This document shows positions 1 to 64,000 of a stretch of DNA of 64,000 nucleotides, piece after piece. The position numbers were made by a program, and so were the translations under genes. This DNA is from Arthonia radiata (taxonomy: Eukaryota; Ascomycota; Arthoniomycetes; Arthoniales; Arthoniaceae), in contig PSQN01000008.1 in assembly GCA_002989075.1 (NCBI GenBank), forward strand, positions 310,001-374,000, written 5' to 3'. Positions within the stretch are counted from its first letter, which is position 1. Every line of letters starts with the position of its first letter. The notes beneath the pieces are model-generated. The model worked only from the letters and a program-made list of their open reading frames with translations, had not been told where the DNA came from and made no database searches.

Positions 1-628
1 TGTTGGGTCAGATCCAGATGGGGAGGGGGTTGCGGAAGACGCAGACGAAGGATCGGAGTGCGAGTTCAACGGCGGGGAGGGTGTTGGGGTAGGTTAGCTG
101 TGTGTTGGTGTGTGTTGGTGTGTGTTGGTGTGTGTTGGTGAAGTGGTTGTGAGTTGTCGGGGCAAGGAGCAGGTAGAAAAAGTAGGGGAGTACGGGCAGT
201 GTGAGAAATGTATCAGGGGATAAATAGGAAGTGGAGTGAAGTCGCGTTTTGTAAGGTGGGTTGAGGAGAGTTGCTGGGGAACGTGTATATTGTTATGGTA
301 TATGGCTTAATTCATTCGTTTGCGTTGAGTTATTTCGATCTGTCTCGTGTATGCGGAATTGGTTCGTCAGAGGCGCGCGGTCGGCGTATATGCCGTGCAT
401 GGGCATAGAGCTAATCGTCGTGAAATGATGGTTCAAAGGCTCAGAGCACAAAGGTGCTCGCACGATATTCGATCTAATTCCAGTGCATCGCCAACGCGCC
501 TCCATGCTCCTTAACGAGACATTCGATCAAGCAAGTTCCCACGCACCCTAGCGTCTCAACGCGTAAGCAGACTTCAGTCAACGCATCCTCCCTACCGTGC
601 GTTCAACCTCATCCCACAAGCCCAAGCT
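1..628. other. Left-edge intergenic region, no assigned gene
   Basis: I see no recognisable gene. On the minus strand a frame without stops runs from about 290 down to a TGA at about 15-17 and reads through the decamer repeat at 101-140. Its end has a plausible hydrophobic protein look (ending in NPLPIWI), but it has no ATG and no family I know. It could be the last exon of a gene that starts elsewhere, or chance in C-rich sequence. Confidence 0.4.
101..140. repeat. Tandem decamer TGTGTTGGTG, four copies
   Basis: Four perfect head-to-tail copies of the 10-base unit TGTGTTGGTG are visible. The opposite strand reads CACCAACACA four times. It lies in the unassigned left-edge region. Confidence 0.9.
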
Positions 629-1343
629 TCAATACCCAAATCCCCCACCCCCCTGCTCCGTCACTCGCTTCAACTCCCACTCACTCACGAACGTGCGCTT
701 GAGGCTCTCCAGCTCCTTCACCAGATCCTGGCTCGCCGTCAGCAGCGCATCCCGCGGGGCGATCTGCCCGTCCGTCTGCACCCGCAGCTCGAAGTTCGGG
801 AACAGCGGGTGCGGCACCTTGTACCCCGAGAAGTAGACGTGCGGGTTTTTGAGGAGTTGTTCGCGGAGCAGGTTGCCGAGCGTGTGGTCTTCTTTGGTGA
901 AGTGGAAGGTCGCTGCGTTGGGGACGCCTGTGGGGGTTTGTTAGTAGGTGGGGCTGCTGGATGGGGAGGCGGGACGGGGTTGAGGTGGAAAGGAAGGAAG
1001 GGGGCTTACGCGTCTCAGGCTCCATGCGCACGCATTTTTCGCCGGGTTCGCGGAGGAAGAGCTCGAATCTAGTTATGTTGTCAGCAATGTAATCGCGTGT
1101 GGTTCGAACATCGCAAAAGCAGGCCGTGCAGCAGCGCCAGAAAATTGACGCGTCAGTAGTGTAACACAGGCGCGTGACGCACCGCTCCGGAACATTCTGT
1201 GAGGGAGGGTTCTCCTTTGCTGAACGCGCGTTTTCCGTCCGCCATCCAGACCCGGCGCGCTTGGCGCTGGAAAAGGCGCGGTCGACTCCCAAGGGATGGG
1301 CGTTGCTTCGTGAGTCGTAGTTGGGCGACGCCGATCGCGGCAT
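629..1343 (-). CDS. RPB11: DNA-directed RNA polymerase II subunit RPB11
   Basis: RPB11 pairs with RPB3 in the alpha-like heterodimer that nucleates RNA polymerase II assembly in the nucleus. Exons on the minus strand are 1343-1183, 1068-1010 and 927-629. The joined protein carries the family signature: NVPERFELF at the join of exons 1 and 2, then VPNAATFHFTKEDHTLGN and FSGYKVPHPLFPNFELRVQT. The tail EWELKRV matches the yeast RPB11 tail and not the pol I/III paralogue RPC19. Introns are 1069-1182 and 928-1009, with GTGCGT and GTAAGC donors. Starting at the ATG at 1343 gives 172 residues, about 50 more than usual. A CAG just before the codons for NVPER (near 1197) could be another acceptor with the true start codon in a separate small exon, so the core is secure and the N-terminus is not. 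Confidence 0.85.
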
Positions 1344-2800
1344 TGTAGATTTTGCAGTGTGCTCAATTTGGTCGCAGGAAGTGATGGAGGTAGTTGTAAG
1401 AAGAAGAAGAAGTCGCCGGAATATTAGGTTGTCGTGGTAACAGACAGTGTCATGAGACAGGTGCGAAGTGTTGCGGTCTCACTTCTTCAGAAGCGGTGTC
1501 AAGTGACCGCGACAATCTGGAGGTCATCATGGCTGCTGCCTGGAAGCTTGACACACAGCGACGAAGAAAGATAAGGTAATATCGTTGTTGCAAGCGGTTG
1601 CTGTCTTAAATAGCTTTGCTGCAGCTCCCAGCTGAAGGTTCGCTGAAGGGCCAAGCGTGTCTGCCACCCATAAGGGCACCATCAAAGCCATCACGATGGC
1701 GATTGAAAAAAGTCCATGGTGTTTGCGACGATCATTTCACGCATGCCTACTATATTTAAATGACACAGGCAGCCTCTCGAACTATTCCCTAACCATTTTG
1801 AAGGTGGTTCGATGTTGCAAAGACTCGAAGAATCAGTCAATGCATCAAATGGCGCTGCTGCTGCTGCTGCTGCTGCTGCACGCCCGTGTTACTAGCAAAA
1901 GAAATTTTTTAAACTTACCTATCTGGTGCGTTCGTCATGTTGTGTACGTGTTTTCGATTTCAATTAGATGGGCGAAGGGTCAAAGTAGTAAGCGTCAGAG
2001 CGCACGCAGTGGAGAGTCGCGTGGCTGGCGACGGTAGCGAGGCCCTGTGGTGCGTTTGATGCAGGCCTGAGACGTGCCTTCGCCGGCTTATTACAATAGA
2101 TGTTGTTGAGTAAGAGGTCCAAGCAGATGCGATATAGTCGTGAAAGAAGACGGGCGGCAAGGCGCGTAGATGGTTTGATATGTTCGAGGAGCGTTCGTAC
2201 AGACCGTTGGGCAAGGGTCGTGCCAGATTAGAGAACTCCAATGTAAGTTGCGAGATTGTGAGGTGAGATTGTGATGTGGCTTGATGTTGCAAGAGCGATT
2301 GTCAGGTCAGGTTCGAGGCGGACAAAGGTGAGTGAAAATCACCCGCGCTCCAGGTTGAGATACCGCCCCCCATGAAAAGCGTCGGAGCTACCGTCCCATG
2401 CTCTCCTCCCTCTCACTCTGATGTTCACGGTGATCCTTTTGAAGATGATTACAAGGTACAGTCTCTTCGATCGCAGCGAAAATCATGGGCTCGCTCTTCG
2501 TGTGCCGACCACCCGACGTCGCTACGCGCAGCTCCGATCATAGGCCGAGCTCGGTAAGTATCGTGGCGTTTTGACTTCAACGCTTTCCTCGTGTCAGAAT
2601 CGCAGACTTCAATACATTCGTTCACGAGCAACAGTATCTCCTGGTATACATTTGTTGAAATCCCCGAGCTTGCGTCGTGCAGCAAGGACTATAAGCTGTG
2701 TAGGCGGCGTAGTACCCGCTCTCACCCCGGCTGTATTGAGCATGCTCGTCACTTAGTTTGCCCTGCTCTTTCTTGGTTCCTTTACCTTCGTCAATACAGT
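1344..2800. other. Intergenic region upstream of RPB11 and the nitronate monooxygenase
   Basis: Divergent spacer of about 1.46 kb. It holds a short GAA/AAG run near 1397-1411 and a CTG run at 1855-1878. Several open frames of 60-126 codons occur but none resembles a known protein. The part just before 2801 is likely the promoter and leader of the nitronate monooxygenase gene. Confidence 0.5.
1855..1878. repeat. (CTG)8 trinucleotide run
   Basis: Eight perfect CTG triplets follow ATGGCG. In one frame they would encode a leucine run, but no gene is supported here. Confidence 0.9.
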
Positions 2801-3901
2801 ATGGCTCCTCATCGTCCACTGTCGGACCACTTTCCATGGACCAAGGCTCCTCTCATTACCCTTCCGCCTATGCGCCTCATCGCCACCGCGCCCCTAACCT
2901 GCGCCGTCACCCGCGCAGCCGGCCTCGGGTTTCTAGGCGCGGGCACGGACCTCACCACCCTCCCTTCGATGCTCACAGAATCCCAGACTCTCCTTTCATC
3001 CAGTCCACCACCAGGTCTGAAGCAGGACTATCCCTACCTCCCCATCGGTGTAGGCGTCATAACGCACAAGGCTTCCCTCGACGAGCTTATCAGGGCCATC
3101 ACACCGTCTTCATCGAATGGGGTGAAGAAGCCGCCGTGCGCAATCTGGCTCTTCGCGCCCAACATACCATCCGAACTCACGCCTTGGGCGGACGCCATCC
3201 GCCGCATTGAGCCCGCACCGCAGATTTGGATCCAAGCGGGAAACGTCGCCGAAAGCCTCGAGTCTGTGAGAGCATCCTGTGCAGATGTGGTGGTATGTCA
3301 AGGCATGGACGCAGGCGGGCATGGCCTTCAGCATGGTTCTTCGATCGTGCCACTGATCCCGGAGACGATCGATGCGTTGACCACCGCTTATAACAGGGAT
3401 GAGATCCCTTTCGTACCGGAAATCGTCGCGGCAGGCGGCATCATGGACGGTCGAGGCGTCGCCGCAGCCATGGCGTTGGGTGCTCATGGCGTTACTCTCG
3501 GGACGCGCTTTCTCACCACGCCCGAGGCAAATGTGGCGAGAGGCTACAAAGACGAGATTGTACGCGCCGGTGACGGCGGAAAGACGACGGTGCGAAGTCG
3601 CGTTTACGATCAACTACGTGGGACAGATCACTGGCCCGCGCGGTTCGGAGGCCGCGGGGTAGTGAATGCGAGCTATGCCGACTTCGAGCGATGCGGAGCG
3701 CAAGCAATGGAGAAGAACCGTGAGCGTTACAGAGAGGCGGAGAAAATGGGGGACAGTGGATGGGGGCCCGAAGGGAGGATGACGACATACGCCGGGACAG
3801 GTGTTGGATTGGTGAGGCAGATCATGCCAGCAGAGGAGGTAGTGAAGAGCGTAAGAGCAGAGGCGGCGGCAGCGATGAGGGTTGCGAGTGCACGGCTGTA
3901 A
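2801..3901 (+). CDS. Nitronate monooxygenase (2-nitropropane dioxygenase family)
   Basis: FMN-dependent TIM-barrel enzyme that oxidises alkyl nitronates to carbonyl compounds and nitrite; it is probably a detoxification enzyme. The single-exon 366-residue protein starts at the ATG at 2801. The open frame continues upstream, but only with non-ATG starts and sequence unlike the family. N-terminal PMRLIATAPLTCAVTRAAG followed by GFLGAG is typical of the flavin-binding start of the barrel. VCQGMDAGGHG (near residue 170) and AAGGIMDGRGVAAAMALGA (near residue 210) are the phosphate-binding and family-signature loops, followed by GTRFLTTPEA. The length fits fungal members. It is flanked by the divergent RPB11 gene and a convergent zinc-finger gene, with no metabolic neighbours, so the substrate cannot be inferred. 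Confidence 0.88.
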   Translation: MAPHRPLSDHFPWTKAPLITLPPMRLIATAPLTCAVTRAAGLGFLGAGTDLTTLPSMLTESQTLLSSSPPPGLKQDYPYLPIGVGVITHKASLDELIRAITPSSSNGVKKPPCAIWLFAPNIPSELTPWADAIRRIEPAPQIWIQAGNVAESLESVRASCADVVVCQGMDAGGHGLQHGSSIVPLIPETIDALTTAYNRDEIPFVPEIVAAGGIMDGRGVAAAMALGAHGVTLGTRFLTTPEANVARGYKDEIVRAGDGGKTTVRSRVYDQLRGTDHWPARFGGRGVVNASYADFERCGAQAMEKNRERYREAEKMGDSGWGPEGRMTTYAGTGVGLVRQIMPAEEVVKSVRAEAAAAMRVASARL

Positions 3902-4719
3902 TTGAGATTGTTACCGTTGATTTCATGGGCAGTGGCGACCGCGCCGTCTGAATTAGGAGGTGAGAGTTGGATACAATGACATGGGGAATCAAAGTACACT
4001 GGGGCGCACAACATATTAATGCACACAAGTATGTGTCGCCTTGCAAAAGCGTTCACGACGTCGAATCCGAAATGTGGCGTTGCGAGGGGCAGTCATGTTG
4101 AGATCCGTGTTCATGTGGAGAAGATATGATGGTATTGGAAAAGCACTTTAGATCAACGAGCAGCCTCTACTTTGCAGTAATTGTTGTGACTTAGGATGCC
4201 GATGCACGCCTGCACACACTGGTGCGAATGCTCGGTTATGATTGCATTGTGAGTGCCGTGAGAGTAGTATCGTGCTTATGCTTTTGAGCGGTATATCCAG
4301 GTAAGGATAGCCACCTCGCGCGAATTCTAAAATCAACGCGAGAAGAATGTTGACATTACGATTATTTGTAGACTCGTCCAGGCGAGGCTATTATGTACAT
4401 GATTGGAGAGCAATAGACTGACGTCGACTTCGTCCGCTATGCCGTCCCACAGCTTATCTGATATTCGTACAGATTGTTTTTGTAAAATGTTATGTTTGAC
4501 CGTCGACAAGCACCAGTGTTCCGAGCCAAAGCCAAGTTGGTCCAAGACGCCGGCTGCTGTGCTGTCAGACGCTGATCAAACGTGCGATCAAAAATGCATC
4601 CAGGGATCGAACTTGTTGGTGAAAGGGCAGCAATGATGCACATTAGTGTCGCATGCGTTCCCAAACATAGAAGCGATGCACAATGCTAGAACTGCAACCA
4701 ATGACGATGATAGTGATAA
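3902..4719. other. Convergent intergenic region
   Basis: About 0.8 kb between the 3' ends of the nitronate monooxygenase (+) and the C2H2 gene (-). I see no gene; it presumably holds both 3' UTRs. Confidence 0.5.
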
Positions 4720-6523
4720 TTATTCGTTTTGCGGCGCAATAGGCTCGTCTTCGACGGTGTCTCTGATCCCTCGGTCCCACTGCTCAAAATCTCGAAGCTG
4801 CTCACTCACGAAAGCTTCATCAAAAAAAGATGGATCTTTAGGAGTAAACGGCTCTTGATCGTCGATGCTGTCACCGTATGACAGTGTCGTAAGGGACTGT
4901 TGGTCATTGGGACTGTCGGCGGAAGAGTCCGTGGTGCGATGAGTCGACGACTCCGTCTCGGTCGTTGGCCAGATGCTATCTTGTAGACGAAGACCTGCGA
5001 ATGGGGCATCTGCAAGGTTGTTGGAGTAGAAGCCCGGTAAGTCGTATCCGTTTCTGCCATAGAGCCCTGCATTCTGGTTTCCATACTGGACCTGTTGATA
5101 TGGCGCAAAGGCTTCTTGTCCGTTTTGATGATCACGGTATGAGAACGGGCCATACAGGGCGGTCAGATCCATCGGAAGGTACTGTTGATATCCGGGTGGA
5201 AACGAGGTACGGTGGGTGCTCATGCCGAAATCATCTGGTGCTTGTGCCCGGGGTCGGAACTCGGAGGTAAGTACGTCCATACGGTCTTGACGGTCAGTGT
5301 TGTCGACACGCCCATCAAGTCGGTATATGAGACGAGATGCGGCACTGCCATGAGTGGCTACCCTCTGAGGCGCATTTGTCCCCATTGGACGCCTCCCCCG
5401 GGGTTGACGAGGGCCTGCAATGGACCGATTGGCATCTTTGCTAGTCAACGCTTTCCGTGCGTTAGCTTTACGCTTGCGAGGAGGTGATTCTTGTCCGTCA
5501 GGTTCTGGGGTCAGCTCAAACTCTCCGGTGATCTTGCCTTGCCTCATAAATTGTCCGTTCTCATAGACGACAACAGCATCTTCGACGGCGCTCGAGTTTT
5601 TCATCAACCGCTGAACAACAGAGACGTCCTTCTTTTGATTGCGCTTCCGCTTCATCTCGGGCGTAGCAGAATCCCATACGCCCATGCCTGGGTTGACTGG
5701 GCCTCTGAGTTGGAAGGCATCATCGACGATAGTCTCGTCGGCCACGTCCGCATCATCTGACTCGTCTTCGGTCTGATCAAAAGACGCGTCTTTGCCCTTT
5801 TTTCTCTGTTGTCGAGAGTTATTCTTCTTTGGCGATGCACCTGTGAAGATCGTCAAACCTCGGTTCCTCGTGTTTCGGCGAGTGGTTTTGCCGCGCTTGG
5901 GGTGGCCCGTATCAAAGCCGCCAATGCCGACGAGTTCTGACTCGATAGATGAATGGTGCAGAGGGCTTGACGATGCCAACGGCGTGGCTTCGCATGATTG
6001 CGGATGTTGAGGGTCCCAGAGGTAGTACTTGGCTCGCTTTGGAGCTGGAGAAGCCAGGGACGGCGCCCACGATCCATCGGCACCATCTTCTGGTTTCGCT
6101 TTCTTGGAGCGCGGTGGGGCAGTGAATAGATCGACGACACTTCCTCGACTCACGTCTTGCGGCCTTGGCGGATGTGAGGCGGCTACAAGGCAAAAGTGCG
6201 GTCAGTAGAAGCGTTGACCAAGCAGGGCAAAAAGGTAAAAAAGAGGTCGAACCTGTTGCTTGAGTTCTCGCTCTTTTCTTGTCTTTGGCCTGCATTCGCT
6301 GAGCCATGAGGTCCTCGACGTCCCATAGATCGTACCACGTGTCGTATTGCTCGATAAGTGTTCTGGCGTTGAGATCTTGAGATGCACGGACTTTGAGCTT
6401 GTAGTAGTGGGACAAGTGCCCTTTGCTGGCAACGTGCGTGAGGAGGTGAGAGACATCACTGAATGATGGCTTTTTGGGACAGACGCTGCAGTGGAGCGGA
6501 AGGGAGAGGGAGGAGGTAGCCAT
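4720..6523 (-). CDS. Uncharacterised protein with an N-terminal C2H2 zinc finger
   Basis: Two exons, 6523-6253 and 6182-4720, give 577 residues. The intron at 6183-6252 has a GTTCGA donor and a TTGTAG acceptor. Near residues 11-32 the sequence LHCSVCPKKPSFSDVSHLLTH followed by VASKGH has the Cys-x2-Cys ... His spacing of a C2H2 finger, followed by a basic stretch. The middle is rich in Lys/Arg clusters (RSKKAK, RKRNQKK, PPRKRKANARK) that look like nuclear localisation signals. GMGVWDSATPEMKRKRNQKK (about residue 255) is the most conserved-looking segment. The C-terminus is Tyr/Gln/Asn-rich and acidic (EQWDRGIRDT near the end). It is probably a nuclear, possibly DNA-binding protein. I do not recognise a named orthologue. 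Confidence 0.8.
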
Positions 6524-7560
6524 GATTGACGGGAGTGGAGAGGCAAGTGTGTGTTGAGTCAAGACCAAAGGAGCAAGGGAGCATGTAGTGAGAGTGACAA
6601 AAGGAGCGACTGGGTGCCAGAAGGCTGCCTCTGCAGTTGCACAGTCCAACGAAGAACTTGACCGCAGAGGCAGGCGATGTTGTCAAGGAGCAGTGAGGAT
6701 CTCTCTTGCATGAGGAAAGGATTGGGGTAGGTCGAAAGGAAGCTGCAAACAATGAGCGGACAATTACTACGGGTAAGCTTACGGAGGTAGTCGCCATGGG
6801 GGAAGTTTCTGAGTCGAGCGATGATATTGCCAAGAGGTGAGCTGGGCGGCCACGAGGGAATCTCAAATCGATCTCGCATTCGTTAGGGTTGTTCCGGTAT
6901 GTATAGAGACCACACTGACTTTTGTAGCTGCATGGTCTTTGGACTCGCGCAGCATAGATATGTGCTACGTGATTTCCCTTCAACCGTCATCTGTTCAGCA
7001 GCAAAGTCCCTCTGCTCCTGACGTGTATCCCTCCTCCACAGCGTGCGCAAGAAGAAGGGTTATTAGATGACAGGAGTGCAAGGCTAGATGATGAGCCCGT
7101 CCACTAGAGATATTGATCTGTATAATACAGCTTCGGTTGTTACCGACATGATGAGCGAGCAGACGGCATCCATATCAACAGTCACTACAAAACCAGGGAT
7201 CGGCCGCTTAGTCAACGTACACTTCCCTAAGCATCCACCATGACGCCGTAGTATGGGAGCGAAGAGCGCAGACTCAGTGTGAGCGGACAATGAAGCGGAA
7301 GAGAGCAGAGCGACGTCCAGGAGGTCGATGGAGATCGGACGAGGGCTGGTTAAGAGATACGTGACAGACGCTTGTCATTGCCTCAATGCTGATTGGTCGG
7401 GATGAGATCACGCACCTCGGCCTTGTCTCGTCACAGATCTACGCCACGACTCTCGGTTTCCACCATCTCGTTATCCAGAAGTTTCAGCTTTCATTGCGCC
7501 CTTTACATCTTCAACGCCCGTCTTCAATAATCTCCACTCTCTCTGCCCTCTCACTCAACT
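6524..7560. other. Divergent promoter region between C2H2 gene and SDH2
   Basis: A 1.0 kb spacer with head-to-head genes on both sides. Several open frames on the minus strand just upstream of 6523 have no family resemblance and are more likely leader sequence of the zinc-finger gene. No motif was assigned. Confidence 0.5.
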
Positions 7561-8603
7561 ATGGCAACTATTCGATCTTCTGCGCGCCTCTTGAGGCCTT
7601 TCAATGCTGTGTCGACGTCGTCTGTCGCCACGTCGTTACCGCACTCACGCATCGCAGTGTCGCCAATATGCAAGCGATCAATGGCATCTGTCCAAAGTGT
7701 CGATCCCGATTCAGTGCCATCACCCAGTCGTGGCTTCAATCCGACACCGGCGACCCCAGTAGATGCAGTGGCGGAGAAGTCGGATGAACACGCAAAGATG
7801 AAGACGTTCAAGATCTACCGGTGGAACCCTGATGAGCCTACAGAGAAGCCGAGGATGCAAGAGTACAAGATCGATCTGAGCAAGACGGGACCTATGATGC
7901 TCGACGCTTTGATCAGGATCAAGAACGAGATGGACCCCACTTTGACCTTCAGAAGGAGTTGCAGAGAGGGCATCTGTGGCTCTTGCGCCATGAATATCGA
8001 TGGAGTCAACACACTCGCCTGTCTTTGTATGTCTCTTTACCTTGCTTGATCTTTCAGCTCGTTCACTGACACGGGTACAGGCCGCATCCCCGCAGACACC
8101 GCGTCTGAGTCAAGAATATACCCACTACCACATACCTACGTTGTCAAGGATCTCGTTCCCGATCTTACACAGTTCTACAAGCAGTACAAGTCCATCAAGC
8201 CCTACTTGCAGCGAGACAGCCCGCCAGAAGGAGTATGTGTACAGAAGAAGACCGCGTAATACGATTGCTAACCATCTTGCAGGGCCGGGAGAACATTCAG
8301 TCACAGGCTGAGCGCGCCAAGCTTGATGGTTTATATGAGTGCATCCTCTGCGCCTGCTGCAGTACGGCCTGCCCATCATATTGGTGGAACAGCGAGGAGT
8401 ACCTCGGGCCTGCGGTCCTACTTCAGTCATACCGCTGGCTTGCCGACAGCCGAGACCAGCGCACAGAGGAGCGCAAGCAGGCTCTCGACAATAGCATGAG
8501 CCTTTACCGATGCCACACAATCCTGAATTGCAGTCGGACATGCCCCAAGGGGCTGAACCCAGCGAGGGCCATCCAGGAAACGAAGAAGATGATGGCTCTG
8601 TAA
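7561..8603 (+). CDS. SDH2: Succinate dehydrogenase iron-sulphur subunit, mitochondrial
   Basis: Complex II subunit B, which passes electrons from the flavoprotein to ubiquinone through three iron-sulphur clusters in the mitochondrial inner membrane. Three exons, 7561-8026, 8081-8232 and 8283-8603, give 312 residues. The N-terminus, rich in Arg/Ser/Ala with few acidic residues, is a mitochondrial presequence. The 2Fe-2S motif [15 protein letters not shown] is near residue 140, with the fourth cysteine in NTLACLC at the first exon junction. The 4Fe-4S and 3Fe-4S motifs follow: [17 protein letters not shown] (near 230) and [10 protein letters not shown]-like [15 protein letters not shown] (near 290). 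The quinone-site Trp and the end KKMMAL are present. All ligand cysteines are present, so the enzyme should be functional. Introns are 54 and 50 bases. Confidence 0.96.
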
Positions 8604-8984
8604 GCGTTAGCGATATCTCTGGCATTCGTCCCATGTCTGTCAGCAGCATCGCACGCATGATTAGGAGTTGCGTTCAATCGTGTACATAAATTCAAGGAAC
8701 AGATTATAGCATTTCAGCGGTTTCTTTTCGCTGGCATGTGAGCGTGGTGTGTCCTCTTTGTAAGATTTACTGATGAGTGGCGCCAATATGGCTTTTGCGC
8801 CTGCATTGGACGAATGCCAGAGAGTATTCGAATGGTGCCCAGGAACCCCAGCCTTAACTCTCGTCTGTGCATTTGACGCATTTGTCTTAGTTGGCCCGTG
8901 CGCGTAGTTGACCTGTTGAGTAACATCTTGCTCTCCGTGTGATCTGGCTTGGAAATCCTTCCAGCGTTTCAACTTCTTTCAGGC
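8604..8984. other. Short intergenic region
   Basis: About 380 bases between two + strand genes, with no gene seen. It should hold the SDH2 3' UTR and the promoter of the next gene. Confidence 0.5.
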
Positions 8985-10074
8985 ATGGCGTTATGGGGAT
9001 TCAATCGTGGTCTTTGCAGAATATTGGATGGAAAGGCCAGGGGCATACTCAGGCCCTTTAGCTGCACAGCTACCAAACTTGCGACCGGCGCCAGTGGTAA
9101 GTCAACGCACCTGCTTGCGTCCCCAGTTCTTGCTTGCCAGTCGGTGCCAATCTGTACCTCCAGAGCAGCTTGTTAAGATCCCAGAAGAGCGGATGCTACT
9201 GTACTGCAAATTTCATTGCTGAGTATACCAAACAGCACCTCAACACACCTACTTCCGACACGACTCCCCAGTCATACACTTTCCAGAGCATTCCAACTAC
9301 GCGGAGCAGTCGCATCCATATCGTCACGAGCGGTCTCATCCTGCTCATGCGCTCCCCGACGGTGAAAAATGGCTCATATTTATCGGCGGCTTCCTCACGT
9401 TTCCACTTGTGTGCGCGGGTTATTGGTATGGGAACTGGGCAGTGGGGAGTAAGCTCTGGAAGAGTGAAGTCAAAGATTTGGAGGACAAGGGGCTCGCAGA
9501 AGGCTCAAGAGGGCTGTTGAAAGATTCGCAGGATCAATTCATGGAAGCGAACAATCTCTACAATATATTGCAACGAGCGAATGCCGAGACCAAGGCACTG
9601 CACGACTTGGTCCTGCTCTTCCTCGATCCCGGCACCGGCCTACATAGTAAAAGAGATACGGCCTTGTTACATGAGTACCCTATCAAGATGTCCGACGGCA
9701 AGAAGCTCGATCCCAAACAAGCTATCGTAGTCCGCATCCTCGATAAGGACGAGAAAACCGTCGTACTCATTCTGGGTGTTGACATGTCGGGCCACAGTAG
9801 CAGTGAATCTGACCCAGCTCTTTCTTGGTGTCACGACTACGCGCTGCGATCGTGGATGGACGAGCGTGCTGAGCACTTGAAAGAACGAGGCGAAGAATCA
9901 GACTCTCATCTCGGTCTCTATTGCTACACGGCTACGAGCTCGGCAACAAGTCTCCCTGGCTCGAAGGGCAAGATGTGGCAAGAGGCCAGACTCTTCCCAG
10001 AAGATCTACCTAGCGGCTTTCCACTTTCGATGTTGGACCAGGTGAAAGACGAGATAACTGGTAGAGTGCCTTGA
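8985..10074 (+). CDS. Unrecognised single-pass membrane protein (family member A)
   Basis: Two exons, 8985-9096 and 9236-10074 (GTAAGT donor, CAG acceptor), give about 316 residues. The N-terminus MALWGFNRGLCRILDGKARG is basic and could be a mitochondrial or signal sequence. One clear membrane span, WLIFIGGFLTFPLVCAGYWY, lies near residues 90-110. A soluble region follows with two conserved-looking blocks: VVRILDKDEKTVVLILGVDM, then WMDERAEHL and a C-terminal FPEDLPSGFPLSMLDQVKD. The same order of blocks (single span; AVLFKIVD...VLALD; W-x-R-E block; GFP/GFS-x-L-V end) occurs in the genes at 45669 and 47023, so I treat the three as one family. Function unknown; no catalytic motif seen. The distance between these copies argues against a recent local duplication for this member. 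Confidence 0.78.
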
Positions 10075-10150
10075 GCACATCCGCGGGAGGTTGTTGTGAC
10101 TCGCCGACTGTCAATATGTTGCATCAAAATGGCCATTTCAGCGCTGGTGC

Positions 10151-11197
10151 TCAATTTGTAACTGACTGGACCAGGGCCCCCGCAGGCCCTTGATCACAGT
10201 CGTCGAGTTTCTTCATGTTCTCGGCATCTAGCTCCCAACCGAACACATCCGCATTGCTCTCGATCCGGGCAGGAGTGTCGCTCTTCGGCAATGGGCTCCC
10301 TTGATGCTTGAGTTAGGACAACCAACGCTTGGATCAAAATCAATGGCGCAGCAAATACTCACAACTTTTCTGCAGGCAGTATCGCACAAGGATCTGGCCA
10401 GGAGCCTTTCCATGCTTCTTAGCAATGGACACCAAAGTCGGATCATCGTTCTTCTCTCCTCGCACAAGTGGACAGTATGCCTCAACTACGATACCGTTCT
10501 TCTGGCAGTATGCTACAGCTTCACGCTGTTGATGCCATGGATGCAACTTGTACGCAAAATCAGTAGACGTAAGGTCGACGCTCTCGCAACATCCTTTGTG
10601 CGTTCACAAAAGTCAACATGACTCACCTCAATTTGGTTTACGTGAGGCGGCCACACTTTCGCAAAGCTCTTGAGCTCTTCGATCTGGCCGATACCGAAGT
10701 TGGACACGCCGATGGCTTTGGTCTTGCCTTCCTCATACGCACGCTCAAACGCCTGCCACAGGGTCTTTCGCCCCGCTGACCCACTGCTTGGGGAATGTAT
10801 GAGCATAAGGTCGATATACCCACTATCACCACCAAGCTTCTTCACACTCTCAACGACCTTTGCGTACGTTCCATCGACACCGCCAGAGGGCGCGAGCTGC
10901 TTGGAGGTCAGGAACAATTGGCCTCGTGGCACGCCAGAGGAGCTGATCGCTTGTGCGACAAGCTCTTCGTTCGCATAGAATTGGGCAGAGTCAATCTTGC
11001 GGTAGCCAGCTTTGATCGCGGTTACGCAGGATTTGACGCAGGTTGGACCATGTGATTGATAGACGCCTGCTGCTGTTCAGCTCTGAGCTTCTTCGTTGGC
11101 CATGCTTGGGATATATACCAAACCCCAGACGTGGTACGGTGACATTGCTGTTTGGCAACGGCAGAGTGCTGTCGATATGAAGCTGGGTTGCCGACAT
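10151..11197 (-). CDS. Aldo-keto reductase family protein
   Basis: Cytosolic NADPH-dependent carbonyl reductase of the AKR superfamily (prostaglandin F synthase / AKR5-like shape). Four exons on the minus strand: 11197-11119, 11066-10627, 10546-10363 and 10299-10151; 283 residues. The N-terminus VPRLGFGVYQ is the barrel entry. KAGYRKIDSAQFYANE carries the catalytic Asp and Tyr, LFLTSKQL the Lys and IDLMLIHSP the His, so the tetrad is complete. GVSNFG and VNQIELHPW follow, and SPLPKSDTPARIESN is the cofactor-phosphate loop. The frame closes exactly through all joins. Introns 2 and 3 end in AAG rather than CAG/TAG, yet only these joins restore IELHPW and KSWSPLPKS. Head to head with ECM29; substrate not predictable. 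Confidence 0.9.
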
Positions 11198-11554
11198 ATT
11201 GAATGTGATGCGTTTTTGTCAATACTGCTTGAAGAGATCTCGGAAATTCTCAACGATTCTCACACATGACATCAGCAAAATTGAGACATTGGATAGAAGT
11301 ACGTAGAGTGACAGGTTGCACGACCGCGCATCGTTCTTGACTTCTAAAATACCCCGATTGGGTGTACAGTATCCCATGGCTCCGGCTACAAAACAAGCTA
11401 GCGGGACGGCATCTTATTCTGCGATCTCAAGAACGCGCCTCTCATCGCCGCCTGGGGCAAATGAGTGCTTACGTGGTTATCATCGCGACTTGAGAGCAGA
11501 TGCTGTCATGGACAGCCATTTCTCGAACGCCTATGCACTGCTGCGTTGACAAAC
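11198..11554. other. Divergent promoter region, aldo-keto reductase / ECM29
   Basis: A 357-base spacer between head-to-head start codons. It must contain both core promoters. I assign no specific motif. Confidence 0.5.
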
Positions 11555-14500
11555 ATGGCCCCGTCGTCACCCCAGGAGCGTGAGCTTGCTCTTGTCGAGA
11601 AACTGGAGTTCAGGATCGCACTCGCGGACTCAGATGCCAAACTCCAGTCTCTGCTAGGCACCTATCTTGCCGCTCTACTGCTCAAACTCGGTTCTGAGCA
11701 TGTCAAGGTGCGCAATAAGGTCGTCTCTATATGTCAGCACGTGAAAGCACGTACCAAGCCCGAGAGCATACAACTCCCTGTTGCTGCGTTGATCAAGCAG
11801 TTTCAGGACTGTGCAGACTCTCGATTGATTCGTCATTTCGATCTTGTATTCATCCAGGAAGGCTTCCCTCGGTTGCAGATCTCAGAACGCTCAAAGCTAC
11901 TGCCTGTCTTGACAGAAGGTATAGAGAAACTATCCTCGGCATCCGCTGCTGAAGCATCTACCATCTTTCACCTCTTCCTGCAGGCGTTGAGCGAATTTTC
12001 ATTTCCACCAAAAGAATCCCCTGAAGATGAAAACTTACGCCGTGGTCTTGGACTGAGTGACAAAGACGCCACGTTCCTTTCTACATGGATTGGTAAATTA
12101 ATCCTCCTTCGCTCAGGTACTGCCGGGTCGGTGTCCGCGGGCTTAACCAAAGATGAGCAGGAATTCTTGAGCGTGAGCATCAATGGTAAAGAAAGCGCAT
12201 GGACTGCATCAACTTTGGCACATGCCAAATATGCGTCTGTCAAGCTCATTGGCAGCGGTGCCTTCAAGGACTCGGAGCGATTGATGCCCGCTCTGCTAGC
12301 GTCTGCGGATGCCAACTCACGCATCTCTGATCTGGCAGAGGTCGTTTTGAAGCGATGTTTGCCCGAGGTTGATACGGGCGACAAGCAGCTCATTCAACAA
12401 CTATTCAGCCTATACACCCGCAATGAGACTTCTGACTCTGCTTCGTTTGCCAGCTCCGTAGCACTGCGCATCAAGATATTAGGCATCCTTTCCAAGACCT
12501 CTTCGAGCACTTCATTTACTGGCGAAATAAAGCACATTGTAGCCAAGGATTTGATCGGCAGTGACTCGCACCAGGGCCGAGAGTCGAACAAGCTGCGTTC
12601 TGCAATCGTTCAACTTTTGATGCTTGTTGCGCGGCAAGCATCGGCGACCGACCTTGCCTCAATCAGCCAAGACATACTCGCCTCTCTCAAAGACTTTCTC
12701 GATCAGCAATACGATGACAAGAGCTCTCCAGAATTGACTGACCTCAGAGGACGCAGCTTTGAAGTCATAGGGCTGCTGGCCAGCGCAGACACGAATGAGC
12801 TTCTGGAGCCAGAGCTCAGACTCCTGCGTTGGCTATTCCGGTGTTTGTCCGAGGAGCGGAACAAGCAAGTTGTGCTGAGCATTTCAGAAGCTTTGTCGAT
12901 GTGCATCCGTCCATTTCAGACCGTAAACAGACCAGAAGTCACCGACAATCTTCGAAACTTATTCCTGGAAACCATGTCCGTCCATTCTTTAAGCCCTGGG
13001 GCAACGCTCCACAGCATTCTGCGATTCGCAAATCGTTGTTTGCCAGTCTCTGACGTGGTGGCGCGATGGATCAATATCTCGGTGCTGGGCTCGAAACAGC
13101 GCAAGACGTACGAAATCACTGAAGAGGCCCAAAAAGGTCTGGATCCTTACTGGCTGAAGCTCAGTCGCGAACAGACTGGGCAAATATCACTGCCCAGCTT
13201 TCCGCAGATGGCCTCGTTTTTGCTCAAAAATAATCGGCTATCACTCAAAGATTTGGACCTTGCGACAACGGCGATTCGTTTCTGCCGTCAATGCTTACTT
13301 TGTTGGTGTATGGAGTTGGAGGAGCAGCCGTTCGAGTTCAGCGTTGACTGGAAAAGCAAACTCGATGTTGCCATGAAGCAAGATCGAGCCGCTCGTCTCA
13401 CCGTCCGTACTGCTTTGCGAAAGCAGGCTGGCAGCTGGGACTTGGTGATGGATCTTTTCCAATTGAGCTGCGAAAGCATGGCTAATGAAAATAAGAACCG
13501 AGCCGCGAGTGTCAGCGTGATACTGGAGCTTGTTTCAGTCAGCCCGCGTGGTCTTCTGGAAAAGATGGCTCCAAGGTTCAGCTCACTTCAGCCTGGACTG
13601 CTTGCAAACGATTTCGACACAAGGGTCCAGTCAGCGCAGGCTTTTGGCTTGTTGGCATCTCATCCCGCCAACACCGATGATTTTCTATCTTCATCGCTCA
13701 ATCAACTCTTTGATGTTTTGGAAACGCGTGGTACGGCCGTGGGCGCAGGTATCAACCGCGTGCATGGCGCGCTCTCTGCACTTGGTCATTTTGCCAGTCG
13801 CAGATATTGTTGGGCGCCAACAGGTAGCAATGCTTTGGAGAACTCGAAGAAGTTACTGGCAGTAGCGCTTGAAGTGATCATCACTTCGTCAGACGCGTTG
13901 ATCCGCGACGCAGCGTATCGAGCTCTGGGTCAGCTTTCGGTCTTTTCCGCCATCATGGTCGAGGATGTCGAACAATATGCTAAACTCGACGCTGTCGTTG
14001 AAAAGATCTCCAAAATTGCAAAGGAGGGCAACGACATCGCGATCCTTACCTTGGGTCATTTGAGTGTCATGCTTGATGACAGTACCTCAGATGTGGAAAT
14101 TACGACGCTACTTGATCAGATGCACAGCTTCTACGAGATCAGGCAGCCAGAGACTCAATTTGCCGTCGGCGAAGCATTCACGATCCTGGGCTCAGGGTGG
14201 GAATCAACTGCTATGCAATCCCAGCTGCTCGTCGATGGTCTGGAGCCTAAGGCCCGCCCAAGAGCCACAGCACTCTCGAAGGTCGTCAACAAGGTCTTAG
14301 AGGACTGCAAGAGCACGAAGCCGGCACTCAAGAAGGCATCCGTAATTTGGCTGTTGTGCTTGATCCAGTTCTGCGGCCACCAAAATGAAGTGCAACAACA
14401 TTTACGGGCGTTTCAGGCTGCGTTCAAGCGGTGTCTCTCCGATCGAGATGAACTTGTCCAGGAGAGTGCGTCACGAGGTTTGGGCCTCGTCTACGAAAAG

Positions 14501-17310
14501 GGCGACCGTGCGCTTAAAGACGAGCTTGTGCATGATCTCGTCAGTTCGTTCTCCAGTAGCAAGGCCGATATGTCAGGCACGGTGGACGCAGACACCCAAT
14601 TGTTTGAGCCTGGCGCATTGCCTACTGGAGACGGGTCAGTCAGCACTTACAAAGATATTATGTCACTAGCAAGTGAAGTCGGTGACCCAAGCTTGGTCTA
14701 TCGGTGAGTACCTGTCTTATCTTGTAGTCTGTTGCTACGGAGCGGTTTTGCTAACAGTGCCGCATAGCTTTATGTCGTTAGCGTCGAACAATGCTATATG
14801 GTCGAACAGAGCAGCTTTTGGCAGATTCGGCCTCAGCAACGTTCTTTCGGATTCCAGCGTTGACGGCTATCTTGCAAATAACCCAAAGATGTATCCTGCT
14901 CTTTACAGATACCGATTTGATCCGAACAGCAATGTGCGCCGCTCCATGAACGAGATTTGGAATGCTCTGATCAGAGACCCGGTGACGACTGTCAACGACC
15001 ATCTTGATTTGATTGTTACGGATCTGCTCAAGAATATGATTGGTCGAGAATGGCGGACTCGGCAAGCTTCATGTGCTGCACTTGCTGATTTACTGCAAGG
15101 AAGGCAGCTCTCGACCGTAAGTGATAAGTATCGCAGAAAGGAGCAGCGTACTAACAGACATTCACAGATTCAGAAATACCTTGACGAGACATGGTCACGC
15201 TGCTTTAAGGTGCTAGACGATATCAAGGAGACTGTCCGCAAAGAGGCTTCAGGCTTAGCGCGAGTCTTGACCAACATACTCATCAACAACCTTGAAAGTA
15301 GCGAAGGCAAGACTGATGTCATCAGTGAGCTCTTGAAGAGCGTCCTGCCATTCCTGCTCTCCACGCAAGGTATCGAAGCGGGCGCAGACGAAGTGAAGCT
15401 GTTCTCACTTCGCACGCTGCTGGACATTGTCAAGAGATCAAAACCCGCCATGTTGCGACCATTTCTACCTGATCTGATCGCACAGCTGATCCTACTGTTG
15501 ACTTCGTTCGAGCCCGACGCAGTCAATTACATCGCAATGAACGCGTCGAACTACAACCTCACACAATCCGATATCGACCAAGCTCGACTCAACTTCATCC
15601 GATCATCGCCCATCATGGAAGCCGTCGAGAGAGCGCTCGACATGCTGGATGAGGAGACTATGGGGAAAGCCATGCCCAAGCTTCTTGAAGCTATGCGGCA
15701 AGCAGTTGGCGAACCCTCCAAAGTCGGCTGCAGCCGTGTCCTGGTCTCACTGAGCACCCGCAAGAATTATGTCTTTCGCCCGTTTGCGGACCAAACCCTA
15801 AGCGCTCTTGAGCGGAGAGTTGTTGATCGTAATGAGACGGTCTCGAGCTCTTACGCGGCAAGTTTCGGCTACATATCTCGGATCGCAAGCGACCAACAGA
15901 TTCTTAGGACTGTAGGCTTCGCTAAGAAGCTATACTTTGGGGATGCTGACAATGACCGACCACGATTTGTCGCTGCAGAAATACTTAACGCTTTGGCAAA
16001 ATCAGCGACGGATCGGTTCAATGCTCTGGCGTCAGAACTCATCCCGTTTGTCTTCTTTGGCCGTTTTGACGACGCCGAGCGGGTGAAACAGGTGTTCAGG
16101 GAGACATACGATGAAACTACTTCTGGTCCACGGGTGATCAGTCTATATCTGGAAGAGATCCTGTCATTGGCGCGAGAGCATCTCAGCTCCGCCAAATGGA
16201 CCCTCAAGCATGCCTCTGCTAAGGCATTGGCAGAGGCCGCTCAGGGGATCGGTGCGTCGCAGGGTTCAATCTCTGAAGCTCAAGCAGACTTGATTTGGAA
16301 GCCACTCCAGGAAGCGCTTGCCCAAAAAACATGGGAGGGTAAAGCCGCAATACTCACAGGTTTTGTGGTTTTTACCGAAAAGGTAGACCAATCGTGGCGG
16401 TCCCGACATGAGAAAGAGATGAAAATAGTAAGTCTATTTCGGAGTAACCCCCAGCGTCACTCATGTGCAACGCGACTCGTGCTTCTGGGACCATATGCTG
16501 ACGAGTTGATTAGATCGCCTTGCGAGAGGCGCGACGACGCAACAAGGACTACCAAGCACCGGCGCTGGATTGTTTGGGCAAGATTGCTACGGCATTGGCG
16601 TATGAAGACATGCTGAATGAAGTTGCCGAACTTACCGCAAATATCATAAGCGAAACGGGCGAAGCAATGGACGTAGACGAAGGCGATGAAGGTGGCGACT
16701 CCAAGCACACCAGCACTACGAATGCTTTGATCGTTGCCAATGCGACAGCAGCTACGTTCGAAGCCTTACATTTAGAAAAGGAGTCGGGAGCACAAGGTCA
16801 GTGGATTGGAGTGGTTTGGGCTTGCTTGACGCACCAATCAGCTTCGAGTACATGCTGACGTACCCAGATCTTCTAGCTCGGTGTTCGCTGAGTCTAGACT
16901 GCGCCGCGCGCGCTCTATCTCTGCCATCAACTACCGCCCACAGCAATCAGCTCTTGGCGGCTATCTACGAGTCTGTCAAGCGTCTCTGCCATTCTATGGA
17001 GCGCCACAAGTCTACGGAGCAACTACTCAATCTAATCAGATTCGACGATGCTTCCTCGCCAGGCTTTGTGGACCGCTCCCTAACTCTCTTTCCGACCAAC
17101 ATAGCTCCGATGCAAGAGAAACCCCGTACCTTGCGCGCGGAGGCAATCTCAGCTCTGGTCGAGCTCATGTGCAAGGCCACACGAGGGCCTGTCCCTTCCA
17201 GCACCGCATTACTTTCCATCGTTGAACAGTACATTGCGGAGGAAAGGTCTGTGCCAATCCGCAACATTCTTCTGAGCGTACAAAGACGCTTGACTACATC
17301 ACAAGGCTAG
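11555..17310 (+). CDS. ECM29: Proteasome adaptor and scaffold protein ECM29
   Basis: Large HEAT-repeat protein that tethers the 19S regulatory particle to the 20S core and acts in proteasome quality control. Five exons: 11555-14703, 14768-15116, 15168-16427, 16514-16796 and 16868-17310; 1827 residues, the usual family length. The start MAPSSPQERELALVEKLEFR and the segment FDLVFIQEGFPRL (about residue 105) match the family N-terminus. The block LASNNAIWSNRAAFGRFG followed by YRYRFDPN (about residues 1056-1105) and LLQGRQLSTV are typical of the conserved C-terminal half. DPYWLKL and VHGALSALGHF fall in the middle. Alpha-helical Leu/Ala-rich repeats run throughout, with no membrane span. An acidic insert (VDEGDEGGDS) lies in exon 4. 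All introns have GT donors and CAG/TAG acceptors. Confidence 0.94.
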
Positions 17311-18061
17311 CAACGTTCGATACGCTAGCCCCGCACACCGTCTTTAGGTCATTAACCTTACAGCTCTCCGGCAAGTTTTTGTACTTGGAATGGTGAGCAG
17401 TACATCGCTGGGCGTGTCTCAGCTCCGCGGACTAAGGAGGAAGTTATCCTGATCTGTCCCCATGTACCCAACTGCATGCATGTCTCGACCTATTTCAAGC
17501 GGAGAATATCGCTTTTCAGCTTAGCACACGCTTCAGGGCTGGGATGCCATACCACTTTGGTTCTGTTACTGGCCCAAGTGCGTAATCCGCTTCCAACCAT
17601 CTTCCCTAAACCGTGGCGCGCTGCACCCTTATGAGGTGCAGACTGACTTTCGCCCTGTGCGGCATAGCCAGTCGAGCACATGGCATAGCGTCGTCACCTG
17701 CAGGTAGATGTAAATCCCGTCAAATGCGGCAACAACTAGCTTTTAGCCAACTTGAAACATCGCCCAAGACAATGTGCGCCGCCAATACTGGACCGAAGAC
17801 AGAACAATTGGACGTTTTCAGGTGAGACTGAGCCGGCTGTAGCCGTTCACCCTCCCACGCTCTGAGTACAGACTCTTTTCGTAAGGCCGGAGTGTGTACC
17901 ATGAGTTGACTTCATAACAACGCCGCCATGCGCTCTCTCGCGTATATTGTCCTCTCTGCTCGAGTACGTCCACTGGATTCTCTGGGTCCCTGAAAAACGT
18001 TTGAAGGGCGCTCTATAGCTTGCAACGCCTGCATTTCCTAGCTTCAACGGTCGCAACTGCA
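17311..18061. other. Intergenic region between ECM29 and the Zn2Cys6 gene
   Basis: About 750 bases. Short open frames on both strands have no recognisable content. It is likely the ECM29 3' UTR and the regulator's promoter and leader. Confidence 0.5.
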
Positions 18062-19350
18062 ATGCAGGGCGCAATTCGTATCGAAGGCGATTTACAAGGC
18101 GATTCTCAAAAGCCACCGCCTCGCTCCAGGACTGGCTGTCGAACCTGCCGAACCCGCAAAGTCAAGTGTATGTTCGCTTACAGGGGTTCTCTGGACGGTA
18201 CTAACCTGCATTTAAGGTGACGAGAAGCGACCGACTTGTGATGTACTCGCGCGCCTGCACCACCAATGCTAAACCCGCTAATGGTGTCTTTAGAAATGCA
18301 CAGCCGTCGGTCGGCAATGTGACTACGGAATTCGGTATACCTGGCATGAAGGTCCGGACCTCAAGAAGCTCGATCGGGAGGGCATCAGTCGTCGCGGTTG
18401 TCCGACGTGGGATCGTGAGTAAGCCCGTTACACCAACGTTTCCGGCTGTCTATCCGCCGTCAGGTGTTTCACGACCAGCTTCAGATCAGCAAACGACATC
18501 AATAGCATCGAGACGTCTCGAATGTTGCAAGCCTGACCTTTTCCACACAGATAGAGCGCCGCCGATTCCACCAGAGCGCGTCTTTGCCAATCCGCAAGCC
18601 CTGCCAGCCTTTCCGCATACCTCCAACGACGAGGATAGAGAAATCTGGGCAGCGCATTTTCTTTCGGGTTCATTTTGGGTTTTAACAGACCGTTCCACGT
18701 ATGATAACCTCCCCGAATATCGACAGTGGCAGGCCACAACGCCCAGGCGAGTAGCATTACTACCTTCAAGCTCTGCGCCTGAGTACCAGCAAGCGCTAAG
18801 CGCTGCATCGAGGCCAAGACCACCGCCCTTGGATGCCTACTCTGTTTTTGTTCCGCATTTTGAGGAGACTGGGTCACCATCACCGAGACCGCCTGCATTC
18901 ACTTCAGATTCGTCAACCAACGAGATGGCTGCCGGTTGGTCGCAAGCACACGCAAGTGGCTCTTACATGCATCCGCAGATATCACCCTTGGCTGCAGAGT
19001 TTGCAGGCCTAATGCAGCAGCAGCAGTCGCCGCCACAGCAAAGCCAGTACGGATATCAAGAGCTTCCGTATCGCTTCCAGCAGGAGCAGCATCCATCAAT
19101 GAGCCCGCCCCACCGACAGCCGATGAGTGTTCCTATGCCTCAGCAACAGCAATATATCAATGGTCAAATGGGCATGCAAGGCACACCTATTCATCCATCA
19201 GGCCAACCGTTCTGGCCGGGTATGCCTCTGCAACATCCTGGCATCGGGATACAGCCCGGCTACCAACTTGAAAACATGGTCGTGGCAAGATCGAGGGGCC
19301 AGCAGAGGGGAAATTATCAATACTATGGGAGTCAGGCAGAGGAGTACTAG
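18062..19350 (+). CDS. Zn2Cys6 fungal transcription factor
   Basis: Four exons, 18062-18167, 18217-18242 (26 bases), 18294-18414 and 18464-19350, give 379 residues. The binuclear zinc cluster is built across three exons: SRTGCRTCRTRKVKC, then DEKRPTCD, then KCTAVGRQC. Together these restore Cys-x2-Cys-x6-Cys-x6-Cys-x2-Cys-x6-Cys near residues 25-55. Without the intron at 18243-18293 the fifth cysteine would be lost, which supports the model. The linker YGIRYTWHEGPDLKKLDREG is typical. The rest is low-complexity, rich in Pro/Gln/Ser (QQQQSPPQQSQ, VPMPQQQQ), which suggests an activation region. I see no fungal-specific regulatory (MHR) domain; in that it is shorter than most members. Target unknown. 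The first intron ends in AAG. Confidence 0.87.
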
Positions 19351-19836
19351 GTGGTCAGGAGGGCGTCTGGGCCAGCAGGCCATTTGCATTGCATGTGCTG
19401 CCATCACGCCTAGCATTTTGATACCCTCATCCACGATAGAGCATATAGCATAATCCCAAGAGCATAATGATTTCATCTGCGATAAGATAGGATTTGTTTT
19501 ACAGAGACAAGATATGCACAACCTGACGACTGGAGATATTTTCACCAGATTTTGTGCCTTACTTTTAAGGCTTCAAATGAGATCATTTGGTGCCTCGCGC
19601 CTTCTTCGACGTCTTCAACGAACCTCTCCCATTAATTCCCACCTTTTGGACTGTTCGCAATCGCAGCAAATTTGCAAATCCATCTACAAACCATCAGCCT
19701 GCTGATCACATCGGGGCAAGCGCCTCTTCCCCCTAAATCCTGATACATTCCTGTCGACTTACAACTTTCTGCATAGCTGCTGAAGTTTGGTTCACGAGTT
19801 TCTGACAACAGGCCGGGCAGGTCTCACGCCCTTACA
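19351..19836. other. Intergenic region
   Basis: About 490 bases between two + strand genes; no gene seen. Confidence 0.5.
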
Positions 19837-21444
19837 ATGGCTGACGACGCCGTCGCTCAGTTCACAGCCTTCACCGGTGCTGATCCACAGCGAGCAACAC
19901 AATACCTCCAAGTCACAGACAACAATGTTGAGCAAGCGGTCTCTCTATACTTCGAGAGCGGGGGCGCTTCTTTGGGAGGTTCATTACCAAGCGAGACCAC
20001 ACAGCCCGCAGCTGGGTCATCGAGTGATCAACCCATCCCAGTAGATGATGACGATGGCACAACTGGTGCGGCGGGAGAGGTAGCAGAGGATGACGAAGCC
20101 ATGGCCCGTCGATTGCAGAGCGAGATGTACGGCTCAGCTGGTGGAGCACCTGGTCAAGATGATATAGACCCAGAAACGGGTGTGAGGGCACCGATGGCAA
20201 GAACAACGGAGACGCTGGCAGATCCGATCGGGCATTGGCATGAAGACCCCGATGACGCACATGCCGTGGTCCTCGAACAGATGCGTGCACGTACAATGCG
20301 GCGTCAACAAGGTATGGCGAGCACGCTCTGGTATAATGATTCAACTGATCAGTCGACAGGTCGGGCAGGCATATTCAATCAGCAAGGCGGTGCCAGTCCC
20401 AATTCGATTTGGACTGAAGAAGCAGATTCACCGACACGACAGGAGCACCTCGCGCGCGTTACAGGTGGCGCGTCGGAACAATCGTCAAAATCGAGCATGC
20501 TAGCGGAGATGTATCGGCCACCATTCGAGCTCATGTCGCCTGCTCGCACATGGGAGGGCGTCCGCGCGATGGGCAAGGAGGACGAGAAGTGGATTCTCAT
20601 CAACATACAGGACCCCAACATCTTCGACTGCCAGGTTCTGAATCGAGACATCTGGAAAGACAAACAAGTTCAAGATACTGTCAAGGAACATTTCGTGTTT
20701 AAACAATACGCCAAGACTGACCCTCAGGCCGCTCAGTATATTCGCTACTACTTCCAGGCAGCGGACAGCGAGGATGCATACCCTCACATTGCGATTGTGG
20801 ACCCGCGGACTGGTGAGCAGGTCAAGGTGTGGAGCGGTAGCCCAGCACCAAAAGCTATGGACTTCCTCATGCATTTGCACGAGTTCCTAGATCGCTACAG
20901 CTTGAAGGCGGATGCGCGCAACCCGGTGGCCAAGCGAAAAGCGGAGAAAAAGCAGCAAAAGGACCCAGACAAGATGACCGAGGAAGAGCAGCTGGAAGCT
21001 GCAATGCAAGCCAGCATGGGTCCAGCTCGAAAAGGTTCCGGTCCCAAAGAAGACGATCCGGACAGCTTGACAAGGGCAGAGGACAAGACGGATGTCGAAG
21101 CGACCAACGGTCATGCAGTGCCAGCGCCTGCCCCTGCGGCAGAGACGCCGTTCACCAGAATAGCAAGCACGAATGCGCATACAGAGCCTGACGCAACAGC
21201 ACCAGATCAGACACGTATCCAATTCCGACATCCTGGTGGTCGCGTTATTCGTCGCTTCGTGCTTTCAGACAAAGTCGAGCGCATCTACGAGTGGCTCAAG
21301 GCGGAGCCGCTGCCCGAGATGACAGGCAAGGAGTTCCAGCTCATTTGCATGGGCAAGGATCTCCTTGGTGCAGTGGAGGAGAGTAAGACAATTGCGGATG
21401 CAGGCTTGAGGAATGGCACGGTGATGATCGAGGTGGGCTCGTAG
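19837..21444 (+). CDS. UBX5: UBA-UAS-UIM-UBX domain protein (Cdc48/p97 cofactor, UBXN7/Ubx5 type)
   Basis: Adaptor that brings ubiquitylated proteins to the Cdc48/p97 segregase. Single exon, 535 residues. Domains in order: an N-terminal UBA-like helix bundle (residues about 1-45, FTGADPQRATQYLQ and NNVEQAVSLYFE); a thioredoxin-like UAS domain (about 225-350, WILINIQDPNIFDCQVLNRD and KVWSGSPAP); a ubiquitin-interacting motif (MTEEEQLEAAMQASM, about 380-395); and a C-terminal UBX domain (about 458-535, IQFRHPGGRVIRRF ... IYEWLKAEPL ... FQLICMGKDL). The order matches human UBXN7 and yeast Ubx5. The start at 19837 begins directly with the UBA-like fold. The gene symbol is by domain order, not by a full comparison. 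Confidence 0.92.
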   Translation: MADDAVAQFTAFTGADPQRATQYLQVTDNNVEQAVSLYFESGGASLGGSLPSETTQPAAGSSSDQPIPVDDDDGTTGAAGEVAEDDEAMARRLQSEMYGSAGGAPGQDDIDPETGVRAPMARTTETLADPIGHWHEDPDDAHAVVLEQMRARTMRRQQGMASTLWYNDSTDQSTGRAGIFNQQGGASPNSIWTEEADSPTRQEHLARVTGGASEQSSKSSMLAEMYRPPFELMSPARTWEGVRAMGKEDEKWILINIQDPNIFDCQVLNRDIWKDKQVQDTVKEHFVFKQYAKTDPQAAQYIRYYFQAADSEDAYPHIAIVDPRTGEQVKVWSGSPAPKAMDFLMHLHEFLDRYSLKADARNPVAKRKAEKKQQKDPDKMTEEEQLEAAMQASMGPARKGSGPKEDDPDSLTRAEDKTDVEATNGHAVPAPAPAAETPFTRIASTNAHTEPDATAPDQTRIQFRHPGGRVIRRFVLSDKVERIYEWLKAEPLPEMTGKEFQLICMGKDLLGAVEESKTIADAGLRNGTVMIEVGS

Positions 21445-21946
21445 TTGATGGGCATGCTGCAGCACTTGACGAGGATGACGGCTGCACGAATGCGGCAGCA
21501 TCATGAAAAACTCAAAGGCCGGGGATGCGCAACGCAGACAGAATGAGCAACGTTGCTAATGTTCATGATATACCAAGACGATACTGGACTGAATTGAGGT
21601 GCAATAGACTTGCTTTAAACTTGGACCCTTTGGATGTTTACTGTTACTCCTGGCATATTCTCACAGCCTTGGGCATATTAAATTGTATGTGGGCACAATA
21701 GACATTATGGGTACTCATTGTGACTATGCGTGCCATGCTAGACTCATCCATGTGATTCTGTCCTATTTTTGGAACGTCGAAAACCTACCCTGCTAGAAAC
21801 CCACCCCTCGCGTAAAACTTCCTCGTAGGAGTAATTACTTTTCTGTGGCCAACGTTGAAGATCTACAGTCTCACAACAGTCCACCAAAACGCGCGAGCTA
21901 CAGAAATAACAAACGCTGACGCAGCAGTTGTGGAGTCGCTCGAGCC
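21445..21946. other. Intergenic region
   Basis: About 500 bases with no gene seen, between the UBX gene and RRS1. Confidence 0.5.
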
Positions 21947-23041
21947 ATGACTGATTCAATGGATATAGACCTGCCGGCACAAAGCACTCATACTATTTCC
22001 GTCAAGACCCATCGCACATCCCAAAAATTACACCCGAAACCGCAGACCAATGGCAAAATCCCACCCATACGAGAGGCCGAGATGGCAGACGCCGCAGACG
22101 ACCTCATGGATGAGGCGGTTGAGGATATGGAGACCCAGTTCGACGGCGTAGCATCTGACCTTGACGACGACGACGAGGGCGTAGCGCTCGACTCCGATGC
22201 TTCGGACCTCGAAGAAGAAGGAGAAGACCATGAACAGGAAGAAGACTTCGAAGGCCTCGACTCAGACTCAGATTCAGATCAATCATCCACCCACCCCGGC
22301 CACCAAGAACGGGTCCGCCTCTCCCCCTCCGACATCCCCACCACCGACGAAAAAACCCCTCAAGACCCCACCACCTCATCCACGATTACACAACTCACAA
22401 CGCCCTCAATCCTCAACCCCCAAAAACCCTCCCCCTACATCCCCGACGCAGGCCACCTCCTCATCACGGACCCGAACCCGCTCCCTCCTTTGCCCTCTGC
22501 GACAAATCCCGCCGCCCGCGAAGCGATCCTCTCCTCTGTGGCCCGTGACGCCGCGCAAAGCCTGCTCAACACCTTGTTGACGACCTGCCCCATCACGACC
22601 ACCTCTTCCACTGCGACCTCGAAGCAGGAAACCGCCTCGGGCTCAGGCGTGCTCATGACGCTGCCGAGCCCAGTGTTCCACCTGCCGCGGGAGAAGCGCG
22701 TGCCGGACAAGACGGAGAAGACGAAGTGGCAGAAGTTTGCGGAGAAGAAGGGGATTCAGACGGGGAAGAAGGGGGGGAAGGTGTTTGATGAGGGGAGTGG
22801 TGAGTGGAAGCCACGGTTTGGGTACCGGGGGATTAATAAGGAGGGATCTGCGGGTGGGAAGGGGGAGTGGCTGGTTGAGGTTGATGGGAAGGACGAGAAG
22901 GGCGGGAAGGGTGGGAAGGGTGGTGCGGGTGATGGTGGTGCGGATCCGAGGGTGGCGAAGCGAGGGGAAAGGAAGGAGATGGTGAAGAGACAGGCGAGGA
23001 GGGAGAGGCGGAATGAGGCGCAGGGCAAGAAGAAGAACTAG
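21947..23041 (+). CDS. RRS1: Ribosome biogenesis regulatory protein RRS1
   Basis: Nucleolar factor that, with Rpf2, loads 5S RNP onto pre-60S particles. Single exon, 364 residues, longer than yeast Rrs1 (about 200) because of an acidic N-terminal extension (residues about 45-110, runs such as DLDDDDEGVALDSD). The conserved core starts near residue 160: LLITDPNPLP, a helical AARDAAQSLLNTLL-like segment, LPREKRVPDKTEKTKWQKFA, EKKGIQTGKKGGKVFDEGSG and EWKPRFGYRGINK. These are the recognised Rrs1 blocks. The tail is a Gly/Lys-rich stretch and a basic end (RQARRERRNEAQGKKKN). DNA from about 22670 on is very G-rich because of the Gly/Lys/Glu codons. Confidence 0.92.
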   Translation: MTDSMDIDLPAQSTHTISVKTHRTSQKLHPKPQTNGKIPPIREAEMADAADDLMDEAVEDMETQFDGVASDLDDDDEGVALDSDASDLEEEGEDHEQEEDFEGLDSDSDSDQSSTHPGHQERVRLSPSDIPTTDEKTPQDPTTSSTITQLTTPSILNPQKPSPYIPDAGHLLITDPNPLPPLPSATNPAAREAILSSVARDAAQSLLNTLLTTCPITTTSSTATSKQETASGSGVLMTLPSPVFHLPREKRVPDKTEKTKWQKFAEKKGIQTGKKGGKVFDEGSGEWKPRFGYRGINKEGSAGGKGEWLVEVDGKDEKGGKGGKGGAGDGGADPRVAKRGERKEMVKRQARRERRNEAQGKKKN

Positions 23042-24399
23042 GTTGAGGGCGTGAAGGGATGACGTGGTGAGTGTGTCGAGCCTGAGAGCAAGACAGAGGA
23101 CTGTTTGAGTGTGTCGCAAAAAAGATGTGGACCAAGTCGCAGCTGTGAGACTGCTACATCGGGGTTGCAGTAATCATGAGGGTGCTCAACACAAAGAGCA
23201 GGTGACACAAGCCAACAATGTAAAGTACCAAGCGAAGCACAATATCCTGGATCTCGCCTGTCACCGCCAAACTGAGGAATTTCTCGTACAGCCTGCGCGG
23301 TGCTTCGACATTGAGCGCTCTAATTGTATATCGCGTCCGCTAGCGAGATAAAAAGAACTCTTACTGCGGTCAACGCATGTCAGTATCTCCCATCCAACTC
23401 CTCACGTCTCGCACTGCCGTGATATCACACGCATGCATACATCCGCATCGCACGACCGCTTGTCTGTCCATTGTGCCGTCCGCCACTTGTTGCCAGCATG
23501 TCGTGTGTCCTCTGCACTTCTAAGCAGCTTGCTGCATGCAATACTGTTTCCAACATTTGGCAAGGGACACAAGTCTGGCTTCACTTTCCACAGCATGATC
23601 GTGCACGCTGTCATCACCCACCACCGATATAAACAAAGTCAACAGTAGCGTCACGAGACGAGCAAAGTGGTAGTGCTAAGCAGACAGCGACCCTGATGTA
23701 GTCGCGATGTTGTCGGCGGAAGCCACGTAAGACACGTACATCTGCTACTTTCTTCGGGTAGCGAGGAAACCATAGCTCCATTGAGTGTAGGAATATGCGG
23801 CCGGCCGTAGCGCAGACATGCACGCGGAAAATAGAAGAGAGAAGCCTATACAAGGGCTGAAAAAAGGCCATGGTGGCTGTGCTTTATTGTATGATACACC
23901 CTGTGAGCCTCCATTAGATCGTCCTCCTTCCGAGATCACTAAGCTCAAATGGTGGAGCCTGTCCTGCCGTGATATGGCTGCGTTGTAACGCCCTGCCGTA
24001 GATGCCGCTGATGCTCGCCACTGTCATCCCAGCCCTCGCCTCAGGCTCCCACACCAGCGCAGCTCGATGCTACCTGTATAGGCACGGGAAGGCGAGACGA
24101 TGAGTCGCAGACGAGATTACGACAAAGTGCGAAGTCACCAGAACATACCGTATCCATCTGTTGCCACTGATCCTTTCAAAAAGCTCCGCGCAAAATCAAG
24201 CCCAAATAACGAAATCGTATAGCTCGTCGTGATCGTCCATACCGAGGTGTTTGTCGTATTAGAAAGCCGTACTGGTAGTCGTAAAACAGAAAATAAGCGT
24301 CTATCGAGCGTCTATAAAACACGTCGTTGTCGAACTGAAGTAAGCGCAGAAGTAAAGCTTTTTGTGTCACAAATAAGCGGTGCTGATGATCTGTAAAGG
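23042..24399. other. Convergent intergenic region, no gene recognised
   Basis: About 1.36 kb between the 3' ends of RRS1 (+) and the exchange-factor gene (-). Open frames are short and without family resemblance. AT content rises toward 24400. Confidence 0.5.
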
Positions 24400-27300
24400 T
24401 TAGCTGGCTTCTTCATCGCCTAGACGTCTCAGATCGTCCTCGCCAAGTAGCTTGGCGAAATGCTTCTCCCAAATCCAGCCGATAGTGTTGCTAGAGTCGT
24501 CCTGGTTCCTGGCGAGCCATAACTCGCCTTTGGTTCCAATTACGTCGAAGATCTCGCCGGGGACGTATGTCAGGTAGGGAAACCCCGATTCCTGCCTTGT
24601 CCGATCGATCTTGAAGTCGAACAGACTGGCTGCTAAGAACACGACTTTATAATCGTTGTTCGTGTTGCTGTCATGGATATGATGGTTAAATTGAGGTTCA
24701 GTGGGCGAGTCTGACATCGGAAGTGCAGACGAGAAGACGCCTCGGCCATGCATCTTCGGAACATGGTTGGCATTCCTCGCGAATTGGTTTGCGCTCGGCT
24801 GGAGCGAACGATGAGTCGACGTTGCGGTGCTTGATGAAGGCCGGCGCTGTACTTGAGGTCGTGCGCCCAACATTCCAGCTGCCTCGTACGAGGGCGCATC
24901 ATTTGTTTGTACAGGAGGCGTCTGTCCAACATACCAGGTGCTGTCATGGTTCGGCATAGATGGAATCGGAGGCAAGGGAGGTTGTGATAGAGTCTGCACG
25001 CCATGTGATCGGCTGCGCGTCCGCTGTGGAGTGTGATGATGATGACGTCCACTGTCCGTCGATGGCCGACTAGACGTCAAAGGTGCTGACACGGGTGGTG
25101 AGAAGCTGCTTGTGCTTCCGCGATGCACACTAGCTGGGGTGCCGAAGCCAGGTGATTGTCGACTAGCCAAAGACGCTGATCTCGATCCTTGTGATATCGC
25201 GTAGAATTCAGCAGTTCCTTGCAGCAATTGCTTATTGCGTTCAGTGATGGCCTGCGCTGTCTCCTCAGCATGCATCCAGTCCTCCCGGTGATGCCGCACG
25301 TATTCAGCGAACGGTTGGCGCCAGGTCTCATCTTCGATAACGGGCATGATCTTCCTTTGCCAGAACTCGTGCCATTGTCCAGTCAGGACAGCAAAGTTGT
25401 ACTCGCACAACTCGACAACTTTAGCCGTTTGTTTGCGCATGATTGGGACTTGTTCCTTGAGAGCTTCACTGATGACTTCAAACTGTTCTCCGGTTTCTAC
25501 AAGCTTCTTATCCATCTTCTCTCCGCGCTCCTTCGAGTTCTTGTAGCGAACATATTCCGAAAGCCGCTCTTTGCGTCTTTTAGCCATTGTTTCGGGCTTT
25601 TTGTACAGCTCCAGGAGATGGTTCAAAGGCATGATAACAGACTTCTGAACATGGAGTACCTGAATGCGGTAATTAGCGCCACCGCAATGAGCATGTGGTG
25701 GGTCACTTACATGATCGGGATAACCCATTGCAAGTAGCTCGCGAACTATATTGATGTAGCCACGCCATTTGCTCTCGATCTCTGGGTGTGTGCTTGGTTT
25801 GACATCGGCCACAGCTTCAAGAACCCTAGTGAGGTCGGTGAATGCTTTCATCAACGTCTCGTTGGCTACCATATAGCCTTGAAGATCGCGTAGTACAAAA
25901 TCAAGTTTGTGTGTTTCTGTCTTGACCTTCGACATGGCCTCGTTGAAATCCGGGTCTTCAAATTCAATTTTACCCATCTTCACGCGCGTCTTGTTCGTGA
26001 GAGAGTTGAAGAAGCTGCCCTTCTTGCCATCATAGGAGATCATGCTGCCAAGCAGATCAGACTTCTTTTTGTTGTTGTTGATGCGTTCGGTGATGCTCAT
26101 TATCCCCTCGCGGGCCTTGTCAATGTTTGGTCGGTCAGGATGATTGTCCGGTGTAAACTTCTTGAGCTCGGTCAGCAGAAGTGGGTACCTGGTGATCCGT
26201 TGCGTGGGCTTGATGAGCAAGGCGTTTATGTTCCAGGCTTCCGTCAAATCTTTAGCGTACTCGCAACACTCTTGCAACCACAATTGCACGCTCTCTTTGC
26301 CTTGTAAGTTCTCTAAAAGCTGATTTGCGCTATCTGCGCGCTTGAGAAAGTCAGAGTACACCTTCTCCATCGGTTGCAAGAACTGCAAAACGACCTCGCC
26401 AACAGCAGACCGACGGTCCGCCTGTTCGTCGAGACCGTCATGCGTCAGGTCGGCGCGATTTGCCGATGTAGTTGAAATGCTACTCTGCCTGTCGAATGCT
26501 TTCTGGCCAATATTGATTTTGGGGCGACGCACCCATACGCCGCGTGTTGCTTCCTTGAGCCGATCAGAGAATTCTCGCGAGAACTTGGCTATGTCGGGCA
26601 AGTTGCCAAAAATTAGGGCAATATCGCGCGGGGCCAGGTCAGCACCAGACTCAGCGGTTGCCATATAGATATCCTCGAGGACTCGCATGTCCTTCTGGTA
26701 GCTTAACTCCGTATCGACGAATTCTTGAATCACCCTTTGCCGCTTAGACAGAAGGTCTTGCTCGGATGCAGAAGGTCGCCTCTGATCGACTGAAGGCTTC
26801 CTTGACGACTGTTCAGTAGACCGGAAAGACTGGGGACGTGACACAGACGTTGGCGGTGTCTCTGGAATCTCCTGTTGGCCTGCAGTGGCTTGCTGGCTGT
26901 CAATGCTTAGCGCATATGTTTGCTGTGAGCCAAGCGAGGACTCCGTCGATCGCGAAACAGTCCCAGCGCGAGCTGGACCTAGCAAGGTACTAGTCTGGTG
27001 TCCTTCGCCACCCAAAAGGCCAAGACCACCCCCGGTGTCCTGAATCTCCGGAAGTGACGGATGATCGCTCGAAATTGAGTGTACAGTCTGCGCAGAAGCT
27101 CTGTTTGGCATCGGTGTTAATGTCGAAGCCGTACCGTCTTCTGAGCCGATCTTCGTTGATGGGGAAGCAGACTTAGACAGTGTCGCATCTTCTATGTGGA
27201 CCTCGTTCGACTCTGCATGCTTTTCATCCTTGGGATCTTCGCGCAGAGGCTGAGAATCAAAGGGTTCTGACTTGGTCACCTGGTCGAACTGTAATGGAGA

Positions 27301-29262
27301 TGGACGCGACGCTTGTGACGCCCGAGAGTCCTGACGATAGAGTGCCTCTTGTCGCACAACCGCCTCGATTTGACCGATAGACATGTGATCGTCTGACCCG
27401 AGTAGATGCTGTTGAATTGTCTTAATCGTCTGCGGAGACAGCGACTGTGAAGATTGATACTCATCAATAATGTTATTCAGAAAATGCTCACCGTCACTGT
27501 CTCTCCCCCAGAAGGACGGTGCATCAAGAACGATGTCGATTGTGCCTGCATTGTCTGCATCTTGAGAGAGGGCTGGCGAAGCTTCCAGAGGGCGGTGTGG
27601 TACGAATTGATGTGGTGGTTGGTACTCAGCATGGCCCGTTTCTACCGTAAGTCCAAATGCACGCCTTTGATCTCGGTGTGCATGAATCTGGTCGTCTGAG
27701 TCGATAGAATGACTCGAACTCTCGGTTTGGTAGTTTTCGCCGTTCGTTGTTGGCTCACCGTGGGTTTGAAAATCAGGCCGTGTACCCGAAAGAGGCGTGT
27801 CATCTTCGAAGTCAGTGCCATTGTCCTCGAACTCCGTAACACTGCCAGGGGTGTGGGCTCTTTCATAGCGGTTAAGATGTGGTTCTACGGTTAGATTTGG
27901 CCGGCTTTGTTTACGGTAGACAGCGCTCGAGAGCTGTGTTAGTATGCTAGGAGGGGCGTCGGATGTGTCTCGCGAATGACCACTATCTGCAGCGAGTTGT
28001 CCTGCGACCTGCGTTGTGGGCTCGGGACTAAGCTCGGGACTTTGCGGGTATTCAACAAACGAATCTCGGAAAGCACCCGGTATCGATCTCTCTGGTGAGC
28101 CGGCTTCAAAAGAACTCTTGGCGCTATGCCGAGCAGAGACTTGCTGACGGGGTCGCGAACTCCTCAGCGGCGGAGACTTCTGGGGCGAAGGTTCTCGAAT
28201 GGAAGCTTTCAAACGTTGATCGGATGGCCTCGGAAGTTCATCCAGTGGACCGAATGAGGCCGGTGATGGCGTTCGCGGATGGTGATGATGATGATGATGA
28301 TGATCAGCATCGGTCTGCCAACTGCTAAGACCGTACTCTGCTTCAGTACTAGGACGGTGGCGGGCGCTTGTCGGTGGGCCTGGTATGCGTGTTTGACCAC
28401 GCTTGGTCATAACATCGTGCACAATATCTGGCTGTAGGACCGAAGACAGGGCAGCAAAGTCCATAGGCTGTTGGATTGTGGGACCACTGCACATCTCGCT
28501 CCTCGAGCGTCGATGCGGTAAAGCGGGCGAATGTGCCTGATATGTGAATGATGACGAAGGCAACGTTGGTGACGCGTGCATGTACGGATTACTGCCATCT
28601 GAGCCTCGCCGCCTGTGCCCTTTACCAATAACATGACCGATCGAAAAGGTGTCATTGGATGTGCCATCTATTTCCCCAAAAAGTTTGCCCGGTTTCGGGT
28701 CTTGCTGCTGGTGTTTTCGAGGCGATGAGTCTATTTGAGCACTTGGGGAGGGTGATACTGTTGACGGGCGCGAGGGGAACGATCGATAGTTGCTTGGCGT
28801 GGGCGTCCGGCTCTGAGCAGCTTTCTGAATTCGGGTGGGCTGCGGTAGATTTTGTGATCGAGGCGGCGATTTGTGAAGTCGATTCCGGGTCTTTGTGGGT
28901 ACTTTCTCATTGTCAAGGGGACGACTGGAAGGTGTCTTGGGTCTGGGTATTCCACTCGCAGTTGCAGACGATGATCGTGCCGCCAATGCTGGACGCGTTC
29001 CGAAACTCGTTGGTGCGACTTCTCCAAACTGCGAGGCTATACTGCGCACGGAGCCGGTCTGTCCCGGGGCGATTGATGGAGAAGATTTAGCTGGCCGGGG
29101 ACCTGCTGAGCGGATAGGGGAAGATGCGCTGCGTAGAGTAGGGTTCCGGGAGGCACTGCCATATGGGGGAGAGGTCGGGACGGTAGGTTGTGGGAGTTGG
29201 CTCTGACGGATGGGTTTGTAGGGTTCGCCAGGGGCCCCGTTAGCAGGCATGAGTGGCCTCAA
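24400..29262 (-). CDS. Rho-type guanine nucleotide exchange factor with DH, BAR and SH3 domains
   Basis: Probably activates Cdc42 or Rho at sites of polarised growth; the domain order resembles animal Tuba/DNMBP and S. pombe Gef1. Exons 29262-25711 and 25659-24400 give 1603 residues. A long disordered Ser/Pro/Arg-rich N-terminus (about 1-835) holds a run of eight His. The DH domain (about 840-1045) has RQRVIQEFVDTELSYQKDMR and LIKPTQRITRYPLLLTELKK. A BAR-type coiled region follows (about 1060-1300; GSMISYDGKK, VQKSVIMPLNHLLELYKKP, WQRKIMPVIEDE). An SH3 domain ends the protein (ALFDF-like ASLFDFKID, WLARNQDD, GWIWEKHFAKLL). The intron 25660-25710 is 51 bases with GTAAGT and TTCAG ends. It has no in-frame stop, so reading through it adds 17 residues (1620 total). 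Removing it gives the smoother BAR sequence GYPDHVLHVQKS. Confidence 0.9.
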   Translation of the reverse strand: MRPLMPANGAPGEPYKPIRQSQLPQPTVPTSPPYGSASRNPTLRSASSPIRSAGPRPAKSSPSIAPGQTGSVRSIASQFGEVAPTSFGTRPALAARSSSATASGIPRPKTPSSRPLDNEKVPTKTRNRLHKSPPRSQNLPQPTRIQKAAQSRTPTPSNYRSFPSRPSTVSPSPSAQIDSSPRKHQQQDPKPGKLFGEIDGTSNDTFSIGHVIGKGHRRRGSDGSNPYMHASPTLPSSSFTYQAHSPALPHRRSRSEMCSGPTIQQPMDFAALSSVLQPDIVHDVMTKRGQTRIPGPPTSARHRPSTEAEYGLSSWQTDADHHHHHHHHPRTPSPASFGPLDELPRPSDQRLKASIREPSPQKSPPLRSSRPRQQVSARHSAKSSFEAGSPERSIPGAFRDSFVEYPQSPELSPEPTTQVAGQLAADSGHSRDTSDAPPSILTQLSSAVYRKQSRPNLTVEPHLNRYERAHTPGSVTEFEDNGTDFEDDTPLSGTRPDFQTHGEPTTNGENYQTESSSHSIDSDDQIHAHRDQRRAFGLTVETGHAEYQPPHQFVPHRPLEASPALSQDADNAGTIDIVLDAPSFWGRDSDGEHFLNNIIDEYQSSQSLSPQTIKTIQQHLLGSDDHMSIGQIEAVVRQEALYRQDSRASQASRPSPLQFDQVTKSEPFDSQPLREDPKDEKHAESNEVHIEDATLSKSASPSTKIGSEDGTASTLTPMPNRASAQTVHSISSDHPSLPEIQDTGGGLGLLGGEGHQTSTLLGPARAGTVSRSTESSLGSQQTYALSIDSQQATAGQQEIPETPPTSVSRPQSFRSTEQSSRKPSVDQRRPSASEQDLLSKRQRVIQEFVDTELSYQKDMRVLEDIYMATAESGADLAPRDIALIFGNLPDIAKFSREFSDRLKEATRGVWVRRPKINIGQKAFDRQSSISTTSANRADLTHDGLDEQADRRSAVGEVVLQFLQPMEKVYSDFLKRADSANQLLENLQGKESVQLWLQECCEYAKDLTEAWNINALLIKPTQRITRYPLLLTELKKFTPDNHPDRPNIDKAREGIMSITERINNNKKKSDLLGSMISYDGKKGSFFNSLTNKTRVKMGKIEFEDPDFNEAMSKVKTETHKLDFVLRDLQGYMVANETLMKAFTDLTRVLEAVADVKPSTHPEIESKWRGYINIVRELLAMGYPDHVSDPPHAHCGGANYRIQVLHVQKSVIMPLNHLLELYKKPETMAKRRKERLSEYVRYKNSKERGEKMDKKLVETGEQFEVISEALKEQVPIMRKQTAKVVELCEYNFAVLTGQWHEFWQRKIMPVIEDETWRQPFAEYVRHHREDWMHAEETAQAITERNKQLLQGTAEFYAISQGSRSASLASRQSPGFGTPASVHRGSTSSFSPPVSAPLTSSRPSTDSGRHHHHTPQRTRSRSHGVQTLSQPPLPPIPSMPNHDSTWYVGQTPPVQTNDAPSYEAAGMLGARPQVQRRPSSSTATSTHRSLQPSANQFARNANHVPKMHGRGVFSSALPMSDSPTEPQFNHHIHDSNTNNDYKVVFLAASLFDFKIDRTRQESGFPYLTYVPGEIFDVIGTKGELWLARNQDDSSNTIGWIWEKHFAKLLGEDDLRRLGDEEAS
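28279..28302 (-). repeat. Eight-histidine codon run inside the exchange factor
   Basis: Eight consecutive His codons (mostly CAT on the minus strand; ATG on plus) lie in the disordered N-terminal part of the exchange factor. It may be a length-variable microsatellite. Confidence 0.85.
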
Positions 29263-30412
29263 GCATCGAGCATTGATCGGAGATGAGAACGGTCAGCTGG
29301 AAGGAGGTGGTGGAGATCGAAGGAGGACAGCTTACGGTGTGGGAGTGGTTGAAAGCGCGAGTGGTGAAGCATGACCTTAATGGCTCAAGCGCGTTTTACT
29401 ATTTTGGGCAGATACTTGGAAAAAGGCGCGATTCATTTGGATGTACTCCGTAATCAAGAAAGCTGTTGCCAACGCACGCAAAACTAATTACGCCTGTTGC
29501 ACTTTCCCTCCCTCTCTCTTGCTCGGCCTTTCCAACTGAAGGGAACTGAACTCTATTGGGTTACGTGCTGCACGTGAGGTGCCTACATATGGCTAGGTAA
29601 GGAAGTCCGCGTACGTACTTCATCGGCTCCACGCGCCGCCTATGATCTATGATGAACAGATTTCCAGAGGTCAGGTACGCAAGCTTCGCACATCTGCTAG
29701 CCTGGCCCGCAAGCGCAAACCGGATCCTCAATATTTCTGGCTCTCGTGCCTCTCTTCCTCTTGCAACTGACCCTGTCATTGTTAGTGCCTCGGCGCGGGG
29801 CGATGCAAATGACAGGCTTCTCTCCCTTAGTCAGTTTGTTGGTTGCCCCTCAGCCCGAGCGCATCATAACTTTGCGCATTCCAAAGTAATCAACCTGACC
29901 CTGGATAGACGGTTCTCATGAAAGCACTCAGCCACAGTCTATATTTTCTGATTTGTAATGCTTTCTTTCTCAGCCACATCATGTGGACGCTGTATGTCTT
30001 GCAGTTGCCAGCGACAAGCACCGACTCGTGTCCTTCAACTTTCATCCGAGCGTCTGAGTTTCAACCTGTTAGCCTCGTTGCAGATGAGTTCGCCCTTTCA
30101 TGCGATACAAAGATAGGCGCAGAGGCTCGAACCGCTGTTTGGTGACAAAGCTACCGTGAGTCTCGGCCATACTTGGGACACGCGTGGAAAGCACACATCA
30201 AATCCGCGTTTTGAGGCGCGGTGCCGATGTCGTCTGCTACTGCGCATATGTGGAGGTGCCCCATCCTGAGAATAGCTATTTCGCCTTCCCGATGCCGATT
30301 GCGAGGACGATCGTGATTGACCAGTCTCGTTTCGAGGATTAAGGAGACTTTGAATGGTGTGATTGAAGACAAAGCGGACCGAAAGCTTGACATTGACGCT
30401 TGCTGGACGACT
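29263..30412. other. Upstream region of the exchange-factor gene
   Basis: About 1.15 kb between the BET2 3' end and the exchange-factor start codon, both on the minus strand. Open frames at 29649-29921 and 29918-30145 show no family features. It is presumably promoter and long 5' leader. Confidence 0.5.
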
Positions 30413-31563
30413 TCATCGCTTCTTTAAAGCATGCTTAGTGACTTCGAGCGGCATGCAATAGACTGGATCCACTGGCATCGTTCCGTGGTGTTTGATGAGG
30501 CTAAGCCCTGCTATGCCGAAGTGAGTGTGAAAAACGTCAACCATATCGCCAGGTCTGTCCGCAATGCCTCCGTTGTACGGATCTTGACAACGAAGGATGA
30601 AACGTGACAAGGCTGGTGCATCGATCCAATGCAACCGACCAATGATTGCTAAGCTTGCGGCTACCCACCAACTGTAGCATACATCCTCGAGTTTCTCTGG
30701 TCGGCCGTTCAAGCCCCCGTTTGCGAGCTGACGCTCAGAGAGCCAGCTGCCAAGACGGTCGCGATGAACAAGGTCTAAGCGATCAAGAATGGCGAGAGCT
30801 CCGACGCAAGTCCAGACTTGGCCGGAATGTGATTCTGCACCCGGCGTTGTACCGTAACCTCCATCGAAGTTACGGCAGGCGTCAATGTAAGCAACACACT
30901 TATTAGTATCAATCAGGTTCATTGAATTCATCAGTGAGAGTGCGTTGACCGCGCAGTAGAGGAAGCGCGTATCAGTCTCGCCCCACTCGTCTCCAAAGAA
31001 AGCGCCCGTCTCCTCATCTTGTAAGGAGGCGATGTCTTGCCTTGGTTAGCTGTCTGAAGAATCGGGGGGGGAGGGGGGGGGGGATGTCGGGACTCACAAT
31101 GGCCGACCTTCAATCTGCCCCCGGGCACGAATCTGTCGAGTTCATTCAATGCGTTGAGAGTGGTGAGTATCTGGATGGCACTGGTGGTGTAAAGCATGTG
31201 AGCGTCATGTCCAGGGGCAGCGCCGAAGCCTCCGTTGTCGTGTAGACAAGACAGGACGAAGTCGACGACGCCGCTTTTCGGCAAAGCGTCCGGCCGCCCT
31301 AGTAGATGCGAGGCGGTGAGGCCCCAGTAGAGACCATTCAGACGGAGATGCTCTGTAAGCCAGTATTCGAGTTCATCACGGCGCTTAAACCGCCCCGAGG
31401 CATCGAGTCAGAGGCGGATATTTTGACGGAGGAACTCGCAATGTGGTTTAGGGTTGGAGGGGATGATGGGTGCACTCACCGAGTCGAGGCTTTGAATATA
31501 GCGCACGTGCAAGTCCGTTACTAAGCTTGAGACGCCAGTGGCTTTGGACTGACTGTTCGACAT
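30413..31563 (-). CDS. BET2: Geranylgeranyl transferase type II beta subunit (Rab GGTase)
   Basis: Catalytic subunit that, with Bet4 and the Rab escort protein, attaches geranylgeranyl groups to Rab GTPases. Exons 31563-31480, 31383-31098 and 31035-30413; 330 residues, normal length. The protein has the family's alpha-alpha barrel repeats: [77 protein letters not shown]; and [18 protein letters not shown]. Zinc and lipid-site residues sit in the expected places: the Asp of [10 protein letters not shown], the Cys of EDVCYSWW, and the His of [12 protein letters not shown]. Both introns end in AAG (TTTAAG, GGCAAG), yet the frame closes exactly. Intron 2 contains a long C-tract on the coding strand. 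Confidence 0.93.
31064..31083. repeat. Poly-G tract in BET2 intron 2
   Basis: Nineteen G in twenty bases, broken by one A, on the plus strand. On the transcribed sense strand it is a C-rich stretch inside the 62-base intron 31036-31097. Two long G runs can in principle form a quadruplex or cause slippage. Confidence 0.8.
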
Positions 31564-32086
31564 TGGGGCGCATGGAGACAACCAGGCCAACGAGTGCAGT
31601 CAACCTCAGGCAAAATATACACTAGCTAGCTGAAGCGTAAATGCCTTTCATGCGGGGAGGCCACCGAAAAGTGTAACGGGTGAGGGGTGGTTATCAAACT
31701 CGGCACTTGCCAAGACCTGTCGTCGCTACTCCTACTCCCGCAGTAGTTCAACTCACCTCACCCACCGTCTCATTCTCTCCACGTCCATACACATCCCCTC
31801 TTCCTTACTTGAGCACTGTCACTACTATTGTTTGGCTTTTTTTGGTTGCTCACATACTTCTTTGTCCAGTATCGCTATCGAGGTCTTATTGCTGTGCTTC
31901 GGCCCCCGTCGCCCATAACGACGCGCCGGCTCACAATCCGTGTCTAAACCCAACTCTCATCCCACAGCCACCAAGCGTCTCAAATACCAGTCAAGAGCAC
32001 CTTTCCCAAATCACCGAGCGCTTCTCGTCCTATGTCTACATTTTCAACCTGATCACGTTCACTGAAGATTTGCGAGTCCGGGCGAA
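31564..32086. other. Divergent promoter region, BET2 / RhoGAP
   Basis: A 523-base spacer between head-to-head start codons. The RhoGAP side is pyrimidine-rich (from about 31730), as in many fungal 5' leaders. Confidence 0.55.
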
Positions 32087-34003
32087 ATGCCCCAGGGACA
32101 ATTGAGCCTCTCCACGGAACAGAACACACCTTCGTCAGCTTCTTTCAAGACCGCGAACGCATCGAGTGTCGCTAAAAACCTGCGCGGAGCGTATGAGTCA
32201 ACAGGAGAAGACGCCTCCGGTCAAGCTCGTACAGATAGGAAGACTGAGCGCTCACCTACTTCTCCTCGAAACTTCAAAAGCTTCTTCAAAAGCAACGGCA
32301 AATCAGAGCGTAGTGAACGCGTACCGAATCCACGGCGGAACGGCTCTAACAGCAACATGTCCGCCGCTGACTTGAGCGGTAAACCCTCCTCGATCTCGCA
32401 TTTGTATGGTGCTGGTAACAACAATTCGACCCCAAGCATGAACCATGGGAACGCCTTTGATGAGACAGCGAGCATGAAGAGTGCCGTTAGTGGCGTGCCC
32501 GAAAGTTTGCGATCTGATGATGAGGTCAACAGATACAAGACTGGCAGCACAACAAATATCGCTGAGCATGCACAGAGGAAAGGAGGCAGAGGAACTCTCT
32601 CAAACAACGCGTTGCAGCGCTCCCACTCAAGGCGGCAGACCGAGTCACAGGATAGAACACAACGTCTGCGAGTCGAGCAAAATACTGTGACTGCCGCTGC
32701 GGAAGAGAAAGAACGTCAGGGCAGCAATCCGATAACTGCTCCTCCCGGTCGACAAGATCGCGCGTTCCGCGAGGCAATGCAAGCCCAGCAGGCACGCAAC
32801 CGCTCTGCAGATCGCTCGGCTGTGGAATCAGAAGATGAGTATCCAGCATCACAAGCGAAAACCTCGCAAAACACTTTCTTTGGGCATTTCCGTCAACATG
32901 GCGCAAAAGCAGCCGATGGCATAGGAAGAGCGGGTAAGGGGATTTTCGGCAAGTTGAAGGAAAGCCGAAGTGGTAGTTCACACGAGAAAGACAACTCCTC
33001 CTCCATCGACCTGAGAGGCCAATCGTCAATTCTTAAGGAACCGCTGAAAGAGCAAACCCGCCGGACGAGGATCAAAAAAACGATGGACGCCGCCCGGGAT
33101 AAGACGGAATTCTGGATGCCTGCGCTACCATACCGATGCATCGATTACTTGAACCATCACGGCATCGATTCTGTCGGTCTCTACAGGATTCCAGGTTCTA
33201 CTACTGAGATCAAGGCTTTTCAACAGAAATTCAATAGTCCACCATACGATGTAGACATGTTGCATCCAGACAACGAGCCACAAGACCTCAACGTGGCTGC
33301 GTCACTTCTGAAGAATTGGGTGCGATTTCTTCCGGAAGAACTTCTACCAAAAGAGGTACAGGATCGTATCGAAAAGCAAGCCCCGAACGAGAAGTCGACC
33401 CCTCAAGTGATGCGAGAGGAGCTCTCCAATCTTCCGCCCTACAACTACTATCTACTCTTCGCAATCACTTGCCATATGAGTTTGCTTCATGCTCACCGTG
33501 AAGTCAACAAGATGAGCTATGGCGCCCTGCGAACCTGTTGGGCCTCGCTGAATGTGAGCGCATATGTTTTCCAATTTCTCATCTGCGACTGGCGAAACTG
33601 TTGGCAGGGCTGCTCGACAGAGCAGGACCAGATGGTCGTGGAGCACGACGTCATCGCTCGTATACGAGCACCATCACCAACGCCAGCGGATCGACTCAAA
33701 CCGCCCGAGGATGACCAGCCACTTCAAATGCCCGAACAGCCACTGTCAGGTAGTCAGGCCGCTGCCCGCTTCGCAAATGCAAAATCCCCCGAACGATCGG
33801 AGCCACCGGCAAGGCCGACGCGTCCAGAGAGGCCAGGACGCGCGACTCCTCCAGTTCAGCAGACCTCATCAGCGAAACCCCACAAGGATAACTCGGAGCC
33901 CTTTTCCCAAGACCTCAAATTTGCGCAAAAGAAGCCATCGACTCCCGACTCTTCCGCACCTTCTCACGGGCCTGTTGCGCCAGTTTCGCCCATTCGCATG
34001 TGA
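32087..34003 (+). CDS. RhoGAP domain protein
   Basis: GTPase-activating protein for a Rho-family GTPase. Single exon, 638 residues. The first ~340 residues are low-complexity, Ser/Arg/Asn-rich, with a basic FKSFFKSNGKSERSERVP segment and a possible amphipathic piece FGHFRQHGAKAADGIGRAGK. The RhoGAP domain spans about residues 344-505: ALPYRCIDYLNHHGIDSVGL, then YRIPGS with the catalytic arginine finger; DLNVAASLLKNWVRFLPEEL with the conserved Lys-Asn-Trp-x-Arg; LLFAITCHMSLLHAHREVNK; and FQFLICDWRNCWQGC. The tail is Pro-rich (RPTRPERPGRATPP), possibly an SH3 ligand. An SH3-bearing RhoGEF lies 3 kb away; any direct partnership is only a guess. I do not assign a specific yeast orthologue. Confidence 0.9.
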   Translation: MPQGQLSLSTEQNTPSSASFKTANASSVAKNLRGAYESTGEDASGQARTDRKTERSPTSPRNFKSFFKSNGKSERSERVPNPRRNGSNSNMSAADLSGKPSSISHLYGAGNNNSTPSMNHGNAFDETASMKSAVSGVPESLRSDDEVNRYKTGSTTNIAEHAQRKGGRGTLSNNALQRSHSRRQTESQDRTQRLRVEQNTVTAAAEEKERQGSNPITAPPGRQDRAFREAMQAQQARNRSADRSAVESEDEYPASQAKTSQNTFFGHFRQHGAKAADGIGRAGKGIFGKLKESRSGSSHEKDNSSSIDLRGQSSILKEPLKEQTRRTRIKKTMDAARDKTEFWMPALPYRCIDYLNHHGIDSVGLYRIPGSTTEIKAFQQKFNSPPYDVDMLHPDNEPQDLNVAASLLKNWVRFLPEELLPKEVQDRIEKQAPNEKSTPQVMREELSNLPPYNYYLLFAITCHMSLLHAHREVNKMSYGALRTCWASLNVSAYVFQFLICDWRNCWQGCSTEQDQMVVEHDVIARIRAPSPTPADRLKPPEDDQPLQMPEQPLSGSQAAARFANAKSPERSEPPARPTRPERPGRATPPVQQTSSAKPHKDNSEPFSQDLKFAQKKPSTPDSSAPSHGPVAPVSPIRM

Positions 34004-34549
34004 GAGGTTGTCAAATGATGCTGAGCGGCATCTCATGTTCGTGTCCTCTATCAAAGTGTACGATCAGATCTCGACCTTTTTGGATATGCGGTATTGTACG
34101 ACCAAGGATGACGACGTACATCTGACGACAGTTCAAGGTCAAGGAGAATCGAACCGGTATATGTATGAGTATTGAAAATCACAGTTGATTTGCTCTAATG
34201 TGTTTGATTTATTCACTCGTTTGCAATGCTTGCAGACTGTCCGATCAGAGTGTGCGCCGACAACTATAGCCTACCAACAGCCAACATCAGACATCTTTAA
34301 TACGCCATCTGTCGCAGCGCCAGCCTCAGGTAAGTCTTTTATGCAAGGGTCGCCTGGCCCTCTTTCTCTTCACCGTGTGTTGACGTGCTAGCTTGCTCTG
34401 CGCGTTTGCTTCAGCGTCCTAAGCTACAAAAGGTCCCTTTGTCCCGTGCTTTCTTTGACCCGTTACTTTGATCGTCCGAGCGAGAAAGCAAACTAAGAAG
34501 CAAAATAGAGACCACCGAAGTCGAGTTGAAAGTCAATACCATAAAGACA
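34004..34549. other. Intergenic region
   Basis: About 550 bases downstream of the RhoGAP gene. No gene recognised. I examined a tRNA-like T-arm match near 34145 and rejected it. Confidence 0.5.
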
Positions 34550-34918
34550 ATGTCGGCCCCCTCCGGATCGGACACAAGCTCCTCATCTACCAGCGGCAGC
34601 AGAGACTACACAACCGCCTCGAGTGGCACAAATCCCAGGCAAGTGGACTCTATCTGAGGAACAACAAGTATGACGACAAACTCCAAGGGCAATCACTTCG
34701 ACTCACGCGACTATGACTCTTGAGGCAATAATCAAATCTCATATCACTACCCAAACAGGTGAGCGCAACCCAGAGGGCCATGCACGAGGTCGCCGTGCAC
34801 TTCAAGCTTGACTGACATGTCTGATGCTGGCGATGGGAGCTATTACTACAGCAATCCCAGTGGTAGCACCTACTACAACTCCGGCACCGGCTACAGCAGC
34901 TACAACCCTACTAAGTGA
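34550..34918 (+). pseudogene. Small Ser/Gly/Tyr-rich protein gene with an in-frame TGA
   Basis: Three short coding blocks can be joined: 34550-34642, 34688-34758 and 34807-34918, with introns 34643-34687 and 34759-34806. They read MSAPSGSDTSSSSTSGSRDY..., then GNHFDSRDYDS, a TGA at 34721-34723, GNNQISYHYPN, and finally DGSYYYSNPSGSTYYNSG ... NPTK and a stop. I recall small ascomycete proteins with the same block order (GNHY-SRDYG, SYHYSN, DGSYYYSN-GSTYYN), but I cannot check this here. The TGA falls inside the conserved core and the frame stays open and family-like on both sides. It may be a decayed gene, a readthrough gene or an assembly error. The first intron could instead use a GC donor (AG|GCAAGT at 34639). 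Exon limits are tentative and function is unknown. Confidence 0.5.
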
Positions 34919-36217
34919 GGTAATCTACGCGTCATGTACTACGTGCTCCTCTGATCAGGTAGATCTCCATATCTAGAGTCACTTGCCTATTGGATACGTC
35001 CAATATAGGTGAGGGATCATCATGCTGAGGCAAATTTCAAGCAGGTTGTGATATCTGTCCACTTCTAGTAACCTGAGGATTGCTATTCTTGGATAGCTAC
35101 AGCATTTGGTTTTAAAGAGGCGCAAATCGAAGGTACAGACCCTCTCAACTGCTCAACAACAGACGCTCAAAGCGAGGCACGCCTGTTGAGGGCGCATTTG
35201 ACCTCGAGGGGGTGAACAACGAATGTTTTACGCCTACATCTGCTGCGCACGAGTACGGGAGGCAGAAAGCCAATCTGTGAACGATGAGCCTTCCACATGT
35301 CCAGACATAGATAATTCCTTCAAAGCAACAGCCGTCCGTGACTACCGTCCCACGCTCGTAGGCGCTCGCAGGGAGATATCACCTGAGATCCTATGTACCC
35401 CTCTGTCACTCCATGAGGTACAACAATAGACATCCAGATCCACTCTCCAACAGACCCACTTTGAAAGCCCGCGCTCACATGCTTCGTCCCTATCACATGC
35501 TGATAACTTCCCCACTCCATCAGGGTCTTTATTTGGTGGTGCTCGCCTTCCAGCCCCATACCGTCTGCGGCAGTGAAACGCGCTGCCAGATCCCCTACCG
35601 ACCCGTCCCTGTTGACAGATGGGACTAGCCCCAACCTTTGCATGCTGCGCGCTTGTTTCAGGGCCGGATGAAGAGGATGTAGGGGAGGCTTGTTACGATG
35701 TCGGCGAATGTCTTGCATTGCTGGAGATCGTAAACGAGCTATGATGTCGTGAGAGATGCATTCGTCGTATACTTGTCACCTCGTTTCAGGAGCTATCAGC
35801 AAGCACTCAAGACAGACTGACAAGCTACGAGCCTGATTATAGACCTCAGCAACGGCGTCCTCGCCGCCATTGCTCGGGTTGCGCAGTTGAAGGTTGGGCG
35901 AGCATGACATGGAGCCGACGCCTGGCATGGATCTGGTTAGACGCAAGCGGATCGTAGGACGTCCGCTGTCGCGGCTGAATTGCCTCGCATGTGAAACGGA
36001 CTCATGGTCACGACGTTCGCATCCAGCAAGTTTGCATGCGGTTGGAGTCCGACTCGCGAAGTGAGGACGGCTCGCTGATCGCCGGCCCCTCTCAAGAAGG
36101 TCTAGCGGCCAGCCCTACATACGAGATGCGAAAGGACGGCGGACGTGAGCTGCAAGCGAAAGTGCCTGAGGATCTACCCTTCACCACTGCCTTCTCGCTC
36201 CCAGAACGGCGTCGATT
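34919..36217. other. Intergenic region, no gene recognised
   Basis: About 1.3 kb upstream of the mS29 gene. The longest frame (35320-35718, minus, 132 codons) has no family resemblance or supporting splice structure. Nothing else seen. Confidence 0.5.
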
Positions 36218-37738
36218 ATGGCGGCGCAGACATGTTGGAGGTGTTTGGCACGTTTGACACTTCAGCCTCCGCTCCGCCCTCTCCCGCCGAACCGTGCTGG
36301 TGCACTCCTCACGACGATCTCCGCCAATGCATTCAGTACCAGCGCACCCCACCCGGCTGCGGGCAACACCCGTGACGTTGCGAAGAGAGGTCGGCCGTCG
36401 CTCAGATTATCGAAGAAGAAGCGTGTGAAGAACTACAAAAGGCCTGACGTTGGCGAGCGCAAAGCTTTGCGGAAGCGCATCGTACTCTCCAATACTAACG
36501 CACTTGAGGTGGAACATCTTGCGGAATACTCGCCGGATACGCTGAGCACGAATGGGAATGTGGGGAAGATGCTCGCGCTTCGAGGTGAGACTGTAGATGG
36601 ATTAAGAGCGTGTGAAGCGTTTAAAGTCAGTCAGAGATGGGGTTACTTTCGGCGGCCATGCACGCTTGCACGCAGCACGACAATGGACATGAGCTCGCTG
36701 TTATCAGATGCTGCCGATGCAGAGACGAAGCAGACTGCGAGAAAAATCGTAGTCGGCGAGAAGGGCACCGGCAAAAGCGTCCTCCTGCTGCAAGCGCAAG
36801 CCTGGGCACTCTCCAAGAGCTGGGTCGTCATCAACTTCCCAGACGGTATGCTATAGTGGACAAGTGACATAATCGAAATCATACTGACAAGAAGACCAGC
36901 ACGCGACATAACAAATGCCACCACCGCTTACTCCCCTCTCCCTGACACCCAACCAACCCAATACACCCAAAAAGACTACACCGCCGCTCTCCTCACTCGC
37001 ATCGCCAAAACTAACACCGCCCTCCTCTCCACATTACCCGTCCTACAGCGCCACCCTGACCTGCCTTCCCCTCAATTCAACAAAATGGACACCCTCCACA
37101 CCCTCTGTCAACTCGGCGCCTCAGAACCCGATGCCTCATGGCAAGCCTTCCAAGCGCTGTGGAAAGAGCTCACGATGACGGTGCCACAGGATGGCAGACA
37201 CCGTCAACGACCGCCGATTATGATGACGCTGGACGGCGTCGCGTGGATAAGCCGGTTGAGCTCGTATCTGGCGAGAGATATGCACTACATCCACGCGCAC
37301 GACTTGGTTCTCGTACATCACTTTTTAGAGTATTTCTCGGGCAAGCAGAGTCTGCCAAATGGCGGCGCGGTGCTGGCCGCTGACTCGGGAACTAATCGGC
37401 CGCATACGCCTGCGCTGGATTTGGCGATCAAGCAGAGTGAGCTGCGGAGTCGAACTTTGAAGGCAGGAAAGACGATAGAGGAGACGCCAGTGGTCGATCT
37501 GGATGCGCCGTGGGAGCGTGTAGATGAGAGGGGTCTGAGGGCGCTGAGGGAAGTGGAGACGATGAAGTGTGGTAGCTTGAGCAAGGAGGAGACGAGAGCT
37601 TTGATGGCGTACTACGCCAGATCTGGCATGCTGCGCAAGAGGGTGACGGAGGGACTGGTGGGTGAGGCATGGACGTTGAGTGGGGGTGGGAATGTGAGTG
37701 AATTGGAGAGGGTAAGCGTGGGTGGTGGATTCATGTAA
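36218..37738 (+). CDS. RSM23: Mitochondrial small ribosomal subunit protein mS29 (DAP3/Rsm23 family)
   Basis: GTP-binding component of the mitochondrial small ribosomal subunit. Exons 36218-36845 and 36900-37738; 488 residues. The Arg/Ala/Leu-rich start MAAQTCWRCLARLTLQPPLR is a mitochondrial presequence, followed by a basic stretch (RLSKKKRVKNYKRPDVGERK). LRACEAFKVSQRWGYFRRP precedes the nucleotide-binding site: VVGEKGTGKSVLLLQAQAWA (Walker A GEKGTGKS near residue 182) and WVVINFPDA at the exon join. PPIMMTLDGVAWISRLSSY carries the Walker B-like Asp. The C-terminus MAYYARSGMLRKRVTEGLVG is a recognised family block. The intron is 54 bases (GTATGC...CCAG). Convergent with CCT2, only 150 bases away. 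Confidence 0.92.
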
Positions 37739-37888
37739 GATTGCATGAATGGACACGCAGACATTGTACGGATGAGGGCGTGGAGACGCTTTGCAAGAGT
37801 GACATAAATGTACAGCGACACGCAACGGCGTATCTATTGTACAATCTAGACAGATGCTTTTGAGGGTATCAAGTACACTTTCGCTCCG
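37739..37888. other. Short convergent spacer mS29 / CCT2
   Basis: 150 bases separate the two stop codons, so both transcripts must end or overlap here. Confidence 0.6.
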
Positions 37889-39602
37889 CTACATTCTTTC
37901 ACGTCTTCGTGGTGCGCTCCGCACAATGTTGTCAACGCGCAGTAGCAGCTCTGCGGCTTCGCTTGCGCTACCGACCACTGCACGCTTCAGCTTATAGCTC
38001 TCCACGACGCCGAGCTCACGCATGTCTGCTATGCCGCCGCCGGGCGTTAGTAGATCCAGCCCGGAGCTAGTCTGGCCTCCGTAGATCGCCTGTCGAAGCC
38101 TCGCGACGAGATCACTGCTGTCAAGACCGGCGTTGTCGGCGAGAATGGTGGGTAGTGCTCGTAGGGCCTTGGAGAACGACTCCACGGCGATCTGCTTCTT
38201 GCCTGCGACGTTTTGTGCGGCGGTGTCGACAGCTTTGGCCATGAGCATCTCGCTATTACCACCACCGAGGGTCGTTCGCGGCTCGATGACTGTCTGTGAA
38301 AGTACGGCAAGTGCGTCGTGCAATGATCGCTCTGCCTCATCCAAAAGCTGTGCAGTGGCGCCGCGCAGTACTACCGTGCATGCTTTGCCTTGTGCGACAC
38401 CGCCGAAGCGTATCAATGTGTCTTCGCCGATCATGACTTCTTCTACTACGTCGCAGTGGCCTAACGTCGTGTTCTCTGGATGGTCAAAAGTACTCGCGAT
38501 ATCCGCACCCGTCACCAAAGCTAGACGCTCCACACCGTCGAAATCTGCATGCTCGATAGATGCGATCCCGGAGTCTGCGAAGAGCTGCTCAGGCCAGTTG
38601 TAGATCAGCTGTCTGTTGACGAAGACGTTCACACCATGTGCCTTGATTGAGTCAACCTTGGCCTTCATTTTCTGCCTCTCCGCCTGCTCGAGCTCCGCCA
38701 ATTTCGACGTTGTGTCCACCTTGACGCGCGCACCGAAGATCTTGACCTTATCGGTGTCCATGGCGGTGTTGGCAACGAGGATCTTGGCATTGGTGATGCG
38801 TTTCGGCTGGTTGGTGCCTATGCGCTTGTCGAGGATGAAGCCGGGGTCGAGGTATGAATCTCGCAGACGCCCGCCTGGCTTCTTGATGAGCTGGATATGC
38901 GAGAGGTCTGTCGACCCGCGCATACGGAGGACGGCATCGACAGCAAGGTTGGCGAAGTAGTCTCGATCTTGTGCCAGAACTTTTGAGCTGAGTGTGGTTT
39001 TGGCAATAGCGACGAGATCGTTTCGCCAAGCAGTCTCATCCGAGGAGTTATCCGTCGCCGCCTGCTCGAGGGCGGAGAGGGCGGCGGCGGAGGCAATGCG
39101 GTAGCCTTCAATGATGGTCTGCGGGTGGATACGGCGGTTGACGAGGGTTTCCGCTTCCCGTAGGAGCTCGGCAGCGAGCACGGTGACTGATGTGGTGCCA
39201 TCGCCGACCTCATCATCTTGTACCTTGGAGATGTTGACAAGGACTTTAGCAGCGGCATTGTCGAGAGCGATGGCTTTGAGTATGGTGGCCCCATCATTCG
39301 TCACCATTATCTCACCTGAAGAGCTGCAAAGCATGCGTCAGCAGCGGTTCGCGGCTGAGGACAGCGGCATGGGACAGCCATGCGGATGGCATGTGGGGGA
39401 TGCATATTTTTGGAGGAGGAACTGTGGTGTTTCGAAAGCCTTACGCTGACTGTAATATCTTGTCCATGCCTTTGGGGCCTAGAGTGGACTTGACGAGGTC
39501 GCCCACGGCGATAGCGCCGACGAAGGCAGAGAGACGAGCATTTTCACCCTTCTCTTCCTGCACGCCTTCACCAAAGATCTGTGTCGGGTTCTCGTCGGCC
39601 AT
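37889..39602 (-). CDS. CCT2: T-complex protein 1 subunit beta (CCT2 chaperonin)
   Basis: Subunit of the cytosolic group II chaperonin that folds actin and tubulin. Exons 39602-39445 and 39323-37889; 530 residues, normal length. It is the beta subunit by [20 protein letters not shown] at the N-terminus and by [54 protein letters not shown] and [12 protein letters not shown]. The ATP-binding motifs [21 protein letters not shown] and GDGTTSV are present, as is the C-terminal [20 protein letters not shown] block. The intron 39324-39444 (GTAAGG...TTGCAG) splits the Ala codon of [14 protein letters not shown]. Divergent from IRE1. Confidence 0.96.
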
Positions 39603-40929
39603 AGAGTGTGGTCTCAGAGCTTGGGATGTTCGTCTCAAAACTTCGCGTACATTTGCTCAGGTCGCGTTCGTGACAGTGGGGCTAAACTATATCTGTAAAT
39701 GGCGCAGATTGCCGCTTTGGGCATATAGTATCTTATCAGACCGATCCGCTCTTGGCTCCTTTGCTTCCCTCTCTCCTCCCGTTTCCTGAATCCTCACGCA
39801 CAATACGCCGTTTTTTGCTTAGTCTCGGCATGCGGATGACAGCCGCCAGGAACGGAGTCTCCAACAAACGCCAGGGCACTCTCAGACAGAGTCCATGTTC
39901 TCCACACGATGATCGCAACCTCGCTCACTAGCTGAGCTCGCATCGCCAACTCAAGCATCAGCAGTACGGACGTACCAACTTGACCGGCTGCTATCACATA
40001 CCGGTCTATCAGAGCGGTGTTTCATTAAGGAAGGCCAAACTTCTGCCTGTTGCGTGGGAAAGCTTTGGGGATTCGGGACTCGTCCAAGCGCTTGAAGTGG
40101 CAGAGGATCCTGGTTATTTTTGTGCGAGTTTTGATAACGTTCCTAGCCCCCAGCGTCTGATGATCCCGCCTTTAGCAATGTCTCACGTTTCGCCCATCCC
40201 ACGCGGCGCCTGGCCCCCCGATCTGTAGAAGCCGCATGTGTATTCCAGCGGTCTTACCCTCGCTCCCTCTTCGCTGCGCTCCGGATGTGGTGAGCAACTG
40301 TTACAACGTGATACGCACCAACACACGACCCACCACAGGGTCTTCTCAGGGTTCGAAGGTCTTCATCTGTTTGCGTCTGTTCCTGCGCTTAACCGCAGAG
40401 CCGCGCTTGGACGCGCGTTGGTTCCCGTGTTTCGAGTCGTGCGGCATCCACTCACAGCAGGACTCTTGGCCGAAGAAGGCCCCAGTCATTGCTGGATGCT
40501 TCCAGGGACACAATTAGGGTCCTCGGGCGATGTTTGAGGGTGAGAACGTGGCTCGCGAATTGCTTAACTCAAAGTGTGAAGTTGCGGGTCTGCAGTGCCA
40601 TGATGACGAGGTCTAGCCCATCCACCTCGGACCCACAAGCCGAGAGTCTGAAGCCTTTCGCCCAAGCGAGCCCTCCCAGCCCGTCCTTGCATCAGTATCT
40701 GTATTTGAGCTCCCCCTTCCCCTCCTGCATGACATTTGCCTTGAACTCTTTCTCCTTGGTTCAAGACCGCCTTGGTCTGTTCACTGGCTCGTCACCTTCA
40801 TTGCGTTGCTGAGCCGGTGCAGAAGGCCATTCCATCCGTCCGTAATACGTCTGCCTGACGCTCACCTCCCTCTCCTCGTTCGATCAAGACGTTCCTTCCA
40901 GGTCCCAATGGGCTGTTCCCTCTTTCAAC
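39603..40929. other. Divergent promoter and leader region, CCT2 / IRE1
   Basis: A 1.3 kb spacer between head-to-head start codons. Several open frames of 60-107 codons occur on + before IRE1 but none is family-like; some may be upstream ORFs in an IRE1 leader. No stress-element sequence was confirmed. Confidence 0.5.
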
Positions 40930-43900
40930 ATGCCGCGAGCACCGGACAGTCCTATTGGAATCATTCTCCTTACCCTCCTCCTGCTGGCTAATGTTCCTCT
41001 GCTGGCCAGTGCACAACAGAACGCTCAGCAGAAGCGTCTTTTGCAAGCACCCTTCGCTTCGGCTTCTCTCCAGGGGAAGAGTACACATTTTGAACATGAC
41101 GACGAGAATATTGAAAAACATTACAACAACAACGATAAATACAATGCGTATAACAGCCACGATGTGCGCGCCATAGCTACAACTTTGGCTCCAGCTGCTC
41201 CAGATTCAAAAGGAGCGGCTGTTCGAGCACCTCTTGCACAACGACCTGTAGGGACCAAAGGCGGTCTTTCGCGACTTTCGGCGCGGTCATTGCAAGATTG
41301 GGATGTTGAGGACGTTGTCCTTTTGGCGACTGTCGACGGAAGATTACACGCCCACGACCGCCTGTCTGGAGCTCGTATCTGGGAGATCGAAACCGACAGG
41401 CCCGTGGTCCAAACCACGTACCACGAAAGGAATCAATCCATCAACGGATCGTCGTTCCTTACCGACGAAATCTTGTGGATTGTCGAACCCAGCCGAGACG
41501 GGGCGCTGTACGGATACGTTCCTGGTGTCTCAGCAGGCGTCAACAGTCTTGGCTTGAGCGTCAAAGACCTACACGAAAATACCCCATTCGTTTCGGAAGA
41601 TCCACCTACCAGGTACTTGGTCGATAGAAAGACGTGGCTTTATACCATTGATGTCGCAAATGGCAATGTTCAAAAAATGTTTACAGCTGGCAGCTCGGCT
41701 GTCGTCGATGAGAACAGCTGTCGCAAAGTCAGCGGTCTGGAGAGCCTCGATGATGAGGCATGTCCAGTCACTGGCACACTTACCGTCGGACGGACAGAAT
41801 ACACCGTGCAGATATCGAGCACCGTGACGTCGGAGCTCATTTGTACTATCATATACCTTGAGTGGGGTCCCAATCAACGCGATCGAGATCTCATCAGTCA
41901 ATATGCGAGTACGAAGGACAACCGTTACGTGTATACGCGTCCCAACGGCGAAGTCATTTCTTCCCACCTCTTGCAGGGAAACGAGCACGGTTTCCCTCCC
42001 ATGCACAACGAGCCGTTCTACACTCACAAGTTCTCTTCGCCTGTCGCACAAATCTTTGACGTCGCGCGTCCGTCGAATGATGATTCTCCTACCGCTCCGT
42101 TGATCATCCTGCCCCAACCGTCTGCTCCGATGTTCATCGGACATCCCGATTATAAAGCCCTGGACCGGGTCTTTGTTAATTGCACAGAATCCGGTAGCTG
42201 GTACGCTCTATCTGAATACCACTATCCGATGGTCACCCAAGGGGCTCCACATGCACCTTGTCTTGAGGAGGAACACCACAATCGCATGGGAGAAATCAAG
42301 ACAGAATCCGAGCTGGCTTTTCGCGAAGCCTTGACTGGCGTTCATGACCTTGCGCTGGTCGGACAAACTTCGAGAGAAGTCGCCATTCCCTTGATCGGCG
42401 GCCCTCCAGTAAACCCTGCCCTAGACGCTCCATCACAAGAGCCCCTGCTCGAAGGGCCACCCAGAGATGAAGTCAAAGACGGATTAACTTCCTTCTTCTG
42501 GAGTCCCAGATTTGCCTCGTCTCTAGTGCTACTTCTCATAACAGTCCTCAGCGTTGTGGCCTGGCCGCGTGTCAAGCAAACATACATGGCTTCGAAAGTG
42601 GACTTCAAACAGCCGGTTACTTCCCTATCCAGCTCTTCTGCAGGCCAGCAACCATCAACGGTCGAGATCGCTACATCTGGCGTCGAGTCCGCGCCCGCGC
42701 TTGGGATTACAATTCCCGGAACGACCGATGCTCGACCACGCGCATCGACTACGGCAAGCTTGACGAATTCCGAAGCCAACAGCGATATATCCGAGGGTCG
42801 CCGACCTTCTCTGAGACCAACCTTGAGCAGGTCAGAAACTGCAGATCTGCCTCGGCAAGAGGTCCAGAGACCCGATCTGTATAGGGCAGACACTGCCACT
42901 AGGGCCGATGAAATCAAAGTGGGCCAGTCTCCCAAAAAGAAGAAAGCTCACCGTGGCAACCGAGGAGGCCGTGCGCAAAAGGAACGAGAGAAGGCGAAAA
43001 ACAGCATCAAGTCTCGCTCGAACAGTATCGATGGCTTGCAATCAAGAAACAGATCCGTTCAGGAGCTCACTATCCAACCGGATGTCATCAGCAAGCATGC
43101 ACCTATGGTTACAGACGCGAACGGATTGCACAATCTTCACGTACGCTTCGATCGAATTCTTGGCAGCGGCAGTGGAGGTACTTTTGTTTTCGAGGGCACG
43201 TTCGAAGGTCGAGATGTGGCTGTGAAGAGGATGTTGCGACAGCAATATGAGCTTGCGTCACAAGAGGTGTCCTTGCTCGAGCAGAGCGACGAGCATACTA
43301 ATGTGATCCGCTATTTCTGCCGCCGAGAGGACGACAACTTCCTTTACATAGCTCTCGAGCTATGCCAAGGGAGCCTGTGGGACCTATTTCGAGATGGGCG
43401 CGGTGGTGGTAACGATCCTTTCGAAGACAAGCAGTTGGCTCTGCGCGACGAGATCCTCCAGGATCCCAGGCGCGCGTTGAGACAGTTGGCGGAAGGCCTG
43501 GGCTATCTTCATGGGTTCCGCATCGTTCACCGCGACATCAAACCACAGAATATGCTCGTCGCTTATCCTCGCCGCAGCAACATGAAGACATATCCTCGAC
43601 TCGTCATTTCTGACTTCGGTCTCTGCAAGACATTGCCAGAAAATGTTAGCACTCTGCTCAGCGCTACCGGTAATGCGGGTACTGCTGGCTGGATGGCACC
43701 AGAACTCATTTCGCAGCCCGGCGACATCACAGCACCAGGCTCGGCTCAGACAACACGCTTAGCAGACCCATCACAGGCCACCATCAACGGTAATGGCACG
43801 CATACCAGCGGCAAAGTTAAGCGGGCAATCGACATCTTTTCCCTAGGCTGTGTCTTCTTCTACGTCTTGACGCAAGGTCAGCATCCTTTCGATGACGATG

Positions 43901-44598
43901 AAGGCTGGATGGCACTCCGTGAGCGCAACATCAAGATCGGCCAAGCCAGGAACATGAGAGCGCTTGACATGCTTGGGCCAGACACCATCGATCTCGTCAC
44001 TTGGATGCTGGCACATGACCCCGAGCAGCGCCCCACGGCTTCACAGGTACTTGCCCACCCGTTCTTCTGGGACCCTCAAGACCGGCTTGAGTTCTTGTCA
44101 GCCGCTTCTGACCGCTTCGATCAAGAGCCTCGCGATGGCACAAGTGCGATACTCAGGGGAGTCGAAAGCTACGCTGACGCGATCATCCCGAAGGCCATTA
44201 GCAGTAGCTCGCACGGCCTGGCTGCTGTCCATTCTCACCTCCGCACGTCTTCACCCAACGAGACGGCCACAACTATGCAGCTTCCGATCCCTGAGTGCAA
44301 TTTCCTTGCACAGCTGGACAAGAAGTTTGTCGACACCCTCGGCAAGCAGCGCAAGTACGACCCAGCGAAGCTCACCGATCTGCTGCGTGCGCTGCGCAAC
44401 AAGTTCCATCACTGGGATGACATGCCCGACGATGTGAAAGCGAAGGTTGGCGAGGTGCCTGAAGGCTATCTGCACTACTGGGAAAGCAAGTTTGCGCCTT
44501 TGGTCGTTAAGGTGTGGCGTGCTGTGTCAGATTTGGGCTTGAGTAATGAGAGGAGATTTGTAAAGTGGTTTGCGAACAAGGGAAATCAGATGGGCTAG
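40930..44598 (+). CDS. IRE1: Serine/threonine kinase-endoribonuclease IRE1 (unfolded protein response sensor)
   Basis: ER transmembrane sensor that, on unfolded-protein stress, splices the HAC1/hacA mRNA. A single intronless exon encodes 1222 residues. Signal peptide: residues about 1-29 (GIILLTLLLLANVPLLASA). The luminal sensor includes VVLLATVDGRLHAHDRLSGA. One membrane span lies near 529-548 (SSLVLLLITVLSVVAW), followed by a basic linker with KKKKAHRGNRGGRAQ (about 660). The kinase domain starts near 740: GSGSGGTFVFEGTFEGRDVA, catalytic Lys in VAVKRM, HRDIKPQNML (about 868), DFGLCK (about 894) and WMAPELI. The C-terminal KEN RNase domain (about 1050-1222) has FLAQLDKKFVD and DLLRALRNKFHHWDDMP, with the catalytic Arg and His region intact, then PEGYLHYWESKFAPLV with the conserved Tyr. 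All functional parts appear complete. Confidence 0.96.
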   Translation: MPRAPDSPIGIILLTLLLLANVPLLASAQQNAQQKRLLQAPFASASLQGKSTHFEHDDENIEKHYNNNDKYNAYNSHDVRAIATTLAPAAPDSKGAAVRAPLAQRPVGTKGGLSRLSARSLQDWDVEDVVLLATVDGRLHAHDRLSGARIWEIETDRPVVQTTYHERNQSINGSSFLTDEILWIVEPSRDGALYGYVPGVSAGVNSLGLSVKDLHENTPFVSEDPPTRYLVDRKTWLYTIDVANGNVQKMFTAGSSAVVDENSCRKVSGLESLDDEACPVTGTLTVGRTEYTVQISSTVTSELICTIIYLEWGPNQRDRDLISQYASTKDNRYVYTRPNGEVISSHLLQGNEHGFPPMHNEPFYTHKFSSPVAQIFDVARPSNDDSPTAPLIILPQPSAPMFIGHPDYKALDRVFVNCTESGSWYALSEYHYPMVTQGAPHAPCLEEEHHNRMGEIKTESELAFREALTGVHDLALVGQTSREVAIPLIGGPPVNPALDAPSQEPLLEGPPRDEVKDGLTSFFWSPRFASSLVLLLITVLSVVAWPRVKQTYMASKVDFKQPVTSLSSSSAGQQPSTVEIATSGVESAPALGITIPGTTDARPRASTTASLTNSEANSDISEGRRPSLRPTLSRSETADLPRQEVQRPDLYRADTATRADEIKVGQSPKKKKAHRGNRGGRAQKEREKAKNSIKSRSNSIDGLQSRNRSVQELTIQPDVISKHAPMVTDANGLHNLHVRFDRILGSGSGGTFVFEGTFEGRDVAVKRMLRQQYELASQEVSLLEQSDEHTNVIRYFCRREDDNFLYIALELCQGSLWDLFRDGRGGGNDPFEDKQLALRDEILQDPRRALRQLAEGLGYLHGFRIVHRDIKPQNMLVAYPRRSNMKTYPRLVISDFGLCKTLPENVSTLLSATGNAGTAGWMAPELISQPGDITAPGSAQTTRLADPSQATINGNGTHTSGKVKRAIDIFSLGCVFFYVLTQGQHPFDDDEGWMALRERNIKIGQARNMRALDMLGPDTIDLVTWMLAHDPEQRPTASQVLAHPFFWDPQDRLEFLSAASDRFDQEPRDGTSAILRGVESYADAIIPKAISSSSHGLAAVHSHLRTSSPNETATTMQLPIPECNFLAQLDKKFVDTLGKQRKYDPAKLTDLLRALRNKFHHWDDMPDDVKAKVGEVPEGYLHYWESKFAPLVVKVWRAVSDLGLSNERRFVKWFANKGNQMG

Positions 44599-45668
44599 GA
44601 ATCGTCTGGCGGGCATGAATTTCACACATCGTCAAGCGGAAGTGCTTCACTAAGCGCTCAACGTACAACAGATGTCATTGATGCTTCCCATCTCGCAAAG
44701 ACACTTTTTGTACTCCGCTGTCGGAACAGAAAGTTCTGCCGGAAACTCGCATGATTTCGCGCCTGCATAGATGGCTCTCCATATGGCTAGTATGAAGGAA
44801 CGGTGTTCTGTTCACGAACAGCAACATGGACTCCCAAGACATTCGAGACAACGCTTTTGTTTCCGTTCCATCTACACTAATCTGGATGCATCAGTCCCAA
44901 TCTACACACGCATCGAACATGGCGTCACGAGAACCTCTACGTATTTATGCTGCCGTTAGACCTTCTCAATGGCATACGAGGCTTGGTTTCGCGGCAGAAG
45001 CATCCGGGAGCTCGCAACCAATGCCCACAGGGTTGCTTGGCGCTTACTGAGCCATATCAGTGACGGAGTCTTCGAACAGGCGGTCCGTTGGGTACGACGG
45101 CACGCCAGTGTGTGTGTGGACTCGTTAATGTCTCTGGAAGGTTTATTGAACGTGAAAAGTTCTTGATTCGGGCGCTGGAAATCTCTAAGATGGACTGTAT
45201 TATGAAGGGGAATTCGGCGGGACTGGTGGTGATGGAGAGAAGGATAGTGCGATTTGGTAGGGATATATGATTTTGCGTTGGATATTGACAGCGCTGAGGT
45301 GCAATGACAACGTCTGAGAGAAGTCGTGGATATCTGGGAGGTTCACTACAGTTGACTGAAGAGAGCATTTGCAAGTATGGATTCCTCGAAGACTAAACCC
45401 TAGCTACTAAGTTTCATCCCTGTCGTGTAACAGCGAGGCATCTACTGACGTTGCACACATGATTCGCTCACACCAGGTAGCAATGACTTTTCACCAGCTA
45501 GTGTTCACCTTTTTCCACTCCTTCAGTCGTGGCCATCTCTAGGTATTATGTTTCGCAGCATCGCGCGTAGCGCCTGCCTTCTGGCGCGGTTGAAGAGTAG
45601 ACGGTCAAGAAGCCTCAGATGTGGAGGAATGGGTTCACCTCACCGCTCCCATCAAGAGTCTGCTTTTC
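44599..45668. other. Intergenic region, possible 5' exon of the next gene
   Basis: About 1.07 kb. Two short frames near 44771-45050 have no family resemblance. From about 45610 to 45668 the frame of the next gene is already open and protein-like (EASDVEEWVHLTAPIKSLLF), so that gene may have an upstream exon which I could not place. Confidence 0.45.
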
Positions 45669-46545
45669 ATGGCCAAGCCAAGAAGCCAGAGCGCGGATAT
45701 TTCTCTGTCGGCATGGAGATCTCCGGTACTCTTGGGTGGCTGGCTCTTCTTAGTGCCAGCTGTTACGAAGACGTATAGAACGTGTTAGCATCTTCCATGG
45801 TCTTCATACATCCGCACAATATCACCAGGGAAGACCACAGCAAAGTCTTAGAACTCGTGAGTTGCAACGTCTCATTGTATACTGCTCGAGGGGCTGCTGA
45901 TACCTTCTTCGACAGCTGAAAGCCACGAAATCCGAGGGCAAAGTGCCCACGACATTGCCAACGTCTACCAGAGACGCGAACGAGTCTCGTCGTCTGGCTG
46001 ACGCACCGGGCAAGGCCGAAAAGGCCAACGGTCTTGCTCGAGAACGAGAAATGATCATCAAATGCGAAGACGAGTGGAACAAAATCCAACATCGACTACT
46101 GATGGACGCCTTCTTCCCGAGAGACGGTTCGCTTGTGGCCATGAAAGATGACCGTGACGTCGCGGATCCGCTGGTGCCGTTTCCACCCAGTCTAAGAATC
46201 GACGAGAAGGACGCGGTGTTATTCAAGATTGTGGACAGCCGCACTCGAAAAGTGAGAATGCTGGTCCTGGCGCTTGACGGTAAGCGCTGGAGCCATGAGC
46301 CAACGATCACCGACGATGATCTTATTGAGTCGTTCCGACCTCTGGTGCCTTGGGCTCGAGAGACTGCAAAAGAGATTTACGCATCTGGGTCCACGGTCAA
46401 CGAAGATCCCATACCATGTTATGTGTGGCACCCGAAATCTGCCTTTGGTGTCTGCAGCGGCACCTCGGGCATACATTTAATGAAGTGGGAAGCAGGGGAA
46501 GTGAAACCAGGATTCCCGCGAGGTCTGGTCGAGCGTCTGAGGTAG
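45669..46545 (+). CDS. Unrecognised single-pass membrane protein (family member B)
   Basis: Three exons, 45669-45781, 45829-45856 (28 bases) and 45916-46545, give 256 residues and a frame that closes exactly. One membrane span, SPVLLGGWLFLVPAVTKTY, lies near residues 18-36. After a charged linker (EKANGLAREREMIIKCEDEW) come the shared blocks: LLMDAFFPRDGSLVAMKDDR, AVLFKIVDSRTRKVRMLVLA, a W-A-R-E block (PWARETAKEIYASGSTVN) and the end KPGFPRGLVERLR. The next gene (47023) is a tandem paralogue and the gene at 8985 a more distant one. The start at 45669 is the simplest choice; the frame is open about 60 bases further upstream, so an extra 5' exon is possible. A start at 45548 in another frame would need a weak GTATAG donor and loses the membrane span alignment. 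No catalytic motif recognised. Confidence 0.75.
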
Positions 46546-47022
46546 TTTGGTGTTCTGAGGATATTCATTCGCTTTCAATTTGCAGGATCTTACAGTCAGG
46601 TATTGATATTAAAACACCAACTGACAAAAGGCCACGTTTCGGCGTCCATTCGACAGATGCGAACAGTATATGTTCATTCTCTTGCTATGCTACGGGCGCT
46701 GGTTTAAAAAACCACAACGCGCCCTGGCTATATCCGCTTCTCTTGGGTGATAGAGGGCGGCATTTGACTGGGTGTCGACGAATGCGAGGGATATGAAGAA
46801 GCTCGCGTGGTGCAGAATGCTTGAAATGAAGCTCTCTTGCTGCCATGAAATCTTCATATATTCTTTGACCATCGATAGCAAAAAACTTCATTTCAGTTCC
46901 GTTGCACTAGCCATCAAAGATCTAGATTTCGAACGAGTCACGCACTCGGTGCGAGCGCATGCGCGCAGTGAGGCGTTTGATACAGACTCCGTCCATCGCT
47001 GGATGCTTTCTCAGAGCGATGT
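46546..47022. other. Spacer between tandem paralogues
   Basis: About 480 bases. No independent gene recognised. A frame from 46959 overlapping the start of the next gene could encode an alternative N-terminus for it (MYEVPPARLRLWLHFWHLY). Confidence 0.45.
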
Positions 47023-47679
47023 ATGAAGTCCCGCCTGCTCGACTTAGGCTTTGGCTGCACTTTTGGCATTTGTACTGTCTTTGGATTCCAATGGCTTACC
47101 GCAAGCCCAAGCACCCATGCCCGCACCAGCTTCAACCATCTTCGGTCGCAAGAGAAAGCCGACGAGCAGTTCAAAGGATACAAATGCGCGCTAGTGAGCT
47201 CAATGGAACGTGCCGCGCTCATGCAGCGCCTCATTGCGGATTCGCTCTTTCCGACTGGGGCGCCGTTGGTGGCTGTCAAAGATGAACGTGACATAGCAGC
47301 GCCGCTGGTACCAACACCTCCGGGATCCGGGCTCAGCGAAGATAATGCGATGCTCATACAAGTCATTGAGAGTCGCACTCGCAAGACGCGGGCTTTGATA
47401 CTGGCAATAGAGGATAGCTGGTGGGATCCGGGATCATCGGAAAGTGATCGTATGCGTAAAAACCCTTTTGAACCAGTAGAGCGTTGGCTCTTTCAAGGTG
47501 GGGAAGAAGTGTACGCGAAGGGAGAGACTGTTAATTGACAGCCTGTACCAGCCATGCTTTGGCACCGGCGGTCCATTACAGAGAACACGCCAAATTCGAT
47601 GGGACCAACGGCTATTCTTCTAAAGGGCGAAGACTTCCGAGACGGGTTTTCGATGGATCTGGTAAGGAGTTTGAAATAA
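47023..47679 (+). CDS. Tandem paralogue (family member C) interrupted by an in-frame TGA
   Basis: The open frame from ATG 47023 to TGA 47536-47538 encodes 171 residues: a membrane span (FGCTFGICTVFGFQWL), LIADSLFPTGAPLVAVKDER, AMLIQVIESRTRKTRALILA, and EEVYAKGETVN just before the stop. These match member B block by block (LLMDAFFPRDGSLVAMKDDR; AVLFKIVDSRTRKVRMLVLA; KEIYASGSTVN). Reading past the TGA in the same frame gives 46 further codons, QPVPAMLWHRRS ... AILLKGEDFRDGFSMDLVRS, ending at TAA 47677-47679. They align with the last 47 residues of member B (DPIPCYVWHPKS ... GFPRGLVERLR). Either the gene is truncated or decayed, or UGA is read through, or a tiny intron ending in TTGACAG removes the stop. 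The last is less likely because it would delete the conserved KGETVN block. Function unknown. Confidence 0.6.
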
Positions 47680-47889
47680 TGGGAAACGACGGAAGACCAC
47701 TCGAGCCGAGGGATGCGACATCGTAGGAGGGTCTGGAATCCGAGTGCGTGGGGTCATGATCATGGACTCTCCTCTTAGCCAGTGCAATCACTCCCCTCAC
47801 TTGGTAGGTTCGAGCCGGACAGAAAAGGCTTTCTTCCATTTGCTCCAGCAGCGTAATTTGCTGTTTAGTATTCTCACCGAAGGTAGCAC

Positions 47890-48441
47890 TCAGATAAACA
47901 TGCTCACGGTCTTGATCAATCCTTTCGCAAGCCCACCCTGGCTCTCAGGGCGTCGGCCATACCCTTCTTGACTGCCATACCATGCATCATATCCACCTCT
48001 AACGCTTTGTCCGGCGCCGAACAGCTGCATCAATGCAGTTGGCATCGGCACGCCCAGACGTCTTGCAAACTGCTGCAGCGCGCCTCCACTCGCGAGCGCC
48101 ATGACGAGCGGTAGTATGACCTTCACTGGGTGTCTCTTCATGTACCGGAAGATTTCACGGAGAAAGCGCTGGATCTTGCGTACCATCCGCTGAACGAAGC
48201 CGCTACGAGGACGTGCGCGTGAATAGGAGTACGAGGATGAACCGCCGCCGACCGAGCGGGCGGTGTAACCGGAGGGCGACTTGGAGCGGTGGGAGGTGCT
48301 GGCTGGGCGCACCCAGACGCCGCTGCCGAGCGTAGGGGAGGACTTGGAATGCGGCGCATGGTGCGGGCGTGAAGCAGAGGGGTATGGCGATTTAGAGTGC
48401 GAGTGAGAGCCGTGGTGCGAGCGGGAGGAGCTGGTGAACAT
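47890..48441 (-). CDS. Uncharacterised small protein with Ser/His-rich N-terminus and one membrane span
   Basis: Single exon, 183 residues from the ATG at 48441. An upstream in-frame ATG at 48579 would add 46 unremarkable residues. The first half is low-complexity (SSSRSHHGSHSHSKSPYPSA, GGGSSSYSYSRARPRS). A basic amphipathic region follows (FVQRMVRKIQRFLREIFRYM), then a hydrophobic span (VKVILPLVMALASGGALQQF, residues about 118-138) and a Gly/Tyr-rich tail (RGGYDAWYGSQEGYGRRPES). It might be an organelle- or ER-membrane protein. I do not recognise a family. Convergent with the paralogue pair. Confidence 0.65.
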   Translation of the reverse strand: MFTSSSRSHHGSHSHSKSPYPSASRPHHAPHSKSSPTLGSGVWVRPASTSHRSKSPSGYTARSVGGGSSSYSYSRARPRSGFVQRMVRKIQRFLREIFRYMKRHPVKVILPLVMALASGGALQQFARRLGVPMPTALMQLFGAGQSVRGGYDAWYGSQEGYGRRPESQGGLAKGLIKTVSMFI

Positions 48442-49204
48442 TGTGACGGGTCTGTGTTGCGGCGAATGCGGGGTGTGCTGCCTTGAGCTCCACGGAGAGC
48501 TGCTCAGTGTGCAGCTGTGATGCAGGGTTTCGCGCACGGAAATCGACAGTGAGCAGAGTCTATAGTTGAATGCGAGCACATACGGGTAGAAGATGTGAGG
48601 GAAGGCGAGGAGAGCAATGGGAGTCAGCTCTGCGACCTGCCACTCGAATATTCAGAGACGGCGAGTCTCGACCTGCATTAGCGTCTTGGTATACGTCTAT
48701 CACTTAACGGGTGTAGCCAGATGTTGGAGATCTGTTTCCTATTCTAAGCGAAGCATACTCCGTACAGTAAACGCCGCTGAAACACAGCAAGCCAGGTTTG
48801 CTGTCGCGTACCGATTGGTGGTGAGCCTCAGCTCGAAATGGGTTAGACTCTTTTCAAGCCTGTACTACGACTAGCACCGCCAGTATCAGCGTGCCTATCC
48901 CGCATACCAAGGTTTTCATGCTGCAGCAGAGAAAGAGAACAAGTTCGAAGCTTGATGAGTTCATTCATGATTCCCTCTACTATCTACTGCATCGGCGCAG
49001 ATTGTCCCAGACCGAATATGGAATCGACTTGGCGGTGTCGGCGAGAGAGAGCGCAATAGTCATTGTGAATTGATGAGTAGACGCCTGGAAAAAGCTTTGC
49101 TCCTGTCCAAAAGCACCTTGTTGTGATGCCTTGCGCTGCGAGTAATGAAATCGTCCAATTTAGCTTTTGAGTAGTCGTGTGGCCGTGATGATCGTTCACA
49201 CGTC
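48442..49204. other. Intergenic region
   Basis: About 760 bases. Short frames only; no gene recognised. Confidence 0.5.
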
Positions 49205-49861
49205 TCATCGGCTGGTAGAACCGCGCCCTGTGTCGCTGCCGTGCATGGTCTGATTCCATTTCTTGCCCATCGCGCTTGACTGTATGTAGAGAGAGATGTC
49301 AGCGCGATCTCGCTCAAACTCAACGCCAGATAGAGACTGCAGGGTGTATGTCGACTGGGGTGTCCTTACCTCGGGACTCATCTCCCCATGTGTATCTTGG
49401 AAGTGCTTCGAGCCAACACCTGCTTCATTTGGTCAGCATGATACTACAGAATAATGCATTTTTCGACAGGAACGCTTTTGTCAAAACGTCCAGACTAACG
49501 TTCGGCCGGAAGTGTTTACAGCTTTTGAAGGCGTGTTTTCTCTCCGTTGCTCTTCGCTTTCCTTGTCTGGTTCAAGAGTGTCATGAAAGTGACGCAGCAT
49601 TACGCCAGGTCTGCCACAGTAGCACGAAATTGACGGATAGCATCGCTTACCTTTCTGCGTTTCTTGGTATCCGGCCGATGTGCTCTCGTCTCCAAGCTTG
49701 CTCGCTTGTGCAGGCGTATGTGTGCCTGCACCACCACCAGCCCTGTGTCTTTTCTCAATATTTTTGATCCCGGGCGTCTTGAAATCGTTCATCTGCCGGC
49801 CGATGAGGTAGACACCAGCAAGTCCTGCAACCGTGATCCCAAGCGTTCGAGCGCGTGACAT
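49205..49861 (-). CDS. Small uncharacterised protein with N-terminal membrane anchor (three exons)
   Basis: Exons 49861-49651, 49419-49370 (50 bases) and 49279-49205 give 111 residues. All three joins have GTAAGC/GTAAGG donors and CAG acceptors and keep the frame. The N-terminus SRARTLGITVAGLAGVYLIG looks like a basic-hydrophobic membrane anchor or mitochondrial presequence. It is followed by RQMNDFKTPGIKNIEKRHRA and GGGAGTHTPAQASKLGDEST. The second exon gives GVGSKHFQDTHGEMSPE and the third MGKKWNQTMHGSDTGRGSTS. NDFKTPGIKNIEKR-like segments occur in small fungal proteins of unknown function, from memory. Function is unknown. An ATG at 49900 in frame is less likely given the anchor at 49861. 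Confidence 0.75.
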
Positions 49862-50689
49862 GCTCGTTAATCCAGCGCTTTGTAGGGGAGTGTAGTTCAA
49901 TTGCTGCGAACGTGGCGCTCGCTGATTTGTAGGCGACTGAAGTCCTCCAGTTGAAGCAATTGAAAGTTGACTGAAGTTCGTTCGGACCTGACGAGGAAGT
50001 TGTACCGATGGCGAGGGATACGTAGATCAACGAGCCATGTGCTCAAGATAGTATCTGGTTGCGGAGTTGCAAATACACCTTTGCAACAGGAAACAAAGTA
50101 TGGTAGAATGTGAGGTGACTTGTAACTAGGTGAGGAGAAGGATGTCCAACTGATGTCTCGTTTGGCCCAAACGTCATGAAGCAGCACCGAAGCTTTTCTG
50201 ATGTTTCAGGGGCCAACCGGCTCAACTCCGAGATCTGATCTTTAGCGCCAACGGTCCCGTCCACGCCGTCTCAGCCAGCACGGCCAGATCGATGACACCT
50301 TGTGTAGCATGTGGTGCTGTAAGTGCATCCCTTTACAGATGAAAACCGCCGTCTAAGATATTTGACGGCATGTTTGTACGTATTCGGAAAGTCATACACG
50401 CCTGTATGTCCGTTACGGATTCAGTCGCAGCGATGCTATTAGAATTGTGCGCTCGGAAAAGAAAAACTTGTATTAGACGTAGGTTTCGTGGCATTACAAA
50501 CACAGACGTTCAGAAGAGCTACTGGGCTGTGAGTCTGATTTCATACGGAGTATCGTGGTGAGTGGTGATGTGCTCATGATAATCCGTTTCCCAAGCCTGC
50601 AGGACTTTGACCTTTAATGAGTAAACGCATTCCTCGATCATCATAGATGTTGGCCGTCCCATCTTTTCGCATGACCCTCAAGTCTGAGC
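49862..50689. other. Intergenic region
   Basis: About 830 bases between two minus-strand small genes; no gene recognised. Confidence 0.5.
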
Positions 50690-51159
50690 TCACTGGCCCT
50701 TCTCATTGCTGCCGCCTGTGAAGCTACATAACGTGGTCAGCGTCGACGAGAAGGTAGCATTGAGTACGTTGCTTAACACACTTCTTCCACATGGTGCCGA
50801 GCATGCCCGGCTGGAAACCCTGTTCACCAAGGCTTGTGCGGCGCTGCGACTGGCCTTCATTGCTAGAGTCTCTCTTGAGACTGGAAAGACCACCAAACAT
50901 CGGATTGCTCTCTTGTGATTGCTACGAGGGAACATCAGTGCTGCGGTGTAGAGTTATAGAGATATCCCATGTGATTTATACTCACACGACGATTGCCGGT
51001 CGACTCGCTAATTGAACCCGCACCGCTACCCTCTTCATTGTGAGTTGCGCCGACTGCCTGCGATCCGAAGATGCCACTGCCTCCGGAGTTGGCTGGGGTC
51101 TTTGTAGTGCCCATTCCACCGCGAGTGGCAGTGTTGGTCTGGTTTGCGGAGCTGTTCAT
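50690..51159 (-). CDS. Small hydrophilic conserved-looking fungal protein (three exons)
   Basis: Exons 51159-50986, 50921-50780 and 50715-50690 (26 bases) give 113 residues. Donors are GTGAGT and GTGTTA, acceptors CGTAG and CACAG, and the frame closes exactly. The N-terminus is Asn/Thr/Gly/Ser-rich (MNSSANQTNTATRGGMGTTK). The second exon has the compact block SNPMFGGLSSLKRDSSNEGQ, then RRTSLGEQGFQPGMLGTMW. This pattern (NPMF-GL--KR, S--EQ--QPG--G--W) reminds me of short stress- or conidiation-linked fungal proteins, but I could not verify that. No membrane span or catalytic motif; probably intrinsically disordered. Confidence 0.72.
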
Positions 51160-51500
51160 GATGATGATCTGCGTTTTGAAGTGAGGAGTGTGTACGTGTA
51201 TGTGTTGCTACAAACTAGATTGCGCGGTAAGGGTCGAGGAGCTGGTCTGTATAGAAATAAAAAGACGAGCAGTAGCATTACAAGCAGATCGCAAGGAAAT
51301 GTCGATCGAGGTGACCTCATTGTTTGGCTAAAGCACATGGAGATGGCCCGTGCGCTCAACAAAGGAGCTGCATGTGATTCGAGCTTACCTACTCCTCCAA
51401 CACCCTGCTAAAACGAGCGCGCCTTGGTTGGATATAGCCCAGCTATTCCCTGATGCAGACATGTCTACACAAGCAATTGGACACTGCGGACATTCGTTCA
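51160..51500. other. Intergenic region
   Basis: About 340 bases between the ATIC 3' end and the start of the preceding small gene; no gene seen. Confidence 0.5.
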
Positions 51501-53392
51501 TCAGTGATGGAATAATCTTGTAGGCTGTTCCGCGAATGCGATGCCCAGCTTCTCGGCGGTATCGAAGACAGCTTGATCGTTCTGGCTTCCCGTAGGCGCC
51601 GCAACATACTTAGCACCTGACCGGCCTGCTCTGAAGACATTGTCGATGAAAGGAAACTGTTGTGATGTTAGCCGGCTGGCATGTCAAAACAGAGCTTAGT
51701 GGGGTACTCACGAATGCGTCACTACTGACAGCGACTTCACTCAGCTTCTTCAACCAAGCTTCTCGCTCCTCGCTGGTGAAGACAGGCGGGACTTCATCAA
51801 AGTTGCGCTCGAAGTCCTCGCGCTCGGGCCCCGAAGCTGGCACTAGGCCACTGCACAGAACGTCAATGGCATTGCTCTTCTCGGGACGCTTGGTACCCTT
51901 TTTCCACTTCAAGCTGAGAGCGCGCTCATGGAATCGCATCCACCAATTATCGGCTTTGTCACCAGCTAGTCGGGTGCAATGGATTCTACTCTGTTGGCCT
52001 GCACCAAGGCCAATGACCTGGCCGTTCAAGGCGTAGCAGACCGAGTTGGATTGAGTGAACTTCAGTGCAATAGTCGCAACTGTGAGATCTCGCAGCGCAG
52101 ACTCGGGCAGCGGACCCTTCTCCTTCTGAGTGAGTACTGTATTGAAGGTCTCTTTGGGAGATATTACTGCGTCATTACGATGCTGACTCAAATTGACACC
52201 ATACACGGTACGCGTTTCTTGTAGTGTTGGCTCGTAGTTAGGGTCCATCTGTAAGACCAAGTACTTTCCTCCCTTCTTCTTGCTCAAAATCTCTAGTGCC
52301 TCAGGCTGATAGCTCCGCGCCACAACACCATCAGAGACTTCTCGAGAGATGATTTTCGCAGTGGGCACATCGACTTCGTCCGACAGAGCAATCACATCGC
52401 CGAAACTGGACATTCTGTCCGCACCACGGGCACGTGCGTATGCTTGCGCAAGACCAGACTTCTCCAGTCCTTCGATATCATCGACCATGTACACTTTCCT
52501 CTCGACATCACTCAATGGCACGCCGATCGCCGCGCCGGCAGGAGACACATGCTTGAAGCTAGCAGCTGCTGGGTAATCGAGTGACTTTCGTAGCTCTTTT
52601 ACTAAGGGCCAAGCGTTCAAGACATCTAACAAATTCACGAAACCAGGCGCACCCGCAAGGACTTTGAATGGCAGAGGCTGCTCCGTGGTGTACGCGAAAG
52701 CTGGCTTTTGGTGCGGGTTCGTGCCATATCGAAGGCTTACATACTGGCGCCCTTCGCCAGCATACTTTTTTCTAAAGTAGTCAGAGATGGCGCGGTCATA
52801 ATCCGCTGTCTGTTGAAACGCCTTCAGTGCGAACGCATTGCGCGTATCTTGGGAGATCTCGCCCTTGTTCAGCTCATTCAGAAAGGTTGGGTAGTCGTTG
52901 GGGTCACTGAGAATCGTCACGCGCTTGTGATTCTTCGCTGCAGCTCTAAGCAAGGTCACGCCGCCAATGTCAATCTCCTCGACAGCTTCCTCGAGGGTCA
53001 CGCCAATCTTTGCTACAGTCTCTCTGAAGGGGTAAAGGTTGCATATCACGTAGTCAATGTTGCTCATGTCCTGCTTTTGCAGGTCTTCTTGGTCGCTTGA
53101 TGTCTCTCTAGCGAGGATACCACCATGAACGGCAGGGTGCAGCGTCTTGACACGTCCACCCAGCATCTCTGGGGATTTGGTGATAGCAGACACATCTTCG
53201 ACCGGAAAATTGGCTTCGCGGATGATCTTCGCTGTACCGCCAGACGCTAAGATTCGGGTCTTTTGATCAACGAGACCTTTGACGAGGTCTAAAAGACCAG
53301 TCTTGTCGTAGACGGAGAGGATGGCTAAGGTTCATTGTCAACCAGGATTTGATCCTATCCAACAATGTCCAAAACGCACCTGTCTTAGGCAT
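51501..53392 (-). CDS. ADE17: Bifunctional AICAR transformylase / IMP cyclohydrolase (ATIC)
   Basis: Last two steps of de novo purine synthesis: AICAR to FAICAR using 10-formyl-THF, then closure to IMP. Three exons: 53392-53380 (13 bases, MPKT plus one base), 53324-51712 and 51656-51501; 593 residues, the usual length. N-terminal cyclohydrolase (about 1-200): [48 protein letters not shown] and [12 protein letters not shown]-terminal transformylase: [24 protein letters not shown] with the catalytic Lys-His, [30 protein letters not shown] and [15 protein letters not shown]. The last exon gives [20 protein letters not shown] and ends PTRLFHH, as in orthologues. Yeast has two copies (ADE16/ADE17); the symbol is by function. 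Confidence 0.96.
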
Positions 53393-54751
53393 CTTTTCAA
53401 TGCGGGCGACTGGAAGGTGGCACGGATCTACTAAGCTTTCCTAATGAGCCTCCTCATTGGAATAATTGCACTTGAATATCTATGGCGTTGCTGCACTCAA
53501 AATCAACGGGCGTTGCTCGTGCTGTACAGAATTTATCTGACATGTGATTGCTTCCATTACGTAATCATTGGGTAAACTAAAGCAGCGTCGCAAATTCTCC
53601 TCGTTTGTCTTTCCTCATGAACAACGCAAATTAACACGAGCTCAAAAGCATTTCCGAGTTAGAGGGTCTTGCCCGATGAGAACGGAAATCGTCAGCTTGG
53701 TGAAGAGTAATTCACAGTGAATTCTGGGTGCGTCGTCGTCCTTACTCAATGGATGGTGATGCAGTAATTTGCCGTACATGTTTCAGGCATCCATTTTGAT
53801 CTTGTTCAGAAACACGTATCATGGAGAATACTGCCATCCTCCTGCACCATCGAGGTGAGACTTATTAGTCGGATGCAATGGTCAATGGTCGTGGACGAAC
53901 AGGCAGTAGGATCACGGGCCTCAACGCCTTTTTAGGTGCATATCAGCGATCGAACAAGATTCACAGCAGCTTCTATGGTCTCTCAATCTCTTGTGGCAAT
54001 TTCATCCATGCAGTGGCGGCAGTATTAAGGAATTGGGGCATGCTGTTGGAGACTCCATATCAGATGTTCTTTCTGTCCAGCTAGTCAATCTCCCTGGTCC
54101 CTAAAACCAAGACGCGGACTGACATGCATCGTTCCGACCTTGGCGTATGCACGTGAATCGATATTGGTCAATGGGAATCACTCGAAGATTGCAAGTAGCG
54201 ACTTTCGACTTCGCACGCACCCAACTTTAGTATCTCACGTCTCTCATAGAGCTGAAAGGTGTCTAACCATGAAACCGTTCACTCTCGATTCACACATTAT
54301 TGCACCACCGATTTGATCGCATAGAGTTGGAGGTATCTGCCTTAGTTACCCACATTGAAATCATACATCTCACTGACGTGCTTTGGAACCCTTTGCTGGG
54401 CGGATAATGCTGAGTTGATCCCATGTGCCCGTCCATCACTCTTCTGTCTTGGCACGCTTGTACTTGCGGATAGACACTACTCTAAAATAAGAAGGTCGTG
54501 ACCTTTCTGACCCTTTGCAAAAGTTGCCGCTTCCATACTCCGCCAGCAGCTGTACCATCCCTTCAATACACTCTTTTCCAATCGCCAAGGCCGCAACACG
54601 CCGGCGGAAGACCTGATTAGACGGTTAGCTTCCTTTTCTCAACGGCGCCATTTGCTCTCTACGTTACTTCCGCACGTTCCCTCCCAGTACGACGTGCAGC
54701 ATAGGCAATCAGGACTCGTACTTTTCATGAGGTGGAGGAAGCGTCGTCAGG
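53393..54751. other. Divergent promoter region, ATIC / clathrin heavy chain
   Basis: A 1.36 kb spacer between head-to-head genes. One frame at 53878-54084 (68 codons) has no family features. No promoter element was assigned. Confidence 0.5.
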
Positions 54752-57700
54752 ATGTCGGGCCCTCTACCCATTCGCTTCACCGAGTTGCTGCAGCTCACGC
54801 AGCATGATATCGCGCCATCTTCAATAGGTTTCAACACCTGCACCCTTGAATCAGACAATTACATCTGCGTGCGGCAGAAGGTCGACGACAACGCTTCCCC
54901 TGAAGTGATCATCATTGAACTCAAGAATGGCAACAATGTCATTCGAAGACCCATCAAGGCCGACAGTGCCATCATGCACTACAACAAGCTCGTCATTGCG
55001 CTCAAGGCTCAACAGCGTACGCTTCAGATCTTCGACCTGGCAAACAAACAGAAGCTCAAGTCAACGACGATGAGCGAAGACGTAGTGTTCTGGAAGTTCT
55101 TCAACGAGAATACACTGGGCCTGGTCACAGAGACCAGTGTATACCACTGGGACATCTTTGACCCAAATCAAGCTCAGCCGCAGAAAGTTTTCGAGCGTCA
55201 CGCGAATCTTGCGGTAAGGCAGTTCTGGCGCGTTAACTATTCGCAGAAGACTGACGCGACCTTATAGAATTGCCAAATCATCAACTACCGCGTTAATGAC
55301 GACGAGAGTTGGATGGTTGTTGTTGGCATCTCGCAACAGCAGGGGCGCGTTGTTGGCAACATGCAGCTCTACTCAAAAGCTCGCGGCATTAGCCAGGCAA
55401 TAGAAGGACATGCGGCATCTTTTGCGACAATCAGACTAGAGGGCGCGCCTGCGGATTCAAAGTTGTTCACATTCGCCGTGCGAAATGCGACCGGAGCGAA
55501 GCTTCATGTCGTGGAGATCGATCACAACGCCAATAACCCGACGTTCGCAAAGAAGGCCGTCGACCTTTACTTCCCGCCTGAGGCGACAAACGACTTTCCA
55601 GTTGCACTTCAAGTCTCTCAGCGATACAACGTCGCATATGTTGTCACCAAGTATGGCTTTATTCACTTGTACGATCTCGAGACAGGCACGTGCATCTTCA
55701 TGAACCGCATCTCGAGCGAGACGATCTTCGTCACGACGGCAGACTCCGAGTCTGCGGGCATGGTGGGCATCAACCGCAAAGGCCAAGTGCTTTCCGTGGC
55801 CGTTGATGACGACAACGTAATTCCATACTTGTTATCCAACCCAGCCAACGGCGAACTCGCCTACAAGCTTGCGTCAAGAGCAGGTTTGCCAGGTGCAGAC
55901 GGCCTGTACCAGCAGCAATTCGACAACCTTTGGACGAACAGTCAATACAGCGAGGCGGCTAAGATCGCAGCCAACTCACCACGCGGCTTTTTGCGAACGC
56001 AAGAGACAATCGAGAGACTCAAGAATGTCCCACAACAGCAGGGACAGATGTCTGTCATCCTACAGTACTTCAGCGTACTGCTCGACAAGGGTGCGCTGAA
56101 CAAATTCGAGACCTTGGAACTGGCCAAGCCTGTGCTGGCACAAAATCGAAAGCATTTGCTTGAAAAGTGGTTCAATGAGAACAAACTTGACTGCTCAGAA
56201 CAGCTTGGCGACGCCGTCCGCACGCACGATATCAATCTTGCTCTCCAGATCTACCTGAAAGCGAATGTTCCACAAAAGGTCATCTCCGCGTTCGCAGAGA
56301 CTGGCCAGTTCGATCGTATCCAACCATATGCTCAACAAGCTGGATACAGCCCTGACTATAATGCTCTCTTCCAGCATATCGTTCGCATAAGCCCTGAAAA
56401 AGGTGCTGAGTTCGCCTCTAGCCTCGCCAAAGATCCCAACGGTCCTCTTCTTGATATTGAGCGGGCTTTCAACATCTTCTCCTCTCAAGCAATGTATCAG
56501 CAGGCGACATCCTTCCTTCTGGATGTCCTTGGTGATGACAACCCCGCTTATGCACACCTTCAAACACGGTTGCTTGAGATGAACCTACAGCACGCCCCAC
56601 AGGTTGCAGACGCAATTCTTGGCAACGAGATGTTCCACCATTTCGACAAAGCCCGCATCGCACAGTTGTGCGAGCAGGCTGGACTCGCGACACGAGCGCT
56701 TGAGTTGTCTGATGACCCAGCTACCATCAAGCGCGTGGTCGTCCAAACCGACAAGTTCTCAGAAGAGTGGCTCCTCAACTATTTCGCCAAACTGTCAGTT
56801 GAGCAGTCACTTGATTGCCTGAATGAAATGCTCCGCGTCAACATCCGTCAAAATCTGCAGAGCGTCATCCGCATTGCTCAGAAGTACTCAGACCTGCTAG
56901 GGCCTACCAACATCATCGATCTACTGGAGAAATACCGCACAGCAGAGGGTCTCTATTACTACTTGGGTGGTATTGTGAACGTCAGCGAAGACAAAGACGT
57001 GCATTTCAAGTACATTCAGGCCGCTACGACTATGGGGCAATTTAATGAAGTCGAGCGAATCTGCCGTGAGAGGTAAGTCCCAAAGCATCCACACATTTCA
57101 CATTTCACTCTCAAAACATGCTGTCGATGGCCGTTCCGCTGCCGCGGTCCTAAAGGGGCGGGTTCCCAACCAGTCACAGTCATTGTTTTTGCTGTACAGA
57201 AATCCCTGAGCTGACACTTTATGCTCAGTAACTTTTACGATCCTGAAAAGGTCAAGAATTACTTGAAGGAGGCACGTCTGACGGAGCAACTGCCCCTTAT
57301 CATTGTCTGCGATCGTTTCAACTTCATCCATGATCTTGTGCTCTTCCTCTACCAGAGCCAGCAGTTCAAGTCCATCGAGGTCTACGTTCAGCGGGTGAAC
57401 CCGTCTCGTACTCCCGCGGTAGTTGGCGGCCTATTGGACGTCGATTGCGAAGAGAAAATCATCAAGGAGTTGCTTGCATCAGTCAGCCCGGAAGCCATTC
57501 CCATCGAGGAGCTGGTCTCTGAGGTTGAGAGCCGTAACCGTCTCAAGTTGTTGCTTCCCTTCCTCGAGTCAACGCTTGCTTCAGGCAACCAACAGCAAGC
57601 TGTCTACAATGCGCTCGCTAAGATCTACATTGACAGCAACAACAACCCTGAGAAATTTTTGAAGGATAACGATCTCTACGACTCGCTGACCGTTGGAAAG

Positions 57701-60169
57701 TATTGCGAGAAGCGAGATCCAAACCTCGCTTGCATTGCATACACAAAGGGACAGAATGACCTCGAGCTCATCAGCGTCACTAATGAGAACAGCATGTTCC
57801 GCCAGCAGGCGCGATACCTGCTCGATCGTGCTGATGCTGAGATTTGGTCATATGTTTTGAACCCGGACAACGTTCATCGTCGATCTCTGGTCGACCAAGT
57901 CATTGCCACAGCAGTGCCAGAGTCACAGGAGCCCGAGAAGGTATCCATTGCGGTCAAAGCCTTCATGGACAACGACTTGCCGGCTGAGCTGATTGAACTG
58001 CTCGAAAAGATCATCCTTGAACCAACGACATTCAGTGACAACACCATTCTCCAGAATCTGCTCATGATCACAGCGATCAAGACAGACAAGGGCAAAGTCA
58101 TGGACTACATACAGCAGCTGTCTGCATACACTCCCGATGAGATGGCCGAAAATTGTATTGAAGCTGGCATGGGCGAAGAAGCCTTTGAAATATACAAAAA
58201 GCAGGAGAATCATGCTGCGGCTACAGACGTACTTGTCAACCAAGTTGTCAGCATTGACCGCGCCCAAGATTACGCTGAGCGCGTTGACACTCCTGAGGTC
58301 TGGAGCAAGGTTGGTAAGGCGCAATTGGACGGCCTGCGAGTTCCGGATGCGATTGGGTCCTATATTCGAGCTGGCGACCCAAGCAACTACGCTGAGGTCG
58401 TTGAGATTGCAACGCATGCTGGCAAGGATGATGACCTGATCAAGTACCTGAAGATGGCACGTAAGACATTACGCGAGCCTCCGATCGACACCGGTCTTGC
58501 TTTCGCTTATGCCAGGACGAACCAGCTCAGCGAGCTTGAGTCGTTCCTGCAAGGCACGAATGTGGCAGATGTCGAAGCCTCTGGTGATAAGGCTTACGAA
58601 GAGGGCTACCACGAGGCCGCAAAGATCTTTTTCACCAGCATATCCAACTGGGCCAAGCTCGCGACTACCTTGGTTCATCTCGAAGATTACCAGGCTGCTG
58701 TAGAGTCCGCGAGGAAAGCCAACAGCAGCAAGGTATGGAGACAGGTGAATGAGGCATGCGTTGCGAAGAAGGAATTCCGCCTGGCACAGATCTGTGGTCT
58801 CAATCTGATCGTTCACGCCGAGGAGCTTCAAGACCTTGTCAAGCAGTACGAGTGGAACGGCTACTTCGACGAGCTTATTGCGTTGCTGGAGGCAGGCCTG
58901 GGCCTTGAGCGCGCGCACATGGGTATGTTCACAGAGCTGGGTCTGGCACTGTCAAGGCACCACCCAGAGCGTGTTATGGAGCACTTGAGGCTCTTCTGGT
59001 CTCGCATCAACATTCCAAAGATGATCAAGGGTTGCGAAGATGCTCATCTTTGGCCAGAGCTGGTCTTCCTTTAGTAAGTCATACTTCCCTTCTCTTTGAA
59101 ACCATCCCTCCCCTCTCCTTGTCATGAGCTGACATACTTCAGTCAACACTACGAAGAACCTGACAACGCTGCGCTTGCCATGATGGAGCGTGCTGCCGCT
59201 GCGTGGGAGCATCACTCGTTCAAGGATATAATTGTGAAGGTTGCCAACCTTGAGATCTATTACCGCGCCCTCAACTTTTATTTGCAGGAACAGCCGACCC
59301 TTCTCACCGACTTGCTACAAGTCTTGACAGCTCGCGTCGACACGAATCGTGTCGTTCGCATGTTTGAGAAGTCAGACAACATCCCACTAATCAAGCCATT
59401 CTTGCTTAATGTTCAAGGTCAGAACAAGCGAGCAGTCAACAAAGCCATTCATGACATCTTGATTGAGGAAGAGGATTACAAGACGCTGCGCGACTCGGTG
59501 GAGAACTACGACAACTACGACCCAATGGAGCTGGCCCAGCGCTTGGAGAAGCACGAGCTTGTGTTCTTCCGCCAAATCGCCGCCACAGTCTACCGCAAGA
59601 ACAAGCGATGGGAGAAGTCGATTGCTTTGTCAAAGCAGGACAAGCTGTACAAGGACGCGATCGAGACGGCCGCCATTTCAAGAAAACCAGAAGTGGTCGA
59701 GGATCTGTTGCGCTACGTGAGTGCAAATCAAGTTTCCCAATTCGAGCGTATACTGACACTGATTAGTTCGTCGACATTGGTGCGCGTGAGTGCTACGTCG
59801 GTATGCTGTATGCCTGCTACGACCTGATTCCGCTGCACGTGGTGATGGAGATGTCGTGGCGATACGGCCTCAACGATTACACGATGGTATGTCCATTCTC
59901 AGACCTGCTTCGTGGCCGAGACCTCGCTAACTACGTTTCTCCAGCCATTCATGATCAATTTCATGGGCCAGCAAGCCATGACCATTTCGGAGCTCAAGAA
60001 GGACAACGACGAGCGCAAGGCGCGGGAAGCATCACAGCAAAAGAAGGAAGAGGAGACGCCTATTCTCGGCTCGCGATTGATGCTGACACAAGGTCCCGGT
60101 GGTCAAGCTTCGCCGTATGGGCAAGCGAACGGCATCGCACCACAGCCTACCGGATACTCCGGTTTCTAG
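54752..60169 (+). CDS. CHC1: Clathrin heavy chain
   Basis: Structural leg of the clathrin triskelion for endocytosis and Golgi-endosome traffic. Six exons: 54752-55213, 55268-57072, 57229-59073, 59143-59716, 59767-59886 and 59945-60169; 1676 residues, the usual length. The N-terminal beta-propeller starts PIRFTELLQLTQHDIAPSSI, with VVFWKFFNENTLGLVTETSV and the linker ANGELAYKLASRAGLPGAD. The leg holds the CHC repeats (LYYYLGGIVNVSEDKDVHFK; CRESNFYDPEKVKNYLKEA across the second join; ELVFLYQHYEEPDNAALAMM across the third). The proximal and trimerisation region includes REQ-free FVDIGARECYVGMLYACYDL and RYGLNDYTMPFMINFMGQ across the last join. The C-terminus ends GPGGQASPYGQ ... GYSGF. Each join restores a known family segment. 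No defects seen. Confidence 0.97.
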
Positions 60170-61257
60170 TGCGGCCACTCCGGTTTGAGACCGTGCGATG
60201 TAGATGGGTCGACCGATGGGCGTTCTGGCGTGTCGAAACCTGTGCAGTCTGCTGGATGCATGCTCGTCCAGTACAGTCTTCCATCGAGATGGCCGATGAA
60301 GATAGGGGCAAGAAAAGGAGCATAGGAGTGTGTAATTTTAGCGAGGGTGGTGGTACCTTTCTTGGACGCACATTACCGTGTCGCGACGCACACGGACTTG
60401 TAATATGAAAGCATCATAAAGATTGGCGACTGTCGCAGCAGGCTCACATGCATCAAACACGTCAACCGGGTCTCACTCCGCTGCGCATGATAGGAAAAGA
60501 AGTCCTGATGTGTGCGTTATCTGCGAGGCTGCTCAACCCCGTTGACGCTATACCTCTACCGGCCTAATACTGAGCTTGTGCTCACCATGCCTTTTTCCAT
60601 GAATCTGGCTCCTACATAGGCTTCGTTATTCGCTGAATCGACATGAAGGGCATAGAACGAGGATAGCCGAGTGCCAAGGATGTACACTTGTCGGGACACG
60701 CAGAGAGCGAGCAAGGCAGAAGGGAGAAGCGAGGTAGGAATGGTGTGTGGTTGAGCGGGGCGGGGCAGAGCGGAGTGACGTATTGGCTCGAGCACCGAAC
60801 CTCTCTCGGCGCCGCTGCTCGAGCTAAGCTACTCCGAAACAACTCTTTTTGTCCTCTCACCAAAAGCTGAAAGGGCCGGCTACTCTTCTCATCAGCTCAA
60901 AAACTTCCGAGAACGCTTTTGCCCTCCTCTGTCTCTTCGCCCGTCGCCCCCAGCGAAGCAAGTTGCCAACCCACTTCAGGCTGCTTGCGTCCGAGCACCC
61001 GCTGTCTCCCACTCTATTCTTATCCACGTTTCACCTCCACCCGACCACCTCCACCTCTCCAAGCTCCATGTCGGAGCGCATGTACTCGTGGTGAATTCTT
61101 AGCTCCTGGGCAATTGACAGCTTGGATCCTTGCCTCTTCCACCCCCTTTCACATTCCTTTGTTCCCTGCTCTTGGCAACTCTCAACAACCTCGACTCCGG
61201 GACACGCCAGCTTGACCTGCTTGTCTCGCATCTTGCTAAAGCTCTCCACTCCTCAGC
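60170..61257. other. Intergenic region with likely pyruvate carboxylase leader
   Basis: About 1.09 kb. The last ~400 bases before 61258 are strongly pyrimidine-rich on + (C/T tracts around 60900-61210), as in highly expressed fungal genes. Short frames here are probably leader sequence and not genes. Confidence 0.55.
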
Positions 61258-64000
61258 ATGACCAGCTTGTGGGGCTCGGCCAATGGCTCGGCCGTCGACG
61301 ACCACGACGAGGATCATGGCCAACATCACGACGTCCACAAGCGATTGCGCGCCAACAGCTCAATCATGCAGCTCAAGAAGATCCTCGTCGCCAATCGAGG
61401 CGAGATCCCCATACGAATCTTCCGAACAGCCCACGAGCTTTCTCTACAAACCGTCGCGGTCTACAGCCACGAGGACCGACTGGGCATGCACCGCCAGAAG
61501 GCTGACGAGGCCTACGCAATCGGCAGGCGCGGTCAGTACCGGCCAGTCGAGGCTTACCTGGCCCAAGAGGAAATAGTGAAAATCGCTCTCGAGCACGGCG
61601 CAAACATGATTCACCCCGGATACGGCTTCTTGTCCGAGAATGCCGAGTTCGCGCAAAAGGTCGAGGACGCGGGCCTCATTGTAAGTATTTCGAGTCCATT
61701 CGTTTGCTCAGGTATACGCGCTGACTGTCTCTTAGTGGGTCGGACCGTCCCCAAAGACCATCAACGACCTTGGCGACAAAGTGTCTGCCCGCTATCTCGC
61801 GCAAAAGGCAAAGGTGCCTTGCGTCCCTGGCACTGAAGGCGCCGTTGCAAAGTTTGAGGACGTCAAAAAGTTTACAGACGAGTACGGCTTTCCAATAATC
61901 ATCAAAGCTGCTTTCGGTGGTGGGGGCCGTGGCATGAGGGTCGTGCGAGACCAAGAGAGCTTGAAAGATTCCTTTGAGCGTGCCACATCGGAAGCACTCA
62001 ACGCGTTCGGCAACGGTACGGTGTTCGTCGAGCGTTTCTTAGACAGGCCCAAACATATTGAGGTGCAGCTATTGGGTGATAACCACGGCAACGTGGTGCA
62101 TCTGTACGAGCGTGACTGCAGTGTCCAGCGACGGCACCAAAAGGTCGTTGAGCTTGCGCCCGCGAAAGACTTGCCCACCGAGACTCGCGATGCTATTCTG
62201 AATGATGCAGTCAAGCTCGCAAAGACTGCGCACTATAGGAACGCAGGCACTGCTGAGTTCCTGGTGGATCAGCAGAATCGCTACTATTTCATCGAAATCA
62301 ATCCTCGCATTCAAGTCGAGCATACAATCACCGAAGAGATCACGGGCATCGACATTGTTGCGGCACAAATACAGATCGCAGCAGGCGCTTCGCTTGAGCA
62401 GCTCGGTCTGACCCAAGACCGCATCTCGACCCGAGGCTTCGCATTCCAATGCCGTATCACCACAGAAGACCCAGCAGAGCAGTTCAAGCCTGACACTGGC
62501 AAGATCGAAGTCTATCGATCAGCTGGTGGTAATGGGGTGCGTCTTGACGGTGGCAATGGATTCGCAGGTTCAATCATCACGCCTCACTACGACTCAATGC
62601 TGGTAAAGTGTACCTGCAGAGGCTCGACGTACGAGATCGTGCGCAGGAAGATGCTTCGAGCATTGGTCGAGTTCAGAATTCGAGGTGTCAAGACGAACAT
62701 ACCATTCCTGTTGTCGCTCCTCTCTCACCCAGTCTTTGTGGAGAGTAAGTGCTGGACAACTTTCATCGATGATACTCCAGAGCTGTTCAAATTGCTCGGT
62801 AGCAAAAATAGAGCACAGAAGCTGTTGCAGTACCTTGGCGAGCTGTCAGTCAACGGGCCGCAAGTCGTTGGTCAGATCGGCGAGCCCAAGTTCAAGGGCG
62901 ATATCATCATGCCTGAAATCCATGACGCTGACGGCAAACTTGTTGACACAAAGAAACCCTGCGAGAAGGGCTGGCGAAACGTACTGCTCAAAGAGGGTCC
63001 CGAAGCCTGGGCTAAAGCTGTTCGCGAGAACAAGAGCTGCCTTTTGATGGACACGACTTGGCGTGACGCTCACCAGTCCCTCCTCGCCACCCGAATGCGC
63101 ACGATCGACATGCTCAACATTGCCAAAGAGACCACCTACGCCTACAGCAATGCGTTCGCGCTCGAGTGTTGGGGTGGTGCTACTTTCGACGTCGCTATGC
63201 GCTTCCTCAACGAAGACCCCTGGGAGCGCCTTCGCAAGATGCGGCGCCTAGTACCCAACATCCCTTTCCAGTGCCTCCTTCGCGGTGCCAATGGCATGGC
63301 CTACTCATCACTGCCAGACAATGCCATTGACCAGTTCTGTGAGCAAGCTGTGAAGTGCGGCATGGACATTTTCCGTGTCTTTGACGCGCTGAACGACCCC
63401 TCGCAGTTGGAGGTCGGTATCAAGGCAGTGAAGAAGGCTGGCGGCGTCGCAGAGGGTACGATATGCTATTCCGGTGATAGTAAGTCTACAGCCTCCTGCC
63501 CTCGGTGCTAATGCTCCATGTGACCGCTTTAGCGGCATGTTTTGACGGCGTGGCTTCAAAACACCCTGCTCTGAACCCTGTCTGAACCCTCGATGTTGCT
63601 GTACAGAAGGCCGTGTGCTAATTCTCTGGCTTTTAGTGCTCAACCCGCAAAAGAAATACAATCTATACTACTACATGGACCTCGTGGGAAAAATAGTCAA
63701 CATGGGTGCTCATACACTCGGCATCAAGGACATGGCCGGTGTTCTGAAGCCGAAAGCAGCGACTATGCTCGTTGGCGCCATCCGCAAGAAGTACCCTGAT
63801 CTTGTCATTCATGTGCACACGCACGACTCTGCTGGTGCTGGTGTCGCGGCTATGGTCGCCTGTGCCCAAGCGGGTGCCGATGCCGTCGATGCCGCCACTG
63901 ATAGCATGTCCGGGATGACCTCCCAACCCTCAGTCGGAGCCATCCTTGCCTCCCTCGAGGGTACAGACCACTATCCTGGTCTATCTATGCGCAATGTTCG
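61258..64000 (+). CDS. PYC: Pyruvate carboxylase (5' part, truncated by window edge)
   Basis: Biotin enzyme that carboxylates pyruvate to oxaloacetate, in fungi mostly cytosolic. Exons 61258-61680, 61736-63479 and 63637-64000 (open at the edge) give about 840 residues of an enzyme usually near 1190. The N-terminal extension [20 protein letters not shown] precedes the biotin carboxylase domain: [23 protein letters not shown]-grasp loop [46 protein letters not shown]. The carboxyltransferase domain begins near residue 590: [65 protein letters not shown] and [15 protein letters not shown] with metal-binding His. The allosteric and biotin-carrier domains lie beyond the window. Introns are 55 and 157 bases. 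Confidence 0.96.

Follow-up and report, generated by a model that had tools for sequence, protein, structure and literature searches.

Stop codons differ in leakiness, and in a comparison of three stop contexts in yeast, TGA followed by C was the leakiest (PMC3609751). The hexamer CARYYA after the stop is described as a readthrough motif whose last base matters in one mammalian reporter context (PMC4132726), while on the upstream side A at -2 is reported as one of two positions raising readthrough in yeast and U at -1 as giving low readthrough in mammalian cells (PMC12233894). The readthrough core that has been shown in fungi is UGA CU(A), and the peroxisomal signal carried by the extensions derives from SKL (PMC4207609). 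Coding sequence around a stop may also be turned into an intron, and in the fission yeasts covered by one report, transcripts disproved most putative intronizations of this kind (PMC3629103). Unprocessed pseudogenes, which arise from tandem duplicates, and recent nonsense truncations form a further group of described systems. The locus presented here, a gene (C) lying next to its relative (B), resembles this last group in having a tandem paralogue, an in-frame stop and a recognizable in-frame remnant behind the stop, and differs from it in that C carries a single lesion in the aligned part.

The locus lies in a window of 64,000 nucleotides, which is the whole stretch of Arthonia radiata DNA that was analyzed. 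The genes of the window are eukaryotic: by Pfam, an IRE1-like protein with kinase and Ribonuc_2-5A domains is encoded upstream of B and C and an AICARFT/IMPCHase gene of purine synthesis downstream of them, and genes for ECM29, for a clathrin-type protein and for a TCP-1/cpn60 chaperonin lie elsewhere. B and C both occupy the + strand in the stretch between the IRE1-like and AICARFT/IMPCHase genes, and the features assigned to them are collected in Table 1. A tRNA finder run in its bacterial setting found no tRNA in the window.

Table 1. Features of the B/C locus, with positions counted from the first letter of the window
Feature	Position	Strand	Basis
Gene B, putative exon 1, 20 codons from ATG	45797..45856	+	Deduced from intron scan
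Gene B, putative 59-nt intron, GTGAGT..CTGAT..ACAG, phase 0	45857..45915	+	Splice consensus scan
Gene B, exon 2, ending in TAG; paralogue of C in tandem, uncharacterized family	45916..46545	+	ORF and alignment
Gene B, C-terminal 46 codons, homologous to the C tail	46405..46542	+	BLASTP, six-frame scan
Gene C, 5' part of open frame; no convincing alignment to B, translation uncertain	47023..47154	+	Frame comparison
Gene C, part homologous to B, 127 codons, gapless	47155..47535	+	BLASTP, alignment
Best candidate intron in C, 102 nt, GTATGC..TTGAC..CCAG, whose in-frame removal would take out the TGA; probably spurious	47450..47551	+	Splice-site pairing
Gene C, in-frame TGA aligned with GAA (Glu) in B; next codons CAG CCT	47536..47538	+	Alignment
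Gene C, continuation after the TGA, 46 codons and TAA	47539..47679	+	Alignment

As originally predicted, C ends at the TGA 47536-47538 (ORF 47023-47538, 171 amino acids), and the same frame stays open over 47539-47676 up to the TAA 47677-47679. On sequence grounds, B and C are tandem paralogues: ahead of the TGA, 47 of 128 residues are identical without a gap (pairwise BLASTP E value of 7e-28), and from 47155 onward the alignment runs free of indels, every position of C lying 1134 nt from its counterpart in B, so that the TAA of C stands opposite the TAG of B. About three-quarters of the part common to both genes precedes the TGA, which is the single lesion in 174 aligned codons, no further one being found in the 127 + 46 codons of C aligned to B. 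The continuation had also been said to resemble the C terminus of B, and this held, with 11 of the last 46 residues identical in a gapless match (pairwise E value of 1e-4). The one-residue difference in tail length that had been reported (46 against 47) disappeared once the TGA was counted as an alignment column, since after a shared N there are 47 codons in B and the TGA plus 46 codons in C.

Scanned across 127,720 six-frame positions in the window, the tail of B scored 50 on the tail of C, which is 7.2 SD above the mean; the next best place, B itself apart, scored 36, and none of 20,000 residue permutations reached 50. TGA serves as a regular stop in this genome, ending 20 of the 46 ORFs of at least 300 codons. 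Up to 13 of these 46 ORFs, one of which had too little sequence behind it and some of which may be exons, are also followed by at least 46 stop-free codons, and the open frame behind the TGA is thus worthless as evidence when taken alone.

Searches of the organism's own genome, covering 33.5 Mb in 16 contigs, returned at least B and C when B was the query and at least C and B when the part of C before the TGA was used. With the C tail alone (E value of up to 10) or with the DNA of C, only C was recovered and B was not reached. Pfam gave no match at an E value of up to 1 for B (45943-46542), for C before the TGA or for the tail; the same part of B matched no PDB chain at an E value of up to 10, and 60 pattern matches obtained by scanning prokaryote genomes with B contained no relative. 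A candidate third family member on the - strand (33686-33823, score of 36 to the B tail) has an in-frame stop and runs antisense to a long + strand ORF, and we attribute it to chance. A structure predicted from a three-row input (exon 2 of B, the pre-TGA part of C and its tail) had a mean pLDDT of 45 and a pTM of 0.38, with residues 173-209 below 50, and given this low confidence we make no domain claim for B or C.

B probably has an upstream first exon and a 59-nt intron, a two-exon model that predicts a product of 229 amino acids. This first exon and the intron (45797-45915) are not visible in a plain ORF reading. The intron at 45857-45915 is the sole one with the strict consensus pattern used in our scan on the + strand of 45400-47900; such patterns arise at 2.3 per 2500 nt of strand window-wide, and mononucleotide shuffles of the region gave a mean of 4.0.

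The 5' end of C is less clear. The original prediction began the gene at 47023, where there is indeed an open frame; this start is unproven, and similarity to B sets in near 47155, leaving the 44 codons after the ATG at 47023 without homology support. Comparison of the N-terminal part of B with the three frames of 46546-47212 yielded nothing beyond chance (P values of 0.60, 0.40 and 0.09). The best spot for B exon 1 upstream of C, at 46597, scored 16, a value reached at 39 of 127,882 window positions and not significant for the roughly 600 positions searched. C may start later, may have an unrecognized first exon or may also be broken at its 5' end. Two further open stretches lie here on the + strand. 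The first (47048-47197, frame +1 relative to C) reads ALAALLAFVLSLDSNGLPQAQAPMPAPAS..., resembles a secretion signal and ends at two stops; the TAG just before it could be a splice acceptor, and the stretch is possibly due to chance or possibly a sign that the 5' end of C is misframed. The second (46772-47026) is an open frame of 84 codons directly upstream of C, whose TGA overlaps the presumed ATG of C.

Synonymous differences between B and C are saturated, with pS values of 0.76 before and 0.78 after the TGA, indicating that the duplication is old and that dN/dS between the two copies is not usable. Over the whole tail of C, pN was 0.555, compared to 0.743 ± 0.044 for shuffled codons, and none of 2000 shuffles was as low; together with the saturation of the synonymous sites, this indicates that the tail was constrained over much of the period after the duplication. 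The signal is uneven. The first 12 and last 12 codons of the tail had a pN of 0.40, next to 0.39 for the core, and the 22 codons in the middle, only one of them identical to B, had a pN of 0.72, near the shuffled value; these blocks were picked after the alignment had been seen, and conservation like that of the core applies to the two end blocks only. The weak middle may be a variable loop or may reflect some decay. Codon usage was uninformative, the tail of C falling between coding and noncoding controls: it scored -0.014, and 9 of the C termini of 46 long ORFs scored no higher, and 9 of the 45 stretches following a stop and 27% of 1200 stretches taken at random scored no lower. The tail of B itself failed the same test (-0.109 in frame, 0.096 in another frame).

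How long such a tail could last without constraint was simulated, beginning with the present-day tail and using assumed indel rates. At 1 indel per 10 substitutions, the fraction of tails free of stops and indels fell from 0.42 at 0.05 substitutions per site to 0.175 at 0.1 and to 0.07 at 0.15; at 1 indel per 20 substitutions, it was 0.05 at 0.3 substitutions per site. A neutral tail would thus probably show stops or indels beyond about 0.15 to 0.3 substitutions per site, and the quick fall in survival implies that the tail of C, if it is unconstrained, has been so only briefly.

The original prediction had left the choice between a recent stop and a translated UGA. Of the two, the recent stop is the better supported, because the synonymous sites are saturated and yet the frame is intact and the match gapless, while the one thing that speaks for readthrough is a moderately leaky context, UGA CAG CCU. 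We therefore regard it as probable that C is an old tandem duplicate that has acquired a recent in-frame nonsense codon, and that it now stands as a gene for a truncated protein or as a young pseudogene; the homology, the gapless frame and the synonymous saturation are seen directly, and from them we infer a recent origin of the stop and an end to translation of the tail. Under this model, an old tandem duplication of an uncharacterized gene would have produced B and C, selection would have preserved the full-length C terminus of C over much of its history, and a nonsense codon would then have arisen in frame. C would now encode at most a protein lacking the last 46 to 47 residues, about one-quarter of the sequence that it has in common with B. 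The tail would be a fossil still too young to have decayed. Counted against truncation are the single lesion in 127 + 46 codons, the middle of the tail with its absence of conservation, the pN of the whole tail, higher than in any upstream stretch of 46 codons, and the failure of the tail search to reach B; moreover, an intact, gapless tail is also compatible with continued translation. No RIP signature was found in C, for which the composite index, in its usual definition, was -0.78, the value for the whole window being -0.68.

A lone lesion would also be seen if the TGA were a single-base sequencing or assembly error or a minority allele that entered the assembly. We hold this to be highly unlikely: what speaks for it is that the TGA is the only blemish in the aligned codons, and there is no N anywhere in the window, so nothing obvious marks a poor region.

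Splicing would offer another way past the stop, either through a new intron formed from coding sequence or through alternative splicing, so that the TGA would lie within an intron and the spliced mRNA would keep the reading frame. Around the TGA there are six GT..AG pairs that have a branch-like site and whose removal would preserve the frame, and two of these have GTRNGN donors. Among 600 random positions in 47 long ORFs, the means were 2.88 such pairs and 0.25 pairs with a GTRNGN donor; at least one pair of the latter kind occurred at only 13% of the positions, whereas at least six GT..AG pairs occurred at 20%. C thus shares with intronized coding sequence the in-frame potential splice sites around the stop, and differs from the cases described in the part of the literature considered (PMC3629103) in that its candidate intron still matches the coding sequence of the paralogue. 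Indeed, the best candidate (47450-47551) contains sequence conserved gaplessly with B (F.P..W, then YA.G.TVN, then P.P), and as its removal would take out sequence that gaplessly matches B coding sequence, a new intron across the TGA is possible but not favored. An intron ending at 47541, the check proposed in the original prediction, has, as its sole frame-keeping partner with a branch site at 40 to 150 nt, the poor donor GTAGAG at 47476, and would likewise delete residues conserved in B. The strict-consensus scan, moreover, found no intron here. Taken together, we consider an intron around the TGA unlikely.

There remains functional readthrough of the UGA, in which some ribosomes would decode the TGA and yield a long form with a B-like C terminus beside the short form. 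The stop of C is of the TGA-C type that was leakiest in the yeast comparison (PMC3609751), the CAGCCU behind it fits CARYYA at five of six bases (PMC4132726), and there is an A at -2 (PMC12233894). CARYY follows only 0.67% of 8791 TGA triplets and CAR only 1 of 27 TGAs ending ORFs of at least 250 codons, both motifs having been sought after the site had been seen, and the tail is intact and gapless. On the other hand, the sixth base of the hexamer is unmatched, being U for A (PMC4132726), and the U at -1 belongs to the low-readthrough context (PMC12233894). With respect to the CARYYA-type stops (PMC3609751, PMC4132726), C therefore agrees in five bases after the stop and departs in its final base and in having no downstream structure: the 105 nt from the TGA showed no special RNA folding (z score of -0.14; 87 of 200 shuffles folded at least as well), in a test of local folding without pseudoknots. 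With respect to the UGA CU(A) genes of fungi and animals, as far as they are described in PMC4207609, C agrees in having UGA followed by C and an in-frame extension with an ancestral coding signature, and departs in having CA rather than CU after the stop and no peroxisomal-type end; UGA CAG CCU lies outside the UGA CU class described there for fungi and lacks the UGA CU(A) core. The tail ends in ..VRSLK, in which no SKL-type peroxisomal signal was seen by eye, and it has no recognizable targeting signal. All 46-codon windows upstream have a lower pN than the tail (range, 0.300 to 0.481), which makes the tail less conserved than any of them. Functional readthrough accordingly appears very unlikely to us. 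We give equally little credence to its more specific form, in which C would be a dual-product gene whose leaky UGA CAG CCU gives a short protein and a minor, selected long form with the ancestral C terminus.

If the tail were translated, C would be an additional readthrough gene, one in which the UGA stands in a CAR-type context and the long extension derives from the family. If C is, as seems probable, a recently truncated duplicate, the locus would be an unremarkable case of a duplicate gene caught while its end is being lost, and its main use would be to caution that gene callers might cut C short or predict a false intron in it.
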